A stretch of 64,000 bases of DNA, from contig NZ_LR027880.1 in assembly GCF_900537995.1 (NCBI RefSeq), positions 1,744,001 through 1,808,000 on the forward strand. The letters are read 5' to 3'. The DNA comes from Roseburia intestinalis L1-82 (GTDB taxonomy: Bacteria > Bacillota > Clostridia > Lachnospirales > Lachnospiraceae). The position numbers and the translations under genes were made by a program. Below are positions 1 to 64,000 of the stretch, piece after piece. Position 1 is the first letter of the stretch. The number at the start of each line of letters is the position of its first letter. Below the pieces are notes generated by a model, which had not been told where the DNA came from, searched no databases, and worked only from the letters and a program-made list of their open reading frames with translations.

Positions 1-1
1 G

Positions 2-556
2 GCAGAAAAATATAAAAATATCCACTATATACTTTCAAAAGACTGTAAAATGAGCCCGCATTTTTTACAGAAACATGGATTCCCGGATGATATCAGAGAG
101 AAGATCACTTATGTTTCGGCAGGCGAAAAATATCAGGTGGATGATGTGAAGATCGAGACACTGCGGTCAACGGATGCAGGTGTTGCATTTTATGTGGAAA
201 CACGAGGGGCAACTTTTTTCCATGCAGGAGATTTGAATGACTGGACATGGGAAGGGGCGGGAGATCTGATCAACGGCAGGATGCGCAGGGAATACCGGAC
301 ACAGATCAAAAAACTGGCGGGAAAACCAATCAATCTTGCATTTGTTCCGATGGATCCGCGACAGGGCGCAGATCAGGAACTCGGAATGGATTATTTTTTG
401 GAGACCACATCCGCGGAATATGTGTTCCCGATGCATATGTGGCAGGATTATTCCCACATCCCGGTTTATAAGAATAAAATATGGAATCCGGGGATGGCGG
501 AGCGTGTGGTGGAAATCACACATGAAAATCAGGTTTTCCTGATTGAGGAAAAGTAG
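2..556 (+). CDS. MBL-fold metallo-hydrolase, 5' end outside window
   Basis: The reading frame is open to the left edge, so this is the C-terminal part of a longer protein (about 184 residues visible). The segment FFHAGDLNDW supplies the conserved HxGD of the metallo-beta-lactamase fold, and the MHMWQDY stretch near the end fits the last metal-binding histidine. The overall pattern matches the L-ascorbate lactonase/UlaG-like or RNase Z-like hydrolases of Clostridia that are annotated only as MBL fold. The substrate cannot be told. The N-terminal HxHxDH motif would lie upstream of the window. It ends just before a promoter for the next transcription unit, so it is probably the last gene of its own unit. 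Confidence 0.75.
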   Translation, partial: AEKYKNIHYILSKDCKMSPHFLQKHGFPDDIREKITYVSAGEKYQVDDVKIETLRSTDAGVAFYVETRGATFFHAGDLNDWTWEGAGDLINGRMRREYRTQIKKLAGKPINLAFVPMDPRQGADQELGMDYFLETTSAEYVFPMHMWQDYSHIPVYKNKIWNPGMAERVVEITHENQVFLIEEK

Positions 557-565
557 TGTTAACGC

Positions 566-595
566 TTGACGCATAGGAAAAAAGTGCGTTATACT
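566..595 (+). promoter_or_regulatory. SigA-type promoter for the small ORF and alaS
   Basis: TTGACG (566-571) and TATACT (590-595) are separated by 18 bp. It lies about 36 bp before the 50-residue ORF that precedes alaS, with no later promoter evident, so the two genes are probably cotranscribed. Confidence 0.65.
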
Positions 596-631
596 GAGTA
601 AGTTATAGAAGATAGAAAGGCAGGGGTATTT

Positions 632-784
632 ATGGCAGTATTTGGATGGTTTGTACATTATGTGTTAATAATGGTAATTCTTGCAGCTGTTGCAGTTGCT
701 GGAGTATTTGCTGGCAGAAAATGGGCAGAGAAAAGCAAAGCGAAAAAAGACACTGCAGCTTCCGGAAATGCCGGAAAAGAATAA
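632..784 (+). CDS. Small single-pass membrane protein (50 aa)
   Basis: A 50-codon frame starts at ATG 632 and ends at TAA 782-784. Residues 8-27 are strongly hydrophobic (VHYVLIMVILAAVAVAGVFA) and are followed by a basic, Lys/Ala-rich tail (RKWAEKSKAKKD), which suggests one membrane segment with a cytoplasmic tail by the positive-inside rule. A purine-rich ribosome site (GAAAGG, GGGG) lies upstream. It sits between a promoter and alaS. I do not recognise a named family; the function is unknown. Downstream a small hairpin (CCCTG at 796-800 with CAGGG at 809-813) separates it from alaS. Confidence 0.6.
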   Translation: MAVFGWFVHYVLIMVILAAVAVAGVFAGRKWAEKSKAKKDTAASGNAGKE

Positions 785-849
785 TGCCGTCGTGACCCTG
801 CAAAAAGACAGGGCATGAAATAATTTATACAACGTTGGAGGAACTTGTC

Positions 850-3510
850 GTGAAGAAGTTTTACGGAGAAAATGAATTGCGCAGAATGTATCTTGAGTTT
901 TTTGAGAGCAAGGGACATCTTGCGATGAAGAGTTTTTCATTGGTACCACACAATGATAACAGTTTACTATTGATCAATGCAGGTATGGCACCGCTTAAGC
1001 CATATTTCACAGGTCAGGAAATACCGCCGAGGAGAAGAGTGACCACATGTCAGAAGTGTATCCGTACCGGCGATATTGAGAATGTTGGTAAGACAGCGCG
1101 TCATCTGACATTTTTTGAGATGCTTGGCAATTTCTCATTTGGTGATTACTTTAAACATGAAGCGATACACTGGTCATGGGAGTTTTTAACCCAGGTTCTT
1201 GGACTTGAGGAGGACAGACTTTATCCGTCTATTTACGGGGAAGATGATGAGGCATTCGAAATCTGGAACAAAGAAGTGGGTGTTCCGGCAGAGAAGATCA
1301 CCAGATTTTACCGTGATCCGGAAACCGGAGAATGTGATAACTTCTGGGAGCATGGCGCTGGTCCTTGCGGTCCTTGTTCTGAGATCTATTATGATCGTGG
1401 AGAAAAATACGGCTGTGGCAAACCGGACTGTAAAGTAGGATGCGACTGCGATCGTTTCATGGAAGTATGGAACAACGTATTCACCCAGTTTGAGGGTGAC
1501 GGTAAGGGCGGTTACACAGAACTTGCACAGAAAAATATTGATACCGGTATGGGATTGGAGCGTTTAGCTGTTGTGATGCAGGATGTAGATTCCGTATTTG
1601 ATATTGATACCATGAAAGCGATCCGCGACAAGGTATGTGAGATGTCCGGCAAAAAGTATCAGGTAGATGCATTAGATGATGTGTCCATCCGTCTGATTAC
1701 CGATCATATCCGTTCTGCAACGTTTATGATCTCCGATGGTATCATGCCTTCAAATGAGGGACGCGGTTATGTACTCCGCCGTATCATCCGCCGCGCGGCA
1801 AGACACGGAAGAATGCTTGGCATTGACGGTATCTTCATGGCGAAACTGGCTGCTACCGTAATCAATGAGAGCAAGGATGGTTATCCGGAACTTGAAGAGA
1901 AAAAAGATTTTATCTTTAAAGTATTATCCCAGGAAGAAGAAAAATTTGGAAAAACGATCGATCAGGGACTTTCCATCCTTTCTGATATGGAAAAACAGAT
2001 GGAAGCAGACGGCGTAAAGGTTCTTTCCGGTGAGAATGCATTTAAACTTTATGATACTTATGGATTCCCGATGGATCTGACACAGGAGATCCTCGAAGAA
2101 AAAGGATTTTCTGTCGATGAAGAGGGATTCAAAAAGGCGATGGAAGTACAGCGTACCACAGCGAGAAAAGCCCGCAAAGTGACAAACTACATGGGCGCTG
2201 ATGAGACAGTATATGAGTCTGTCGATCCTTCTGTTACCACAGAGTTTGTAGGCTATGATTCCTTAAACTGCAAGTCAAAAATTACCGTACTTACCACAGA
2301 GACGGAGATCGTTGAGGCATTATCTGATGGAGAGGTTGGAACCGTGATCGTAGAACAGACTCCATTCTATGCTACCATGGGTGGACAGCAGGGAGATAAG
2401 GGTATCATCCGCACTGCAGCCGGAGAATTCCAGGTAGAGGATACGATCAAATTACTTGGCGGAAAAGTAGGACATGTCGGAAAGATGATCTCCGGTATGA
2501 TGAAAACAGGAGATGAGGCAGATCTTTCGGTAGATGCAGCACTCCGTGCAAAGATCTGTAAGAACCATTCCGCAACACATTTACTGCAGAAAGCATTGCG
2601 TGAAGTATTAGGAACCCACGTAGAGCAGGCAGGTTCCTATCAGGATGGCGAGCGTACCCGTTTCGATTTCAGTCATTTTGCAGCCATGACACCGGAGGAA
2701 CTTGAAAAAGTAGAAAAGATCGTCAATGATAAGATCGCAGAGGCAATTCCGGTACGCACAGATGTGATGACTGTAGATGAGGCGAAAAAGACAGGAGCCA
2801 TGGCGTTATTTGGCGAAAAATACGGTGAGACTGTCCGTGTGGTATCCATGGGAGATTTTTCCAAAGAATTCTGTGGTGGTACTCATGTAAAGAATACATC
2901 CGAAATAGCAGCATTCAAGATCATCTCTGAAAATGGTGTTGCAGCAGGCGTCCGCAGAATCGAGGCACTGACCGGAGACAACGTATTTGCTTACTATCGC
3001 AATTTAGAGAAAGAACTTTTAGAGGCAGCGAAAGCGGCAAAGGCAACACCGGCGACATTAACAGAGAAAATCGAGCATATGCAGGCAGAGATCAAAGCAC
3101 TGACCAGCGAAAACGAGTCCTTAAAGAGCAAAGCAGCAAAAGAGGCGCTTGGAGATGTCATGGATCAGATTGTGGAAGTAAAAGGTGTGAAATTACTTGC
3201 TTCTGCCGTAGACGGTGTAGATATGAACGGTCTGCGTGATCTTGGAGACCAGTTAAAAGAACAGCTTGGTGAAGGTGTGATCGTACTTGCTTCTTCCTGT
3301 GAAGGAAAAGTAAATCTGATCGTTATGGCAACTGATGCAGCAATGAAACAGGGAGCGCATGCAGGAAACCTGATCAAGAGCATTGCCGGCAAAGTCGGCG
3401 GTGGCGGCGGCGGACGTCCAAATATGGCACAGGCGGGAGGCAAAAATCCGGCTGGTATTTTGGAGGCGATCGCAGAGGCAAAAACAGCACTTGAGGCACA
3501 GCTTTCCTAA
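850..3510 (+). CDS. alaS: Alanyl-tRNA synthetase
   Basis: Class II aminoacyl-tRNA synthetase that charges tRNA-Ala in the cytoplasm; 886 residues, the usual full length. The N-terminal catalytic domain carries the GNFSFGDYFK region. The editing domain shows the zinc-binding NHSATHLL (HxxxH) and CGGTHV motifs, which clear mischarged serine and glycine. A coiled-coil stretch around 720-770 leads into the C-terminal DHHA1-type domain ending with the Gly-rich GGGGGG and GGRPNMAQAGG segment. GTG 850 is chosen as start because GGAGG (837-841) lies 8 nt upstream; a longer frame from TTG 835 would place the ribosome site inside the gene. No T-box leader is visible ahead of it. Confidence 0.97.
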   Translation: MKKFYGENELRRMYLEFFESKGHLAMKSFSLVPHNDNSLLLINAGMAPLKPYFTGQEIPPRRRVTTCQKCIRTGDIENVGKTARHLTFFEMLGNFSFGDYFKHEAIHWSWEFLTQVLGLEEDRLYPSIYGEDDEAFEIWNKEVGVPAEKITRFYRDPETGECDNFWEHGAGPCGPCSEIYYDRGEKYGCGKPDCKVGCDCDRFMEVWNNVFTQFEGDGKGGYTELAQKNIDTGMGLERLAVVMQDVDSVFDIDTMKAIRDKVCEMSGKKYQVDALDDVSIRLITDHIRSATFMISDGIMPSNEGRGYVLRRIIRRAARHGRMLGIDGIFMAKLAATVINESKDGYPELEEKKDFIFKVLSQEEEKFGKTIDQGLSILSDMEKQMEADGVKVLSGENAFKLYDTYGFPMDLTQEILEEKGFSVDEEGFKKAMEVQRTTARKARKVTNYMGADETVYESVDPSVTTEFVGYDSLNCKSKITVLTTETEIVEALSDGEVGTVIVEQTPFYATMGGQQGDKGIIRTAAGEFQVEDTIKLLGGKVGHVGKMISGMMKTGDEADLSVDAALRAKICKNHSATHLLQKALREVLGTHVEQAGSYQDGERTRFDFSHFAAMTPEELEKVEKIVNDKIAEAIPVRTDVMTVDEAKKTGAMALFGEKYGETVRVVSMGDFSKEFCGGTHVKNTSEIAAFKIISENGVAAGVRRIEALTGDNVFAYYRNLEKELLEAAKAAKATPATLTEKIEHMQAEIKALTSENESLKSKAAKEALGDVMDQIVEVKGVKLLASAVDGVDMNGLRDLGDQLKEQLGEGVIVLASSCEGKVNLIVMATDAAMKQGAHAGNLIKSIAGKVGGGGGGRPNMAQAGGKNPAGILEAIAEAKTALEAQLS

Positions 3511-3568
3511 AAGCTGTTTAGCATGATTGTCCCGCAACTGAAGAATCACGGAAGATGACAGCTTTTTA
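3511..3568 (+). terminator. Long-loop inverted repeat after alaS
   Basis: AAAAGCTGT (from 3511) pairs with ACAGCTTTTT (3559-3568), and an inner TGATT/AATCA pair nests inside. The 3' arm ends in a T-run, so it could terminate alaS transcription before the chemoreceptor gene, but the loop is unusually long for an intrinsic terminator. Confidence 0.4.
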
Positions 3569-3584
3569 GCTATGGAGGCAAAAG

Positions 3585-4874
3585 ATGGATAAAGAAATGG
3601 AATTTAAAAATAAGAGTATTAAAGAAAAGGTAAACGGAAGCTTTGAAATGATCATAGTTTTATATGTGGTCAGCGTGGCGTTTGCAGTATTTTTAATGTT
3701 TGCAGTAAAAATTGTTCCGTCTGCAACAGAGTATTTTGTGCTTGCCGGAGGTATTGTTGTGCTTGCGATTATAACGGTCTGCAGTATTCTGGCAACATTG
3801 AAACGGGCTAAGATGCTGATACACTATATTGTAGAACCGGTCAGGGAACTAAGCAGTGTGGCAGAAAAAATCTCTGGTGGAGAACTTGATATTGAAATTG
3901 CTTATCAGTCGGAGGATGAGATCGGAGAACTTGCAGAAGATTTTCGCAAAACAGCAACTACGCTGCAACGGATTATAGGAGATCTTAATCATATTCTGGA
4001 TGCATTTGCAAAAGGTGATTATACGGTAAAATCCGGATGCAGGGATGCTTATGTGGGAGAATTTGATACGGTGCATGCAAAACTGATTGCAACAACAGAA
4101 CATGTTAGTGATGCTTTAAAATCAATCCGTGAATCTTCGAATCAGGTGGCACAGGGATCCGACCAGCTTGCAGTCAGCGCACAGGATCTTGCCAAAAATG
4201 CAACGGATCAGGCAGTGGCCGTTGATTCTTTAGCACAGAGCGTTTCAGAAATCACAGAACAGATTCTTGGAACAAGTAAGTCGATTGATATTGTACATGA
4301 TAAAGCGAAAGACGTTGGAACAACAGCAGCGGTAAGCCAGCAGAAGATGACAGAACTGACAGAGGCAATGGAGCGTATTTCCGTGACATCCAAGGAAATC
4401 GGACAGGTTATCGAAGAAATTGAGAGTATTGCATCACAGACAAATCTGTTGTCCTTAAATGCATCTATTGAGGCAGCAAGAGCCGGTGAGGCAGGAAAAG
4501 GATTTGCAGTTGTTGCAGAGCAGATCCGTATGCTTGCTGAGAGCAGTGCAAATTCTGCAGATACGTCAAAACAGCTTTTGACAGAGAACCAGAATGAAGT
4601 AGAACACGGTAATCAGGTGACACAGCAGACGGCAGAATCTCTGACGGATGTTCTGAACGAACTGGATGCTATTGTGGGTGAGGTAGCAACGATCCGTACG
4701 GCATCTGATCGTGAGGCAGCCTTTGTAAAAGAGATCGAAGACAGCACGAAACAAATCAGCGACGCAATCCAGAGCAACTCTGCAGCATCGGAAGAAACAT
4801 CTGCTACCAGTGAAGAACTTTCTGCAGAAGCAGATTCCTTAGAGGGCCTTGTAGAGCGTTTTAAACTGCGTTAA
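3585..4874 (+). CDS. Methyl-accepting chemotaxis protein without an extracellular sensor domain
   Basis: A 429-residue chemoreceptor. Two hydrophobic segments (about residues 19-42 and 48-70) are separated by only a few residues, so almost nothing is exposed outside. They are followed by a HAMP region (about 75-130), a second HAMP-like stretch and the signalling hairpin with the conserved tip [20 protein letters not shown], which contacts CheA/CheW. The C-terminus lacks a CheR-tethering pentapeptide. GGAGG at 3574-3578 sets ATG 3585. With no ligand domain it must read a membrane or cytoplasmic signal or depend on a partner. It is not in a che operon here. Family call is firm, ligand unknown. 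Confidence 0.92.
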
Positions 4875-4901
4875 ATGTTTGTTTAATACAGAGGAGAGAA
4901 A

Positions 4902-5792
4902 ATGCAGATGAAAATAAAGGAAAAGATGATTGCTGTGGTTATGGCATTTGCAATGATGTTTACGTTTATTTTTGCAGGTGAAAGCAGTGAAGTAATCGCT
5001 GCTGCGAAAACAAAAGCATTAGAGATAAATGTTGATTTTGCCAGGAATGCAGCAAGTGGAGATGACAGCGGGATATATGTAAAGAGCCTGATTTCCAATA
5101 AAAAAATTACTTTTGGAAAGACTTATGTATTTCAGACAAAAATTTATGTGCCAGCCGTTTATATGAAAACTGGAAGAATATGGGTAAAACCTGCAGTTAA
5201 TTTTTTTACAGGCAAAAATGGCGATACATATGCCGGAATGGCACAGTCTTCGAAAGAAGGATATTCTTATGATAAGAATTCGAAAGAAGTAAAAAAATAT
5301 GGTGATTTTTATGTTGTCAATGTGAAAATATCATTGGATAACTGTGACAGGATTTCTGCATCAAAGGGAAGTGTGTATGGACATCTGTTCATCTCTGGTT
5401 TTAATAAGGCATATAAGGGAAGTATTTATGTTGATGATGTGACACTTACTGTAGATAAGAAATCAGTTGTAAAGCAAAATTATGAGAATGGAAAAAACAG
5501 TGGTTGCTGGTATTATCTTAACAGATCAGAAAAGGAATATACACCTGCTGTTGTTTCATTTTCAGGAAAGACATTGGATGTGACTAAGACATCGCTTACT
5601 ATAAAAAAGGGTAAAAAAGCGACGATCAAAGCCACTGCAATGCCAAAAACAAAAATAACATATCAGTCTAAGAACAAGAAAGTCGCTACAGTAAACAGTA
5701 AAGGTGTTGTCCGGGGCATTCGGAAAGGAAAGACAACCATTCTTGTCACAGCGAATGGGAAAACTGTTAAAGTTCAGATTACCGTAAAATAA
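4902..5792 (+). CDS. Secreted protein with C-terminal Ig-like (Big_2) domain
   Basis: 296 residues. A basic start (KIKEKM) followed by a hydrophobic core and a small-residue stretch ending near AAAKTKA gives a clear signal peptide. Residues about 35-210 are rich in beta-type, Lys/Tyr/Gly sequence with YVDDVTLTV, reminiscent of carbohydrate-binding jelly-roll modules, though I cannot name the family. Residues about 225-296 match the bacterial Ig-like group 2 pattern (SLTIKKGKKATIKATAMP, then KKVATVNSKGVVRGIRKG), a domain common on Firmicute surface proteins. No sortase signal or membrane anchor is visible, so it is probably released or held by cell-wall binding. GAGGAGAG supports ATG 4902. Confidence 0.8.
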   Translation: MQMKIKEKMIAVVMAFAMMFTFIFAGESSEVIAAAKTKALEINVDFARNAASGDDSGIYVKSLISNKKITFGKTYVFQTKIYVPAVYMKTGRIWVKPAVNFFTGKNGDTYAGMAQSSKEGYSYDKNSKEVKKYGDFYVVNVKISLDNCDRISASKGSVYGHLFISGFNKAYKGSIYVDDVTLTVDKKSVVKQNYENGKNSGCWYYLNRSEKEYTPAVVSFSGKTLDVTKTSLTIKKGKKATIKATAMPKTKITYQSKNKKVATVNSKGVVRGIRKGKTTILVTANGKTVKVQITVK

Positions 5793-5828
5793 TTTCAAAT
5801 AAAAATCTGAAATTATTTCAAAAATAGG

Positions 5829-5856
5829 TTGACGAACCGGGAAAATATGTTATAAT
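5829..5856 (+). promoter_or_regulatory. Strong promoter for rpsU
   Basis: TTGACG (5829-5834), 16-bp spacer, perfect TATAAT (5851-5856). It leaves an untranslated leader of about 70 nt before rpsU. Confidence 0.8.
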
Positions 5857-5934
5857 GCTATATAGTGCAATAAATATTACCCAAACAGTTGAATATGCAC
5901 AATACGCAACTGGAGGGAGGTTAGGTGTGAGATA

Positions 5935-6111
5935 ATGTCTAGTGTAATTGTAAAAGAAAACGAGACTTTAGATAGCGCTTTACGTCGTTTCAAGAGAAAC
6001 TGCGCAAAAGCAGGTATCCAGCAGGAGATTCGTAAAAGAGAACACTACGAGAAACCAAGCGTAAAACGTAAGAAAAAATCTGAAGCAGCTAGAAAAAGAA
6101 AATACAACTAA
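5935..6111 (+). CDS. rpsU: 30S ribosomal protein S21
   Basis: 58-residue basic protein ([20 protein letters not shown] at the start, [13 protein letters not shown] at the end), matching bS21, a small-subunit protein that helps position mRNA. A near ribosome site AGGTG (5923-5927) lies 7 nt before ATG 5935; a stronger GGAGGGAGG (5912-5920) is 14 nt away, further than ideal. It has its own promoter and a strong terminator, so it is monocistronic here. Confidence 0.97.
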
Positions 6112-6129
6112 TAATTAGTTGTAATGCAA

Positions 6130-6162
6130 AAAGACTACCGCATGTGTGGTAGTCTTTTTTTT
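6130..6162 (+). terminator. Intrinsic terminator of rpsU
   Basis: AAAGACTACC (6130-6139) pairs perfectly with GGTAGTCTTT (6148-6157) around an 8-nt loop and is followed by a run of T. Confidence 0.95.
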
Positions 6163-6368
6163 CTCTGAGTGAGGTTATTTACCAGATATATTTTATTGCG
6201 ATAATAAGTCTATTCGTAAGGTGGATAATCTTTAGAAATATCGTGGAGCAAAGGGCATAGTATTGCAGAAATGCATAAATATGTTTATAATATGAGAAAA
6301 GATGTATGAAATACGAATTTAAGATAGAGACAGAATATACGAAATGAGTAGAATGGAGATGATATTTT

Positions 6369-6923
6369 ATGATTAATTTAAAAAACTGCCGGGTAATTAT
6401 CCGTGAACAGAAAAAAAACAGTGTACTTGCAGACACGGTAATTCTTGGTCATAATCTGCTGACAAATATCATCAAAGTGCGGGCGAGTGCGATGGCATAT
6501 CGCCCGAAAGAACCAGTGGGACTGCTTGTTTTTCTGGAGAACAAAATATATTCTTATTTAGGTACCGTACAGGGGGCGGTGATCGCAAACGAAATGTCGA
6601 TTGCGCTATACGATGAAGAACAGAAAAAAGGCAGAAAATTTGAGCGTTATGAGATTGAAGCATCTGGCAAGATCGAAGGTGTCAGGATAAAAAATAACAT
6701 GATAACGCTCCATAAGCCGATACCGGTTACCATCAAAAATATGAGCGCAAATGGTGTACTGTTTAAAGGAATTTCCGGCTGTCTGGACGTTGGAATGCAG
6801 CTACAGCTTTATATGGATGTAACTGATTCAGGAATGCGTTATGAGTATAAAGTGGTTCGTAAGCAGAACAGCAATCCGGAGACCGAAGAGTATGGTTGTA
6901 AAATGGTTGCAAAAAAGAAATAG
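6369..6923 (+). CDS. PilZ-domain protein (c-di-GMP effector-like)
   Basis: 184 residues. The N-terminal half (1-85) looks like the YcgR-type N-terminal beta domain. The C-terminal half resembles PilZ: a basic start RKFERYEI about residue 90 and the N-x-S-x-x-G motif in NMSANGVLFKG around 130, the usual second half of the c-di-GMP site. The first half of the site (RxxxR) is only partly conserved, so nucleotide binding is uncertain. Such proteins typically brake the flagellar motor or control exopolysaccharide, which fits a motile host. GGAG at 6355-6358 precedes ATG 6369. It is flanked by the rpsU terminator and a bidirectional terminator, so it stands alone. Confidence 0.75.
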   Translation: MINLKNCRVIIREQKKNSVLADTVILGHNLLTNIIKVRASAMAYRPKEPVGLLVFLENKIYSYLGTVQGAVIANEMSIALYDEEQKKGRKFERYEIEASGKIEGVRIKNNMITLHKPIPVTIKNMSANGVLFKGISGCLDVGMQLQLYMDVTDSGMRYEYKVVRKQNSNPETEEYGCKMVAKKK

Positions 6924-6952
6924 CAGCCATGAGAAATTATTTTGAAAAGATA

Positions 6953-7026
6953 CGAAAAAAGGAACCGTAAAATATGAAAAACAGTTAACAAACTGAAAAA
7001 TTCATATTTTCACGGTTCTTTTTTAA
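6953..7026. terminator. Bidirectional terminator between convergent genes
   Basis: A long stem pairs AAAAAAGGAACCGT and AAATATGAA with TTCATATTT and ACGGTTCTTTTTT, capped by CAGTT/AACTG. A-run on one side and T-run on the other allow it to serve both the PilZ gene and the LUD gene. Confidence 0.93.
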
Positions 7027-7668
7027 TTAATAACCGAAAGATTCTCCAATCAAAAGTACTTTGATACGTCCTTTGATTCCACTTCTTCTGGTGATGACAA
7101 CCTGATTACAGATACAGTCCGGAGAAAGACAGTCTGCGCAGGCACCGGTTATGGCACAAGGTGTTTTTTTGTCAAGACGGATACAGTTTTGTGCTGTGGC
7201 AACATTATGTACACGGCTCAGGGCCTCGTCTACATTTGCGGCAATTTTATTCATTCCAGCTAAAATAACAACAGTTTCCGGACCATAGATCAGTGCGGCA
7301 ACACGGTTTCCGGTTCCATCGATGTTGACAAGCTCGCCACCGGTTGTGATTGCATTGGTACTCATAAAATATACGTCGCTGGAAAGAGCGTCGTGATACA
7401 TTTTTTTTGTTTCATCTGGTGTTTTTGCGGTTGAGCGGTCGATCAGATGGATGGAAGGATCATGGCGGAGCGCTGTCAGCATGCCGGTCTCCTCTAAGGT
7501 CATGGAGCCGCCGAAAGATACGGTCTGCCCATCTTTTAAGAATGAAAATGCAAGTTTTTCTGCGTCTTCTACGGTCGGGCAGTAGTAGCCTTCCATCTGG
7601 CGTTTTTCAAGGTTTTTGATCACTGTTGCAGCAAGTGTTTCATGGTATTTGCTTTTGATTGTATCCAT
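7027..7668 (-). CDS. LUD-domain protein (LutC/YkgG-like)
   Basis: 213 residues. The segments VSFGGSMTLEETG, STNAITTGGELVNIDGTGNRV and GPETVVILAGMNKI are typical of the LUD domain (lactate utilisation, formerly DUF162). A cysteine-rich tail (CAITGACADC, then CICN) near residues 180-195 could hold a metal or iron-sulfur cluster. Many Clostridia carry such stand-alone proteins of unproven function; lactate oxidation subunits LutA/B are not nearby. The start at 7668 is chosen because AAAGGAGT lies about 6 nt upstream of this ATG; a longer frame adds 20 residues without a ribosome site. It diverges from the ABC exporter gene. Confidence 0.82.
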   Translation of the reverse strand: MDTIKSKYHETLAATVIKNLEKRQMEGYYCPTVEDAEKLAFSFLKDGQTVSFGGSMTLEETGMLTALRHDPSIHLIDRSTAKTPDETKKMYHDALSSDVYFMSTNAITTGGELVNIDGTGNRVAALIYGPETVVILAGMNKIAANVDEALSRVHNVATAQNCIRLDKKTPCAITGACADCLSPDCICNQVVITRRSGIKGRIKVLLIGESFGY

Positions 7669-7758
7669 ACATGTACTCCTTTTTATCGTATTTGACATTG
7701 GATCGCACTTTGGCAGTCTCAATGTCACTGTGTGCTTCTTTTAGTATAGCACATATTC

Positions 7759-7786
7759 TTGACTTTTGGGACAGGATAGATAAAAT
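7759..7786 (+). promoter_or_regulatory. Promoter for the ABC exporter
   Basis: TTGACT (7759-7764), 16-bp spacer, TAAAAT (7781-7786), 26 bp before the start codon at 7813. Confidence 0.55.
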
Positions 7787-7812
7787 AAAAGAGTTGGAAA
7801 TGGAGGAATACT

Positions 7813-9549
7813 ATGAGTAAAAACCTGAAAAAGATGATTTCATATTATAAGCCGTATCTGGGAGTGTTCTGGGCAGATATGTTTTTTGCAACGGTATCTG
7901 CGGCGGTCGCGCTTGTGATCCCGCTTGTGATCCGTTATGTGACATCTACATTAATCTATATGGAACCGCAGGCGATTTTAGGACAGATCCGTTGGATTGC
8001 GCTTATGTTATTCGCACTGGTGGCGGTAGACTGTTACAGCCGTTTTTTTATTGCAAATCAGGGGCATGTGATGGGCGCTAAAATCGAGTATGACATGCGT
8101 GCGGAGATTTTTGCACATTTTCAGAAGCTGTCATTTTCCTTTTATGATGATCAGAAGGTTGGGCAGCTGATGTCCCGTATTACGACGGATTTATTTGATA
8201 TCACAGAACTGATGCACCATGGACCGGAAAACATTATCCTTTCCCTGATCAAAATTATTGGTGCGTTCGTGATCTTAATGAGTATTAAACCGGCACTTGC
8301 ACTTGCCGCATTTGCAGTGCTGCCGTTCATGTTTCTGTTTGCCTATTACATGAACGGAAAAATGCGACGTGCGTTTCGCAGCAACCGCGAGCGGATCGCC
8401 GATATCAATGCACAGATCGAGGATAATTTGTCCGGGATCCGTGTGGTAAAGTCATTTGCGAATGAGGATATCGAAAAAGAAAAATTCCGTCAGGGAAACG
8501 AAGGCTTTCTGCGCGCAAAAAAGAACAGTTATTATTATATGGGAAGTTTCTCGGCAGGACTTGGTACTTTTACGACCCTGATCCAGGTAAATGTCATACT
8601 TGCGGGTGTCATTCTGATCGCAAAGGGAAGTGTGGATATCAGTGATCTGGTCACATTTTTGCTTTATATCAGCGTGTTTACAGAGCCGGTGCGGACACTA
8701 ATTGATTTTACGGAACAGTTTCAGAACGGATATACCGGGTTTGAACGTTTTCAGGAGATCATGGCGATCGAACCGGATATTGCAGATAAAGAGGATGCAA
8801 AAGAGCTGGTCAATGTCAAAGGCGATATCAGCTTTGAGGATGTATCTTTCCAGTATGAGGAAAATACGGAATGTGTGTTAAATCATATTAACCTGAACGT
8901 TCCGGCGGGGGCTTATATGGCACTTGTGGGGTCGTCAGGAGCCGGAAAGAGTACACTGTGTTCACTGATTCCGAGGTTTTATGATGTGACGGCAGGAGCA
9001 GTTAAGATTGATGGCTGCGATGTCCGGGATATCAGGTTAAAGAGCCTGCGCGACCATATCGGTATCGTACAGCAGGATGTGTATCTGTTTGTCGGAACCG
9101 TTTTTGATAATATCCGTTATGGAAAACCGGATGCAACACGTGAGGAAGTGATTGAAGCGGCGAAAAATGCCAATGCACACGATTTTATCATGTCGCTGCC
9201 AAATGGGTATGAAACAGATATCGGACAGCGGGGAATCAAGCTTTCCGGCGGGCAGAAACAGCGTTTGTCCATTGCAAGGGTATTTTTAAAGAATCCACCG
9301 ATCCTGATCTTTGATGAGGCGACGAGTGCACTTGACAATGAAAGTGAGAAAGTCGTGCAGGATTCTCTGGAAAAACTGGCAAAGAATCGTACAACATTTG
9401 TGATCGCACACCGGCTTTCCACAATCAAAAATGCACAGCGAATCCTGGTTTTGACGGAGGAGGGCATTGCGGAGGAAGGAACGCATGAGGAACTGTTAGA
9501 AAAAGGCGGTGTGTATGAAAAACTGTATCAGATGCAGTTTCATAAATAA
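7813..9549 (+). CDS. ABC exporter, fused membrane and ATPase domains (MsbA/LmrA type)
   Basis: 578 residues, normal for a homodimeric half-transporter. The first ~310 residues hold six membrane helices of the type I exporter fold. The ATPase domain carries Walker A GSSGAGKST (about 375), the Q-loop QQDVYLF, the signature LSGGQKQR (about 477), Walker B ILIFDEATSALD and the switch histidine in IAHRLST. It probably exports a lipid, drug or peptide; the substrate cannot be read from sequence. GGAGGA precedes ATG 7813. Only one subunit is present here, so it likely works as a homodimer. No peptidase domain is present, which argues against bacteriocin maturation. Confidence 0.93.
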   Translation: MSKNLKKMISYYKPYLGVFWADMFFATVSAAVALVIPLVIRYVTSTLIYMEPQAILGQIRWIALMLFALVAVDCYSRFFIANQGHVMGAKIEYDMRAEIFAHFQKLSFSFYDDQKVGQLMSRITTDLFDITELMHHGPENIILSLIKIIGAFVILMSIKPALALAAFAVLPFMFLFAYYMNGKMRRAFRSNRERIADINAQIEDNLSGIRVVKSFANEDIEKEKFRQGNEGFLRAKKNSYYYMGSFSAGLGTFTTLIQVNVILAGVILIAKGSVDISDLVTFLLYISVFTEPVRTLIDFTEQFQNGYTGFERFQEIMAIEPDIADKEDAKELVNVKGDISFEDVSFQYEENTECVLNHINLNVPAGAYMALVGSSGAGKSTLCSLIPRFYDVTAGAVKIDGCDVRDIRLKSLRDHIGIVQQDVYLFVGTVFDNIRYGKPDATREEVIEAAKNANAHDFIMSLPNGYETDIGQRGIKLSGGQKQRLSIARVFLKNPPILIFDEATSALDNESEKVVQDSLEKLAKNRTTFVIAHRLSTIKNAQRILVLTEEGIAEEGTHEELLEKGGVYEKLYQMQFHK

Positions 9550-9615
9550 GAGTGCTGTGTAGAAGAGAAGTGTATAGCGTAAAATATAAAAGTTTCATGA
9601 AATCCATGCAAAAAT

Positions 9616-9644
9616 TTGCAAAAGAGGAAAAACTAGAGTAAAAT
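9616..9644 (+). promoter_or_regulatory. Promoter for the CobW pair
   Basis: TTGCAA (9616-9621), 17-bp spacer, TAAAAT (9639-9644). It lies 30 bp before the His-rich CobW gene and probably drives both GTPase genes. Confidence 0.6.
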
Positions 9645-9674
9645 AGTAGTGTTTGTGAAGGGAGAGATAAGACA

Positions 9675-10841
9675 ATGACAAAAATTGATATTATATCTGG
9701 TTTCCTTGGAGCCGGAAAAACAACATTTATTAAAAAAATGATCGAGGAAGTTTTTAAGGGCGAGAAGATCGTTCTGATTGAGAACGAATTTGGTGAAGTC
9801 GGCATTGACGGAGGATTTTTAAAGGATGCAGGAATTGAGATCACAGAGATGAATTCCGGATGCATCTGCTGTTCCTTAGTAGGCGATTTTGGTAAAAACT
9901 TACATGAAGTCATCGAGAAGTTCCATCCGGACCGTATTTTGATCGAGCCGTCCGGTGTTGGTAAATTATCCGATGTTATGAAATCTGTCATCGACGTGGA
10001 AAAAGACGAGGATGTCAAATTAAACGGACTGATCACGGTTGTAAATGCATTAAAGGCAAGCAAACAGATGAAAGCATTTGGTGAATTTTTCAACAACCAG
10101 ATCGAATATGCGACAACGGTTGTCTTAAGCAGAAGCCAGAAGGCAACACCAGAGCAGTTAGAGCTGTGTGTAAAACAGATCCAGGCATTAAATCCGAAAG
10201 CTGCTGTTATCACAACTCCATGGGATGAGATCAAAGGCGAACAGATCTTAAAAGTAGTGGAGGGACAGGACTCTCTGGAAGTAAAACTTCTCGCAGAGCA
10301 GCATGCAAAAGAGGAAGCTTTAGAACATGAGCATGAGCATCATCATGACCACGACCACGAGGAGCATGACGAGAACTGCACCTGTGGCTGCCATGATCAT
10401 GACCATGATCACGAAGAACATGAACATCACCATGACCATGATCACGACCATGATCACGAAGAACATGAACATCACCATGACCATGATCACGACCACGATC
10501 ATGAGGAGCATGACGAGAACTGCACCTGCGGCTGCCATGATCATCATCACCATCATCATGCAGATGAGGTATTTACAAGCTGGGGCAAGGAGACACCTCA
10601 TAAGTTTACAAAAGAGCAGATTGAGGAAGTGTTAAAGACACTCTGCGAGACAGACGACTACGGCGAGATCCTTCGTGCAAAAGGTATGGTAGCCGATGTG
10701 AATGGTTCCTGGATCTACTTTGACATGGTTCCGGGTGAGTACGAGATCCGTGAGGGAGAGCCAGATTATACCGGAAGACTCTGTGTGATTGGTACACATA
10801 TTGACGAACACAGATTAGAGGAACTGTTTGGAATCGCGTAA
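9675..10841 (+). CDS. CobW/G3E-family GTPase with long His/Asp/Cys-rich metal-binding insert
   Basis: 388 residues. Residues 8-17 give the P-loop GFLGAGKTT; ENEFGEVGIDG and the CICC motif (residues about 64-67) are hallmarks of the G3E GTPases that deliver metal ions (zinc, nickel or cobalt) to client proteins. Between about residue 215 and 297 lies a very acidic His-rich insert built from repeats of DHDHEEHEHHH and two copies of EEHDENCTCGCHDH, which should bind many divalent ions. The C-terminal CobW_C domain (about 300-388) follows. It is cotranscribed with a second GTPase 35 bp downstream. Family is certain; the metal is not. No Zur-type operator was recognised. Confidence 0.92.
   Translation: MTKIDIISGFLGAGKTTFIKKMIEEVFKGEKIVLIENEFGEVGIDGGFLKDAGIEITEMNSGCICCSLVGDFGKNLHEVIEKFHPDRILIEPSGVGKLSDVMKSVIDVEKDEDVKLNGLITVVNALKASKQMKAFGEFFNNQIEYATTVVLSRSQKATPEQLELCVKQIQALNPKAAVITTPWDEIKGEQILKVVEGQDSLEVKLLAEQHAKEEALEHEHEHHHDHDHEEHDENCTCGCHDHDHDHEEHEHHHDHDHDHDHEEHEHHHDHDHDHDHEEHDENCTCGCHDHHHHHHADEVFTSWGKETPHKFTKEQIEEVLKTLCETDDYGEILRAKGMVADVNGSWIYFDMVPGEYEIREGEPDYTGRLCVIGTHIDEHRLEELFGIA
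10327..10560 (+). repeat. In-frame tandem repeats encoding the metal-binding insert
   Basis: A 45-bp unit starting at 10407 repeats at 10452, and a larger block coding for EEHDENCTCGCHDH occurs near 10359 and again near 10502. All units are multiples of three, so copy-number change lengthens or shortens the His-rich insert without breaking the frame. Confidence 0.8.
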
Positions 10842-10876
10842 AAGCGGGAAAAAGTTACTCAGGAATGGAGATTTAT

Positions 10877-11818
10877 ATGAACGAAATACCAGTATATTTA
10901 TTTACCGGTTTTATGGACAGCGGCAAGACGACTCTGGTGAAGGAGACGTTATTTGATGATGGTTTCACTGAGGGTGGAAGAAGTGTTGTGATCTGCTGTG
11001 AGGACGGAGATGTCGAATATGACGAGGAGGAGTTAAAAAAAATCAACGCCAGACTTGTCATGGTAGAAAATGAAGAGGATTTTACCGAAGAGTTTTTAAA
11101 CAAAGTGCAGGCGGAATATCTGCCGGAGCAGGTGTTTATCGAATACAATGGTACCTGGGGAATGGGAACACTGATGGATATGGAACTCCCGAAACACTGG
11201 GTGATCGTACAGCAGTTAGCGACTGTGGATGCGACAACGTTTGACATGTATCTTGCAAATATGCGTACCATGGTAATGGAGCAGTTATTTCAGGCAGATG
11301 TCGTGATCTTTAACCGCTGTGATGACAGCACGGACAAAGGCAAATGCCGCCGTAATGTCAAGGCACAGAACCGCAAGGCACAGCTCGTCTTCGAGCGTGA
11401 GGACGGCAGCTTGGATGAACGTCCGGAGGAACTTCCGTTTGATCTTTCTGCGGATGTGATCGAGATCACCGATGCAGACTATGCAATCTGGTACATGGAC
11501 TGTATGGATAATCCGAAAAAATATGAGGGCAAAAAAGTATCTTTCCTGGCATTGGTATACAATCCGGAAAAACTTAAAAAAGGAGTGTTTGTGCCGGGAC
11601 GTTTTGCGATGACATGCTGCATCGAGGATGTGACATTTATCGGATTTAAGTGTAAATATGCGGATGAGGACAAGATCCCGCACAAATCCTGGATCAATAT
11701 CACTGCGGAAGTGCATGTGGAATTTGCGAGAGAGTATAAGGGAAAAGGACCGGTACTTTATCCGGTATCCATCGAACCGGCAGAAAAACCGGAAGATGAG
11801 CTGGTATATTTCTCGTAA
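10877..11818 (+). CDS. CobW-like GTPase with C-terminal DUF1980-like region
   Basis: 313 residues from ATG 10877, chosen because TGGAG (10866-10870) lies 6 nt upstream; a frame from ATG 10865 would contain that site. The N-terminal half has a P-loop (TGFMDSGKTT) and an FNRCDD segment in the place of the NKxD base-recognition motif; the CxCC motif of CobW is replaced by an ICCED segment. The C-terminal part (about 205-313) has YNPEKLKKGVFVPGRFAMTC followed by C and a GFKC/KYAD segment. This resembles the C-terminal region of YcgQ/TIGR03943 (DUF1980) proteins, which accompany predicted zinc permeases. The fusion and the neighbouring His-rich CobW suggest one metal-handling operon. The DUF1980 match is by memory of the motif. 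Confidence 0.75.
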   Translation: MNEIPVYLFTGFMDSGKTTLVKETLFDDGFTEGGRSVVICCEDGDVEYDEEELKKINARLVMVENEEDFTEEFLNKVQAEYLPEQVFIEYNGTWGMGTLMDMELPKHWVIVQQLATVDATTFDMYLANMRTMVMEQLFQADVVIFNRCDDSTDKGKCRRNVKAQNRKAQLVFEREDGSLDERPEELPFDLSADVIEITDADYAIWYMDCMDNPKKYEGKKVSFLALVYNPEKLKKGVFVPGRFAMTCCIEDVTFIGFKCKYADEDKIPHKSWINITAEVHVEFAREYKGKGPVLYPVSIEPAEKPEDELVYFS

Positions 11819-11907
11819 ACCGGATATGTTCTGCATGTGTAAGCTGGGAAGAATAATCGCTGCTGGTCACACTTGGAGATGTGAACAGTAACAAATAGAT
11901 GCATAGG

Positions 11908-11960
11908 AAAAGGACAGAAGTTGGAATCCGAAGAATCCAGTTTCTGTCCTTTTAAAATTT
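11908..11960. terminator. Terminator after the CobW pair
   Basis: AAAAGGACAGAA pairs with TTTCTGTCCTTTT across a TTGGA/TCCAG inner stem. Runs of A and T at the two ends would serve both the CobW operon and the convergent hemerythrin gene. Confidence 0.9.
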
Positions 11961-12005
11961 TTAGTAATCAGATATTATTTTTTGTGTTCTTGTTTTTCTT
12001 TGAGC

Positions 12006-12848
12006 CTATTCTTCCTTGATTCCATGTTCACGCATATACTCACCAATCTTTTTATCGGAACCTAAGATATGATTGATCAGCCAGCCGGACAAAAAATTGA
12101 TCAGGTCAATCAGATATTCCTGCTGATTGTCATCCATTTCGTCCAAATCTGTTAAATCAACCTCAACAAGACGTTCCACGAAGGCAGTATGTGCACGTTT
12201 CTGAGCACTGATTTCCGGATAATGGATGCGTTCCATGAGATTTTCTTCATCACGGAAATGAAATTCTGTATAGTCTTTTAATTCTACAAGCAGGTGCATG
12301 ATCTCATCATATTTGTCATGCAGAAGTTCTGCGTGAATCAGATCGTTGGTATCGTGAATGATCTCAAACAGCCGTCGGTGCTCAGTATCAATTAACTCAA
12401 CGCCGGTTTTGTATTTTTCGCAAAATGCAAATGGATCTTCTTCATCAGCAGAAATAGAAGACATTTTTCCGATCATCGTATCACTGCTTAAGATATGCCG
12501 GTATAACCAGCGAGCCAGATAAGCCAGCAGGTCGTTTAGGGATTGCCTTGCTGCTTCCGGGGAAGAAGTATCCAGAGCAAAAGTGTTGATTTTTTTTGTA
12601 AATGCTTCATGTTCTTTTTTTTGGATCGGAAGCTCAGGATCATGAATATGCTCCATGTAAGCTTCCTCATGGGCGAAATGTGTTGCAGCGTAATTTTTCA
12701 ATCCGGAAACCAGATTCTTGGAGATAACAGAGATATCTGAACTTTCTTTTGAAAGGTCAATCGCTTCATTTATCATCTGAAATAACCGACGATGCTCATT
12801 ATCAATCTCGTCAATTCCAATTAAATAGTCGTCTGTAAATTTATACAT
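12006..12848 (-). CDS. Bacteriohemerythrin with two tandem domains
   Basis: 280 residues made of two hemerythrin repeats (about 1-135 and 140-275). Each has the di-iron ligand pattern: NEHRRLFQMI, then THFAHEEAYM, a later HEAF and RHIL in the first; TEHRRLFEII, FHFRDEENLM, AHTAF and NHIL in the second. Bacterial hemerythrins bind oxygen through a non-haem di-iron centre and are common in motile anaerobes as oxygen sensors or scavengers. The start is set at 12848 because GGAGG lies 8 nt upstream; an upstream in-frame extension of 23 residues lacks a ribosome site. Single-domain forms are more usual; the duplication is clear. Confidence 0.93.
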   Translation of the reverse strand: MYKFTDDYLIGIDEIDNEHRRLFQMINEAIDLSKESSDISVISKNLVSGLKNYAATHFAHEEAYMEHIHDPELPIQKKEHEAFTKKINTFALDTSSPEAARQSLNDLLAYLARWLYRHILSSDTMIGKMSSISADEEDPFAFCEKYKTGVELIDTEHRRLFEIIHDTNDLIHAELLHDKYDEIMHLLVELKDYTEFHFRDEENLMERIHYPEISAQKRAHTAFVERLVEVDLTDLDEMDDNQQEYLIDLINFLSGWLINHILGSDKKIGEYMREHGIKEE

Positions 12849-13013
12849 TATAAAATCCTCCATTCCGTGGTAAATACCACTTTTCTTTTGAATAAAAATA
12901 TGGATTTCCCAGCCCATAATTATATTTATGGAGTTATATGGGATAATACATCAACATTATAACATGAATCCGTGTGAGAAAAAAGAAAATAAAAAAAGAA
13001 AATAAAAAACGTG

Positions 13014-13042
13014 TTGACAAAATCACTTTAATATATTAAAGT
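13014..13042 (+). promoter_or_regulatory. Promoter of the trpXYZ T-box leader
   Basis: TTGACA (13014-13019), 17-bp spacer, TAAAGT (13037-13042). It lies about 20 bp upstream of the conserved T-box stem I. Confidence 0.7.
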
Positions 13043-13059
13043 ATACCCATAAAGAAAAA

Positions 13060-13318
13060 CCGTTGAGAAAGAGTAGTAAGCATTTTTTGATATTACAGAG
13101 AGCTGCAGGTGGTGGGATTGCAGTATGGATGGATTTGCTGAATGGACTTTTGAGGGCGGCCTGAACAGAATTTAGTAGGCGCCGCCGGGAACCGGACCCG
13201 TTACCCATCCGGCATGTATGGTTGTACATGAAGTGAGTGGACTTTTCAGTCAATATGAGTGGTACCGCGATAATAGATACTATTACCGTCTCAGGCAAGA
13301 ACCTGAGGCGGTTTTTTA
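13060..13318 (+). promoter_or_regulatory. Tryptophan T-box riboswitch with terminator
   Basis: The leader has the T-box layout: AGAAAGAGTAGTAAG at the base of stem I, an AGAGAGCTGCAGGTGGTGGG distal arm, GAA followed by TGG (13143-13145) in the specifier-loop position, the antiterminator sequence GAGTGGTACCGCG (about 13257-13269), and a terminator (13285-13318; CTCAGG/CCTGAG stem with a T-run). T-boxes bind uncharged tRNA through the specifier codon and the NCCA end, so UGG predicts sensing of uncharged tRNA-Trp. This agrees with the TrpXYZ-type importer downstream. T-box identity is firm; the specifier is read from its position after GAA. Confidence 0.93.
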
Positions 13319-13415
13319 ATGTAAAATTCATTTACATTGTAAACGAAAGTTTGCATGATGACGAATTCCACCTCTCGAAACGGCTTTTTCCAAATTTAAA
13401 ATCTGGAGGGAACAA

Positions 13416-13469
13416 GTGCGAAAAATAGAATTTTTCGCACACAGGATTTGTGCTTATGCACAAACCTGT
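13416..13469 (+). other. Two back-to-back hairpins in the trpX 5' leader
   Basis: GTGCGAAAAA (13416-13425) pairs perfectly with TTTTTCGCAC (13431-13440). Immediately afterwards ACAGGATTTGTGC (13441-13453) pairs with GCACAAACCTGT (13458-13469) with one bulged A. Neither is followed by a T-run, so they are not classical terminators. They may shield the trpX start or stabilise the processed transcript. Confidence 0.6.
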
Positions 13470-13503
13470 AATGCGCAGAGAACGACGCAGAAAGGGGAAA
13501 GAA

Positions 13504-14619
13504 ATGAAAAGAAAAATGATGGCAGCAGTATTAATGATGGCAATGACAGCAGGTGTGCTTGGTGGATGTGGAAACAGCACGGGAAATAATGCGAAAACAG
13601 ACACAAATGCACAGAATAATGCAAATACCGCAGAAATAAAAGAGAATGCCAATGCGGATGTGACAGAGATCGCCAATGCAGATGGCACGGTATATAAAGT
13701 TGGTATCGTCCAGTATGTAGATGATGCTTCCTTAAACCAGATCGAGAAGGCGATCGAGGCAGAGCTTGATGCAAAAGGTGCAGAACTTGGTGTGACATTC
13801 GATTATGCAGATTATACCTATAATGGTCAGGCAGATTCCTCTACCTTAAATCAGATCGCAACGGATCTGGTTGCAGAAAAAGTGGATGTGATCATCCCGA
13901 TCGCAACACCGGCAGCCATGATCATGCAGAATGCGACAGAGGACAATCAGATCCCGGTTGTATTCTCCGCAGTATCAGATCCGGTCAGCGCAGGACTTGT
14001 CGCAGATTTAAATGCACCTGGTGCAAATATCACAGGCACATCCGATGCACTTGACACCACGGCTGTTATGAAACTGATCACGGCAGCCAACCCGGATGTA
14101 AAGAAAATCGGACTGTTATATGATAAGAGCCAGGATTCCTCAAAAGTGCCGGTTGCAGATGCAATCGCTTACTGTGAGGAAAACGGTATTGAATATATTG
14201 AAAAGACAGGAACCACCAATGCAGAGGTATCTGCAGCAGCAGATGCGCTTGTGGCAGAAGGGGTAGATGCAGTATTCACACCGACCGATAACACAATCAT
14301 GACAGCCGAGCTTGCAATCTTTGAAAAGTTTGCAGATGCAAAGATCCCGCACTATACAGGAGCTGATTCCTTCGCGTTAAACGGAGCATTCTTAGGATAT
14401 GGCGTCAATTATACAGAGCTTGGAACTGCAACGGCAGATATGGCAGCAGACATCCTTGTAAATGGTGCTGATCCTGCAGCAACAGCAGTCCGCACATTAG
14501 ACAGTGGTATCGTGACTGTCAACACGGAGACAGCTGCAGCTGTTGGCATTGATGACAGTGTATTTAAAGATATGTGTGAGGAATTAAAAGAAGTTACAAC
14601 CGCAGAAGAATTTGAATAA
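13504..14619 (+). CDS. trpX: Tryptophan ABC transporter substrate-binding lipoprotein (TrpX-like)
   Basis: 371 residues. Signal peptide MKRKMMAAVLMMAMTAG with lipobox LGGC, so it is anchored as a lipoprotein. The body (KVGIVQYVDDASLNQIEKA onward) belongs to the ABC_sub_bind family (PF04392) of which the T-box-regulated TrpX proteins are the best-studied group. A low-complexity Asn/Thr/Ala linker follows the lipid cysteine. ATG 13504 is preferred over an earlier ATG at 13450, because GGGGAAAG lies just upstream and the signal peptide then starts correctly. It is the first gene of a three-gene importer under a UGG T-box, which makes tryptophan the probable substrate. Confidence 0.88.
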   Translation: MKRKMMAAVLMMAMTAGVLGGCGNSTGNNAKTDTNAQNNANTAEIKENANADVTEIANADGTVYKVGIVQYVDDASLNQIEKAIEAELDAKGAELGVTFDYADYTYNGQADSSTLNQIATDLVAEKVDVIIPIATPAAMIMQNATEDNQIPVVFSAVSDPVSAGLVADLNAPGANITGTSDALDTTAVMKLITAANPDVKKIGLLYDKSQDSSKVPVADAIAYCEENGIEYIEKTGTTNAEVSAAADALVAEGVDAVFTPTDNTIMTAELAIFEKFADAKIPHYTGADSFALNGAFLGYGVNYTELGTATADMAADILVNGADPAATAVRTLDSGIVTVNTETAAAVGIDDSVFKDMCEELKEVTTAEEFE

Positions 14620-14655
14620 AAGCGGAATAGAAGAAAAACGGAACCGGAGGGGATT

Positions 14656-15618
14656 ATGGGTTCGATCATTACACTTTCCATTGTACAGAGCGCATTAGAA
14701 CTTGGATTTATCTATGCACTGGTTGCGCTTGCATTATTTGTATCATTTTCCATATTAGATATTGCGGATCTGTCAACAGACGGCTGCTTTACATTAGGCT
14801 GTGCAGTCTGTGCGACGGTGACGCTTGCCGGACATCCGGTGTTAGGACTGTTTGCGGCGGCGGCAGCAGGAGTTGTATCGGGATTCGTTACTGCATTTTT
14901 ACAGACCAGAATGGGTATTCAGTCCATCTTAGCTGGAATCATCGTAAATACAGGATTATACACGATCAACATTGCGGTGATGGGTTTTGCATCCAATATC
15001 AATCTTTTTTCCTGTGACACGGTTTTTTCATGGGCGAAAGATCATATCGGGGGAACCTGGTATAAACTGATCGTTGCAGCTGTATTTGTTGTGATTGTCG
15101 GTGTGATACTGGCATGGTTTTTAAATACGAGACTGGGACTTTCCATCCGTGCGACCGGCGATAACCCGGATATGGTAAGGGCATCAAGTATCAATACCGG
15201 ACTTATGATCACGATCGGACTTTGTGTTGCGAATGCCATGACCGGACTTTCCGGCGGACTGCTCGCACAGTATCAGAAATCCTGTGATATCAATCTTGGA
15301 ACGGGAATGGTAACGATCGCACTTGCGAGTCTGATCATCGGGGAGTCGATCATCGGAAAAGGCGGTGTGTTAAAGCGTGTGATCGGCGTGGTATTAGGAA
15401 GCTGCCTGTACCGCTTTATCGTAGCGATTGCTTTAAGATTAAATGTTCCGGCAGAATGTTTAAAACTGGTATCATCACTTATCGTTGCATTTGCGATCGC
15501 ACTGCCTTATCTGAAAAAGCAGGCAGCGTTTATGAAACAGCGCCGCCTTGCAAAGGCAGAAAACCAGTTATATATGGAACAGATCCAGAAACAGAACCAG
15601 AAGAAGGAGGAACCGTGA
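14656..15618 (+). CDS. trpY: Tryptophan ABC transporter permease (TrpY-like)
   Basis: 320-residue polytopic membrane protein with eight or so hydrophobic helices of the BPD_transp_2 (branched-chain amino acid/ribose) type. The segments TRLGLSIRATGDNPDMVRAS and GLSGGLLAQYQ are typical of this permease family and include the cytoplasmic loop that contacts the ATPase. CGGAGGGGATT precedes ATG 14656. The end overlaps the ATPase start by one base. Substrate inferred from the T-box and the TrpX partner. Confidence 0.87.
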   Translation: MGSIITLSIVQSALELGFIYALVALALFVSFSILDIADLSTDGCFTLGCAVCATVTLAGHPVLGLFAAAAAGVVSGFVTAFLQTRMGIQSILAGIIVNTGLYTINIAVMGFASNINLFSCDTVFSWAKDHIGGTWYKLIVAAVFVVIVGVILAWFLNTRLGLSIRATGDNPDMVRASSINTGLMITIGLCVANAMTGLSGGLLAQYQKSCDINLGTGMVTIALASLIIGESIIGKGGVLKRVIGVVLGSCLYRFIVAIALRLNVPAECLKLVSSLIVAFAIALPYLKKQAAFMKQRRLAKAENQLYMEQIQKQNQKKEEP

Positions 15619-16427
15619 TGTTAATTATGAAAAATGTCAGCAAGACCTTCAATCCGGGAACTGTCAATGAAAAATGCGCATTAAAAAATCTGAATCTGGA
15701 ATTGAAGGATGGCGACTTTGCAACAATTATCGGAAGCAATGGAGCAGGTAAATCTACATTATTTAATGCAATCACCGGAGCATTTTTTATCGACCGGGGA
15801 CTTATTGTGTTAGATGGGGAGGATATCACTTACCAGAAAGAACATGTGCGGAGCAAGGTGATTGGTCATTTGTTTCAGGATCCTTTAAAGGGAACCGCGC
15901 CGCATATGACGATCGAGGAAAATATGGCACTTGCCTATCTTCGCGCCAAAACCTCAAAAAATGCATATTTCAGCCGTATCAATGCGGCGGATAAGGCAAA
16001 ATTCAGGGAGCACCTTGCACTGCTTGATATGGGGTTAGAGGATCGCATGAAGCAGCCGGTAGGACTCCTTTCCGGAGGACAGCGCCAGGCACTGACGCTT
16101 CTTATGGCGACGATGGTCACACCAAAGATCCTGCTGTTAGATGAGCATACGGCGGCATTGGATCCGGCAACCGCAAAAAAAGTGCTCGACCTGACCAAAC
16201 AGATCGTTGCAGAGAGAAAGATCACCTGCCTTATGGTAACCCACAATATGCACCAGGCATTAGAACTTGGAAACCGTACCCTGATGATGGATTCCGGAAA
16301 TATCATCTTAGATGTGAGCGGAGAAAAACGTGCGGGCATGACGGTGGAGGATCTGTTAGAGCAGTTTGCCGTCTGTGCCGGAAAGCGTTTGGACAATGAC
16401 AGGATCCTGTTTTCGCAGGCGGAATGA
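15618..16427 (+). CDS. trpZ: Tryptophan ABC transporter ATPase (TrpZ-like)
   Basis: 269 residues. Walker A GSNGAGKST, signature LSGGQRQAL and Walker B ILLLDEHTAALD are intact, followed by the switch histidine in VTHNMHQAL. ATG 15618 overlaps the permease stop (TGATG) and has AGGAGG 7 nt upstream, so the two are translationally coupled; a longer frame from 15456 only runs back through the permease. The last residues NDRILFSQAE are encoded a second time just downstream in a partial tandem duplication. Confidence 0.9.
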   Translation: MLIMKNVSKTFNPGTVNEKCALKNLNLELKDGDFATIIGSNGAGKSTLFNAITGAFFIDRGLIVLDGEDITYQKEHVRSKVIGHLFQDPLKGTAPHMTIEENMALAYLRAKTSKNAYFSRINAADKAKFREHLALLDMGLEDRMKQPVGLLSGGQRQALTLLMATMVTPKILLLDEHTAALDPATAKKVLDLTKQIVAERKITCLMVTHNMHQALELGNRTLMMDSGNIILDVSGEKRAGMTVEDLLEQFAVCAGKRLDNDRILFSQAE

Positions 16428-16469
16428 TGGTTAGTCAACGACAGGATCCTGTTTTCACAGGCAGAATAA
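16394..16469 (+). repeat. Tandem duplication of the trpZ 3' tail
   Basis: The 34-bp stretches 16394-16427 and 16436-16469 match at 30 of 34 positions (period 42 bp). Both contain the palindrome CAGGATCCTG and both end in a stop codon (TGA, TAA). The second copy is non-coding. Confidence 0.85.
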
Positions 16470-16553
16470 GGGAAAAATAGGATTTTTTGCAGGATCTGGC
16501 AGTAATAATTTGAGAAAAAACAGAACTAATTGAGAAAAAATAGAGGAAAGCCG

Positions 16554-16582
16554 TTGAAATTTAACGTGTTTTCCTTTATTAT
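16554..16582 (+). promoter_or_regulatory. Promoter for nfnAB
   Basis: TTGAAA (16554-16559), 17-bp spacer, TATTAT (16577-16582), 66 bp before the nfnA start. Confidence 0.6.
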
Positions 16583-16648
16583 GTTAAAGTATGAAAATAA
16601 ATACTTTGACGGGCATGTTGATGTATATAAAAATGTTAGGAGGAGACC

Positions 16649-17527
16649 ATGTATCCAATCGTAAGAAGAGAAAAACTGGCAGATAAGATTTATCTTATGG
16701 ATGTCAAAGCACCTCGTGTGGCACAGTACTGTGAGCCGGGGCAGTTTGTAATTGTAAAGATTGATGAGGAGGGCGAGCGTATTCCGCTTACCATTTGTGA
16801 TTATGACAGGGAAGCAGGTACGATCACGATCGTATTCCAGACTGTCGGAGCATCTACAGAGCGTATGGCATATTTACAGGAAGGAGATGCATTCCAGGAT
16901 TTTGTAGGCCCGCTTGGATGTGCGTCTGACCTGATTGACGAAGATATTGAAGAATTAAAGAAAAAGAAGATCCTTTTCGTTGCCGGAGGTGTTGGTACAG
17001 CACCGGTATATCCGCAGGTAAAATGGCTGCATGAGCACGGTGTGGACTGTGATGTGATCATGGGATCTAAGACAAAAGATCTGTTGATCTTAGTAGACCA
17101 GATGAAAGAAGTTGCGACAAATCTCTATGTGACGACCGATGATGGTTCTTATGGATTCCACGGTATGGGAACTAATCAGTTACAGGAACTCTGGGATGCA
17201 GGAAAACGCTATGATCACTGTGTAGCGATCGGACCGATGATCATGATGAAATTCGTATGTAAGCTGACAAAAGAGCTTGGAATCCCGACCGTTGTTTCCA
17301 TGAACCCGATCATGGTAGACGGAACCGGAATGTGCGGTGCATGTCGTCTGATAGTAGGCGGGGAAGTAAAATTTGCCTGCGTGGACGGACCGGAGTTTGA
17401 CGGGCATCAGGTTGATTTTGACCAGGCGATGAAACGTCAGGCACAGTACAAGACAGAAGAGGGAAGAGCGATGTTAAAGCTGCAGGAAGGTGATACACAT
17501 CACGGCGGCTGTGGCAACTGTCAGTAG
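16649..17527 (+). CDS. nfnA: NADH-dependent ferredoxin:NADP oxidoreductase subunit A (sulfide dehydrogenase-like)
   Basis: 292 residues of the ferredoxin-NADP reductase fold. RIPLTICDYD is the flavin-binding RxxS/T-like motif, FVAGGVGTAPVYPQ the NAD-binding glycine loop. The C-terminal CGAC...C pattern (MCGACRLIVGGEVKFACVDG) holds a [2Fe-2S] cluster. The partner gene next to it identifies the pair as NfnAB, a cytoplasmic flavin-bifurcating complex that couples NADH and reduced ferredoxin to NADPH formation; sulfide dehydrogenase (SudAB) is the same family. AGGAGGAG precedes ATG 16649. The His/Cys-rich tail HHGGCGNCQ is a small oddity. Confidence 0.9.
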   Translation: MYPIVRREKLADKIYLMDVKAPRVAQYCEPGQFVIVKIDEEGERIPLTICDYDREAGTITIVFQTVGASTERMAYLQEGDAFQDFVGPLGCASDLIDEDIEELKKKKILFVAGGVGTAPVYPQVKWLHEHGVDCDVIMGSKTKDLLILVDQMKEVATNLYVTTDDGSYGFHGMGTNQLQELWDAGKRYDHCVAIGPMIMMKFVCKLTKELGIPTVVSMNPIMVDGTGMCGACRLIVGGEVKFACVDGPEFDGHQVDFDQAMKRQAQYKTEEGRAMLKLQEGDTHHGGCGNCQ

Positions 17528-17557
17528 GGTTGAGCGTTTGAAAAGGAGATAGAGAGA

Positions 17558-18943
17558 ATGGACGTATTAAATAGAGTACCGGTTCGCGAGCAGGAACCAC
17601 AGGTTCGTGCGGCTAACTTTGAAGAGGTATGTTTAGGATATAACGAGGAAGAGGCAAAAGCTGAGGCAGCACGCTGCTTAAACTGTAAAAATGCGCAGTG
17701 TATGAAGGGCTGTCCGGTATCTATCAATATCCCGGCATTTATCGCACAGGTAAAGGAAGGAAACTTTGAGGAGGCATATCACATTATCAGTCAGTCTTCC
17801 GCACTTCCGGCAGTCTGCGGACGTGTCTGCCCACAGGAGAGCCAGTGTGAAGGAAAATGTATCCGCGGAATCAAGGGTGAACCGGTTGCAATCGGTAAAT
17901 TAGAGCGTTTTGTTGCCGACTGGGCAAGAGAAAATGATATTAAACCGAAAAAAGCAGAGAAATTAAACGGACATAAGGTTGCAGTCATCGGTTCTGGCCC
18001 TGCAGGTTTAACCTGTGCCGGAGATCTGGCAAAACTTGGCTATGATGTGACAATCTTTGAGGCACTTCATGAGGCAGGCGGCGTACTGATTTACGGTATC
18101 CCGGAGTTCCGTCTTCCGAAACAGAAGGTTGTTGCTGCTGAGGTGGAAAATGTAAAAGCACTCGGTGTTAAGATCGAGACAAACGTTGTTATCGGAAAAT
18201 CTGTTACAATCGATGAATTAATGGAAAACGAGGGATTTGAGGCCGTATTTATCGGTTCCGGTGCCGGACTTCCAAGATTTATGGGTATTCCTGGCGAGCA
18301 GGCAATGGGTGTATTTTCTGCAAATGAGTTCCTGACCAGAAACAACCTGATGAAGGCATTTAAAGATGAGTATGATACACCGATCAAAGCAGGCAAGAAA
18401 GTTATCGTTGTCGGCGGCGGTAACGTTGCTATGGATGCTGCGAGAACTGCAAAGAGACTTGGCGCGGAGGTACATATCGTATACCGCCGTGGCGAGGAAG
18501 AGCTTCCGGCGCGTGTGGAGGAAGTACATCATGCAAAAGAAGAGGGCGTGATCTTTGATCTGCTCCAGAACCCGACAGAAATTCTTGTAGATGAGAATGG
18601 CTGGGTAAAAGGCGCGAAAGTCATTAAGATGGAACTCGGTGAACCGGATGCATCCGGAAGAAGAAGCCCGGTAGAGATTCCGGGATCTGAGTATGAGATC
18701 GAGGCAGATACCGTGATCATGTCACTTGGAACTTCACCGAACCCGCTGATCTCTTCCACTACAAAGGGACTTGAGATCAACCGCAGAAAATGTATCATCG
18801 CAGAGGAAGAAAACGGTGCTACCTCAAAAGCCGGTGTATTTGCCGGTGGTGATGCCGTAACCGGAGCTGCAACTGTAATTCTTGCCATGGGTGCAGGAAA
18901 AGCTGCCGCAAAGGGAATCGATGAATATCTGAGCAATAAATAA
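17558..18943 (+). CDS. nfnB: NfnB / glutamate synthase small-subunit-like oxidoreductase
   Basis: 461 residues. The N-terminal domain has the two cysteine groups CLNCKNAQCMKGCPVSINIP and CGRVCPQESQCEGKC that bind [4Fe-4S] clusters. Then come an FAD site (VAVIGSGPAGLTCAGDLAKL), the GIPEFRLPK segment and an NADPH site (VVGGGNVAMDAARTAKRLG). The same family includes the small subunit of glutamate synthase, but no large subunit is nearby and nfnA lies 30 bp upstream, so NfnB (NADPH- and bifurcating-FAD-containing subunit) is preferred. AAGGAGATAGAGAG precedes ATG 17558. The unit ends with a strong terminator. Confidence 0.92.
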   Translation: MDVLNRVPVREQEPQVRAANFEEVCLGYNEEEAKAEAARCLNCKNAQCMKGCPVSINIPAFIAQVKEGNFEEAYHIISQSSALPAVCGRVCPQESQCEGKCIRGIKGEPVAIGKLERFVADWARENDIKPKKAEKLNGHKVAVIGSGPAGLTCAGDLAKLGYDVTIFEALHEAGGVLIYGIPEFRLPKQKVVAAEVENVKALGVKIETNVVIGKSVTIDELMENEGFEAVFIGSGAGLPRFMGIPGEQAMGVFSANEFLTRNNLMKAFKDEYDTPIKAGKKVIVVGGGNVAMDAARTAKRLGAEVHIVYRRGEEELPARVEEVHHAKEEGVIFDLLQNPTEILVDENGWVKGAKVIKMELGEPDASGRRSPVEIPGSEYEIEADTVIMSLGTSPNPLISSTTKGLEINRRKCIIAEEENGATSKAGVFAGGDAVTGAATVILAMGAGKAAAKGIDEYLSNK

Positions 18944-18958
18944 TAGACCAGTGATGGT

Positions 18959-19003
18959 AAAAATGCCGGAGTCAGTGGAAACTGCTGATGTCCGGCATTT
19001 TTT
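18959..19003 (+). terminator. Terminator of nfnAB
   Basis: AAAATGCCGGA pairs with TCCGGCATTTTTT, with an inner CAG/CTG pair; ends in six T. Confidence 0.93.
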
Positions 19004-19169
19004 CTTAAAAACTTTTTTTATAAAAATTTCTTAACACATCTAAAATATTCCTTAAATCTTATCCAAAACCTACTTTTTTTCAAAAATATTGGTTATACTT
19101 GTAAGCAAAGTTATGATGAATTGTAAATGAGTCAGAGTGACAGTGATGAATACTAAGAGGTATAGCTAT

Positions 19170-21707
19170 ATGGAGGAAAATGTGAACCAGACAGAGAAAG
19201 AAATGGCAGAAAACGAAAAACAGAATCAGACGGGAAAAGAAGTGGCAGAAAATGCAGACCGGGAACAGACAGAAACGATCCGGGGACTGACCGCACAGCA
19301 GGTGGCAGAGCGGAAAGAAAAGGGTCTCTGGAATAAAAAAGCGGAGTCGGCGACAAAGACGACGAAAGAGATCGTAAAATCAAACGTATTTACATATTTT
19401 AACCTGATATTTTTAGTGATCGCGTTATTGTTAATCGGCGTTGGTGCTTTCCGGGATCTGACATTTCTTCCAATCATTGTTGCAAATACGCTGATCGGAA
19501 TCGTGCAGGAGATCCGCTCGAAGAAGGTTCTGGATGATCTGTCTATCTTAAACAGTCCGAAAACACGGGTAATCCGGGAGGGCAGTAAAAAAGAAATACC
19601 GGCAGAAGAACTGGTGATGGATGATATCGTGGAGCTTTCTGCGGGCGGGCAGATACCGGCGGATGCGGTTGTGTTAGAAGGGCAGTTAAATGTGAATGAA
19701 TCACTCCTTACCGGAGAAGCGGATGAAATTGTAAAGAAAAATGGCGATGAACTGCTGTCCGGCAGCTTTGTGGTGTCCGGCAGCTGTCTGGCACAGCTGA
19801 CAAAAGTTGGGGAAGAGTCTTATATATCAAAACTTACCCACCGTGCAACACAGACGAAAGAGGGAGAACAGTCAGAGATGATCCGCTCTTTGAACCGGCT
19901 GGTGCAGGCAGTCGGTATTGTGATCATTCCCATTGGTGTGGTTCTTTTTATACAGCAGTTTGTATATGCGGGAACCCCTTTGCGGGACAGTGTGACAAGT
20001 ATGGTCGCAGCGATCATTGGAATGATACCGGAGGGACTTTATCTGTTAGCGAGCGTTGCCATGGCGGTAAGTGCCATGCGTCTGGCAAAGCAGCAGGTTT
20101 TGATCCATGATATGAAATGTATTGAAACGTTAGCCCGCGTAGATGTACTTTGTGTGGACAAGACAGGAACAATTACAGTGCCGGAGATGGAAGTGGATCA
20201 GTTTATTCTTGCAGAAGACCTGACGAAAAGAGTTTATGAGAAAGACGGTGATACGAAAGTATATGTCGATGTAAAGTGCGGTGAGGAACAGGAACAAAAA
20301 CATGCGCAGATAAAGGGCATGATCGGTGAGTTTGCGGCAGACATGGATGCCGATAATGCAACAATGGAGGCATTAAAGACATATTTTAAGCCGGATACTT
20401 TAACAAAGATAAAGAAAGCAGAAAAGGTATTTGCATTTTCATCAAAGACAAAGTACAGTGGAATCATTTCAGAGGGAAAAAGTTATGTGATCGGGGCACC
20501 TGAATTTGTGCTTCGGGAGGATTATGCAGAGTACAAAGACCGAATAGAAGCGTATAGTGAGAAAGGGTATCGTGTCCTTGTGTATGGCAGATATGAGGGA
20601 ATTTTAGACGGACAGCAGCTTACGGAAAAAGTATTACCGATCGCGTTTATCATGCTGACAAATGCGATACGGGAAGGAGCAAAGGAAACCTTTTCCTATT
20701 TTACAGAGCGTGGTGTGGAGATCAAGGTTATCTCCGGGGATAATCCTAAGACTGTTGCTGAAATTGCGGAAAAAGCGGGAATCTGTGGCGCAGATAACTA
20801 TGTGGATGCATCCACGTTGACAACAGATGAGAGTATCGCACAGGCTGTAGCAAAATATCAGATTTTTGGCAGGGTGACACCTGATCAGAAGTTAAAGTTT
20901 GTGGAAGCGCTGAAAGCACAGGGAAGAACGGTTGCCATGACGGGTGACGGTGTCAATGATGTGCTGGCATTAAAAGATGCGGACTGCAGTATCGCAATGG
21001 CATCGGGAAGCGAGGCTGCATCGCAGGTGGCACAGCTTGTTCTTTTGGACAATGATTTTTCAAGGATGCCCTCTGTAGTGATGGAAGGGCGGAGAGTGGT
21101 AAATAATATCCAGCGCTCGGCAAGCTTATACCTGGTTAAAAATATTTTTTCCATGCTGCTTGCAGTATTTTCCATGATCTCTATGATCAATTATCCACTG
21201 GAACCGTCACAGATTTCGCTGATCAGTATGTTTACGATTGGAATTCCGTCTTTTGTGCTTGCATTAGAGCCAAACAAAGACCGCATACAGGGACATTTTA
21301 TGACAAATGTGTTGTTGAAGGCATTGCCTGCCGGACTTACCGATTTCTTTGCTGTCAGCAGTCTGGTATTGTTTTGTCAGGTATTTGGTGTGAACGAAGA
21401 GGACATTTCGACATCCTGTACGATACTTGTTGCTATTGTTGGATTTATGATCTTATATCAGATCGCAAAACCGATGACGGCTGGACACCGGGTACTGATG
21501 GTTGGAATGGTCGCCGGCTGGCTGTTCTGCATGATATTTGTCAGCCACTTATTTGCAATCAGGGATATCTCAGGGCAGTGTATGATGCTGACTGCGGTAT
21601 TTACGGTTGCAGCGGAGTCCATTCTGCGGTATCTGTCGAAATTTGTGGAGTGGATGCGGGAAAGTCTTTTAGTGTTAAAAAAGAAAATACATCAGGCAAC
21701 AGCATGA
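19170..21707 (+). CDS. P-type cation-transporting ATPase (calcium ATPase/CtpE-like)
   Basis: About 845 residues. The phosphorylation motif CVDKTGTIT, the actuator motif LTGEADE (TGE), the hinge MTGDGVNDVLALKDADCSIA and the membrane IPEGLYLL are all present. The PEGL membrane motif and absence of N-terminal metal-binding CxxC domains favour the Ca/Mg-type P2 group, close to CtpE, over the heavy-metal P1B group. The hydrophilic N-terminus (about 45 residues) is Glu/Gln/Lys-rich with the repeated KEMAENEK / KEVAENAD. Start choice is uncertain: ATG 19170 has AAGAGG 9 nt upstream; GTG 19182 with GGAGG 5 nt upstream and GTG 19137 are alternatives. Confidence 0.9.
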   Translation: MEENVNQTEKEMAENEKQNQTGKEVAENADREQTETIRGLTAQQVAERKEKGLWNKKAESATKTTKEIVKSNVFTYFNLIFLVIALLLIGVGAFRDLTFLPIIVANTLIGIVQEIRSKKVLDDLSILNSPKTRVIREGSKKEIPAEELVMDDIVELSAGGQIPADAVVLEGQLNVNESLLTGEADEIVKKNGDELLSGSFVVSGSCLAQLTKVGEESYISKLTHRATQTKEGEQSEMIRSLNRLVQAVGIVIIPIGVVLFIQQFVYAGTPLRDSVTSMVAAIIGMIPEGLYLLASVAMAVSAMRLAKQQVLIHDMKCIETLARVDVLCVDKTGTITVPEMEVDQFILAEDLTKRVYEKDGDTKVYVDVKCGEEQEQKHAQIKGMIGEFAADMDADNATMEALKTYFKPDTLTKIKKAEKVFAFSSKTKYSGIISEGKSYVIGAPEFVLREDYAEYKDRIEAYSEKGYRVLVYGRYEGILDGQQLTEKVLPIAFIMLTNAIREGAKETFSYFTERGVEIKVISGDNPKTVAEIAEKAGICGADNYVDASTLTTDESIAQAVAKYQIFGRVTPDQKLKFVEALKAQGRTVAMTGDGVNDVLALKDADCSIAMASGSEAASQVAQLVLLDNDFSRMPSVVMEGRRVVNNIQRSASLYLVKNIFSMLLAVFSMISMINYPLEPSQISLISMFTIGIPSFVLALEPNKDRIQGHFMTNVLLKALPAGLTDFFAVSSLVLFCQVFGVNEEDISTSCTILVAIVGFMILYQIAKPMTAGHRVLMVGMVAGWLFCMIFVSHLFAIRDISGQCMMLTAVFTVAAESILRYLSKFVEWMRESLLVLKKKIHQATA

Positions 21708-21743
21708 AAGAGGACAGGTATTCGGTAAGGATAAAAACCGGAT

Positions 21744-21785
21744 AAAAAAACAGCCGCTCCGTTTTTAAAGCAGAGCGGCTGTTTA
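21744..21785 (-). terminator. Terminator of the GntR-ABC operon
   Basis: AAACAGCCGCTC pairs with GAGCGGCTGTTT. The T-run (seven A on the plus strand) lies on the minus-strand exit, so it mainly serves the leftward operon; it may also slow transcription leaving the P-type ATPase gene. Confidence 0.88.
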
Positions 21786-21818
21786 GCAATCAATTTTTGT
21801 GAAAATGAAATGTTGCAG

Positions 21819-22652
21819 TTATTCCAGATTAAGGTGTTTTTTGATGATAACCATGCACACAATATAGAAAATAACACATTCGATGATCGAAAAGAGCGAT
21901 CCGGAAAACAGCATAGAGGAAACAGTTGTGCTGAATGTAACGTTTTCAGTGGCATTATAAGTTACAACATTGACGTTGTTCATGACACCAAAATATCCGG
22001 TAAGTACCAGGATGATCGAGGATACAATCTGACCTGACATGTAAAAGACGATTCCGGCACCGATGGAAGCTCCTACTTTATGTTTTGTAAAGAGCTGACC
22101 GATAGAACCGCTTGCAAATACCATCAAAAGGTACTGTAGGCAGGATAAGATCATGGCAAAAATCATATAAATGCTAAACGTATGGAGAGACATGCCAAAC
22201 AGATTCTGGAAATCTACCATGAGCATATCAAAATCTGCATCAAAGGAAAATCCTCTGTTTGCCGCACAGCCCAGGGCGAAGATCGATACAAACATAATGA
22301 TCAGGGAGAGCATCAGCCAGCATAGGGAAACGAGCAGTTTTACATTAAAAATTGACATCTGGCCAACCGGCAGTGTGTGTGTCAGGTATCCCTGATCAGA
22401 ATACATTGTCTTATAAAAATGTACACACATATATACATAGCTTACCACGAAAAGTGCAAATACGCCGAGTACATAAAATACCATAGCTGCTGTAAAGAAG
22501 ATCTCCTGTAACTGGTTTTCTGTGCCGGCAGGATCACTGTCACCGTACATGGCAATACAGCCAAGGATGGTAACAAACGCCATAACGCCATAGATGATGA
22601 ACATTAACTTGTATGTGTTTTTAAATTCGTATTTAAATAATTTTCCTAACAT
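21819..22652 (-). CDS. ABC transporter membrane subunit (ABC-2 type)
   Basis: 277 residues with about six hydrophobic helices and the N-terminal MLGKLFKYEFKNTYKLM segment typical of ABC-2 permeases that pair with YtrB-like ATPases. Its start overlaps the end of the ATPase gene by 7 nt, with GGGAGG upstream, so the two are translationally coupled. Such small GntR-regulated systems in Firmicutes respond to cell-wall-active antibiotics; here that role is an inference from gene order only. Confidence 0.83.
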   Translation of the reverse strand: MLGKLFKYEFKNTYKLMFIIYGVMAFVTILGCIAMYGDSDPAGTENQLQEIFFTAAMVFYVLGVFALFVVSYVYMCVHFYKTMYSDQGYLTHTLPVGQMSIFNVKLLVSLCWLMLSLIIMFVSIFALGCAANRGFSFDADFDMLMVDFQNLFGMSLHTFSIYMIFAMILSCLQYLLMVFASGSIGQLFTKHKVGASIGAGIVFYMSGQIVSSIILVLTGYFGVMNNVNVVTYNATENVTFSTTVSSMLFSGSLFSIIECVIFYIVCMVIIKKHLNLE

Positions 22653-23347
22653 CTGAATACCTCCCGGAACAGTGCATCGACGGATTTCCCCTCCTTGGCG
22701 CGGATATCGTCCACAGAGGATGAGAGACGGATCTGTCCGTTCTGAATAAAAATAACCTGGTCTAAAATGTTTTCGATATCTGCAATCAGGTGCGTTGAAA
22801 TCAGGATGGAAGCGGACGGATCGTAATTGGTTAAGATCACGTCTAAAATGTAATCTCTCGCAGCGGGATCGACACCTGCGATCGGCTCATCTAAAATATA
22901 TAATTCTGCTTTGCGGCTCATGACGAGGATAAGCTGCACTTTTTCTTTCGTTCCCTTTGACATGCTTTTTAGAGAATCATTTGGATTGATATTTAGTTTT
23001 TGCAGCATATCATAGGCGCGTTCGCTGTCGAAATCTTCATAAAAGTCCTGAAAGAAGGCGATGATCTCTTTCACACGCTGGTTCATATTCAGATAACTAT
23101 GATCCGGCAGATAGGAAATGTGGCGTTTGCTCTCGACACCGATCGGATTTTCTTTGTAATAAAGGGTGCCGGAGGTCGGGGTTAAAAGTCCGTTGATCAT
23201 TTTGATCAGTGTTGTCTTTCCGCTGCCGTTTGGACCGAGCAGACCAATGATATGTCCGCTCTCAATCGAAAGATCAATGTGGTCGATCGCTGTTTTTCCA
23301 CTGAAACTTTTGGTGAGATCTTTGCATTCAAGTAATGTGCCCATCAT
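22646..23347 (-). CDS. ABC transporter ATPase (YtrB-like)
   Basis: 233 residues. Walker A GPNGSGKTT, the signature region SMSKGTKEKVQL (a variant of LSGGQ, usual in this subfamily), Walker B LYILDEPIAGVD and switch histidine in ISTHLIAD are visible. It starts at ATGATG overlapping the gntR stop (AAAATGATG); either ATG (23347 or 23344) is possible with AAGGAG just upstream. It powers the membrane subunit encoded next. Confidence 0.9.
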   Translation of the reverse strand: MMGTLLECKDLTKSFSGKTAIDHIDLSIESGHIIGLLGPNGSGKTTLIKMINGLLTPTSGTLYYKENPIGVESKRHISYLPDHSYLNMNQRVKEIIAFFQDFYEDFDSERAYDMLQKLNINPNDSLKSMSKGTKEKVQLILVMSRKAELYILDEPIAGVDPAARDYILDVILTNYDPSASILISTHLIADIENILDQVIFIQNGQIRLSSSVDDIRAKEGKSVDALFREVFRC

Positions 23348-23712
23348 TTTTCTCCTTTCATGGTCTGACCGATCATAGCCAGAATCTCATTTTCCTGAAA
23401 GCCGAGCTGCTGCATAAATGAGAGCAGTTCTGTAATTTTATCTTTTGCAAGTGTTGATTTTAATTCATCGATCATGGAAGTGTCCTCCGTAATAAATCGT
23501 CCGGTTGTCCGCTGTGAGAAAACAAGACCGGTTCGTTCAAGTTCTGTGAAAGCTTTCTGCATCGTGTTTGGATTTACCGCTGCCTCGGCGGCAAGGTCAC
23601 GGACAGAAGGCAGTTTGTCTCCGGGTTTATATTTGCCCGAAATGATATCCATTTCGATCCGTTCGACGATCTGTATAAAAATAGGACGGTCGGAATTAAG
23701 GTTCCATGCCAT
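23344..23712 (-). CDS. GntR-family transcriptional regulator (YtrA subfamily)
   Basis: 122 residues. The winged-helix part (SDRPIFIQIVERIEMDIISG, KLPSVRDLAAEAAVNPNTMQ) is classic GntR, and the short C-terminal helix bundle without a ligand domain is the YtrA subfamily. These usually repress their own operon encoding an ABC transporter. GAGGTGATACA precedes ATG 23712; the longer frame upstream crosses the promoter and is not coding. Confidence 0.9.
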   Translation of the reverse strand: MAWNLNSDRPIFIQIVERIEMDIISGKYKPGDKLPSVRDLAAEAAVNPNTMQKAFTELERTGLVFSQRTTGRFITEDTSMIDELKSTLAKDKITELLSFMQQLGFQENEILAMIGQTMKGEK

Positions 23713-23742
23713 TGTATCACCTCGTTTCTTTGTACTAGTGAA

Positions 23743-23771
23743 ATAATACAATAATACAAGAAAAGTGTCAA
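23743..23771 (-). promoter_or_regulatory. Promoter of the GntR-ABC operon
   Basis: On the minus strand TTGACA (23771-23766), exactly 17 bp, TATTAT (23748-23743). The sequence GTATTATTTCACTAGTAC that overlaps the -10 region begins with GTA and ends with TAC and could be the regulator's operator, but the symmetry is weak. Confidence 0.75.
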
Positions 23772-23972
23772 GAGATTTTTTTGTAAAGTATTCTGATTTT
23801 ATGACGATATAAATTACATAACAGGAGAAAGCTAAGGATGGCGTCTGATTTTCAAGGAATGAAATACCCGGAAAAACAGGCGCCATTTTGTTATATGGAT
23901 GAAAAATCAGCTGTATAACGGGAAGAACTTAACTGTTGTCATAAAATGAGTTGTGAAATGGGGAAAATGAGT

Positions 23973-24737
23973 ATGAGAGTTGGAAACAGACTAAACAGCA
24001 CCATTGTGCGTGCGCGGATGAAACGTATTGCAAAGACGAAGACATTTACGACAAAACGGCAGAGAACACAAAAGAGCACTTCCGGGAGTTCCGGACAGTC
24101 GATCAGTCAGCTTCTTTCAAAATTAAATGCAAACAGTGGAAAGACGTCATCTGCGGAGCAGTTACTTGCAAACCGGACGCAGACGCTTTTGTACAGTGGT
24201 ATGGAGACGGCTGCGGAACGTGTGGAAAAACGGTTGGGAAAGTTTTTAAAAACGGATGGTACTTCCGTATTTGACGAGGAAGATGAGACAAAGCTGAAGG
24301 AAAATGTGACAGATCATATAGAGTCGTTTGTGAATGACTATAATTATCTGATGAAGCGTCTCGCACAGTCCGGCGATATTGTTGATTCAAATTATGCCAA
24401 AAAACTGAAAAATTATGCAAATGCGGAAAACAAGGAACTCCGTGAGATCGGAATTACGATAAAAGGTGACGGGACATTAGAACTGGACGAAAACAAATTA
24501 AAGGCAGCCGATATCAGCCAGGTAAAGAAACTGTTTACCGGTGAAGATGGATTTGCCAAAAAGGTGTCGAATCTGTCAGGCCAGATCGGCAAATATGCAA
24601 AAGAAAAGGTGACGGAACTCGAGAAATCAAGTGCGCAGGCGAGCAGTAATTATAACCGTTATGCACGCTACGTGAATAATTCACAGAGTTATAACAGCAG
24701 TTATTATAACAATAGCTATTATAACAGTAAGGCATAA
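23973..24737 (+). CDS. Unknown protein resembling the C-terminal region of FliD
   Basis: About 254 residues; start uncertain (ATG 23946, 23967 or 23973; GGGG at 23960-23963 fits 23973 best). Basic N-terminus (TIVRARMKRIAKTKTF), Ser/Thr/Gln-rich linker, then a helical region. Residues with FVNDYNYLMKRL, LREIGITIKGDGTLELDENK and VKKLFTGEDG follow the pattern of the C-terminal domain of the flagellar cap FliD (IGI..dGtL.ld..kL...LF). No N-terminal FliD domain is present and it lacks flagellar neighbours. The last 40 residues are Tyr/Asn/Ser-rich low complexity. The stop overlaps the next start by one base. Similarity is by eye; function unknown. Confidence 0.65.
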   Translation: MRVGNRLNSTIVRARMKRIAKTKTFTTKRQRTQKSTSGSSGQSISQLLSKLNANSGKTSSAEQLLANRTQTLLYSGMETAAERVEKRLGKFLKTDGTSVFDEEDETKLKENVTDHIESFVNDYNYLMKRLAQSGDIVDSNYAKKLKNYANAENKELREIGITIKGDGTLELDENKLKAADISQVKKLFTGEDGFAKKVSNLSGQIGKYAKEKVTELEKSSAQASSNYNRYARYVNNSQSYNSSYYNNSYYNSKA

Positions 24738-25426
24738 TGACAGATCAGTTTTACGGTGAAGAATCGATCAAAATAAAGCAGACGGCAAAGACAGGCTGGG
24801 TACAGTCCGAATTCAGAAAACAGGAAAAATACCGTAGAAATTATTATGGAACGATCTTCCTTGAAATCCTCTTAGACAAAATGCAGCGGAAAGAGGATGT
24901 CCTCTACATTGAGTCAGTCAGGGCGCCGCGGGTTGTGCGGGTGAAGCGGAGAAAAAAAGAGCCGGATCCGAAAAATTGCAACGTGATGGAAAAGCAAAAT
25001 GAACCTGTCGCAAAAACCTGTGATGAGCATAGGCCAAAAGAACCGGCGGTATCCGGGGGGCGGTCTGTGCAGTCCGTACAGAATGTGCAGGATATGCAGG
25101 TCATGCCGGAAATAAGACTGTCCAATGAACCGGCGGAGCGGCTACAGAAGGGGCGTTCGGGACTTGGGATAAATGTTGAAATGCCGCCTGAAAGTCGGAA
25201 CGTGGGCAATAGTCAGGGTGGAAACCAATATTCTATGGAGCATTCTATGAGATCTTCCATGGAAGTCGTCAAAGAATATTCCATGAATGTTTCAAAAACC
25301 GGGATGGCTTCGATTTCTGGAGAAACGATCCTTGTGTGGGCGTCGGGAGATATTTTAGAACTGTCTGTGATGTCGGAGCTGCCGGAAATATCGGGAAATT
25401 ATAATGCACGGGCGTGCATGGTGTAA
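24737..25426 (+). CDS. Unknown protein, coupled to the FliD-like gene
   Basis: 229 residues, starting at ATG 24737 that overlaps the upstream stop (TAATG). I do not recognise a family. The first 75 residues are charged and could be folded (YYGTIFLEILLDKM, YIESVRAPRVVRVKRRKK). The middle is a low-complexity linker with VQSVQNVQDMQVM, and a Met/Ser-rich run (EHSMRSSMEVVKEYSMNVS) precedes a C-terminal beta-like segment (ETILVWASGDILELSVM). No signal peptide or membrane helix. Tight coupling suggests it works with the FliD-like protein. An IS element landed 22 bp after its stop. Confidence 0.55.
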   Translation: MTDQFYGEESIKIKQTAKTGWVQSEFRKQEKYRRNYYGTIFLEILLDKMQRKEDVLYIESVRAPRVVRVKRRKKEPDPKNCNVMEKQNEPVAKTCDEHRPKEPAVSGGRSVQSVQNVQDMQVMPEIRLSNEPAERLQKGRSGLGINVEMPPESRNVGNSQGGNQYSMEHSMRSSMEVVKEYSMNVSKTGMASISGETILVWASGDILELSVMSELPEISGNYNARACMV

Positions 25427-25448
25427 TGTTGCCGGTCACACAACAGGT

Positions 25449-25582
25449 GTGTACAGCAGTGTAAAAAAGAGGCGGTGTTCAAGTCGGACACTGTCTTTCT
25501 TTAAAAATCGGACTTCTTTTTTGTGCAGTCTGCACAAGAAATTTCAAATCAGTTGCATACGAAGAATGACGTATGCTAAGAT
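25449..25582 (+). repeat. Left copy of 134-bp direct repeat flanking the IS (target duplication)
   Basis: Identical to 27543-27676 except for T versus A at 25529/27623. It contains a terminator-like hairpin (AAGAGGCGGTGT with ACACTGTCTTT) and a GTGCAG/CTGCAC palindrome, so the original terminator behind the two-gene unit has been duplicated. Confidence 0.9.
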
Positions 25583-25606
25583 CTCATCTTTGACAGTTGA
25601 TTAGTT

Positions 25607-25652
25607 AAAAAAGTGCCACAATCCCTGTAAATACAAGGGGCGTGGCACTTTT
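25607..25652 (-). terminator. Terminator inside the IS left end
   Basis: AAAAAAGTGCCAC (25607-25619) pairs with GTGGCACTTTT (25642-25652), with a CCCT/AGGG inner stem. It lies just past the transposase stop on the minus strand and ends there in six T. Confidence 0.85.
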
Positions 25653-25680
25653 ATCTGCATACACGAAATATAGTAATGTT

Positions 25681-27408
25681 TTATCTCCGCTTACTTTTTT
25701 TCTGAATTCCTTTCATTTTCCGTTTTGTTATGAATTGATAGTCCGTTCTGAATCCGCAGGTTTCATGGAGATCATCAGTGATTTCCTGACGTTCATATAC
25801 CGGCATGAAGCCCTGTTCTTCTATATCCGTAAATTTTATGTCTTTTAAAGTGTGAAGTAATTGTTCTGTGGTATAAGTCCCTTTCAAGGAGCGGTTTAAT
25901 AACCGGAAATGTAACAGAGCAAGAAAGCAGGTGAGGAAATGAGCTTTAATCCGATCTTCACGGTTTAAGTAAACGGGTCTGGCTTCAAAGTCTGTTTTCA
26001 TAGTTCTGAAACAGTCTTCAATCTGCCATCTTCCTTCACTGACTTTTAAGATATCTGCAACGTCATCATCAAGCAGGTCTGTACATACCGCATAAAGTCC
26101 GTCATACATTTCTTCTTCAGCAATCTTATCCGTATCGAGATAATAGTGGATCTTAGCTTTTTCTCCTTCGTTGGTTACAGCTACCTTATTTACAAATCTT
26201 GCAGGATCATTTGGATTTTTACGCTGTTTTTTTAGAGAGCCATTTGCAACCATTTTTTCTGCCCGACAGATCTGCTCCGCACGGATGGCTTTCTGATAAG
26301 CGGCATATTTAGGGGAGTAGGTTATGATTAATTTTTGATCCAGTTTTTTTGTTGTCAATGGTTCGTCTTTATAATAAAGCTGGTTCTTGTCATCATCTGT
26401 CAGTTTTGTGAGATCAACAGGTTTATCATCTGAGAGACGTTTGAAGCCAGTTTTCTTTAAAGCCCATGCCCGGTCTTCAGCAGGCAGCTTTTTGATGGAC
26501 TGAGTGACAATAAATGCCCTCTGTCCCATGTGATTAAGAACACGGTTATCCTCAGAAGCAAGTCCGGCGTCACTACAATAGATAAACTTATCACAGCCGA
26601 ATTGTTGGAGAATCTTTGTTTCTAAAGGTTTTAAGGATTTCTGCTCATTTTGGTTTCCAGGAAAGAGTGAGAAAGCCAAAGGTATTCCGTCACCATCTGT
26701 AAAGAGTCCCATTTGAATAATGGGATTCGGACGGTGCTCTTTGCTTTTTCCGTATTTTTTATCTCCATCTTCCTGTTCGATTTCAAAGTAGTAGTTTGTG
26801 CAATCATAATAAAGGATCCGATCCATTCTGTCACCAAGAAAAAAGCTGTTTTTATAAACTTCTGATTGAATAAAATCCATTTCAGAAGCAAGAACAGAAA
26901 GAGCTCGGTAAACATCATGAAGTTCATAAGTTGGAGGCTCAAGGAACTGTTTTGCTGCTCGAAAGGAAGAACTTTTGCTGGAAGGTTCCAGAACCCTTGT
27001 ATAAATTAAATCAGATAAAATAGCATTAAGATCATACTCGAATTTATGTCGGCTTTTGATTTTTCGGCAGACAGAATCGAGCTTAAGTCCATAGTAAATA
27101 GACTGAAGAAAAAGATATCCGCCAGAAAAAAGTTTCTGCTTATTATAGTCCATGAGTCTGTTGGAATGAAATGGAATCATGACAGTAGCATCCTCTTTTT
27201 CACTTTTATATTTCAGTGTTTCAAGACGAGCCTGTTCATTTGCCCATTCAACAACTCCGTCACGATCCGTGTGGAGCTGCGCCGATAATTCAGCTAACGT
27301 ACCTAATTTTCGGATGGTTTTGGAAGTACTTTTCCCATTGGCATTTGTATAGGACTGAGTGATGTAAAAGGACTCAGAATTTTTTGATTTTGATGTTGTT
27401 ATACGCAC
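25681..27408 (-). CDS. IS1634-family transposase (DDE)
   Basis: 575 residues from GTG 27408, chosen because AGAGGTGATT lies just upstream (a longer frame adds 13 residues with no ribosome site); an extended -10 (TGGTATAAT) lies further up. The core has YYDCTNYYFE (first catalytic Asp), then YCSDAGLASED (second Asp) and GRWQIEDCFRTMKTDF, the Y-(2)R-(3)E-(6)K-like region with the last Glu typical of IS4-superfamily DDE transposases. Full length and without frameshifts, so the element may still be active. Confidence 0.92.
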   Translation of the reverse strand: MRITTSKSKNSESFYITQSYTNANGKSTSKTIRKLGTLAELSAQLHTDRDGVVEWANEQARLETLKYKSEKEDATVMIPFHSNRLMDYNKQKLFSGGYLFLQSIYYGLKLDSVCRKIKSRHKFEYDLNAILSDLIYTRVLEPSSKSSSFRAAKQFLEPPTYELHDVYRALSVLASEMDFIQSEVYKNSFFLGDRMDRILYYDCTNYYFEIEQEDGDKKYGKSKEHRPNPIIQMGLFTDGDGIPLAFSLFPGNQNEQKSLKPLETKILQQFGCDKFIYCSDAGLASEDNRVLNHMGQRAFIVTQSIKKLPAEDRAWALKKTGFKRLSDDKPVDLTKLTDDDKNQLYYKDEPLTTKKLDQKLIITYSPKYAAYQKAIRAEQICRAEKMVANGSLKKQRKNPNDPARFVNKVAVTNEGEKAKIHYYLDTDKIAEEEMYDGLYAVCTDLLDDDVADILKVSEGRWQIEDCFRTMKTDFEARPVYLNREDRIKAHFLTCFLALLHFRLLNRSLKGTYTTEQLLHTLKDIKFTDIEEQGFMPVYERQEITDDLHETCGFRTDYQFITKRKMKGIQKKSKRR

Positions 27409-27542
27409 AATAATCACCTCTGTCACTATTATACCACATATCACCAAATATTACTATATAATAAAAATAAAAATTTGACAAAAAAATAAGCCTATTTCAA
27501 GGCTTTGTGGTACTTTTTTGGATTTCAATGTGTCAAACTCCC

Positions 27543-27676
27543 GTGTACAGCAGTGTAAAAAAGAGGCGGTGTTCAAGTCGGACACTGTCTTTCTTTAAAA
27601 ATCGGACTTCTTTTTTGTGCAGACTGCACAAGAAATTTCAAATCAGTTGCATACGAAGAATGACGTATGCTAAGAT
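27543..27676 (+). repeat. Right copy of 134-bp direct repeat flanking the IS
   Basis: Matches 25449-25582 at 133 of 134 positions. The single difference is in the centre of the GTGCAG/CTGCAC palindrome. Confidence 0.9.
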
Positions 27677-27860
27677 AAATCAAAGCATATTTCTACCATG
27701 TGAACAGCGTTATTCAGACAGTTGCATTTGCTTTACATGACCATAAGGATGACACATCCGTCTACATTTCAAAAAACATTTCAGAAATCTATGCTTTTTA
27801 TTCACAAAAATGAAAAGCAGGAGATCTGGATGAGCCTCCTGCACATAGGAGGAACTGAAT

Positions 27861-28751
27861 ATGAAGAAGGGTACACAGGTATCAGAAAAGATACCAGCAG
27901 CCAACCGTCAGTACAAAGACACCGTATTCCGCATGTTGTTTTCAGAGAAAGAGAACCTTTTATCTTTGTACAATGCAGTAACCGGGAAAGCTTATCAGAA
28001 CGCAGATGATCTGAAAATCGTCACGCTGGAAAATGCAATCTACATGGGGATGAAAAACGACCTGGCATTTATGTTAGAGACGAATATTTATCTCTACGAG
28101 CACCAGTCCACGTTAAATCCCAACATACCGCTGCGGGATCTGATTTACATAGGAATCGAATATCAGCAGTATGTTGATGATAAGTCCTTGTATTCGTCCC
28201 GCCTGCAGAAGATACCGGCACCGAAATTTATGGTATTTTATAATGGAACGGATGCAGTGGATGACCGGGTGGAACTTCGACTGTCAAACGCTTATGAGCA
28301 TCTGGCTGGCGAGCCGGACCTGGAGTTAAAAGCCCTGATGTTAAACGTCAATGAAGGACATAACAAAGAGCTGATGGAGCAGTGTCAGACATTGAAGGAA
28401 TATGCCATTTATGTAGCGAGAGTCCGCAAATATACATCAGAAATGAACTTAAACGATGCAGTTGCACGGGCAATCGATGAATGTATCAAAGAAGGAATTT
28501 TGGTGGAATTTCTTCGGAAGAATCGTTCGGAGGTAAAGATGGTGAGTATTTTGGAATATGATAAAGAGTGGGAAGAGAAAAAACTCCGAAAGGCAGAATA
28601 TGAGGCTGGCAAAAGTGACGGAATCGAGATCGCAGAAGAGAGAATGATCCATAATATGATTAAGCTGGATTTCCCAATAGAAAAAATTGCAGAAGTAACT
28701 GGAAAATCGCCATTGGAAATAGAACAATATTTACAATCGAACAGACAATAA
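27861..28751 (+). CDS. Rpn-family recombination-promoting nuclease / putative transposase
   Basis: 296 residues. The N-terminal core (RQYKDTVFRMLF, then KNDLAFMLETNIYLYEHQST with NPNIPLRDLIY and PKFMVFYNG) is the PD-(D/E)xK nuclease pattern of the Rpn (PDDEXK_2) family, with the catalytic Asp in KNDLAF and the EHQS in place of ExK. The C-terminus has the usual variable helical tail (AEERMIHNMIKLDFPIEKIA and a helix-turn-helix-like segment). Rpn proteins make recA-independent DNA breaks. AGGAGG (27847-27852) precedes ATG 27861. Commonly found in multiple copies in Lachnospiraceae. Its proximity to the IS is probably incidental. Confidence 0.85.
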   Translation: MKKGTQVSEKIPAANRQYKDTVFRMLFSEKENLLSLYNAVTGKAYQNADDLKIVTLENAIYMGMKNDLAFMLETNIYLYEHQSTLNPNIPLRDLIYIGIEYQQYVDDKSLYSSRLQKIPAPKFMVFYNGTDAVDDRVELRLSNAYEHLAGEPDLELKALMLNVNEGHNKELMEQCQTLKEYAIYVARVRKYTSEMNLNDAVARAIDECIKEGILVEFLRKNRSEVKMVSILEYDKEWEEKKLRKAEYEAGKSDGIEIAEERMIHNMIKLDFPIEKIAEVTGKSPLEIEQYLQSNRQ

Positions 28752-28812
28752 ATATTTTAAAAAGATTACGGAAACTGTTGATAAAACTATATAAAAAAAT
28801 AATGAAATGAAC

Positions 28813-28898
28813 AGTAAATAATAAAATCCTCTGTAAACAGAAAAACAGGTGGCAAATAGCACCTGACTGTTTGCAGAGGATTTTATTATTACTATTTA
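28813..28898. terminator. Large bidirectional hairpin after the Rpn gene
   Basis: AGTAAATAATAAAATCCTCT pairs with AGAGGATTTTATTATTACTA almost throughout, with inner AAACAG/CTGTTT and CAGGTG/CACCTG stems. The stem is over 30 bp; the T-rich 3' arm suits termination. Confidence 0.88.
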
Positions 28899-28899
28899 C

Positions 28900-28936
28900 C
28901 AATAAAAATTTATTGTAAAACAATAAAAATATATTG
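28900..28936 (+). promoter_or_regulatory. Tandem candidate operators for the XRE operon
   Basis: Two near-identical palindromes, CAATAAAAATTTATTG (28900-28915) and CAATAAAAATATATTG (28921-28936), are spaced exactly 21 bp apart (two helical turns). The second overlaps the -35 element. This is the expected layout for an autoregulator site; the XRE protein encoded in the operon is the obvious candidate. Confidence 0.6.
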
Positions 28937-28961
28937 CAAAAGCAAGATATATGTGTATAAT
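28934..28961 (+). promoter_or_regulatory. Promoter of the DUF2975-XRE-DUF4173 operon
   Basis: TTGCAA (28934-28939), 16-bp spacer, TATAAT (28956-28961). Its -35 overlaps the second palindrome. Confidence 0.75.
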
Positions 28962-29048
28962 AAAGGAAAACAATAAAACCAGAAAGAAAAATCTGGAATC
29001 AAAAACAAACTCAAAGAAAAGTGAATCAGATCAGGAGGAGAATCATTT

Positions 29049-29528
29049 ATGCAGCAAAAAGAAATTTCACGGTGGCTAAAAGCAATCACGATTGTACTGG
29101 CGCTGATGGGGGCGGTGTTCTTTCTATATATTATGCCGGTACTTGCAATGTCATGGAGGGACGCGGATGAATCACTGGCGTATCTTTTTATGCCGGGGCT
29201 GTTGTACGGCTGGTGCATTGCGGTGATCTGTTATGCGATCCTGTACCAGTTCTGGAAAGTATGTGTGCAGATCGGAAAAGACAATTCATTCTCAAAAGAA
29301 AATGCAAAATGTTTTCGAAATATCAGTCACTTCGCATTGCTGCTCTCAGTTGTGTGGTTTGCGGGAATTGTTTTTCTGGCAATCTTAGCGGTCAGGCAGC
29401 CCGGAATCAGTATTTTTATGATCACCGCAGTTTTGCTTTCGGTCATGATATCTGTTTTGGCAGCGGCATTATCACATCTGGTCCTGAAAGCCTACGAATT
29501 AAAACAGGAAAATGAACTTACGATATAA
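29049..29528 (+). CDS. DUF2975 membrane protein
   Basis: 159 residues with four hydrophobic helices (about 13-35, 50-75, 97-120, 128-150), the layout of DUF2975 proteins, which in Firmicutes are almost always encoded just before a small YozG-like XRE regulator, as here (10 bp gap). AGGAGGAG precedes ATG 29049. The biochemical role of the family is unknown; a membrane partner of the regulator is a common guess. Confidence 0.8.
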   Translation: MQQKEISRWLKAITIVLALMGAVFFLYIMPVLAMSWRDADESLAYLFMPGLLYGWCIAVICYAILYQFWKVCVQIGKDNSFSKENAKCFRNISHFALLLSVVWFAGIVFLAILAVRQPGISIFMITAVLLSVMISVLAAALSHLVLKAYELKQENELTI

Positions 29529-29538
29529 GGAGAGACAA

Positions 29539-29757
29539 ATGGCGATTATCATAAATATAGATGTAATGCTTGCAAAGCGAAAAATGAGTGTAACTGAACT
29601 CTCGGAAAAAGTAGGTATTACAATGGCAAATATTTCCATACTAAAAAATGGAAAGGCAAAAGCAATCAAAGTAGACACATTAAACAAGATCTGCCGGGCG
29701 TTGGACTGCCAGCCGGGAGATATTTTAGAATATGTTCCATCGGATGATGAAATTTAA
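29539..29757 (+). CDS. YozG-like XRE-family transcriptional regulator
   Basis: 72 residues that consist of little more than one Cro/C1 helix-turn-helix (MLAKRKMSVTELSEKVGITM, ANISILKNGKAKAI, CRALDCQPGDILEYVP). The start is ATG 29539 with AAGGAGAG upstream; a longer frame adds nine residues inside the upstream gene end. It probably controls its own operon through the tandem palindromes at 28900-28936. Confidence 0.9.
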   Translation: MAIIINIDVMLAKRKMSVTELSEKVGITMANISILKNGKAKAIKVDTLNKICRALDCQPGDILEYVPSDDEI

Positions 29758-29783
29758 TATATTGTACGGAATGAAGCAGGAAT

Positions 29784-31361
29784 ATGACAGTTTATGAAAA
29801 ACTGAAGCAGGAACAGGACAGCTTATTGGAAAAGGAAGGGAGCATGAAAATGGATCAGAATCTTACAGTCAGTTACGAGGAGCAGAAAGCGCAGTGGCAG
29901 GAAAGAAAAAAACAGCAGCAGAAAGAAAATGCGGGGATTTTTAAAAAACTTGCGCCGGCAAGCCTCATTTACGCACTGATCTATACAGTCTGTATTTACA
30001 AAAATATGACAGGTGCCGCAGTACTTCTGTGGGTGGTGGCAACGATCGGATATATCTGTTACATCGTTAAAACGGTAAAGGAAAGAAAAGTTTTTAAAAC
30101 AACAATAATTTTTGCTGTGTATATGCTGATCCTTGCGGTCAGTACATTTACAACCGGAAATGAGTGGATCATCTGGATGAATTATTGCTGGATATTTGCA
30201 TTCACGGTGTGTTTCCTGATACGAAATATGGCAGATGAAAACGAATGGAATTTCTGGGATTACCTGTGCGGTGGAGTAAATGCTGTATTTGGAGCAATTG
30301 GCAGCATTGCAAGACCATTTGGCGATGGAAACGATTTTGCACGTTTGCGGGAGAAAAAAGAAAATGGCAAAGCGCGTGAGATCCTGATCGGAATTGCAGT
30401 AGCGATACCGGTGGTTCTTCTGATCGGTGGATTGTTAATGTCGGCGGATCTGGTATTTTCAAATATGATTGCAAAAGTTTTCGAAGGAATCAGGATACCG
30501 GCAAACCTGGCAGGGATTTGTTTCATGTTATGTTTTGGTTTTATTTCATCTTACTGTGGAGTCAGATATACAGCATACAGAAAAGACCGGCAGGACAGGG
30601 AAGTAAAAATTCTTACAGAGACGACAGCAATGTTTACGGTTTCGGTCTTAGTGGCGGTATTATATGTGATATTCTGTGGTATACAGATCATATATCTGTT
30701 TGGCGGTGGCGGGGAGCTGCCGGCAGGAGTGACCTATGCCGAATATGCAAGGCAGGGATTTTTCCAGCTCCTTGTGGTGTGTATTTTAAATCTGGGGGCG
30801 GTTCTTACAATGGAGCATTTCTTTCAGAGGAACAGGGCGGTCGATGCCGTTCTGACGGTGATCTCTGTATGTACGATCATTATGACAGCATCGAGCGGGT
30901 GGAGAATGATCCTGTATATCCGGGCATACCAGCTCACATTTTTGCGTGTTGTGGTACTTGTGGCACTGGCAGTGATCACGCTTCTGATGGCAGGGACGAT
31001 CTGTTATATCTGGAACCGCAGGTTCCCGTTGTTTCAGTATGGAATGGCGGTTGTGTGCGTCAGTTATGTCCTGTTTGCCTTTGCACATGTAGATGCGGGG
31101 ATTGCCGCCTATGATCTGGCGCAGATCGAAAATGGAAATACTGCGGGAGATTACAGTTATCTCTCCTGTTTATCAACGGATGCGGCACCAGTGATCGCTG
31201 AGTACTTAAAAGAACATCCGGACAAGAGTTATTACGGGGATGGAATATATAACTGGAAGTGGGAATATATGCAGGAAAATGACAGGATGAACCAGCCTGT
31301 GACGCTCCGGACATTTAATCTGTCTTATCTGCGTGCAAAAAGAATATTTTCAGAAAAATAG
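29784..31361 (+). CDS. DUF4173/DUF4153-type polytopic membrane protein
   Basis: 525 residues. A charged, Gln/Lys-rich N-terminal coiled-coil segment (about 1-50) is followed by 10-12 membrane helices. The segment YARQGFFQLLVVCILNLGAV and the late polar region AAYDLAQIENGN match the DUF4173/DUF4153 group of membrane proteins that follow DUF2975/XRE pairs. The last 70 residues look extracytoplasmic (YLSCLSTDAAPVIAEYLKEH). Function unknown. The gene is third in the operon, 26 bp after the regulator. Confidence 0.72.
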   Translation: MTVYEKLKQEQDSLLEKEGSMKMDQNLTVSYEEQKAQWQERKKQQQKENAGIFKKLAPASLIYALIYTVCIYKNMTGAAVLLWVVATIGYICYIVKTVKERKVFKTTIIFAVYMLILAVSTFTTGNEWIIWMNYCWIFAFTVCFLIRNMADENEWNFWDYLCGGVNAVFGAIGSIARPFGDGNDFARLREKKENGKAREILIGIAVAIPVVLLIGGLLMSADLVFSNMIAKVFEGIRIPANLAGICFMLCFGFISSYCGVRYTAYRKDRQDREVKILTETTAMFTVSVLVAVLYVIFCGIQIIYLFGGGGELPAGVTYAEYARQGFFQLLVVCILNLGAVLTMEHFFQRNRAVDAVLTVISVCTIIMTASSGWRMILYIRAYQLTFLRVVVLVALAVITLLMAGTICYIWNRRFPLFQYGMAVVCVSYVLFAFAHVDAGIAAYDLAQIENGNTAGDYSYLSCLSTDAAPVIAEYLKEHPDKSYYGDGIYNWKWEYMQENDRMNQPVTLRTFNLSYLRAKRIFSEK

Positions 31362-31400
31362 GTCATAAGTATCAGATTATTGTCATAAAAATAATATTTA

Positions 31401-31429
31401 TTTACAAATGTTCTCCGGTTTTGTATAAT
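31401..31429 (+). promoter_or_regulatory. Promoter of the BMP lipoprotein-chemoreceptor unit
   Basis: TTTACA (31401-31406), 17-bp spacer, perfect TATAAT (31424-31429). Confidence 0.75.
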
Positions 31430-31472
31430 GAAACAAAGATGTTGTGAAAATTTATGATGAGGAGAACAAAAG

Positions 31473-32684
31473 ATGAAAGGAAAAACAGCTGGAAAGATAA
31501 TTGCACTGTTTGCCGTGGCGGGAATGCTCGCCGGGTGTGGTGGAAAAACAGGTACTACGCCGGATGATTATGCGACAAACGATGGCTATATTACAACGGA
31601 AACCGCCGGGAACAGTACAGGCGGTGCACAGTCGGATACCACATCGGGCACGGCAGGAATTTCGAAAGAAAATATAAAAGTCGGCGTGCTTTATATTTCA
31701 GATCCGGATGAGGGAAGCGGATATTCTTACACGCATGATCTGGGAATTGTGGGAATGCAGGAAAATCTGGGTTTAAGCGATGATTAGATTGAGAGAAAGA
31801 TCGTGGATGACTCTGACGCAAAGGCGACGGAGGAAGCAATCGAAGCATGTATTTCGGATGGGTGCAATATTATTTTTACAACCAGCTGGGGGTATATGGA
31901 AACAACAGCAGAGATGGCTGAAAAATATCCGGATATTTACTTTTCCCATGGAACCGGTTATATGTCAAATGGAAAGAACTTCAACAATTATTTTGGTCGT
32001 ATTTACCAGGTAAGGTATTTAAGCGGTATCGTGGCTGGCATGAATACAAAGTCGGATAAGGTCGGCTATGTTGCAGCGCAGGATTCTTCCAATTCGGAGG
32101 TGACAGGTGGAATTGATGCATTTGCGATCGGTGTTGCAGCTGTTAACCCGGAGGCAAAGATCTATGTGGCAGTCACAAACAGCTGGGATGATCCGGATAA
32201 GGAAAAAGCAGCATCGGAACAGCTGTTGGATATGGGCTGTGATGTGATGGCACAGCATTGTGATACGCCGTATCCGCAGACACTCGCACAGGAACGTGGT
32301 GTATATGGTATCGGCTATAACTCAGATATGAGCAAGGAAACACCGGATGCCTGTCTGACGAGTGTTATCTGGAACTGGAGTGCATACTATACTTCGGCAG
32401 TTAAGAGTATTATCAATGGAACCTGGGATGGATCAAACTATTATGGAGGTATGGCAGAGGGGCTGGTACAGCTGACGAATCTGGCATCTTTTGCGGCAGA
32501 GGGTACGCAGGAGAAGGTGGATGAAGCGACTGCAGAAATTTTAAATGGCAGCAATAATGTTTTTGACGGAGTGATGGAGACAAATACAGGGGAGACGGTT
32601 GGAACAGAGAATGGAACCTTAGATGATGCAATGATTACCGGCGGCATTGACTGGTATTATAAAAACGTTGTGATTGTGGACTAG
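31473..32684 (+). pseudogene. BMP/PnrA-family lipoprotein interrupted by one in-frame TAG
   Basis: The frame starts at ATG 31473 with a lipoprotein signal (AVAGMLAGCGG, lipobox LAGC), a Thr/Gly-rich linker, then VKVGVLYISDP-like BMP sequence, and stops at TAG 31785-31787. The same frame resumes at once (ERKIVDDSDAKATEEAIEAC, then FTTSWGYMETTAEMAEKYPD and GGIDAFAIGVAAVNP) and runs to 32684. Only this codon breaks an otherwise intact ~403-residue protein of the basic membrane protein family, which binds nucleosides or related ligands. CAG or AAG to TAG is the simplest cause. The truncated 104-residue product would lack the binding cleft. No permease or ATPase genes follow; the next gene is a chemoreceptor. 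Confidence 0.85.
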
Positions 32685-32696
32685 GGGGAGAATGAG

Positions 32697-34406
32697 ATGA
32701 TGAAATTGACGATTCGAAAAAAAGTTTTATTCTGTTCTTTGATACCGCTGCTTCTGTTAGGAGGAATTATCCTTCTGATCGCGTCCACGATCGTAAAGGG
32801 TGCAATTATCGATCAGGTGGAAAATTCATTAAAAGGAACTGCAATCGCGACGCAGGCAGCTTATGACCAGAATGCAGGTACCTATTTGCAGACGGAAAAT
32901 GGTGATATCTGGAAAGGAAGTTATAACATTTCACAGTCAGAGAATCTGGTGGATACCATCAAACAGGAGTCTGGGATGGATGTGACATTTTTCTATGGAT
33001 CACAGAGAATCATGACTTCTGCAGTCGACAAAAATGGTGACAGGATTCTGGGAAGTCCGGCGGGTGACAAGGTTGTTGAAAAGGTATTAAATGGTGGTGA
33101 GGAATATTTCAGTGATAATGTATCCATGGATGGCACCATATACTATGGCTATTATGTTCCGGTATATCAGAAAGGCGACAGCGGTACTCCGATCGGTATG
33201 GTGTTTGCAGGGGCGGAGAAACAGGAAATCTCCCACAGCGTGATACAGATCATTAATACGATCGTAGCCATCGTGCTTGTGGTACTTGTTATCTGTATCA
33301 TTATCGTGGAGATCAGTGCAACCTCGATCACACGTGCATTAAAGAAAGGAATTGCAAATGTGCAGGAAGTGTCTGCCGGTCATCTTGACGTAGAGTTTGA
33401 CAAGAAGATCTTAGGGCGGAAAGATGAAGTCGGAGATCTGACCAAAGCGATACAGCATTTACAGAAAGAACTGCAAAAGATCATTAAGGGAATCAAGGAA
33501 AGTACCGATATGCTGATGGAAGCATCCAATACTTTAGAGGATACATCCCATCAGACTTACGATGGAATGCGTGAGGTGGAGGCAACGGTAGATTCTATTA
33601 CAACCGGGGCAAATTTACAGGCAGAGGATGCAAAAAAAGCTTCTGACAATGTAAAATATATGGGAAATCTGATCATTGAGACCGGCAGAGCAGCAGATGA
33701 GCTGAATGAAAGTGCAGATCAGATGAAACAGTCCAGTGATGCGGCTGTTGTTACGATCGATGAACTAAAACGAATCAGCGAAGAAGTAAAGGCAGCTGTT
33801 GCAACGATCGCGGAACAGACGAAACAGACAAATATTTCAGCACAGAGTATTCAGAAGGCATCGCAGTTTATTTCTGAAATTGCATCCCAGACGAATCTCC
33901 TCTCTTTAAATGCCAGCATTGAAGCTGCGCGTGCAGGCGAGGCTGGAAAAGGGTTTGCGGTTGTGGCATCTGAGATACAGAAGCTTGCAGAACAGTCTGA
34001 TACGGCGAGTGGCAATATCGGCGAAATCGTAAATACACTGATCGGAAACTCCCAGCGTGTGGTTGAGACAATGGGCAAGACACAGGAGATCATTGAAAAA
34101 CAGAATATGCATATCGAGAGTACGGAGCAGATGGTAAATGGTGTTATGGGTGAGATCGACGCATCTATTGAACGAATTCGCCAGATTGAAACACGTACAA
34201 AGAAATTAGAGAGTGCAAGAACAGAGATCATAGATGTCATTGATTCTTTGTCAGAGATTGCACAGCAGAATGTGGAAGGAACCACGCAGACAAGTTCATC
34301 CATCACAGAGATTACGGACAGTTTTCAGAATATCAAGGATTCTACCGAAAATCTGCGTAATATGGCGGATATGCTTGCACACAATATCAGACATTTTGAT
34401 ATATGA
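32697..34406 (+). CDS. Methyl-accepting chemotaxis protein with Cache sensor domain
   Basis: 569 residues: membrane helix 1 (about 12-32), extracytoplasmic single-Cache domain (about 35-185; [20 protein letters not shown] and [20 protein letters not shown] are typical of the sCache_3 type), helix 2 (about 188-208), HAMP, then the signalling domain with the tip [27 protein letters not shown] precedes the ATGATG start. It lies 12 bp after the BMP lipoprotein frame and is surely cotranscribed, so the lipoprotein may present ligand to this receptor. No CheR-binding pentapeptide at the C-terminus. Confidence 0.93.
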
Positions 34407-34433
34407 TAAAAATATGGCCTTAAGCTGCAGAAT

Positions 34434-34958
34434 ATGGAGACAAAACAGATGGAAGTGCTTGCTGTTTTTGACGAGAAGAATTATGACGACACAACAAAAG
34501 TATATGAAAAATATAATGTGCGTGGTGTAATTTTCCGGGATGGAAAGATTGCCATGCAGTGTAGTACGGATGGCGAATATAAGATGCCCGGCGGCGGGAT
34601 GGAAAAGGGAGAGAGTTTTTTAGAAACCCTTGTGCGTGAGATCCGTGAAGAGACAGGGCTTACCGTTTTAAAAGAGTCTGTGTGTGAACTAGGGGAGATC
34701 CTTGAGATGCGCCGCGATATATTTGATCCGTCCTGTAAATATATCTGTCATTCTTACTTTTATTACTGTAAGGTAGGGGAAAAACAGGAGAAACTTCATC
34801 TGACACCCAGTGAAGTGGCAAAGGGGTATTATCTTAAGTGGGAGCAGCCGGAGACTGTATACAATACCAATATACGCATAGAAAAGGATCCGTGGATCAT
34901 TCGTGACACTGCATTTGTGAAGATGATTCTGGATGGAAAAGTAAAATTGCCGGAATAA
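34434..34958 (+). CDS. Nudix hydrolase
   Basis: 174 residues with a perfect Nudix box: GG then MEKGESFLETLVREIREETG, matching G-x5-E-x7-REUxEExGU, which holds the Mg-coordinating glutamates that cleave nucleoside diphosphates linked to another moiety. Substrate unknown. Start is uncertain: ATG 34434 lacks a ribosome site, while ATG 34449 has GGAG 9 nt upstream. It follows the chemoreceptor by 27 bp and ends before a hairpin repeat that also acts as terminator. Confidence 0.9.
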   Translation: METKQMEVLAVFDEKNYDDTTKVYEKYNVRGVIFRDGKIAMQCSTDGEYKMPGGGMEKGESFLETLVREIREETGLTVLKESVCELGEILEMRRDIFDPSCKYICHSYFYYCKVGEKQEKLHLTPSEVAKGYYLKWEQPETVYNTNIRIEKDPWIIRDTAFVKMILDGKVKLPE

Positions 34959-34987
34959 AAAGGCAAAGAAGAAATCCGGTACATAAA

Positions 34988-35028
34988 ATAATAGAATGTC
35001 CGCGGAGCGCGCATTCTATTATTTTTTT
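34988..35028 (+). terminator. Hairpin repeat copy 1, also a terminator
   Basis: AATAGAATG (34990-34998) pairs with CATTCTATT (35012-35020), extended by AT on each side, with an inner CGC-GGA-GCG triloop stem and a following T-run. One of four copies of a 31-bp hairpin in this window. Confidence 0.85.
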
Positions 35029-35135
35029 GTGGAAGAACGACAAAAAATATGTTATACTTAACAATATGTATTGCAGAAAAACTGATCTGATATGCAATAG
35101 ATAAAGGCACAGATAAATGACGGAGGATGGCGCAT

Positions 35136-35606
35136 ATGAATGAAAATTATGTAACACTTACCATTGGAAAACAGAAAAATATTGCACTGATCGCGCATGA
35201 TAATAAAAAAGCAGAGCTGATCGCATGGTGCGAAACAAATAAAGAGATCCTGAAAAATCATTTCCTTTGTGGAACAGGGACCACGGCACGTATGATTACA
35301 GACCAGACCGGACTTCCGGTTCGTGGATATAACAGCGGCCCTCTTGGTGGAGACCAGCAGATCGGTGCAAAGATCGTTGAGGGAAAAGTAGACTTTGTCA
35401 TTTTCTTTTCTGATCCATTGACTGCACAGCCTCATGATCCTGATGTAAAGGCACTGCTTCGTATTGCACAGGTATATGATATCCCGATCGCAAACAATAA
35501 GGCATCGGCAGACTTTATGATCAGATCTGAATATATGAATGAAGAGTATGAGCATGAGGTGATCAACTTCAAAGAAAACATCAAAAAACGCTCAGAGACA
35601 TTATAA
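35136..35606 (+). CDS. mgsA: Methylglyoxal synthase
   Basis: 156 residues. Converts dihydroxyacetone phosphate to methylglyoxal and phosphate, a glycolytic bypass under phosphate limitation. IALIAHDNKKAELIAWC, LCGTGTTARMI, GPLGGDQQIGAKI (the phosphate- and catalytic-Asp region) and FFSDPLTAQPHDPDVKAL are all conserved. ATG 35136 is chosen because GGAGG (35122-35126) lies 9 nt upstream; the earlier ATG at 35127 directly abuts the ribosome site. DegV-family gene follows by 15 bp. Confidence 0.95.
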   Translation: MNENYVTLTIGKQKNIALIAHDNKKAELIAWCETNKEILKNHFLCGTGTTARMITDQTGLPVRGYNSGPLGGDQQIGAKIVEGKVDFVIFFSDPLTAQPHDPDVKALLRIAQVYDIPIANNKASADFMIRSEYMNEEYEHEVINFKENIKKRSETL

Positions 35607-35621
35607 GGGGGAACATTTTTC

Positions 35622-36497
35622 ATGAGCAAAGTAGCAATCGTATCAGACAGCAACAGCGGAATCACGCAGAGTATGGCAAAGGAACTTGGAGTTACTGTAA
35701 TGCCGATGCCTTTTTTTGTGGGAGATAAGACACTGTATGAAGATATCGATCTGTCACAGGAAGAGTTTTACCAGATGCTTTCCGAGAAGACAGACATCCA
35801 TACATCCATGCCGCTTGTAGGAAATGTGACAGATACCTGGGATGAATTGTTAAAAGAGTACGATGAGATCGTACATATCCCAATGTCGTCCGGACTTAGT
35901 GGTTCCTGTGAGACAGCCATGATGCTTTCCCGGGATTATGATGGAAAGGTGCAGGTGGTGAACAATCAGAGAATTTCTGTTACACAGCGCCAGTCTGTTT
36001 TAGATGCACTTGCGCTTGCAAAACAGGGAAGAACTGCATCTGAGATCAAGACAATTTTAGAGCGTGATAAATTTGAATCATCGATTTACATTATGGTGGA
36101 CACGCTGTATTATCTGAAAAAAGGCGGCAGGATCACACCAGCTGCTGCCGCGCTTGGAACACTGTTAAAATTAAAACCGGTGCTTCAGATTCAGGGTGAA
36201 AAATTAGATGCATTTGCCAAGGCAAGAACGGTAAAACAGGCAAAGAGTATCATGATTGAGGCAATGAAGAATGATTTTGCCAACCGGTTTAACGATCCGA
36301 ACGGAGAGCATATGTATCTTGAGATGGCATATACGCATGATTTAGAAGCGGCAGAAAACTTCAAGAAAGAAGTGCAGGAGGCATTTCCGGGGATGGAGAT
36401 CCGTATGGATCCGCTTTCACTTAGCATTTCCTGCCATATCGGACCGGGAGCGTTAGCAGTGGCATGTTCAAGAAAGATTCCAGAGCTGGAAGCGTAA
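35622..36497 (+). CDS. DegV-family fatty-acid-binding protein
   Basis: 291 residues. The N-terminal VAIVSDSNSGITQSMAKELG and VHIPMSSGLSGSCETAMM-type segments plus DTLYYLKKGGRI are hallmarks of DegV/FakB proteins, which bind a free fatty acid and can present it to the kinase FakA. No fakA is visible here. AAGGGGG lies upstream of ATG 35622. Probably cotranscribed with mgsA; they end at a strong shared terminator. Confidence 0.93.
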   Translation: MSKVAIVSDSNSGITQSMAKELGVTVMPMPFFVGDKTLYEDIDLSQEEFYQMLSEKTDIHTSMPLVGNVTDTWDELLKEYDEIVHIPMSSGLSGSCETAMMLSRDYDGKVQVVNNQRISVTQRQSVLDALALAKQGRTASEIKTILERDKFESSIYIMVDTLYYLKKGGRITPAAAALGTLLKLKPVLQIQGEKLDAFAKARTVKQAKSIMIEAMKNDFANRFNDPNGEHMYLEMAYTHDLEAAENFKKEVQEAFPGMEIRMDPLSLSISCHIGPGALAVACSRKIPELEA

Positions 36498-36538
36498 TAG
36501 AAAAATAAAAGAGAACAGAGAGAAAAGCCAGATAAAGC

Positions 36539-36590
36539 AATCGCCTGAAATCTGAATTACAAGAGATAATTCGGATCTCAGGCGATTTTT
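36539..36590 (+). terminator. Terminator of mgsA-degV
   Basis: AATCGCCTGAAATCTGAATT pairs with AATTCGGATCTCAGGCGATT (two mismatches), followed by a T-run. Confidence 0.93.
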
Positions 36591-36638
36591 ACCTATAGAA
36601 ATTAAAAGTCCTTTGCAGACAGAAAAATTTCACGCTGT

Positions 36639-37988
36639 TTAGGCTGGAGAATTGCTGTGCTGCCGTATCTTTTTGCTTTTCCAAATGATATAAGTGATCA
36701 TCAGAGGAATACCGGCGCCCACCCAGGCAGCAGGATCAGCAAGGCAGATCCCCTGATAACCGAGTGGTTTCTGCAGGAGTGCGATCGCAACAAAGCGGCA
36801 TACCAGCTCGATCACGCCACTCAACATTGGAACAAGTCCTTCGCCTAATCCCTGTAAGGCATTGCGGTATAAAAAGATCATGGCAAGCGGGAGGAAAAAC
36901 CAGCTTACTGTTTTTAAATACATCATGGCATAGGAGAAAATCTCATCGGAAGGATTGCTTACAAACCAGCTTACGATAAATTCTCCACCGAAAATACAGA
37001 TGGCAGCACCGATGGCTGCAGCAGCGATACAGATGAAAAATCCTTTGCGCATACCGTCGAAAATACGGTCGTATTTTCCTGCACCGAGATTCTGACCACA
37101 GTAGGTTGCCATGGCGGTGCCGAGCGTCGGCATGGTCTGAGTTGCGATATTGTTGACTTTAGAAGCGGCTGTAAAGGAAGCAACCACACTGGAACCAAAC
37201 ACGTTGACAGCACTCTGTAAGATCATGGTTCCAATGGCGGTGATGGAGTAATTTAATGCCATTGTGATACCGATCGAGAGCATGTTAATGACACCCGGGC
37301 GATCCAGATAATAGTCCGCTTTTGTTGTGCGAAGGATCTCAAACTGCTGGAACATATGGATAAAACATAAAATTGCGGAGATTCCCTGCGCAATGATGGT
37401 GGCATAGGCGGCACCGGCGGTTCCTGCTTTCAGCACGATAATAAATAAAAGATCCAGTACCACATTTAATATAGAAGAAAAGATCAAAAAGTAGAGCGGT
37501 GTTTTGCTGTCTCCAATACCTCTTAAGATACCGGCAGATACATTGTAGAGCATTGTTAAGATGATACCTGCAAAAATGACCTTGATGTAAGCATCTGCCA
37601 TGGATAAGATATTATCCGGTGTATGCATCCAGACTAAAAACAGGCGGGAAGCGGCAACGGTCGGAATCGTAAGAATTGCAGATACGATCACGGTTAAGAT
37701 CAGGGAGAGTGCAACGTAGTGTTTTAACAAGCGAAAATCTTTTGCACCGAAGGCATGCGAAATCATGACACCGAATCCCTGTGCGATTCCGGTGGCAAAG
37801 CCGAGCACTAAAAACATGATACATCCGGTGGAACCGACGGCAGCAAGTGCATCTTCGCCGAGGTATCTTCCCACGATGATCGTGTCTACCATATTATAAA
37901 ATTGCTGGAACAGATTTCCTAATAAAACCGGAATGGAAAAAAGCAGTATGATTTTTAATGAACTGCCGGTGGTCATATCTTTTGTCAT
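36639..37988 (-). CDS. MATE-family efflux transporter
   Basis: 449 residues, 12 predicted membrane helices in two halves, the typical MATE (MatE) layout. FQQFYNMVDTIIVGRYLGED in helix 1-2 and the matching half ALNYSITAIGTMILQSAVNV / SKVNNIATQTMPTLGTAMAT are recognisable. It expels cationic compounds using a Na+ or H+ gradient; substrate unknown. Start ATG 37988 is preferred (AAGGAG about 11 nt upstream); the longer frame starts inside that ribosome site. Divergent from a LysR regulator gene that may control it. Confidence 0.92.
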   Translation of the reverse strand: MTKDMTTGSSLKIILLFSIPVLLGNLFQQFYNMVDTIIVGRYLGEDALAAVGSTGCIMFLVLGFATGIAQGFGVMISHAFGAKDFRLLKHYVALSLILTVIVSAILTIPTVAASRLFLVWMHTPDNILSMADAYIKVIFAGIILTMLYNVSAGILRGIGDSKTPLYFLIFSSILNVVLDLLFIIVLKAGTAGAAYATIIAQGISAILCFIHMFQQFEILRTTKADYYLDRPGVINMLSIGITMALNYSITAIGTMILQSAVNVFGSSVVASFTAASKVNNIATQTMPTLGTAMATYCGQNLGAGKYDRIFDGMRKGFFICIAAAAIGAAICIFGGEFIVSWFVSNPSDEIFSYAMMYLKTVSWFFLPLAMIFLYRNALQGLGEGLVPMLSGVIELVCRFVAIALLQKPLGYQGICLADPAAWVGAGIPLMITYIIWKSKKIRQHSNSPA

Positions 37989-38149
37989 GCTACTGGAAAC
38001 TCCTTTCAAACTTTGGTATGATGTAATTATTCAGTGCACATATATGCAGTATAATGTAATAAACATGTAAGGCTTAGTATACGTCACAAAAATCAGAAAT
38101 ACAAGCGGAAAATAAGACTTTTTTCCTAATTTTTTTAAGGGAGAATCAG

Positions 38150-39031
38150 ATGGACATTAATTTGGAATACTATAAGATATTTTATTATACGGCAAAGCAG
38201 AAAAGTGTTACGTTAGCGGCAGAAAAACTGTCAATCTCACAGCCGGCAGTCAGCCAGGCGATCAAGCATTTAGAGAAGGATCTTGGCTGTGCATTGTTTG
38301 TAAGAATGGCAAAGGGAGTACGTCTGACCAAGGAGGGTGAGATGCTGTTTTCCTATGTGGAACGCGGCTATGAGGCGATTCTTTCCGGAGAAAAAAGACT
38401 TCTTGAGATGCTAAACCTTGAAAAGGGAGAAATCTGCATCGGTGCAAGTGATATGACATTAAAATATTATCTGCTTCCATATTTAGAGCGGTTTCATGAA
38501 AAATATCCCAATATCCGCGTGACCGTGACCAATGCGCCAACACCGGAAACTTTACAGCATCTTGCGGATGGCAGGATCGATTTTGGAATCGTGAGCTCTC
38601 CGGTGGAGCCGCAGGGATGGCTTAAGATCATCCCGGTCAAAGAGATCCGCGACGTTTTTGTGGCAGGGAAAAAATACAAAGAGCTCTGTGGGAGAAAGAT
38701 GCAATACAAAGAACTTTCGGAATATCCGCTGATGTGTTTAGAGGGAAGCACCTCGACGAGACATTATGTGGAGGCATTTTTAGAAGAAGAAGGTGTGACG
38801 GTGTCCCCGGAATTTGAACTTGCCACCAGTGATATGCTGATTCAGTTTGCGCTCCGCAATCTTGGGATCGCAAGTGTGATGGAAGAGTTTGCAAAAGAGT
38901 ATGAGGAGGATGGCAGGCTTTTTAAGCTGCAGTTTGAAAAAGAAATTCCGGCACGAAAATTCTGTATCGTATTAAATGAGAGGATCCCGATGTCTGCGGC
39001 TGCGGCAAAGCTTTTAAAAGGACTTTTATAA
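38150..39031 (+). CDS. LysR-family transcriptional regulator
   Basis: 293 residues. The winged helix-turn-helix is at the N-terminus (LEYYKIFYYTAKQKSVTLAA, LSISQPAVSQAIKHLEKDLG), followed by the periplasmic-binding-like effector domain (GEICIGASDMTLKYYLLPYL, GRIDFGIVSSPV). AGGGAG precedes ATG 38150. LysR genes usually lie next to and divergent from their target, which here would be the MATE exporter; the 160-bp intergenic region is AT-rich and has a TATAAT (38050-38055) directed toward this gene. Confidence 0.93.
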   Translation: MDINLEYYKIFYYTAKQKSVTLAAEKLSISQPAVSQAIKHLEKDLGCALFVRMAKGVRLTKEGEMLFSYVERGYEAILSGEKRLLEMLNLEKGEICIGASDMTLKYYLLPYLERFHEKYPNIRVTVTNAPTPETLQHLADGRIDFGIVSSPVEPQGWLKIIPVKEIRDVFVAGKKYKELCGRKMQYKELSEYPLMCLEGSTSTRHYVEAFLEEEGVTVSPEFELATSDMLIQFALRNLGIASVMEEFAKEYEEDGRLFKLQFEKEIPARKFCIVLNERIPMSAAAAKLLKGLL

Positions 39032-39074
39032 ATTCACATAATGAATGATTATATCAGATATAAAGAATATTAAT

Positions 39075-39103
39075 TTTACTTATAGAGAAACATCATGTAT
39101 AAT
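39075..39103 (+). promoter_or_regulatory. Promoter for purA
   Basis: TTTACT (39075-39080), 17-bp spacer, TATAAT (39098-39103). Confidence 0.65.
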
Positions 39104-39149
39104 CAGTAAGTAAACAGGAATAGCATAGAGAAACTAGGAGGATATTCAA

Positions 39150-40430
39150 ATGGTAAAAGCAGTCGTTGGAGCCAACTGGGGCGATGAAGGAAAAGGAAAG
39201 ATCACAGATATGCTTGCGAAGGAAGCAGATATTATCGTACGTTTCCAGGGTGGTGCAAATGCAGGTCATACGATCGTAAATGATTACGGAAAGTTTGCAC
39301 TTCACACATTACCGTCAGGTGTATTTTACGGACACACCACAAGCGTGATCGGCAATGGTGTCGCTTTAAATATTCCGGTACTTATGAAAGAGATCCAGTC
39401 TATCGTGGAGCGAGGCGTTCCGAAGCCAAAGATTTTAGTTTCAGACCGTGCACAGATGGTTATGCCTTACCACATTCTGTTTGACCAGTATGAGGAGGAG
39501 CGTTTAGGCGGAAAATCTTTCGGTTCCACAAAGTCAGGTATCGCACCATTTTACTCTGATAAATACGCAAAGATCGGTTTCCAGGTCAGCGAGTTATTTG
39601 ACGAGGAGCTGTTAAAAGAAAAAGTTGTCCGTATTGCAGAGACAAAGAATGTACTCTTAGAGCATTTATATCATAAACCACTGATCAACCCGGATGAATT
39701 ATTAGAGACATTACATGAGTACCGCGATACCATCGCACCTTATGTATGTGATGTTTCTTCTTATCTGGATCAGGCAATCAAAGAAGGAAAGACTATTTTA
39801 TTAGAGGGACAGCTTGGAACTTTAAAAGATCCGGATCACGGAATCTATCCGATGGTTACATCTTCCTCTACACTGGCAGCGTATGGTGCAATCGGTGCAG
39901 GTATCCCGCCATATGAGATCAAACAGATCGTGACTGTATGTAAAGCATACTCTTCCGCAGTCGGAGCAGGTGCATTTGTCAGCGAGATCTTCGGTGATGA
40001 GGCAGATGAACTCAGAAGACGCGGTGGTGACGGCGGTGAGTTCGGTGCAACCACAGGACGTCCGAGACGTATGGGATGGTTCGACTGTGTAGCAAGTAAA
40101 TATGGCTGCCGTCTGCAGGGAACCACAGATGTTGCATTTACCGTACTCGATGTACTTGGCTACTTAGATGAGATCCCGGTATGTGTTGGATATGAGATCG
40201 ACGGTGAAGTGACAACAGATTTCCCGACCACAGCAAAATTAGAGAAAGCAAAACCGGTATTAAAGAACCTTCCGGGATGGAAATGTGATATCCGTGGAAT
40301 CAAGAAATATGAGGATCTTCCGGAAAACTGCAGAAAATATGTAGAGTTCATCGAGGAACAGATCGGCTACCCGATCACAATGGTTTCAAACGGACCGGGA
40401 AGAGACGATATCATTTACCGTAGCAAATAG
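39150..40430 (+). CDS. purA: Adenylosuccinate synthetase
   Basis: 426 residues, full length. Forms adenylosuccinate from IMP, aspartate and GTP, the first committed AMP step. GANWGDEGKGKITDML is the GTP/IMP site with the catalytic Asp; FQGGANAGHTIV, LEGQLGTLKDPDHGIYP and GATTGRPRRMGWFD are the further signatures. AGGAGG precedes ATG 39150. It is not in a purine operon here; a HAD phosphatase gene follows by 18 bp. Confidence 0.97.
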   Translation: MVKAVVGANWGDEGKGKITDMLAKEADIIVRFQGGANAGHTIVNDYGKFALHTLPSGVFYGHTTSVIGNGVALNIPVLMKEIQSIVERGVPKPKILVSDRAQMVMPYHILFDQYEEERLGGKSFGSTKSGIAPFYSDKYAKIGFQVSELFDEELLKEKVVRIAETKNVLLEHLYHKPLINPDELLETLHEYRDTIAPYVCDVSSYLDQAIKEGKTILLEGQLGTLKDPDHGIYPMVTSSSTLAAYGAIGAGIPPYEIKQIVTVCKAYSSAVGAGAFVSEIFGDEADELRRRGGDGGEFGATTGRPRRMGWFDCVASKYGCRLQGTTDVAFTVLDVLGYLDEIPVCVGYEIDGEVTTDFPTTAKLEKAKPVLKNLPGWKCDIRGIKKYEDLPENCRKYVEFIEEQIGYPITMVSNGPGRDDIIYRSK

Positions 40431-40448
40431 GAAAAAGGACTATCCGAT

Positions 40449-41051
40449 ATGATAAAAAATATTATTTTTGACGTAGGAATGGTGTTAGTCAACTGGGATC
40501 CGCATGCGGCGTTTCAGGAGTTAGGTTTTGATGAAAAGACAGAGGAGGCGGTTGGAAATGCGACCGTTTACTCTGATGCCTGGAATGAATCAGACCGCAG
40601 TGTTCTGGATGCAGAGGAGCAGCTTGCTGTATTTGTCCAAAATGCGCCGGAATATGAAAAAGAGATCTGCCTGTTCTGGGAAAATGTTGCACGGGCAATT
40701 TATCAGTACGATTATTCGCGCGCATGGATCCGGGAGCTGAAACAGAAAGGTTACCATGTGTATATCCTTTCCAATTACGGAAAATGGACTTATGAACATA
40801 CAGCGGAAGCTCTTTCATTTCTTTCGGATGTGGACGGACAGGTATTTTCCTTTGAAGTTCATCAGATCAAGCCGGAACCGGAGATCTATCGGACACTGTT
40901 AGACAAATTTAACCTTGTGGCAGATGAATGTGTATTTTTAGATGACCGCAGGGAAAATATCGAAGCAGCGGAAACACAGGGTATTCATACCGTGTTGTTT
41001 ACGACGTATCAGGATGCTTTGGAAAAATTAAAAACATATGGTGTTATGTAG
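40449..41051 (+). CDS. HAD-superfamily phosphatase (YihX-like)
   Basis: 200 residues. IIFDVGMVLVNWD gives motif I, but the usual DxD nucleophile pair is read here as D-V-G (DxG), as in the YihX/epoxide-hydrolase-N-terminal-like group. YILSNYG is motif II, IKPEPEIY motif III lysine and CVFLDDRRENIEAA motif IV. Likely a sugar phosphate or nucleotide phosphatase; substrate not predictable. Cotranscribed with purA. A terminator follows at 41102. Confidence 0.88.
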   Translation: MIKNIIFDVGMVLVNWDPHAAFQELGFDEKTEEAVGNATVYSDAWNESDRSVLDAEEQLAVFVQNAPEYEKEICLFWENVARAIYQYDYSRAWIRELKQKGYHVYILSNYGKWTYEHTAEALSFLSDVDGQVFSFEVHQIKPEPEIYRTLLDKFNLVADECVFLDDRRENIEAAETQGIHTVLFTTYQDALEKLKTYGVM

Positions 41052-41101
41052 GAAATGGTACATGACTGCATAAAATCGTATCACAGGAAGAGATACAGGA
41101 T

Positions 41102-41138
41102 AAGAGCAGCTTTCACGGATGTGGAGGCTGCTTTTATT
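41102..41138 (+). terminator. Terminator of purA-HAD
   Basis: AAGAGCAGC pairs with GCTGCTTTT, followed by ATTT. Confidence 0.75.
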
Positions 41139-41144
41139 TATGAT

Positions 41145-41175
41145 AATAGAATGCTCGCAGAGTGTGCATTCTATT
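41145..41175 (+). repeat. Hairpin repeat copy 2
   Basis: AATAGAATG and CATTCTATT flank CTCGCAGAGTGTG with inner CGC-AGA-GTG pairing. Same orientation as copy 1. Confidence 0.85.
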
Positions 41176-41184
41176 ATTCATGAC

Positions 41185-41215
41185 AATAGAATGCTCGCAG
41201 GGTGTGCATTCTATT
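41185..41215 (+). repeat. Hairpin repeat copy 3
   Basis: AATAGAATG and CATTCTATT flank CTCGCAGGGTGTG. It lies 40 bp after copy 2 and differs from it by one base in the 31-bp unit, so the pair looks like a recent tandem duplication. Confidence 0.85.
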
Positions 41216-41359
41216 GTATATGTTCACACTTTTATCACAGATTCATCCTCCTTTAAACACAATTACACGTTACTCTTATAAAGTAATAATTTGGTTACTG
41301 GTCACACGATAAGTGCGGATAGTGGCATATATTGAGAATGAAATAAGGAGGAGAGAAAC

Positions 41360-42307
41360 GTGATTGAGATCAATCATCTGGTAAAAAAATATGGCAGTCA
41401 TGTTGCTGTTGATGATCTGTCGCTCACGGTAGAGCCGGGTAAAATCTATGGTTTTCTGGGCCCGAACGGAGCCGGAAAATCAACAACGATGAACATTATT
41501 ACCGGCTACCTTGCAGCGACATCCGGTGAGGTAAAGATCAACGGATTTGATGTGTTAAAACAGCCGGAGGAAGCAAAAAAGTGTGTGGGGTATCTGCCGG
41601 AACTGCCGCCTCTTTATATGGATATGACGGTAAAAGAATATCTGGATTTTGTGGCTGAATTAAAGAAGATAGAGAAAAGCCTGCGGGCAGGATATGTGAA
41701 GGAAGCCATGAAAATTACAAAAACAGAGGAAGTATCGGGAAGACTGATCCGTAACCTGTCAAAAGGTTACCGCCAGAGAGTCGGTTTTGCGCAGGCAGTA
41801 CTTGGATATCCGGAAATACTGATCTTAGATGAGCCGACCGTAGGATTGGACCCGAAACAGATCATAGAGATCAGGGATCTCATCAAGGAACTTGGAAAGA
41901 AACATACGATCATACTAAGTTCCCATATTTTGTCTGAAATCTCTGCTGTCTGTGATCATGTATTTATTATTTCGCACGGAAAACTCGTTGCCAGTGATTC
42001 CACGGAGAATCTGTTAGAGCGGATGACCGGTGCACAGGAGATCGAGCTGCTAGTGAAAGCAGAGGAAGATACTGCGGAAACAGCGATCCGTGAGGTCGCA
42101 CAGGTGGAGCGGTGTGAAAAAACAGAGTCGAAAGAGGATGGCGCGGTACAGCTTCTTGTGACGGCAAAAAAAGATGCGGATGTACGCGAGGCGATTTATC
42201 ACACCTGCGTGGAACACCATATGCCGATCTTAGAGATGAAGGCAGCATCGAAGTCCTTAGAGGATGTATTCCTTGAACTCACATCACAGGAAGGAGGAAC
42301 AAAATAA
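41360..42307 (+). CDS. ABC transporter ATPase (GldA-like)
   Basis: 315 residues from GTG 41360, with AGGAGGAG upstream. Walker A GPNGAGKST, signature NLSKGYRQRVG, Walker B ILILDEPTVGLD and the switch histidine (LSSHILSEI) are intact. The C-terminal ~90 residues form the extra domain seen in ABC-2/GldA-type ATPases. The stop overlaps the next start (TAATG), forming a tightly coupled three-gene operon with the fused permease/GldG protein and a DUF4340 protein. Confidence 0.92.
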   Translation: MIEINHLVKKYGSHVAVDDLSLTVEPGKIYGFLGPNGAGKSTTMNIITGYLAATSGEVKINGFDVLKQPEEAKKCVGYLPELPPLYMDMTVKEYLDFVAELKKIEKSLRAGYVKEAMKITKTEEVSGRLIRNLSKGYRQRVGFAQAVLGYPEILILDEPTVGLDPKQIIEIRDLIKELGKKHTIILSSHILSEISAVCDHVFIISHGKLVASDSTENLLERMTGAQEIELLVKAEEDTAETAIREVAQVERCEKTESKEDGAVQLLVTAKKDADVREAIYHTCVEHHMPILEMKAASKSLEDVFLELTSQEGGTK

Positions 42308-44427
42308 TGTTTGCAATTTTTAAACGTGAGATCAGATCCTATTTCCAGACTGTGGTGGGATGGCTTTTTATTGCAGCAGTACTCGCTTTATATGGATTGT
42401 ATTTTTATGCTTATAACTTAAGGTCCGGTTCGCCTTATGTTTCGTATTCGCTTTCCGCAGTTTCATTTATTGTGATGATTGCGGTACCGGTACTTACCAT
42501 GCGGAGCTTTGCGGAGGAACGGCATACAAAGACAGATCAGCTGATGTTAACTTCCCCGGTTCCGCTTGGAAAGATCGTGTTTGGCAAATATCTTGCCATG
42601 GTCGGAGTTTTCTCCATTGCAATGATCGTTGTTGCGCTGACACCGTTATTTTTATCCATTTATGGTTCCGTGCCGCTTGGAGAAAGCTATGTGGCGGTTT
42701 TGGGATTCTGGCTGTATGGCTGCGCATGTATTGCGATCGGTATGCTGATGTCAGTGGTAACGGAAAGTCAGGTTATCGCAGCAGTGCTTGGATTTGCAGC
42801 ACTGTTTCTTGGTTACATGATGTCGAGTATTACCAGCATGATCTCACAGAGCGGTAATCTTCTGACAAAAATATTAAACGCATATGATTTGTACACACCG
42901 TTGGATAAATTTATGAATGGCTGCTTAGACCTCACAGGCGTGATCTATTTTCTGTCGGTGATCGGAATCTGCCTGTTTTTGAGCTGCCAGCTGATCCAGA
43001 AACGCAGATATTCGGTTAGCACCAAAAAGATCGCTCCGGGGGCATTTTCCATCGGAATGATCGTTGTCGCCTTTGCCATTGCGGTTGTTGTGAACCTGGT
43101 GGCAAATGAGCTGCCGTCCACGGTCACAGCAATCGATGCGACATCCACAAAGTTGTACTCCATTACGGATACGACAAAAGATTACTTAAAGACACTGGAT
43201 CAGGATGTCAATATTTATGTGCTTGCAGCAGAGAAAAATGCGGACAGTACGCTTTCAGAGACATTACAGCGATATGAGGATCTGTCCGGTCATGTAAAAG
43301 TAAGCTATGTTAATCCGTCGACCAATCCGACATTTTTCCAGAAGTATACGACGGATGCACCTACTTCGAACAGTCTGATTGTTGCGAGTGATGCACGCTC
43401 CAGAGTGATCGATTATAACGATATTTATGAGTACTCCTATGATTATTCTTCCTATTCAAGAAGCCTTGATGGATATGATGCCGAGGGACAGATCACAAGT
43501 GCACTCCAGTATGTGACCAAAGATTCGAGCGAGCTGCCGGTTGTCTATGAGATCACAGGACACGGGGAAACTTCGCTTTCCGGCGGATTTTCGGAAGCAA
43601 TCGAGAAGGCGAATATGACACTCACGGAGCTGACATTGTTAAAAGAGGAGGCTGTGCCGGATGATGCATCAGCAATCATTATCAACGCACCGACTTCGGA
43701 TTTCTCCGCAGATGATGCAAAGAAAGTGACCGATTATCTGGAAAAAGGCGGAAAAGCGCTGATCACGACCAATTTCCAGTACAAGGATCTGACGAACTTT
43801 GAAAGTATTTTAAAAGCATACGGCATTGAGCGTGTGGATGGTATTGTCATGGAGAACGACAGTTCCTACTATTACAATAACATTCCATACTATCTGCTTC
43901 CGGAAGTAGAGAGCAGCGATTACACATCTTCTGTCAGCGGAAAATATATTTTTGCACCGTACAGCGAAGCGTTCAGTTATGACGGGTCTTCCGATAATGT
44001 GACATATACCGCATTGCTGCAGACAACCGATAAGGCGGTATCAAAGATTGATGCAGATAATGCAACAACATCTGAAAAAGAAGACGGAGATATTGAAGGA
44101 CCATTTACGATCGCACTTGCGGCGGCAAAGACAGAAAATGATACATCATCCCAGGTCGTTGTGGCAGGTTCTATGGAGTTATTTACGGATTCCACAGACC
44201 AGATCGTATCGGGAAGCAACGTATCGATGTTTACTGATATCATGACGAATCTGACCAGCGGGGAGGATGATAATACCAGCGTTATTCCGGTAAAAGACTA
44301 TAAGATGAGCACGATCACGATCACTTCAATTTCTACAATTATTGGTGGACTGGCAGCAAGTATTTTTATACCGGTTGTACTGATTATTATCGGAGTTGTG
44401 ATCTGGGCAGTAAGGAGGAAAAAATAA
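42307..44427 (+). CDS. Fused ABC-2 permease and GldG-like auxiliary protein
   Basis: 706 residues. Residues 1-240 form six membrane helices of an ABC-2 (GldF-like) permease. After another helix (about 245-265) comes a large extracytoplasmic domain (about 270-670) with NIYVLAAEKNADSTLSETLQ and VYEITGHGETSLSGGFSEAI, typical of the GldG/ABC_transp_aux family; a last helix (about 680-700) precedes RRKK. GldF and GldG are separate proteins in gliding Bacteroidetes but often fused in Firmicutes, which do not glide; the cargo is unknown. Coupled by one-base overlaps on both sides. Confidence 0.87.
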   Translation: MFAIFKREIRSYFQTVVGWLFIAAVLALYGLYFYAYNLRSGSPYVSYSLSAVSFIVMIAVPVLTMRSFAEERHTKTDQLMLTSPVPLGKIVFGKYLAMVGVFSIAMIVVALTPLFLSIYGSVPLGESYVAVLGFWLYGCACIAIGMLMSVVTESQVIAAVLGFAALFLGYMMSSITSMISQSGNLLTKILNAYDLYTPLDKFMNGCLDLTGVIYFLSVIGICLFLSCQLIQKRRYSVSTKKIAPGAFSIGMIVVAFAIAVVVNLVANELPSTVTAIDATSTKLYSITDTTKDYLKTLDQDVNIYVLAAEKNADSTLSETLQRYEDLSGHVKVSYVNPSTNPTFFQKYTTDAPTSNSLIVASDARSRVIDYNDIYEYSYDYSSYSRSLDGYDAEGQITSALQYVTKDSSELPVVYEITGHGETSLSGGFSEAIEKANMTLTELTLLKEEAVPDDASAIIINAPTSDFSADDAKKVTDYLEKGGKALITTNFQYKDLTNFESILKAYGIERVDGIVMENDSSYYYNNIPYYLLPEVESSDYTSSVSGKYIFAPYSEAFSYDGSSDNVTYTALLQTTDKAVSKIDADNATTSEKEDGDIEGPFTIALAAAKTENDTSSQVVVAGSMELFTDSTDQIVSGSNVSMFTDIMTNLTSGEDDNTSVIPVKDYKMSTITITSISTIIGGLAASIFIPVVLIIIGVVIWAVRRKK

Positions 44428-45068
44428 TGCAGAAACAGAAAAAACAGATGATCGTTCTGGTCATTTTGCTGATCCTGCTGATCCTTGCGTATATAGGCGT
44501 CCATTTTTACAGTAAAAAACAGGAAGAAAAGGAAAATGCCAAAGAAGAGGCGGAAAAGATCCAGGTGACGGATCTTGAGGTCTCTGATATCACACAGTTT
44601 TCTTATGTGCTGGATGGAACAACACTTTCCTTTACAAAAAATGGAACAGAGTGGACCTATGACGGGGATCAGTCGGTTGATATTGATGAGAGCGCTTTGG
44701 AGACACTTTTAAATAAGGCATCAGCGATCACGGCATCAGACGAGGTTACAGAGTATGATGACCTGGCGGACTTTGGGCTGGATGATCCTGCTAATACGGT
44801 TACGTTAAAAACGGATTCCGGGCTAACGACGATCTACATTGGCAGCCAGAATGAGATCACGAATGAGTATTATCTGAAAACGGGCGACAGTGATACCATA
44901 TATGTTGTGGACAGCGCGCCAGCGACCGGATTTGATAAGAGCGTCGAAGATCTGACCGCAAAAGCAGATGATACGGAAACTGAGGCAGAAGAGCCATCGG
45001 AGGCCGTGGATGAAACGGAGACAGCGACCGTGGTGCCGAATGAAACAGAGGAAACGGAAACGAAGTAA
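44427..45068 (+). CDS. DUF4340 protein of the Gld-like ABC operon
   Basis: 213 residues. N-terminal membrane helix (QMIVLVILLILLILAYIGVH), then a DUF4340-type extracytoplasmic domain (FSYVLDGTTLSFTKNGTEWT, LADFGLDDPANTVTLKTDSG, TTIYIGSQNEITNEYYLKTG). The tail is Glu/Thr-rich (about 175-213). DUF4340 proteins follow GldG homologues in many genomes and probably complete the complex. ATG 44427 overlaps the previous stop. Confidence 0.87.
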   Translation: MQKQKKQMIVLVILLILLILAYIGVHFYSKKQEEKENAKEEAEKIQVTDLEVSDITQFSYVLDGTTLSFTKNGTEWTYDGDQSVDIDESALETLLNKASAITASDEVTEYDDLADFGLDDPANTVTLKTDSGLTTIYIGSQNEITNEYYLKTGDSDTIYVVDSAPATGFDKSVEDLTAKADDTETEAEEPSEAVDETETATVVPNETEETETK

Positions 45069-45101
45069 GAGAGTGAAATGACAAATCTGAATCACAGAGA
45101 T

Positions 45102-45140
45102 GAAAATACCGGATTGTATATGTGCAGTCCGGTATTTTAA
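45102..45140 (+). terminator. Terminator of the Gld-like operon
   Basis: AAAATACCGGA pairs with TCCGGTATTTT around a 13-nt loop. Confidence 0.88.
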
Positions 45141-45157
45141 GTTCATAAATTTTTAAT

Positions 45158-45186
45158 TTGACACTTTTGGAAAAAAGAGGTAACAT
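45158..45186 (+). promoter_or_regulatory. Promoter for the MarR-citrate synthase unit
   Basis: TTGACA (45158-45163), exactly 17 bp, TAACAT (45181-45186). Confidence 0.7.
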
Positions 45187-45198
45187 GAATGTGAGAAA

Positions 45199-45222
45199 GT
45201 TCATTAACGAACTAATTCGAAC
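45199..45222 (+). promoter_or_regulatory. Candidate MarR operator at the transcription start
   Basis: GTTCATTAACGAAC (45199-45212; GTTC-N6-GAAC) followed by a further TTCGAAC half-site. It lies at the expected +1 region, where a repressor would block initiation. Confidence 0.5.
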
Positions 45223-45281
45223 CGCAAAGCAGGAAATAAAAAGTTATTTACCGGAAGAAAAAAGAATGTGGAGCAGGGATG

Positions 45282-45725
45282 ATGTACAGTGAGTATGAAA
45301 TATTTGGAACCAACCAGCAGATGAGAAAAGTGATCGAGCAGGCATGTGAACGGCTGATGGAGACCTATGGACTGCGCCATGTGGAGCTGGATATCCTTTA
45401 TCTGATTTCCCATGAGAAACAGAAGGATACCGCAAAGGATCTGATCGAGATACAGCATTTGTCCAAGGCCCATATTTCAAAATCGGTGGACAATTTAAAA
45501 CAGCATGGATATATTGAGCTGGTTGCTGATGAGGCGGATCACAGGAAAATACACATTCGTATGACTGGTAAGGCAAAACCTGTGCTGGAAGAGTTTGAAC
45601 AGATCCGGGCAGATATTTTAGAGCGTCTGTTTGCGGGCGTGACAGAAGAAGAACGAAGCTGCTTAAAGCGGGTAATGGGCAAGATCATGAAGAATATTCA
45701 GGCAGAACAGGAGGATGGGACATGA
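45282..45725 (+). CDS. MarR-family transcriptional regulator
   Basis: 147 residues. Winged helix: VELDILYLISHEKQKDTAKD, HLSKAHISKSVDNLKQHGYI and the wing DEADHRKIHIRMTGKA. MarR proteins are dimeric repressors or activators that respond to small ligands. ATG 45282 has GGAG 8 nt upstream; ATG 45279 is the alternative. The stop overlaps the start of citrate synthase (ATGA), so the two are translationally coupled and the regulator may control it. Confidence 0.9.
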   Translation: MYSEYEIFGTNQQMRKVIEQACERLMETYGLRHVELDILYLISHEKQKDTAKDLIEIQHLSKAHISKSVDNLKQHGYIELVADEADHRKIHIRMTGKAKPVLEEFEQIRADILERLFAGVTEEERSCLKRVMGKIMKNIQAEQEDGT

Positions 45726-47077
45726 ACCAATATGGAGATTTTGGAAAAGAAACGGAAGAACTGATGACAATATGTGAACGTAATGACAGAATCCCGCCGG
45801 AGCTGTTTAAGGAGTTCGGTGTAAAACGTGGTTTGAGAGATGTGGATGGAACCGGTGTGCTTGCGGGGATCAGCAATATTTCAAGGATCGATGCGTTTAA
45901 AACGGAGGATGGGAAAAAGGTTCCGTGTGACGGACAGCTCTGGTACCGCGGTTACAATGTGATCGACCTGATCCATGGATTTGAGGGAAAACGTTTTGGA
46001 TTCGAGGAAGTGGCATACCTGCTCTTGTTTGGCGAACTGCCGGATGCTGCAAAATTAGGGGCATTTAAGAGCATGTTAGAAGAGTGCAGACAGCTTCCGA
46101 CAAACTTTACCAGAGATGTCATTATGAAAGCACCGAGCAAGGATATCATGAATTCGCTGACGAGAAGCGTGCTGACACTTGCTTCCTATGATGAGACGAT
46201 CGCTGATCAGGAGCTGCATACGCAGTTAGAACAGTGCATCAAGCTGATCAGTGTATTCCCGATGCTTGCGGTGTACGGTTACCATGCATACAACCATTAT
46301 ATCTGTGATGACAGCCTTTATATCCACCGTCCGCAGGAGGGATTGTCCGCAGCAGAGAATCTGCTCCTTATGCTTCGCCCGGATAAGGCGTACACGGAAC
46401 TGGAAGCGCGCGTGCTTGACATTGCGCTGGTACTTCATATGGAACACGGTGGTGGAAATAACTCTACGTTTACAACAAGGGTTGTGACCTCATCCGGATC
46501 CGATACATACTCTGTCATGGCAGCGGCACTTTCTTCCTTAAAAGGACCAAAGCACGGCGGCGCCAATATCAAAGTAGTGGAAATGATGGATGATATGAGA
46601 AATCATGTGAAGGACTGGGGAGACAGAGACGAAGTTAAAAACTATTTGGAACAGCTTGTCGACAAACAGGCATTTGACCGCAAAGGCCTGATCTATGGTA
46701 TGGGTCATGCCGTTTATTCTCTTTCCGATCCGAGAGCGCGCGTATTCAAAAGCTTTGTGGAAAGGCTCGCGGTGGCGAAGGGAAGAGAAAAAGATTTTGC
46801 ATTATACAGTATGGTAGAAAATCTTGCACCGGAAGTGATCGCGGAAAAACGCCATATCTATAAGGGGGTTTCAGCCAATGTGGACTTTTACAGTGGATTT
46901 GTATACAGTATGTTAGACATCCCGTTAGAGCTTTATACCCCGATCTTTGCGATCGCCCGTATTGTCGGATGGAGCGCGCACCGCATGGAAGAGCTGGTAA
47001 ATATGGATAAAATCATTCGTCCTGCATACCGGAGCATCATGCCGGAGAAAGCATATGTGCCGTTAGAAGAGCGATAA
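45722..47077 (+). CDS. gltA: Citrate synthase
   Basis: 451 residues. Condenses acetyl-CoA and oxaloacetate to citrate. Active-site segments: EHGGGNNSTFTTRVV (about residue 240), LKGPKHGGAN and GMGHAVYSLSDPRA, with the second catalytic His and the Asp region downstream. About 60 residues of N-terminal extension relative to short citrate synthases is common in Lachnospiraceae. No other TCA genes are nearby; it likely feeds glutamate synthesis. Regulated by the overlapping marR gene, by position. Confidence 0.95.
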   Translation: MNQYGDFGKETEELMTICERNDRIPPELFKEFGVKRGLRDVDGTGVLAGISNISRIDAFKTEDGKKVPCDGQLWYRGYNVIDLIHGFEGKRFGFEEVAYLLLFGELPDAAKLGAFKSMLEECRQLPTNFTRDVIMKAPSKDIMNSLTRSVLTLASYDETIADQELHTQLEQCIKLISVFPMLAVYGYHAYNHYICDDSLYIHRPQEGLSAAENLLLMLRPDKAYTELEARVLDIALVLHMEHGGGNNSTFTTRVVTSSGSDTYSVMAAALSSLKGPKHGGANIKVVEMMDDMRNHVKDWGDRDEVKNYLEQLVDKQAFDRKGLIYGMGHAVYSLSDPRARVFKSFVERLAVAKGREKDFALYSMVENLAPEVIAEKRHIYKGVSANVDFYSGFVYSMLDIPLELYTPIFAIARIVGWSAHRMEELVNMDKIIRPAYRSIMPEKAYVPLEER

Positions 47078-47123
47078 AAAAATGAGCAGAGGAAAATTAA
47101 TCTTCCTTCTGCTCATGATTTTT
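47076..47123. terminator. Bidirectional terminator between gltA and small membrane gene
   Basis: AAAAAAATGAGCAGA pairs with TCTGCTCAT followed by GATTTTT. Its right arm overlaps the 3' end of the minus-strand gene. Confidence 0.85.
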
Positions 47124-47315
47124 CTTGACCATCTTATATACAAAAGAATATGCCCAGATCAGCACCGGGATGATCACGGTTGCATAAACAGAGGCCATCA
47201 GCATATCCATATAGTTCTCATTGGAAGAGAGTGCACAGACGATGGTGGAAATATAAAGACCGGCTAAGATAATTGCGCCAAGAATGGCAAGAATACGTTT
47301 TATTTTTTTCAAATC
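47097..47315 (-). CDS. Small membrane protein (72 aa), TTG start
   Basis: 72 residues with two helices (about 8-30 and 38-62; ILAILGAIILAGLYISTIVC and MASVYATVIIPVLIWAYSFV) and a charged C-terminal tail. The start is TTG 47315, 7 nt after GGAGG; the longer frame would run through the ribosome site. Looks like a conserved Lachnospiraceae protein of unknown function. Convergent with citrate synthase. Confidence 0.72.
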   Translation of the reverse strand, partial: DLKKIKRILAILGAIILAGLYISTIVCALSSNENYMDMLMASVYATVIIPVLIWAYSFVYKMVKKNHEQKED

Positions 47316-47445
47316 CAACCCTCCAGTTTTTAGTGTACTTATCGGCATATTGTTCGCAAAATGCCGGAAATATATTAAGATTATCCTAGCCGAAAGTGAC
47401 GGAAGAGTCAAGATGCAAACATCGTGAACAGAGATTTCACTTTAA

Positions 47446-47634
47446 AAAATAAAAGCCCCTGAAAGCATGTCGAAAAGACTGAAAAACTGTATCAGTGGAA
47501 GGATTCCAAAAGTTGATGCAGTCCGCGACCTTCTCTCCAGAATAAACCCGGATGAAATACGCAGCATACATGAAGAAATGATTGATATCATAAAACGTAA
47601 CCGGGTATTCCGGGAAGGAACGATAGGCGGATAG
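47446..47634 (+). pseudogene. Transposase N-terminal remnant
   Basis: An open frame gives MSKRLKNCISGRIPKVDAVR followed by DLLSRINPDEIRSIHEEMID and FREGTIGG before TAG 47632-47634. The pattern (basic start, 'P-x-VDAVRDLLSRI', 'NRVFREGTI') resembles the N-terminal part of a transposase family in which the next segment would be the catalytic AAIDG. The remainder is absent, so this is a decayed fragment. No terminal repeats found. From 47635 to the promoter at 47798 nothing else is recognisable. Confidence 0.5.
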
Positions 47635-47797
47635 AAAATCAGCAGAAGAAATATATAGGGAAAAAGCAGGGGGAATTTTGCGCGTATTGACCAGGAACGA
47701 AGGGTAACCGCAGATGGAATGCTGATAACTGGATTATTTATAAAAATGCATAGATAAAAAAGTTAAAAGCGAAATCCCTGCATCGTGAATTAATGAA

Positions 47798-47826
47798 TTG
47801 CAAAAACAGCAGATATTTGCTATAAT
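47798..47826 (+). promoter_or_regulatory. Promoter for the SEC-C protein gene
   Basis: TTGCAA (47798-47803), 17-bp spacer, perfect TATAAT (47821-47826), 55 bp before the start codon. Confidence 0.75.
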
Positions 47827-47881
47827 AATATATGCATGTTAAATGCAACCACAATTCACATAGAAAACGAGGAAACAGACT

Positions 47882-48385
47882 ATGGCATTATTAGAACAGT
47901 GGCAGAAAATTGCCTATAATGAGAAAACAGACAGAGGGGAATTACAGAGATTCTGGCAGAGATATTTCCTTTTGGAAAAAGGCGTATATGAGAAGCTTCT
48001 TACGAACCCGGATGAGAAGGTCGAGGGAACGGTAAAAGAGCTTGCTGATAAATATAATCTGAGCGTCATGGAGATGACAGGTTTTCTGGATGGAATCAAT
48101 GACAGCTTAGTAGAGCCGAATCCAATCGATACCATGGAGGAGGATACAAAAGTAAGTCTTGCATTTGACAAAGAAAAATTATACAAAAACATGGTAGATG
48201 CTAAGGCTGACTGGCTGTATGAGCTTCCACAGTGGAATGAGATCTTCGATGGCGAAACAAAGAGAAGACTGTACTTAGAGCAGAAGAAGTCCGGAACTGT
48301 TATTGTCGGAAAGAAAATCGGACGTAACGATCCATGCCCATGTGGATCCGGTAAAAAATATAAATACTGCTGCATGAATAAATAA
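47882..48385 (+). CDS. SEC-C metal-binding domain protein
   Basis: 167 residues. The last 20 ([20 protein letters not shown]) are a perfect SEC-C motif, the CxC...CC zinc site shared with SecA. The N-terminal 140 residues are helical with no family I can name; they may be a nucleic-acid- or ribosome-interaction domain as proposed for other small SEC-C proteins. ATG 47882 has only a weak ribosome site (GAGG at 47869-47872). Monocistronic between promoter and terminator. Confidence 0.85.
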
Positions 48386-48392
48386 GTAAAAC

Positions 48393-48435
48393 AAAATCCC
48401 GGTGTTTTGAATGATATCAGAACACAGGGATTTTT
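48393..48435 (+). terminator. Terminator after the SEC-C gene
   Basis: AAAATCCC with GTGTT pairs with AACAC and GGGATTTTT. The hairpin is close to the next gene, so some read-through is possible. Confidence 0.8.
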
Positions 48436-48462
48436 ATGTATCTGAAAGGAGAAATTATCATT

Positions 48463-48684
48463 ATGAAAAAAATAAAAGAATTTTTTGCGGATATGACGGA
48501 AACTGTTTCTGTCACAAAACTGGATGGAACTTTGATCGTTGCGATCGCAGCGCTTTCCGGCGTGATCATCGGGATGCTGATCTCACCGCGCAAAAATGCA
48601 AAATATGGCTGTGGTAACGGTACGACTTATATTACCAACAATGGAGAAGATGACTGGGACTGGGATGACGAGGATACAGAATAA
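48463..48684 (+). CDS. Small membrane-anchored acidic-tail protein
   Basis: 73 residues from ATG 48463 (GAAAGGAGA upstream; a frame from 48436 adds nine residues through that site). One hydrophobic helix (about 22-42, TLIVAIAALSGVIIGMLISP) is followed by a Gly/Asn segment and a very acidic end (GEDDWDWDDEDTE). Looks like a conserved small protein of Lachnospiraceae, function unknown; the acidic tail suggests a binding role at the membrane face. Confidence 0.7.
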   Translation: MKKIKEFFADMTETVSVTKLDGTLIVAIAALSGVIIGMLISPRKNAKYGCGNGTTYITNNGEDDWDWDDEDTE

Positions 48685-48778
48685 AAATTGTCATAAAAAC
48701 CAGATATTGTCATAAAAAGAAAACCTGTAAACGCTGTTTCAAAGCATAAATCAGACAAAGGGAGAGAGAATAATACAA

Positions 48779-48834
48779 GACAGTCAGATCATTACGGAAG
48801 AAATGATAAAAATACGAAGGACTGTCCCCTTTTT
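48779..48834 (+). terminator. Possible terminator/attenuator ahead of the DUF1540 gene
   Basis: GACAGTC (48779-48785) pairs with GACTGTC (48820-48826); ATCATT and AATGAT pair inside. CCC and five T follow. The gene begins 24 bp later, so it may act as attenuator. Confidence 0.4.
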
Positions 48835-48857
48835 CATGAGGGAGAAAAGGAGAAAAA

Positions 48858-49172
48858 ATGACAATTCTGGATTGTTCGGTAACAGGCTGTATGTACAACG
48901 AGGCAAACTGCTGCCACAAAGGTAATATCAAGGTGGAAGGAGAAGACGCAAAAGAAAGTGAAGATACCTGCTGCGGAAGTTTTGCGGAACGTGGGGACCG
49001 ATGCGCAAAAAACGTAACGGGAGATGCACCGAAAAATATTGAAGTGGCATGTTGTGCTGCGAACTGTGTTTTTAATAAGGAAGAGAAATGCAGCGCAGAC
49101 CATATCGGTATCGCGGGTGGTAATGCCTGCAACTGCAGAGAAACGGAATGCGCAAGTTTCTGCTGCGGCTAA
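48858..49172 (+). CDS. DUF1540 cysteine-rich protein, two repeats
   Basis: 104 residues with two DUF1540 units: LDCSVTGCMYNEANCCHKG...CCGSF and VACCAANCVFNKEEKCSADH...CASFCCG. The Cys spacing suggests metal binding. DUF1540 proteins are frequent in spore-formers and some are found in spore coats; that role is a family hint, not shown here. AAAGGAGAAAAA precedes ATG 48858. Confidence 0.9.
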   Translation: MTILDCSVTGCMYNEANCCHKGNIKVEGEDAKESEDTCCGSFAERGDRCAKNVTGDAPKNIEVACCAANCVFNKEEKCSADHIGIAGGNACNCRETECASFCCG

Positions 49173-49204
49173 GAAGTTTTTGCGCCAGCGGTAACAAGGA
49201 CGGT

Positions 49205-49242
49205 AAAACCGGAGATTTTGTATAGAAGTCTCCGGTTTTTCT
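49205..49242 (+). terminator. Terminator of the DUF1540 gene
   Basis: AAAACCGGAGA pairs with TCTCCGGTTTTT. Confidence 0.92.
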
Positions 49243-49303
49243 TATAGCGGAATCTTTAGAAATCTGACATAGAATGCACAGAAAAAATTCAGGTAATCTT
49301 AAC

Positions 49304-49332
49304 TTGTATTTTGGTTAGATGAGACTTATAAT
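49304..49332 (+). promoter_or_regulatory. Promoter for the phospholipase C-like gene
   Basis: TTGTAT (49304-49309), 17-bp spacer, perfect TATAAT (49327-49332). Confidence 0.65.
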
Positions 49333-49402
49333 GCGAATAGAAAATAAGTCATAGAATACATTTCTGAGTGTCAGGAATGCATAAGAATGGGAGGCTTTTA
49401 GA

Positions 49403-49990
49403 ATGAGAAAAAAATCTCATATTTCGCTTGCAAGATATATCGTAAACAGTCTGGATGACAAAGAGTTAAAAAAACACAGGTTTTCATTTTATATCGGAAG
49501 CGTTCTTCCGGATATCAAGCCTTCTTTTATTTACAAAAGACATGAGATCAATGGAACCTTTCCTTATGTAAAAAAACATATTGCCCGGCTGTCGGAAGGG
49601 CAGAAGGTCATGAATAAAAAGAACAGAAAATACTATAGAGATTTAGGACAGGTCAGTCATTATCTGGCAGATTATTTTACATTTCCACACAACAAAATAT
49701 ATCCGGGAGGATTTAAGGATCACTGCTCCTATGAGGAAAGACTGAAACGCGATTTGAGATCCTATATCAAAAGCGGAGAGGCTGAGAGGCAGCATATTTC
49801 CGGCGGACATTTTGTGGATGCGAAAGCACTCTGCGATTATATCCAGAAAGCGCATGATGATTATATTGAACGAAAACATGATGTCGCAGATGATATCACG
49901 CATATTGTTGAGGTAAATCGCAGGGCAATTGAGGGAATGATAGAAGTTCTTGCGAGAAAGAGCGAAAATCACCGTCTGAAACACTCATAA
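49403..49990 (+). CDS. Zinc-dependent phospholipase C-family protein, cytoplasmic form
   Basis: 195 residues. SHISLARYIV at the start, FYIGSVLPDIKPSF, LGQVSHYLADYFTFPHNK and the spaced His/Asp pattern fit the zinc-dependent phospholipase C/S1-P1 nuclease family (PF00882). There is no signal peptide, unlike secreted clostridial alpha-toxin, so this is a short intracellular relative whose substrate is unknown. GGGAGG precedes ATG 49403. Confidence 0.8.
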   Translation: MRKKSHISLARYIVNSLDDKELKKHRFSFYIGSVLPDIKPSFIYKRHEINGTFPYVKKHIARLSEGQKVMNKKNRKYYRDLGQVSHYLADYFTFPHNKIYPGGFKDHCSYEERLKRDLRSYIKSGEAERQHISGGHFVDAKALCDYIQKAHDDYIERKHDVADDITHIVEVNRRAIEGMIEVLARKSENHRLKHS

Positions 49991-50001
49991 TAAGGGAAAA
50001 C

Positions 50002-50036
50002 ATGGCATCTGGTGTCGAAAAATGGTGAGAAGTGGC
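50002..50036 (+). promoter_or_regulatory. MraZ-box-like repeats interleaved with a Spo0A-like box
   Basis: ATGG (50002), GTGT (50012), ATGG (50022) and GTGG (50032) fall on an exact 10-bp period, like the array upstream of mraZ. Between them TGTCGAA (50013-50019) matches the core of a 0A box. They lie just upstream of the promoter at 50049. Confidence 0.45.
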
Positions 50037-50048
50037 ATGCTGTTTTGA

Positions 50049-50077
50049 TTGATTTTTGCATGATTTAGGAGTAATAT
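50049..50077 (+). promoter_or_regulatory. Promoter for the Spo0E-like gene
   Basis: TTGATT (50049-50054), 17-bp spacer, TAATAT (50072-50077). Confidence 0.55.
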
Positions 50078-50171
50078 GTAAATATCAACGAAAACAGTAT
50101 CATAAGTACTATAAAACGCCAGCAACGCGATGAAAGTGGCATAGGAATCTTGGCAGTCAAGGAGGATTCAT

Positions 50172-50339
50172 ATGAACAGAATCGAAGAAATTCAAAGAGA
50201 AATTGAGTCTGTCCGGTCAGAACTCAATGAATCATTTTTACAGAACGATGAATTCGAGGAATACTATCGAAAGAGTACGGAACTGGATAAACTGATCGAA
50301 GAATACTTAGAGAGAAAACAGCAGGTACAGATGAGCTGA
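50172..50339 (+). CDS. Spo0E-family aspartyl-phosphate phosphatase-like peptide
   Basis: 55 residues (MNRIEEIQREIESVRSELNE at the start). It forms a helical hairpin with KSTELDKLIEEY, which carries the SxxLD motif of Spo0E-like phosphatases that dephosphorylate Spo0A~P and so delay sporulation. AAGGAGG lies 6 nt before ATG 50172. It sits between its own promoter and terminator, 270 bp ahead of mraZ, and has a Spo0A-like box upstream. Confidence 0.85.
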   Translation: MNRIEEIQREIESVRSELNESFLQNDEFEEYYRKSTELDKLIEEYLERKQQVQMS

Positions 50340-50369
50340 CAGACAGGCGAACAGGAAAAATATTATTTT

Positions 50370-50407
50370 AAGAACGATAGGACAAAGGTACTACCGTTCT
50401 TTTTTTG
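50370..50407 (+). terminator. Terminator of the Spo0E-like gene
   Basis: AAGAACG with TAG pairs with CTA and CGTTCTTTTTTT. Confidence 0.9.
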
Positions 50408-50461
50408 TGCAACAAATTAGTAACATTACCGCAAAAAGCCGTTGGAAAATCAAGGAAATTC

Positions 50462-50490
50462 TTGATTTTTTCTTAAGAGTGGTTTAAGAT
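50462..50490 (+). promoter_or_regulatory. Promoter Pmra of the dcw cluster
   Basis: TTGATT (50462-50467), 17-bp spacer, TAAGAT (50485-50490). Confidence 0.6.
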
Positions 50491-50500
50491 GTATATAAAT

Positions 50501-50535
50501 GTGGAGGAAAGTGGTACAAAATGGTGTGAAGTGGT
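50501..50535 (+). promoter_or_regulatory. MraZ operator: four 10-bp-phased repeats
   Basis: GTGG (50501), GTGG (50511), ATGG (50521) and GTGG (50531) recur at exactly 10 bp, mostly as AAGTGGT or AAATGGT. MraZ is known to bind such direct repeats at its own promoter and repress the dcw cluster. Confidence 0.8.
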
Positions 50536-50607
50536 AGATGAGATCCTGTTTGGTGGAAGATCAGATCTTTCGGATTTTAGTTCCACTGAAAGGCAGGTGT
50601 TTGTGTT

Positions 50608-51042
50608 ATGTTCATGGGAGAATACAATCACACAGTGGATCCAAAAGGCAGACTGATTATCCCTGCAAAGTTCAGAGAACAGCTTGGCGATGAATTTGTA
50701 GTGACAAAGGGATTGGATGGATGCCTGTTTGTGTATACGAAAGAAGAATGGCACAACATCGAGGAAAAGTTCCGGGGGATTTCCATGACCTCTAAGGACG
50801 CCAGAAAGTTTTCACGTTTTTTCTTCGCAGGAGCAGCGGCATTAGAACTGGACAAGCAGGGAAGAATTTTACTTCCTCCGGTTTTAAGAGAGTATGCTGA
50901 TTTACAAAAAGATGTCGTCTTAGTCGGCGTGTTGAGCCGTGTGGAGATTTGGGATAAAGGCAGATGGTTAGAAAATACCTATGACGAGGATGAGATGGAT
51001 GGCATCGCAGAACATATGGCAGAGTTGGGATTTAGCATTTAG
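50608..51042 (+). CDS. mraZ: Transcriptional regulator MraZ
   Basis: 144 residues with two AbrB-like repeats: [20 protein letters not shown] (DxKGR) and the second [20 protein letters not shown]. It binds the direct repeats at 50501-50535 and represses the division and cell-wall cluster that starts with it. ATG 50608 or 50614 may be used; the ribosome site (GGCAGGTG) is weak. First gene of the cluster. Confidence 0.96.
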
Positions 51043-51053
51043 AGGTGAGGGCA

Positions 51054-51992
51054 GTGGAATTTCATCATTATTCTGTATTATTGAATGAAACAATTGAAAA
51101 TTTAAATATCAGACCGGATGGAATCTATGTGGACGGAACCTTAGGCGGTGGCGGACATTCTTACCAGATATTAAAGCGTCTGGGAGAGAATGGAAGACTG
51201 ATCGGAATCGATCAGGATGCAGATGCGATTCAGGCGGCAGGCGAACGCCTTGCAGAGTTTGGAAACAAAGCTACACTGATCCGCAGCAATTATGCCAATA
51301 TGAAAGAAGAACTGCATGCGATCGGAGTGAACGGGGTAGATGGCATAGTGCTTGATCTTGGTGTTTCTTCTTTTCAGTTGGATACACCGGAACGTGGATT
51401 CACCTACCGTGAACCGGATGCACCGCTTGATATGCGTATGGATGACAGACAGAGCCAGACAGCGAAAGATATCGTCAATGGCTACAGTGAAATGGACTTA
51501 TACCGTATTATCCGTGATTACGGGGAAGATAAATTTGCAAAAAATATTGCAAAACATATCGTAAAAGAACGACAGAAGAAAACGATCGAGACAGCGGGAG
51601 AATTGACAGATATTATACGCGCAGCCATTCCAATGAAAGTACAGGTGACCGGGGGCCATCCGGCAAAGCGTACATTTCAGGCGATCCGCATCGAGTTAAA
51701 CCATGAGCTTGAAGTGCTCAGTGATCACTTAGACGAGATGATCGATCTGTTGAATCCGGGTGGAAGAATCTGTATTATCACATTCCATTCATTAGAAGAC
51801 CGGATCGTAAAATCTAATTTCAAGAGAAATGAGAATCCATGTACCTGCCCGAGTGATTTCCCGGTGTGTGTTTGTGGAAAAGTGTCAAAAGGAAAAGTGA
51901 TTACAAGAAAACCGATCCTTCCATCGGAGAAGGAACTGGAAGAAAATTCGAGATCAAAGAGTGCGAAACTTCGGGTGTTTGAGAGAAGATAA
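51054..51992 (+). CDS. rsmH: 16S rRNA (cytosine(1402)-N(4))-methyltransferase
   Basis: 312 residues. SAM-dependent methylation of the ribosomal decoding centre. [19 protein letters not shown] is the SAM-binding loop; [36 protein letters not shown] and the [13 protein letters not shown] cysteines are conserved. GTG 51054 is chosen, about 6 nt after AGAGGTG; GTG 51045 would lie inside that site. 11 bp after mraZ. Confidence 0.96.
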
Positions 51993-52009
51993 AGCAGGGA
52001 GGAATTAAC

Positions 52010-52513
52010 ATGAAGAATCAGACAGAGAGGAGAGCTTCCGAAAGAAATTACTATGTGGATGGCAATACAGTGCGCCGCATGGAAGCAGTGCCTGATTACC
52101 GAAGAGAAAGACGGGAAAGAGAAGAGAGAGAACGGGAAGAACAGCTGCGCAGAAGAAAACGCCAGGTAAGAAGAAATCAGGAACGCCAGCTTCGGATGAG
52201 CAAGAGGTATGTGGTATTCCTTACAATGGCAGTGACAGTGTTTGGCGTGTTTGCAGGTACTTACATAAAAATACAGTCTGATATGACGGCAAGAATGAAT
52301 ACGATCAGCAGCTTAGAAAGCCAGATCGCTGATTTAAAGGCGGACAATGATGAGGCATATAAGAGAATCCGTATGTCTGTAGATCTTGACAGTGTCAGAG
52401 AAAAGGCACTCAATGAGCTTGGAATGTCATACGCAAAAGAATCCCAGATTATCTATTATACTGTTGACAATGATGATTTTATGAATCAGTACAGTGAGAT
52501 ACCGCAGAAATAG
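52010..52513 (+). CDS. ftsL: Cell division protein FtsL-like
   Basis: 167 residues. A long, very basic cytoplasmic segment rich in Arg/Glu (about 1-62), one membrane helix (about 64-86, VVFLTMAVTVFGVFAGTYIK) and an extracytoplasmic coiled coil (SLESQIADLKADNDEAYKRI) are the usual FtsL architecture. Position between rsmH and the transpeptidase gene supports this. It bridges FtsQ/DivIC and FtsWI. Sequence identity is weak in this family, so the call rests on layout. Confidence 0.85.
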   Translation: MKNQTERRASERNYYVDGNTVRRMEAVPDYRRERREREEREREEQLRRRKRQVRRNQERQLRMSKRYVVFLTMAVTVFGVFAGTYIKIQSDMTARMNTISSLESQIADLKADNDEAYKRIRMSVDLDSVREKALNELGMSYAKESQIIYYTVDNDDFMNQYSEIPQK

Positions 52514-52549
52514 CAGAGAGATACTGACATAAGAAATGCAGGGGTAAGG

Positions 52550-54601
52550 ATGGCAGCAAAGAAAAGAAGAAAACCATGGTTGAAATTTCCAAAACGCATG
52601 CAGAAAAAACTGATCGTTATGTTCAGTGCGATCGCAGTTTTGCTGACAGGCCTGATTGGAAGACTTATGTATATTGAATATACCAGTGGTGATAAATATG
52701 AGAAAATTGTTTTATCACAGCAGGAATATGACAGTCAGACCATTCCGTATCAGAGAGGCGATATTGTGGACAGCAAGGGCACGGTACTTGCAACCAGTAT
52801 CGCCGTTTATAATGTCATTTTAGACTGTTCCGTCATGACAAGCAAAGATGAGTATATTGAGCCTACCATTCAGGCACTTGCAAGTTGTTTTGAGGACTTA
52901 GACAGCAATACACTGTATGGCTATGCAAAAGATCAGAAAGACAGCCGCTATATTGTATTGAAGAAAAAAGCTTCCTATGAGGAAATACAGCCGTTTGTTG
53001 AGATGCAGGAGGCTGTTGATGAAAAAGGAAAAAAGGTGAATCCTGACATCAAGGGTGTCTGGTTTGAAAAAGAATACCAGAGAGAGTATCCTTATGGTGC
53101 GCTGGGAAGTTCTATTGTAGGATTTACGGCTTCCGGTAACGTTGGAGTGAACGGTCTCGAACAGTATTACAACGAGACATTAAACGGTGTGGATGGCAGG
53201 GAATACGGGTATTTAAACACAGATAATAACTTTGAAAAAACCATCAAGGCCGCAAAAAACGGTAACACGGTGGTATCTACGATCGATTCTCATATCCAGT
53301 CTGTAGTGGAACAGAAAATTGCGGATTTTAACGAGGCCTATACCGGAAATTTCCGCGAGGATGAGCCGGGAGCGAGTCATGTTGGTGTGTTGATCATGAA
53401 CCCGAATAACGGGGATGTTCTTGCCATGGCAAATTATCCCAATTATGATCTGAGTAATCCGAGGGATCTTTCGGCGTATTATACGCAGGAGGAGATTGAT
53501 GCGATGGATGAAGATGCACAGATGGATGCGTTAAACCAGCTCTGGCAGAATTTCTGCACCACATATACCTATGAGCCCGGATCTACTGCAAAACCGTTTA
53601 CAGTAGCAGCCGGACTTGAAACGGGAAAAGTTTCAACAGGAGACAGTTTTTACTGTGATGGATATGAGCATGTGGGAGGACATGATATTCACTGTGTAAA
53701 CAGAAGTGGACACGGAATGGAAACGCTTGAACAGACGCTTATGAATTCCTGCAATGATGCGATGATGCAGATATCCTACCGTCTGGGAAGTGATATTTTT
53801 ACAAAATATCAGCAGATCTTCGGATTTGGGCAGCGGACAGGAATTGACCTTCCGGGAGAAGCGCGAACAGACTCTTTGATCTATACGGCGGATAATATGG
53901 GACCGGTCGATCTTGCAACGAATGCGTTTGGACAGAATTTTAATACGACGATGATACAGCTTGCAACGGCGTATTGTTCCCTGGTCAATGGGGGAAGCCT
54001 TTATCAGCCGCATGTGGTAAAACGGATCACAGATGAAAGTGGAAACACGATCAGCGAAGTGACGCCGACTCTTCTGAGGGAAACGGTATCGAAGTCAACG
54101 AGCGATGCTTTAAAACAGTATATGTATTCTACGGTTACAGGCGGTACTGCGGTAACTGCAAAAGTGGATGGATATTCCATGGGAGGAAAAACAGGTACTG
54201 CGCAGAAAGCGGGACGTGACGGGGTGAACTATCTGGTTTCATTTATTGGATTTGCGCCGGTCGAGGATCCGCAGCTTGTCATTTACTGTGTTGTGGATGA
54301 ACCGAATGTCGCAGAACAGTTCCACAGTACTTATGCACAGAATATTGTAAGAGAGATCTTAGAGGAAGTTCTTCCTTATATGAATATATACCGGGATGAA
54401 GATACTACCGGTATTCATGAAGGCTGGGGAATCAAGGGGGAAGATGAAGGAGATGTCGGTGATGTGACGGCAGCGGATGTTGCGAATTCTACTGCCGAGG
54501 AGAGTCTGGATGTGCCGGATACGACGGATGAACTGCCGGAAAATACCGGGGAACAGCCTGCCGAAGATATTGATCCGGGATCAGATGAAGGACAGCAGTA
54601 G
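52550..54601 (+). CDS. ftsI: Class B penicillin-binding protein (FtsI/PBP2B)
   Basis: 683 residues. Septal peptidoglycan transpeptidase. Short cytoplasmic start, membrane helix (about 23-45), dimerisation domain (about 60-250), then the transpeptidase with the acyl-serine in EPGSTAKPF (S345, K348), SCN (about 400) and KTGT (about 547). C-terminal ~60 residues are acidic and low-complexity; PASTA domains are absent. AGGGGTAAGG precedes ATG 52550. It is followed by a second class B PBP, so the division versus sporulation (SpoVD) roles cannot be assigned from sequence alone. Confidence 0.9.
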   Translation: MAAKKRRKPWLKFPKRMQKKLIVMFSAIAVLLTGLIGRLMYIEYTSGDKYEKIVLSQQEYDSQTIPYQRGDIVDSKGTVLATSIAVYNVILDCSVMTSKDEYIEPTIQALASCFEDLDSNTLYGYAKDQKDSRYIVLKKKASYEEIQPFVEMQEAVDEKGKKVNPDIKGVWFEKEYQREYPYGALGSSIVGFTASGNVGVNGLEQYYNETLNGVDGREYGYLNTDNNFEKTIKAAKNGNTVVSTIDSHIQSVVEQKIADFNEAYTGNFREDEPGASHVGVLIMNPNNGDVLAMANYPNYDLSNPRDLSAYYTQEEIDAMDEDAQMDALNQLWQNFCTTYTYEPGSTAKPFTVAAGLETGKVSTGDSFYCDGYEHVGGHDIHCVNRSGHGMETLEQTLMNSCNDAMMQISYRLGSDIFTKYQQIFGFGQRTGIDLPGEARTDSLIYTADNMGPVDLATNAFGQNFNTTMIQLATAYCSLVNGGSLYQPHVVKRITDESGNTISEVTPTLLRETVSKSTSDALKQYMYSTVTGGTAVTAKVDGYSMGGKTGTAQKAGRDGVNYLVSFIGFAPVEDPQLVIYCVVDEPNVAEQFHSTYAQNIVREILEEVLPYMNIYRDEDTTGIHEGWGIKGEDEGDVGDVTAADVANSTAEESLDVPDTTDELPENTGEQPAEDIDPGSDEGQQ

Positions 54602-54626
54602 GGAAAAGTATAAAACAAAACACATA

Positions 54627-54676
54627 ACCTCACAAAAGTAAGAATAAAATGCTATGAAAACTTTTGTGAGGTTTTT
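54627..54676 (+). terminator. Terminator-like hairpin spanning the intergenic region into the second PBP leader
   Basis: AACCTCACAAAAGT (54627-54640) pairs perfectly with ACTTTTGTGAGGTT (54659-54672), followed by TTT. The 3' arm contains GTGAGG, the best ribosome site for ATG 54681, so the structure can both terminate and hide that site. Confidence 0.75.
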
Positions 54677-54680
54677 GTAT

Positions 54681-56408
54681 ATGCAGCAGGAACTTCCTTT
54701 CTATAGAAGTAAGACATTTCATCGTAAAAAAATCATGGTGATGTTTACAGCCGTGTTCCTGGCACTTTTATTTTTGATGGGGAGGCTGGTGTATCTTATG
54801 GTGTTCTGTTCGGAATATTATGGACAGAAAGCACAGAACCTCCATGAGAGGGAACGTGATATTAAGGCGGCAAGAGGAAAAATTTTAGATGCAAACGGAA
54901 TGGTGCTTGCCACGAACAAATCAGTCTGCACCATATCGGTTATACACAGCCAGATTGAAGATGAGGAGGCAGTCGTAAAAGCATTGGTAAAAGAACTTGG
55001 ACTGTCGGAGGAGGCGGTGCGAAAAAGAGTGGGAAAGGTAAGCTCCATCGAACGTGTAAAGACGAACGTGCCCAAAGAGACAGGGGATAAGATACGGGCA
55101 TACAAACTTGCAGGGATCAAAGTCGATGAAGATTATAAGAGATATTATCCGTATGATACACTTGCATCGAAAGTATTAGGATTTACAGGTGGTGATAATC
55201 AGGGGATCGTCGGACTTGAAGTAAAATATGATTCCTATCTTCAGGGAACGAACGGGAAAATACTCACGCTTACCGATGCGCGGGGAATTGAGATTGAAAA
55301 TGCCGGTGAGACGCGGCTTGAGCCGGTCAATGGATACGACCTTAACATCTCCATGGATTATAACATCCAGTTATATTGTGAGCAGGCGGCTGAGAAAACC
55401 TATATCAAAAAGGATGCAAAGTATGTGTCTGTGATTGTGATGAACCCGTCAAATGGAGAAATTTTTGCGATGGTAAATTATCCCGAATTTCATCTGAATG
55501 ATCCGTTTACACTGACGGAAGAGGTAAATGTCCCGGCAGAGAAGAAACAGGATCTTTTAAATCAGATGTGGAGAAACCAGTGTATCAGCGATACTTATGA
55601 ACCAGGTTCAACATTTAAAATCATCACAGCGGCAGCAGCTTTAGAACAGGGTGTTGTGAAACTGACAGATAATTTCTACTGTCCCGGATATAAGCTGGTG
55701 GAGGATCGGCGTATCCGGTGTGCAAAAACAACCGGGCATGGAGCGGAAACATTTGAAACGGGGATTATGAACTCATGCAATCCTGTTTTTATTGAGCTTG
55801 GGGAAAGACTTGGAGTTGAAAATTTTTATAAATATTTCAGCCAGTTTGGACTGCTCTCGAAAACAAATGTGGATCTGCCCGGCGAAGCTGCAACGATCAT
55901 GCATAAAAAAGAAAATGTCGGTCCGGTAGAACTTGCGACTATATCGTTTGGGCAGTCATTTCAGATTACACCGATGCAGCTTGTGACCACGGTTTCTTCT
56001 ATTATCAATGGAGGACACCGTATCACACCGCATTTTGGAGTAAAGATCACCGGGGAAGGAGGAAAAGAAGTGGAAACGCTGCGGTATGAGACGAAAAATG
56101 ATATCTGCACAAAAGAAACATCGGAAACGATGCGATATCTTTTGGAGAGGGTTGTCTCCGATGGCAGTGGAAAAAATGCAAAAATAGAAGGGTTTTCCAT
56201 CGGTGGAAAAACTGCTACGTCACAGACACTTCCGAGAAGTGACCATAAATATATCTCGTCGTTTCTCGGGTTTGCCCCGGCGGATGATCCGAAAGTACTG
56301 GTGCTTGTTGTGATCAACGATCCGAAAGGAACTTATTATGGTGGTCAGATCGCGGCACCTGTTGCCAAAGAAATTATGGAAAACATTTTACCGTATCTTG
56401 CGAAATGA
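54681..56408 (+). CDS. Second class B penicillin-binding protein, atypical KTA motif
   Basis: 575 residues from ATG 54681; ATG 54654 is disfavoured because it lies in the loop of a hairpin. Membrane helix (about 20-42), dimerisation domain and transpeptidase domain with EPGSTFKII (S310, K313) and SCN (about 365). The third motif reads GGKTATSQT (about 510) where KTG is the rule; Ala for Gly next to the active-site beta strand is unusual. Otherwise intact. No PASTA domain. Could be the sporulation-specific SpoVD counterpart of the upstream FtsI, given the SpoIIGA-SigE genes in the same cluster. Confidence 0.88.
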   Translation: MQQELPFYRSKTFHRKKIMVMFTAVFLALLFLMGRLVYLMVFCSEYYGQKAQNLHERERDIKAARGKILDANGMVLATNKSVCTISVIHSQIEDEEAVVKALVKELGLSEEAVRKRVGKVSSIERVKTNVPKETGDKIRAYKLAGIKVDEDYKRYYPYDTLASKVLGFTGGDNQGIVGLEVKYDSYLQGTNGKILTLTDARGIEIENAGETRLEPVNGYDLNISMDYNIQLYCEQAAEKTYIKKDAKYVSVIVMNPSNGEIFAMVNYPEFHLNDPFTLTEEVNVPAEKKQDLLNQMWRNQCISDTYEPGSTFKIITAAAALEQGVVKLTDNFYCPGYKLVEDRRIRCAKTTGHGAETFETGIMNSCNPVFIELGERLGVENFYKYFSQFGLLSKTNVDLPGEAATIMHKKENVGPVELATISFGQSFQITPMQLVTTVSSIINGGHRITPHFGVKITGEGGKEVETLRYETKNDICTKETSETMRYLLERVVSDGSGKNAKIEGFSIGGKTATSQTLPRSDHKYISSFLGFAPADDPKVLVLVVINDPKGTYYGGQIAAPVAKEIMENILPYLAK

Positions 56409-56463
56409 TGAAAAATGACGTATACTATTGTGTTGTTAAAAAAGTACATGAGGTGTAAATAAT

Positions 56464-57417
56464 ATGACATATGAAATTGTAATACCAGTAATTATCGCAT
56501 TTGCGATCAGTGCACTGTTAGGCCCTGTAGTGATTCCGTTTCTGAGAAAACTAAAGGTAGGCCAGACCGAACGAAAAGAACTTGAATCTCATTTAAAGAA
56601 AAATGGAACACCGACGATGGGGGGAATTATGATTCTTGCAAGTATCATCATAACATCCCTGTTTTATGTAAAAGATTATCCGAAGATTATTCCGATCCTC
56701 TTTATGACAGTCGGATTTGGTGTGATCGGATTTTTGGATGATTATTTAAAAGTAGTATTGCGCCGCTCTGACGGACTGCTTGCGTGGCAGAAGATGATTC
56801 TTCAGATCATTGTCACAGGTGTATTTGCTGTATATATGGTCAAATATTCCGGTGTGGCGCTTACCATGCTGATTCCGTTCTCCGGAGGAAAGTATTTAGA
56901 CCTTGGATGGCTGGCAATCCCGGTCCTCTTTTTTGCAGTGGTCGGCACTGTAAACGGAACAAACTTTACCGACGGACTGGATGGATTGGCATCGAGTGTT
57001 ACGATCATGGTTGCGACTTTCTTTTCCGTTGTAGCGATCGGAACAAATGCAGGGATTGCGCCGATCACCTGTGCGGTTGTGGGTGCACTGCTTGGATTTT
57101 TACTATTTAATGTATATCCGGCAAGCGTTTTTATGGGAGATACCGGATCTCTGGCACTGGGTGGCTTTGTAGTGTCGACAGCATATATGATGCAGATGCC
57201 GCTTTTTATACTGATCGTTGGACTGATTTACCTCGTGGAGGTTCTGTCTGTTATCATTCAGGTCACTTATTTTAAGAAAACAGGCGGAAAACGTATTTTC
57301 CGTATGGCTCCGATCCATCACCATTTTGAACTTGGCGGATGGTCAGAGACAAGGGTCGTTGCGGTATTTTCAATCACGACAGCAATCTTATGCCTGATTG
57401 CTTTACTGGCGATGTAA
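56464..57417 (+). CDS. mraY: Phospho-N-acetylmuramoyl-pentapeptide transferase
   Basis: 317 residues, ten membrane helices. Makes lipid I from UDP-MurNAc-pentapeptide and undecaprenyl phosphate. HLKKNGTPTMGGIMIL, GFLDDYLKV (catalytic Asp pair), NGTNFTDGLDGLASSV and APIHHHFELGGWSE are the signatures. GAGGTG lies upstream of ATG 56464. Confidence 0.97.
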   Translation: MTYEIVIPVIIAFAISALLGPVVIPFLRKLKVGQTERKELESHLKKNGTPTMGGIMILASIIITSLFYVKDYPKIIPILFMTVGFGVIGFLDDYLKVVLRRSDGLLAWQKMILQIIVTGVFAVYMVKYSGVALTMLIPFSGGKYLDLGWLAIPVLFFAVVGTVNGTNFTDGLDGLASSVTIMVATFFSVVAIGTNAGIAPITCAVVGALLGFLLFNVYPASVFMGDTGSLALGGFVVSTAYMMQMPLFILIVGLIYLVEVLSVIIQVTYFKKTGGKRIFRMAPIHHHFELGGWSETRVVAVFSITTAILCLIALLAM

Positions 57418-57478
57418 AAGACGGCATGCAGTCTGTGGCTGCAGGTTTACCCGTGGATAGAAGTCTATGACTGAAAAC

Positions 57479-57509
57479 AATAGAATGCACGCTCCGCGAA
57501 CATTCTATT
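57479..57509 (-). repeat. Hairpin repeat copy 4, inverted
   Basis: AATAGAATG and CATTCTATT flank CACGCTCCGCGAA; its reverse complement matches copy 1 at 29 of 31 positions. Sits between mraY and murD inside the dcw cluster. Confidence 0.85.
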
Positions 57510-57542
57510 GTCATGAATTAGATATATGGAATGGAGTAATGC

Positions 57543-58907
57543 ATGGATCTGACAGGAAAACAGGTATTGGTGGCAGGACTTGGAAAAAGCGGGATTGCTG
57601 CCGGAGCGTTACTAAAGAAAATGGGCTGTATGGTCTGCCTGTTTGACGGAAATGAAAAATTCGACCGCAGTGCATGGGAAAAAACATATCCTGTATTTTC
57701 GGATTGCCCGTTGTGGATTGGAGAACTGCCGGATGCGGCAGTACAGGCGATGGAACTTGCAGTGGTAAGTCCCGGAATACCGCTTGATACGCCGGCGATA
57801 TTAAAATTACAGGCTGCGGGAGTGCCGGTCGTAGGAGAAGCGGAACTTGCGTACCGGTTTGAAAAAGGGCGCGTTGCAGCGATCACGGGTACAAATGGTA
57901 AGACAACAACGACAACACTGGTGGGAGAAATCTTAAAAAAATGTTATCCGGAAGTCTTTGTGGCTGGAAATATTGGTATTCCTTATACTTCAATTGTGGA
58001 GAAAACCACAGAGCAGACCGTCACAGTGACAGAGATCAGTAGTTTCCAGTTAGAAACGATGGAAACATTTCATCCGTCTGTTTCTGCAATTTTAAATATT
58101 ACGCCGGATCATCTTGACAGACATCACACGATGGAGGCGTATATCCGTGCAAAGGAGGGCATTACAAAGTGTCAGACAAAGGAAGATACCTGTGTGCTCA
58201 ACTATGAGGATGAAATACTTCGGAAATTTGCCGAAACATTAAAAGTAAACGTTTTGTTTTTCAGCAGTAAAAGACCATTGGAAGAGGGAATTTATCTGCA
58301 GGAAAATACGATCTGGATCGCTGGAAAAGAAACAGAACGGCAGCGCCTGATTGATGTCGGTGAATTAAAACTTCTGGGCATACATAATTATGAAAATGTT
58401 ATGGCGGCTTCCGGCACTGCACTTTGTATGGGAGCACCGATAGATGTTGTGCAGCGTGTACTAAAAGAGTTTTGGGGTGTAAAACACCGCATTGAGTTTG
58501 TGAGAGATCTGCATGGTGTTTTGTACTATAACGATTCTAAGGCGACAAATCCGGATGCGGCAATCCGCGGGATCGGTTCAATGAATCGTAAGACACTGCT
58601 GATCGGCGGCGGTTATGATAAAAATCTTGAATTTGATGCGTGGATTGAGAGCTTTGATGGGAAAGTAAAATGTCTATTACTGATCGGACAGACAAAAGAT
58701 AAGATCGCAGTCTGCGCAAGGAAACATGGTTTTGAGAATATTGTATGCTGTGATACATTAAATGAAGCGGTAAATATCTGTTATAGGCTGGCAAAGCCCG
58801 GGGAAGCAGTATTGCTTTCACCGGCATGTGCGAGCTGGGGAGATTTTAAGGATTATACACAGCGGGGAGAACTGTTCCGGCAATATGTCATGGAACTGCC
58901 GGAATAA
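57543..58907 (+). CDS. murD: UDP-N-acetylmuramoylalanine--D-glutamate ligase
   Basis: 454 residues. Adds D-glutamate to UDP-MurNAc-L-Ala using ATP. N-terminal VLVAGLGKSGIAAGALLKKM; ATP loop ITGTNGKTTTTTLVGEI (about 116); NITPDHLDRHHTMEAY; YYNDSKATNPDAAIRGI in the C-terminal domain and SPACASWGDFKDYTQRG. Full length. GGAG lies 6 nt before ATG 57543. The other mur ligases (murE, murF) and murG are not in this cluster. Confidence 0.97.
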   Translation: MDLTGKQVLVAGLGKSGIAAGALLKKMGCMVCLFDGNEKFDRSAWEKTYPVFSDCPLWIGELPDAAVQAMELAVVSPGIPLDTPAILKLQAAGVPVVGEAELAYRFEKGRVAAITGTNGKTTTTTLVGEILKKCYPEVFVAGNIGIPYTSIVEKTTEQTVTVTEISSFQLETMETFHPSVSAILNITPDHLDRHHTMEAYIRAKEGITKCQTKEDTCVLNYEDEILRKFAETLKVNVLFFSSKRPLEEGIYLQENTIWIAGKETERQRLIDVGELKLLGIHNYENVMAASGTALCMGAPIDVVQRVLKEFWGVKHRIEFVRDLHGVLYYNDSKATNPDAAIRGIGSMNRKTLLIGGGYDKNLEFDAWIESFDGKVKCLLLIGQTKDKIAVCARKHGFENIVCCDTLNEAVNICYRLAKPGEAVLLSPACASWGDFKDYTQRGELFRQYVMELPE

Positions 58908-58957
58908 AACGGTTGTGGGGCTTGATCAGACAGGTTTTGTGTAAATGAGGAAAAATT

Positions 58958-60076
58958 ATGGCAAGAAGACGGAAAAATGAAAAAAGACAAAAATCGATCC
59001 GGTATTTTGATTACAGCCTGTTATTTCTGATTATATTTTTGTTATGTTTCGGACTGATTATGTTATATAGTACCAGTTCCTACTATGGCTCAACAAGATT
59101 TAACGATGCAGCATATTATGTAAAAAGACAAATGTATGCAAGTGCACTTGGAATAGTGGCAATGCTTTTTATTTCAAGAATCCCATATAAGTTCTGGATG
59201 CAGCTTTCAACGCTTGCGTATTTTGTGGCGCTGGTACTTTGTACAGCGGTTATTTTTGTCGGAACAAGTGCAAAGGGACAGTCGAGATGGCTCAGGATCG
59301 GACCGATCCAGTTCCAGCCATCTGAGATCGCAAAAATTGCGGTTATCATTTTCCTTGCGACGATCATCTATAAAACGCCTAAACGCATTGGGGAAATTAT
59401 GAGTCTGCTTAAGATCATGCTTTTGATTTCACCGGTTTTGGCAGTGGTTGCGTATAATAACTTAAGTACGGCAATCATTATCCTTGGAATTGCTGTCTGT
59501 ATGTTATTTGTTGCGAGTCCGAAATATTTACAGTTTATTTTAATGGGAATAGGAGTATGCCTTTTTGGTGCTCTGTTTATTCTGCTGGCGTCTTACCGTG
59601 CGGAACGTGTTATGATCTGGCTGCACCCTGAGGATTATGAAAAAGGGTATCAGACGCTGCAGGGATTATATGCGATCGGTTCGGGAGGCCTTTTCGGAAA
59701 AGGGTTAGGAGAGAGTATGCAGAAACTGGGATTTATCCCGGAGGCACAAAATGATATGATCTTTTCGGTTATCTGTGAAGAACTTGGACTTTTTGGTGCA
59801 GTCTGTCTGATACTTTTGTATCTGCTTATTATCTGGCGTCTGATGATCATTGCAAACAATGCATCCGATCTGTATGGCGCATTGATCGTAGTTGGTATTA
59901 TGGCACATTTGTCCATTCAGGTACTGCTTAATATTGCGGTTGTAACAAATACAATACCGAATACGGGAGTATCACTGCCGTTTATCAGTTATGGAGGAAC
60001 ATCCATATCGATTTTGCTGGCTGAGATGGGGCTGGCACTTTCTGTATCGAGGGGAATTAAATTAGAGGTTGCCTGA
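58958..60076 (+). CDS. ftsW: FtsW/SpoVE-type lipid II polymerase (SEDS)
   Basis: 372 residues, ten membrane helices. SEDS peptidoglycan glycosyltransferase that partners a class B PBP. RWLRIGPIQFQPSEIAKIA, the catalytic-Asp-containing LQGLYAIGSGGLFGKGLGES and PEAQNDMIFSVICEELG and the final ISYGGTSISILLAEMGLALS are the signatures. Whether it serves division or the spore cortex (SpoVE) is not decidable by sequence; position between murD and ftsQ favours division. Coupled to ftsQ by a 2-bp gap. Confidence 0.92.
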   Translation: MARRRKNEKRQKSIRYFDYSLLFLIIFLLCFGLIMLYSTSSYYGSTRFNDAAYYVKRQMYASALGIVAMLFISRIPYKFWMQLSTLAYFVALVLCTAVIFVGTSAKGQSRWLRIGPIQFQPSEIAKIAVIIFLATIIYKTPKRIGEIMSLLKIMLLISPVLAVVAYNNLSTAIIILGIAVCMLFVASPKYLQFILMGIGVCLFGALFILLASYRAERVMIWLHPEDYEKGYQTLQGLYAIGSGGLFGKGLGESMQKLGFIPEAQNDMIFSVICEELGLFGAVCLILLYLLIIWRLMIIANNASDLYGALIVVGIMAHLSIQVLLNIAVVTNTIPNTGVSLPFISYGGTSISILLAEMGLALSVSRGIKLEVA

Positions 60077-60078
60077 TT

Positions 60079-60834
60079 ATGAGGATCAAAGAACAGAGAA
60101 AAAGAAAAAAAAGAAGAAGAATCGGGATCTGTATCTTTCTGGTAGTTCTGATGTTGTTTGCACTTGCGGCACTTATTGTGGTAAAGGTATTTACAGTCCA
60201 GAATGTAGTTGTGGAAGGAAACAGTCTTTATTCTGCCGACCAGATCAAAAATATGGTGCTGGACGATGATTATTCGTGGAACAGTCTGTATGTAGATCTG
60301 AAATACCGGTTTGTGGATGTCGGGGAAGTACCGTTTGTGGATACGATGGAAATTTCGCTGGATGATCCGCATACATTGCGGATTTCGGTTACAGAAAAAG
60401 GTATTCTGGGCAGTTTTTATATTGATACGCTTGGACAATATGCGTACTTTGATAAAGACGGATTTGTTGTGGAAACTTCGTCGGATGTAATCGAAGGAGT
60501 GCCAAAGATCACGGGAGTTACCTGTGATAGTGTGGTTTTATACGAAAAACTGCCGCTTGAGGATACAAAACTGCTGAGAAATCTGTTGACACTGACACAA
60601 CTACTGAAAAAATATGAACTTGAACCGGAAGAAATCCACTATGACAGTGCAATGCAGCCACAGCTCACTTACGGAACGATTGCGGTCAATGTTGGTTCAG
60701 AAGATTATCTGACACAGAAAATTGCGAGACTTTCCGCAATTATGCCACAGTTGTCGGGACTCTCCGGTATACTGCATTTAGAGACATGGACGCCGGATAC
60801 GACAGATATTGTGTTTGACCGTGCAGATTTGTAA
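60079..60834 (+). CDS. ftsQ: Cell division protein FtsQ/DivIB
   Basis: 251 residues. A very basic cytoplasmic start (RKRKKRRRIG), a membrane helix (about 17-38), a POTRA domain (VFTVQNVVVEGNSLYSADQI) and the beta domain (FDKDGFVVETS, GVPKITGV). Helps recruit the FtsWI complex. Last gene before the ftsZ promoter. Confidence 0.93.
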   Translation: MRIKEQRKRKKRRRIGICIFLVVLMLFALAALIVVKVFTVQNVVVEGNSLYSADQIKNMVLDDDYSWNSLYVDLKYRFVDVGEVPFVDTMEISLDDPHTLRISVTEKGILGSFYIDTLGQYAYFDKDGFVVETSSDVIEGVPKITGVTCDSVVLYEKLPLEDTKLLRNLLTLTQLLKKYELEPEEIHYDSAMQPQLTYGTIAVNVGSEDYLTQKIARLSAIMPQLSGLSGILHLETWTPDTTDIVFDRADL

Positions 60835-60865
60835 AAAAAAAGTGTAATCTTTTTTGAAAAATCAG

Positions 60866-60894
60866 TTGATTAATTGTAAGAAAAATTATATTAT
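60866..60894 (+). promoter_or_regulatory. Promoter for ftsZ
   Basis: TTGATT (60866-60871), 17-bp spacer, TATTAT (60889-60894). Confidence 0.65.
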
Positions 60895-60909
60895 AGATTA
60901 TATGAGTTT

Positions 60910-60934
60910 TTTAGCTGTAATTTTTTAAGCTAAA
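60910..60934 (+). other. Short hairpin at the 5' end of the ftsZ message
   Basis: TTTAGCT (60910-60916) pairs with AGCTAAA (60928-60934). It sits about 8 nt from the likely transcript start and ends 3 nt before the ribosome site, a position suited to a 5' stabilising or gating hairpin. Confidence 0.45.
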
Positions 60935-60950
60935 TGAAGGAGGAACTACC

Positions 60951-62147
60951 TTGCTGGAGATTAAGACAACAGAAGCGGATACCAGTGCAAAGATCATCGT
61001 GATCGGAGTAGGAGGAGCTGGTAATAATGCTGTAAATAGAATGATTGATGAGAGTATCGGGGGAGTCGAGTTTATCGGAGTAAATACAGATAAACAGGCG
61101 TTGGCACTCTGTAAAGCACCGACACTGATCCAGATCGGTGAAAAGCTGACAAAAGGACTTGGAGCAGGAGCACAGCCGGAAATCGGTCAGAAAGCCGCTG
61201 AGGAAAGCATGGAAGAATTATCTGCAGCAGTGAAGGGCGCGGATATGGTTTTCGTAACCTGTGGTATGGGTGGCGGAACCGGAACAGGTGCAGCACCGGT
61301 TGTTGCAAAGATTGCAAAAGAGCAGGGAATCTTAACGGTCGGCGTTGTGACAAAACCATTCAAATTTGAAGCAAAACAGCGTATGTTAAATGCACTTTCC
61401 GGTATTGACCGTTTAAAAGAGAGCGTTGATACACTGATCGTGATCCCGAATGATAAGCTTCTGGAGATCGTTGACAGACGTACGACCATGCCGGATGCCT
61501 TAAAGAAGGCAGATGAAGTGTTACAGCAGGCTGTTCAGGGAATTACAGACCTTATCAATCTGCCGGCACTGATCAATCTTGACTTTGCTGATGTTTCCAC
61601 TGTCATGAAGGACAAGGGTATGGCACATATCGGTATCGGTAATGCCAAGGGAGATGACAAAGCAATCGAAGCTGTCAAACTTGCAGTTGCGAGTCCGCTG
61701 TTAGAGACCACGATCAATGGTGCATCCCATGTTATTATCAATATTTCCGGTGATATTTCCCTGATGGATGCGAACGATGCAGCAAGCTATGTTCAGGATC
61801 TTGCAGGTGATAATGCAAACATTATTTTTGGTGCGAAGTATGATGAGTCTATGACAGATGAAGCTACGATCACAGTTATCGCAACAGGACTTGAGAATGC
61901 GGCAGCACCGAAGAGCAAGATTATGCCGGATCTCCGCTATGGAAATACAACAAACGTTACAAGACCGGTTGGAACACCTGGCATCAACAGACAGGCGGCA
62001 AATCTTGGTGCAAGTGTACAGGCACATACGCAGACACAGACGGCTGCACCATCATTTTCTGGTATTCAGAGACCGCGTCAGCCTGAGAGCACAGTACAGC
62101 CAATGGATATTAAAATTCCGGATTTCCTTAAAAATTCAAGAAAATAA
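60951..62147 (+). CDS. ftsZ: Cell division GTPase FtsZ (TTG start)
   Basis: 398 residues. Tubulin-like GTPase that forms the division ring. [14 protein letters not shown], the GTP loop [10 protein letters not shown] (about residue 108) and the T7 loop [11 protein letters not shown] are intact. A variable linker leads to the conserved C-terminal peptide ([10 protein letters not shown]) that binds FtsA/SepF. TTG 60951 is the start, 7 nt after AGGAGG. ftsA is not adjacent, in line with SepF use in many Clostridia. Confidence 0.97.
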
Positions 62148-62229
62148 TATCTGAGATAAAATATTAGAAAACATAACAACAGATATGCCTGCAAAGTACG
62201 CGGGCTGCAGCAGCAGTTTATACATCTGA

Positions 62230-62277
62230 AAAGAGATTTATGTGTTTGAAGAGAAAACACATAAATCTCTTTTTATA
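62230..62277 (+). terminator. Terminator of ftsZ
   Basis: AAAGAGATTTATGTGTTT pairs with AAAACACATAAATCTCTTTTT around a short loop. One of the strongest hairpins in the window. Confidence 0.95.
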
Positions 62278-62295
62278 TATAGAAAAGAACAACGC

Positions 62296-62372
62296 TTGTC
62301 GAAAATAAGGGATGATTTGCGGGATTTGGAGTACCTGTTTTGACAAAAAGTAAAGTTGTACTGTTTTATAAT
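62296..62372 (+). promoter_or_regulatory. spoIIG promoter with two Spo0A boxes and a 21-bp spacer
   Basis: TTGTCGAA (62296-62303) is a near-perfect 0A box. A second, reversed box TTTTGACAAAA (62338-62348; TTTTGTCAAAA on the other strand) contains the -35 TTGACA (62340-62345). The -10 TATAAT is at 62367-62372, so the spacer is 21 bp. In B. subtilis spoIIG has a similarly long spacer and needs Spo0A~P for SigA polymerase to start; the layout here agrees. Confidence 0.8.
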
Positions 62373-62417
62373 AACAGTAAAGATACGAAAGAGTCTGGAG
62401 AAAAGGGGTGAGACGAG

Positions 62418-63227
62418 ATCTATGTATTTTATGCAGATGTGTTCCTGCTTGAAAATCTGTTTATGGACTATATGGCAATACTTGGATGCAACTGCCTGCT
62501 GAAACGGAGGATACATCCCGGGCGGCTGTTTGCGGTATCGCTGATGTTTTCGCTGATTCATCTGTTTCTGGTGTGCTTTATCAATAACAGGATCCTGTAT
62601 TTTTTGATCGCACATTTTGTTTTAAACACAGGGATGGTATTTTTTTGTTTTGGTTGGGAAGGAAAATGCAGTTATTTAGAAAACTGGGTTGTGACCTATT
62701 TTATGTGCGTGATACAGGGAGGTGCGCTTGAGTGGCTCTTAGAACAGCATATATTTTCGCAAAATGAAATTTTACAGATGCTTGTTGCGGCAGCGGTAGT
62801 TGTTACGGCAGTGATCTGTTTTGGTGAAAGGCGCGTTTATGGAAATCATATATATCCTGCAGAGTTAAAAAAAGGAGAAAGGCATATCAGGCTGCGTGCA
62901 TACTGGGATAGCGGGAATCAGCTGACGGATCCGTACACAGGACAGGAGATCAGTATTCTATCGGGATCTGTGGCGGAAAAATTCTTTACAAAAGAAAAGG
63001 ATCTGGTTCGTTTTGTGCCATATCGGTCACTGGGGGAAAAGGATGGACTGATCGCGGTAACAAATGTGGATGAAATGACTGTTTTTCAGGGAAAACGTGC
63101 GGTAAAAATCCCACATGCAGCGATTGGAACCGCAGATAAGATGCTGTTTGACGGTAAGGAATATGAAATGCTCTTAAATGCTTCGAGCATTATGCCACAG
63201 GGCGGCAAGACAGAAAATAAGAATTAA
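62418..63227 (+). CDS. spoIIGA: Sigma-E processing peptidase SpoIIGA, apparent ATC start
   Basis: About 269 residues. Membrane protease that converts pro-SigE to SigE in the mother cell. Five N-terminal helices ([16 protein letters not shown] and following) precede a retroviral-like aspartic protease domain with [14 protein letters not shown] (catalytic Asp about residue 164). In the protein frame the residues before GTG 62439 are I-Y-V-F-Y-A-D, the expected SpoIIGA N-terminus with ATC in the start position 62418, 6 nt after GGGGTGA. There is no ATG, GTG or TTG in frame between stop TGA 62409-62411 and GTG 62439. GTG 62439 has no ribosome site and would cut the first helix. Confidence 0.88.
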
Positions 63228-63240
63228 GGTGGAATTGAAA

Positions 63241-63972
63241 ATGTACATAAAATTTGCGATACCAAAGATAAGAACGATGATATTTCCTGGTATTTTTCGA
63301 AAGAAAAAGGATGAGGTGCATTATATCGGAGGCGCAGAGGTGCTTCCGCCGCCGCTTGCCGGTGAAGATGAGGCGGTATGCATAGAGATGCTTACCAGTG
63401 ATGAGAGCGGACAGCTTGCAAGAAAACAGCTGATTGAACATAACTTGCGGCTTGTGGTGTATATTGCAAAAAAATTTGATAATACCGGCGTCGGGGTGGA
63501 GGATCTGATTTCTATCGGTACGATTGGTCTGATCAAAGCAATCAACACATTTAATCCCGGGAAAAATATCAAACTTGCGACCTACGCTTCGAGATGCATT
63601 GAAAATGAAATTCTGATGTATCTGCGGCGAAACAGCAAAACGAGAATGGAAGTGTCTATTGATGAGCCTTTAAACGTGGACTGGGACGGAAATGAGCTGT
63701 TACTTTCGGATATCTTAGGAACCGATGAGGACGTGATCTATCACGACATTGAAACGGATGTGGAACATCGGCTGCTTAAGACAGCGATTGGAAAACTATC
63801 TGGCAGGGAACGGATGATCATTGAACTGCGGTTTGGGTTAAATTCCATCGATGGAGAGGAAAAAACCCAGAAAGAGGTTGCGGATATGCTTGGTATTTCC
63901 CAGTCCTACATATCCAGACTGGAAAAAAAGATCATGGGAAGACTGAAAAAAGAAATCGTGCGTCTTGAGTAA
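63241..63972 (+). CDS. sigE: RNA polymerase sporulation sigma factor SigE
   Basis: 243 residues. Early mother-cell sigma factor, made as an inactive precursor. The pro-sequence runs to [15 protein letters not shown], close to the known Tyr-Ile-Gly processing region. Region 2 ([58 protein letters not shown]) and region 4 ([33 protein letters not shown]) are complete. ATG 63241 is set by AAGGTGG; a longer frame from 63178 overlaps spoIIGA. Cotranscribed with spoIIGA, 13 bp downstream. Confidence 0.96.
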
Positions 63973-64000
63973 AGTCTCTCTGCTTTTTGTCTGGTAAAAC

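Follow-up and report, generated by a model that had tools for sequence, protein, structure and literature searches.

An AUC codon of a conserved AUH class as the probable start of spoIIGA in Roseburia intestinalis, and apparent selection against AUG at this site

It is highly likely that the sporulation gene spoIIGA of Roseburia intestinalis L1-82 is translated from an AUC codon at position 62418 of the window (the whole stretch of 64,000 nucleotides analysed here, from a genome of 4,493,348 bases in a single contig), and that selection holds this codon weak, which would limit SpoIIGA relative to pro-sigma-E. This reading is drawn from sequence comparisons. In the window gene and in most of its relatives within the genus, a codon of the conserved AUH class (AUU, AUC or AUA; ATH in the DNA) stands at Shine-Dalgarno (SD) spacing without a usable AUG, GUG or UUG. 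If true, the pair would offer a clear example of how selection for poor initiation can set the ratio in which two neighbouring proteins are made. Gene callers limited to ATG, GTG and TTG clip or wrongly extend the N-terminus, in this instance the part where the first membrane helix begins, and the protein affected is a key sporulation protein of an abundant gut genus.

Results

The product of the spoIIGA frame (Table 1) matches PF03419 with 163.3 bits (cut-off 28.4) and covers positions 2–292 of the 293 in the NCBIfam profile TIGR02854; its score there is 94.1 bits and the equivalog cut-off is 209.55, a naming threshold and no biological feature. A Roseburia rectibacter protein of 87% identity carries the NCBI name SpoIIGA. 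The gene lies directly upstream of sigE, which TIGR02835 and NF006158 both recognize above cut-off at 63241–63969.

Read in the SpoIIGA frame, the codons from the upstream stop onwards are TGA (62409–62411), GAC, GAG, ATC (62418–62420), TAT, GTA, TTT, TAT, GCA, GAT and GTG (62439–62441). A sequence-only reading of this stretch had proposed that the TGA blocks any earlier start, that the ATC follows GGGGTGA by 6 nt, that the GTG lacks a ribosome site, and that the ATG at 62422 is out of frame. The codon reading bears out the first and the last of these points. GGGGTGA (62405–62411) does end 6 nt 5′ of the ATC, its GG core lying 9 nt upstream, and the ATC has an SD score of 17.5; none of the ATG, GTG or TTG codons in the first quarter of the frame scores above 10.

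An SD followed by an ATC is weak evidence by itself, since ATH codons behind a fair SD also arise by chance in the open reading frames (ORFs) of the window: three of the 52 other mechanically defined ORFs (at 10865, 17558 and 21822) have one with an SD score of at least 16.5. A canonical start with an SD score of at least 12 is present in 43 of the 53 mechanical ORFs, and spoIIGA is among the ten without; some of the others lacking such a start also have a well-scoring ATH codon, so that the window-wide baseline is weak as well. The weight for the ATC start comes from the relatives, where the homologous codon belongs to the ATH class in 47 of 55 unique loci of the genus (that of R. intestinalis included) and ATG or GTG in none.

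Table 1. Features of the spoIIGA start region in the window
Feature	Positions	Strand	Remarks
Spo0A-box-like sequence TGTCGAAA	62297–62304	+	Upstream of the spoIIG promoter
−35 element TTGACA	62340–62345	+	21-bp spacer to TATAAT
−10 element TATAAT	62367–62372	+	Ends 45 nt before ATC 62418
SD match AAAAGGGGTGA	62401–62411	+	Score 17.5; spacing 9 to ATC
In-frame TGA	62409–62411	+	Inside the SD; closes the frame upstream
Proposed spoIIGA start codon ATC (AUC)	62418–62420	+	From the SD and comparison with relatives
spoIIGA, sigma-E processing protease by Pfam	62418–63227	+	269 codons from ATC to stop; PF03419
Out-of-frame ATG (in UAU-G)	62422–62424	+	26-codon dead-end frame
First conventional in-frame start, GTG	62439–62441	+	Rejected as spoIIGA start
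In-frame ATG	62463–62465	+	Corresponds to the first codon of the closest database entry (254 aa)
sigE	63241–63972	+	ATG start; same-operon control

A spoIIGA match was obtained in 55 of the 62 genomes of the genus, our own included, and the remaining seven gave none. One locus was read per matching genome and nine named loci (L031–L039) were added, the named relatives being mostly Roseburia; removal of loci identical over 190 nt left 204 of 218, namely 55 from the genus and 149 from outside. At the homologous codon, six codons before the Asp of the Y-x-D motif (codon −6), the genus rows have ATT (19), ATA (15) or ATC (13), and otherwise ACA (three), ACC, GAA, GAT, CGG or TTG (one each). The AUH rows counted below number 46, because nine of the 55 do not fit or were set aside: L030, L080 and L074 have an ATG one codon upstream that is used or possibly used, L082 has TTG at the homologous site, and L092 has ATC at the site but an ATG two codons upstream. 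The other four (L029, L071, L075 and L078) group together, with ACA or ACC at the AUH place and unclear starts. The mechanical rule had assigned 42 of the 55 rows to AUH; L015, L019, L087 and L094 were moved from GTG to AUH because their GTG is the one within the SD.

All 46 counted rows have an SD; across AUH rows its median score is 19, and its spacing is 8–9 in 52 of 57. Tyr −5, Tyr −2 and Asp 0 occur without exception in the 46, and codons −8 and −7 are nearly random (entropy 3.1–3.4 bits). Ile −6 also reaches 46 of 46, a figure that follows from the selection of the rows for it, the unselected count being the 47 of 55 given above. The AUH class at the predicted spoIIGA start is kept across species of the genus, and the conserved N-terminal motif begins there; the comparison thus lends strong support to the AUC start that the sequence-only reading had put forward.

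An IQ-TREE quick tree was built from 61 rows with the start codon excluded, and 18 of its 58 inner branches are open. For the 46 AUH rows it requires at least 16 changes of the third base among A, C and T, and none to G; FastTree also gives 16. G occupies 41.3% of the fourfold sites of these genes, and the probability of finding no G in 16 changes is about 2 × 10⁻⁴ when the changes are treated as independent. Since a single change turns any ATH codon into ATG, the best start, this avoidance of ATG points to selection for a poor spoIIGA start. Belinky et al. report that AUG is generally favoured as a start, and a conserved poor start would on that basis require some special benefit.

For sigE, where the scoring offered only ATG, GTG and TTG, the best canonical start is ATG in 79 of the 81 loci whose sequence as read included the sigE motif. 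The GTG rows are L148 and L084; the GTG of L084 lies one codon before the motif and is probably a misread. In infC, an ATT follows an SD, about 9 nt away, in all 24 loci read (30 fetched). Most of these loci also offer an ATG in frame four codons downstream, at too great a distance from the SD; L121 lacks this ATG. From this matching layout, the ribosomes of the genus very probably use an AUH start at infC too. A special initiator tRNA was also considered and rejected: a pattern search of the genome found two sites, both with the CAU anticodon.

Outside the genus, the mechanical rule divided the 149 rows into ATG (34), GTG (64), TTG (32), AUH (15) and unresolved (four); after reading, 11 were AUH, 129 canonical and nine unsure (L067, L102, L205, L206, L208, L214, L244, L247 and L248), these last being removed before counting. 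One of them, L248 (genome G152), has an apparent ATT start and an out-of-frame ATG that is well spaced from the SD, and may represent a frameshift or homopolymer error. The canonical starts mostly lie one codon upstream, with a spacing of 6 in 82 of 131. On the FastTree tree, with 190 of the 204 rows scored, the AUH or canonical state changes at least ten times, which suggests that the AUH start has probably been gained or lost several times. In the wider class, 147 genomes were searched and 114 matched; in each of the best 30 of these matches a canonical codon was seen by eye near the expected place. As judged from these predicted starts, which outside the genus are for the most part GTG or TTG, poor spoIIGA starts are widespread in the family, with AUH as the extreme form.

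The homologous database proteins number 120. A pattern match found the N-terminal motif missing from 73 of these, a set that includes fragments and a few proteins that begin inside the motif (P0006 and P0007), and the other 47 have the motif behind an upstream start. Thirty of the 47 begin three residues before it (MRKIY...), which fits the GTG within the SD. The closest protein (P0001; 98% identity, 907 members) begins at the equivalent of ATG 62463, and P0003 at that of GTG 62439, so that in such entries the N-terminus of SpoIIGA is lost.

These two entries are what speaks for a start at GTG 62439 or ATG 62463 with the upstream residues untranslated, a reading that we consider quite unlikely. 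The SD scores of the canonical codons in this part of the frame do not exceed 10, as described above; a canonical codon occupies the place of GTG 62439 in only ten of the 46 AUH rows, so the relatives do not share the start that would have argued against the AUC; the residues upstream of the GTG are conserved (Tyr −5, Tyr −2 and Asp 0); and N-terminal cuts lower the TIGR02854 score from 94.1 to 84.7 and 76.2 bits. It is about as unlikely that the ATH is an internal isoleucine codon, reached by translation from upstream (from the GTG within the SD, from another frame, by frameshifting or by stop readthrough). The site does vary among ATT, ATC and ATA, as an Ile codon would, and the thirty MRKIY-type entries among the 120 could be taken in the same sense. 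An in-frame GTG is present at −9 in 22 of the 46 AUH rows, so that the frame would allow a start there in those species; R. intestinalis has TGA at this place. However, TGA occupies −9 in 21 of the 46 rows, 38 of the 46 have a stop somewhere in codons −20 to −7, codons −8 and −7 are unconserved, and the predicted leaders are short. Moreover, the −9 GTG is part of the SD and is exchanged for TGA between relatives (L012 and L013), which argues that the upstream frame is not conserved. GTN and CTN are the usual replacements of an inner Ile codon. Neither occurs at the site in any of the 55 genus rows. Ile is the commonest residue in ten other columns, and eight of these hold it in 20 rows or fewer; the absence of GTN and CTN is no more than suggestive, however, because the remaining two hardly vary (Ile in 43 of 46 and in 43 of 45).

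Decay of a dispensable sporulation gene could also produce an odd start, and it is a still less probable explanation. Seven of the 62 genus genomes gave no match, and a weak start would reduce expression, but in the 46 AUH rows the D-x-G motif invariably keeps its Asp (alignment column 173) and its Gly (column 175), the promoter and SD are retained in most loci, and decay would not shun ATG across 16 third-base changes. The ATC is one base from ATG, and the sequence-only reading had named a sequence error or a private G-to-C mutation as alternatives to an AUC start. With the ATH state common to most of the genus, and the same codon class found in relatives that were assembled separately, the named records L031–L039 among them, a sequencing error or strain-specific ATG-to-ATC change has a negligible probability.

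The out-of-frame ATG at 62422 was rejected as a real start: an ATG at this place is absent in eight of the 46 AUH genus rows, and in the other 38 its frame ends after 4–26 codons. An out-of-frame AUG of the UAU-G type follows the spoIIGA start in 45 of 57 AUH rows and in 80 of 133 canonical rows. The Tyr −5 codon is TAT rather than TAC in 124 versus 11 rows if G follows, and in 12 versus 13 otherwise (Fisher 1.2e-6; the rows of these counts are related by descent). Tyr −2 shows a like effect (40/13 versus 57/77), whereas the odds ratio at internal Tyr codons is only 1.3. The bias towards TAT before G may reflect a decoy AUG, or else a tendency to avoid C-G where the two codons meet. Activation of sigma-E is the commitment step of the mother cell. 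As a speculative extension that we regard as rather doubtful, the site in Lachnospiraceae might be a two-part throttle, in which a poor in-frame start (GUG, UUG or the repeatedly evolved AUH) competes with an out-of-frame, dead-end AUG a few bases downstream, and through which IF3 and initiation fidelity would tie sigma-E activation to the state of translation.

Upstream of the gene lie promoter-like boxes and, farther 5′, a Spo0A-box-like sequence, as judged by the 0A-box consensus (Table 1). Transcription is predicted to start at about 62379, giving spoIIGA a leader of about 38 nt. Boxes resembling TTGACA and TATAAT (at most one mismatch each), 20–23 bp apart, are present in 35 of the 55 genus loci, and in those genus loci whose −35 element has no more than two mismatches the −10 element ends 33 nt (median) before the spoIIGA start; the leaders in the genus would thus be roughly 20–40 nt, with some longer, as in L008 and L014. 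A standard promoter scan with 16–18 bp spacers returned one minus-strand site only and did not list the spoIIG promoter, whose spacer is 21 bp. As for mRNA structure hiding the ribosome site, this was rejected, a 72-nt leader being no better folded than its shuffles (z −0.27). Farther upstream, after ftsZ, a perfect 18-bp AT-rich hairpin with a 7-base loop, followed by TTATATA, was seen by eye at 62230–62272; it may be a terminator, and is absent from the scan's list. The ftsZ gene itself apparently starts with TTG (60951–60953).

Discussion

The mechanism that we propose runs as follows. The SD helix 9 nt upstream would set the AUC in the ribosomal P site, where the ordinary CAU initiator tRNA would pair with its first two bases; IF3 would disfavour the third-base mismatch and so lower acceptance. 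SpoIIGA would then be scarce relative to pro-sigma-E, which is encoded alongside with an AUG start, and selection would hold the codon within the AUU/AUC/AUA class, away from AUG. Initiation at the AUC, its low yield, its sensitivity to IF3 and its benefit (limiting or timing sigma-E activation) are all inferred; for the pairing, IF3 and scarcity steps we draw on infC, on ccpN and on in vitro work with IF3 (PMC10158994).

The AUH start suggests a built-in throttle on the amount of the protease. Conserved AUU, AUC and AUA starts are few in the literature consulted, and are tied there to IF3 autocontrol or to metabolism. Among open-licence papers, we did not find spoIIGA together with Roseburia, nor a near-cognate start codon together with sporulation and Bacillus. 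The AUH starts of infC, pcnB, ccpN and cvfC1 are known, so the kind itself is not new; spoIIGA as a gene with such a start, and the conservation of that start, appear to be new within the open-licence literature.

The nearest likeness is infC, which encodes IF3 and whose autocontrol is known for Escherichia coli. Both genes have a conserved AUH codon behind an SD, and the ATT of infC in the genus has much the same spacing as the start of spoIIGA. However, infC is the gene of IF3 itself and spoIIGA that of a developmental protease, and infC has ATT throughout the loci read, whereas spoIIGA varies among ATT, ATA and ATC. In E. coli pcnB, an inefficient AUU start reportedly limits translation (Binns and Masters 2002), in a gene of different identity and function. 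The starts of ccpN (AUA) and cvfC1 (AUU), mapped experimentally in 2026, are conserved Staphylococcus AUH starts outside infC, and in S. aureus reporters AUA and AUU yielded about a tenth (10%) of the AUG level in poor medium, with ccpN reaching up to 30% in rich medium (PMC13009471). They resemble spoIIGA in being conserved AUH codons behind an SD outside infC, but they have strong, extended SDs and experimentally mapped starts, whereas spoIIGA has an ordinary SD and a start predicted from sequence. Finally, in Bacillus subtilis, the GTG start of sigG has a modest, 1.3-fold effect and is one of several damping features (PMC5942855). In this respect sigG is likewise a sporulation gene damped by a weak start, but the start is GTG and not AUH, and the product is a sigma factor and not a protease.
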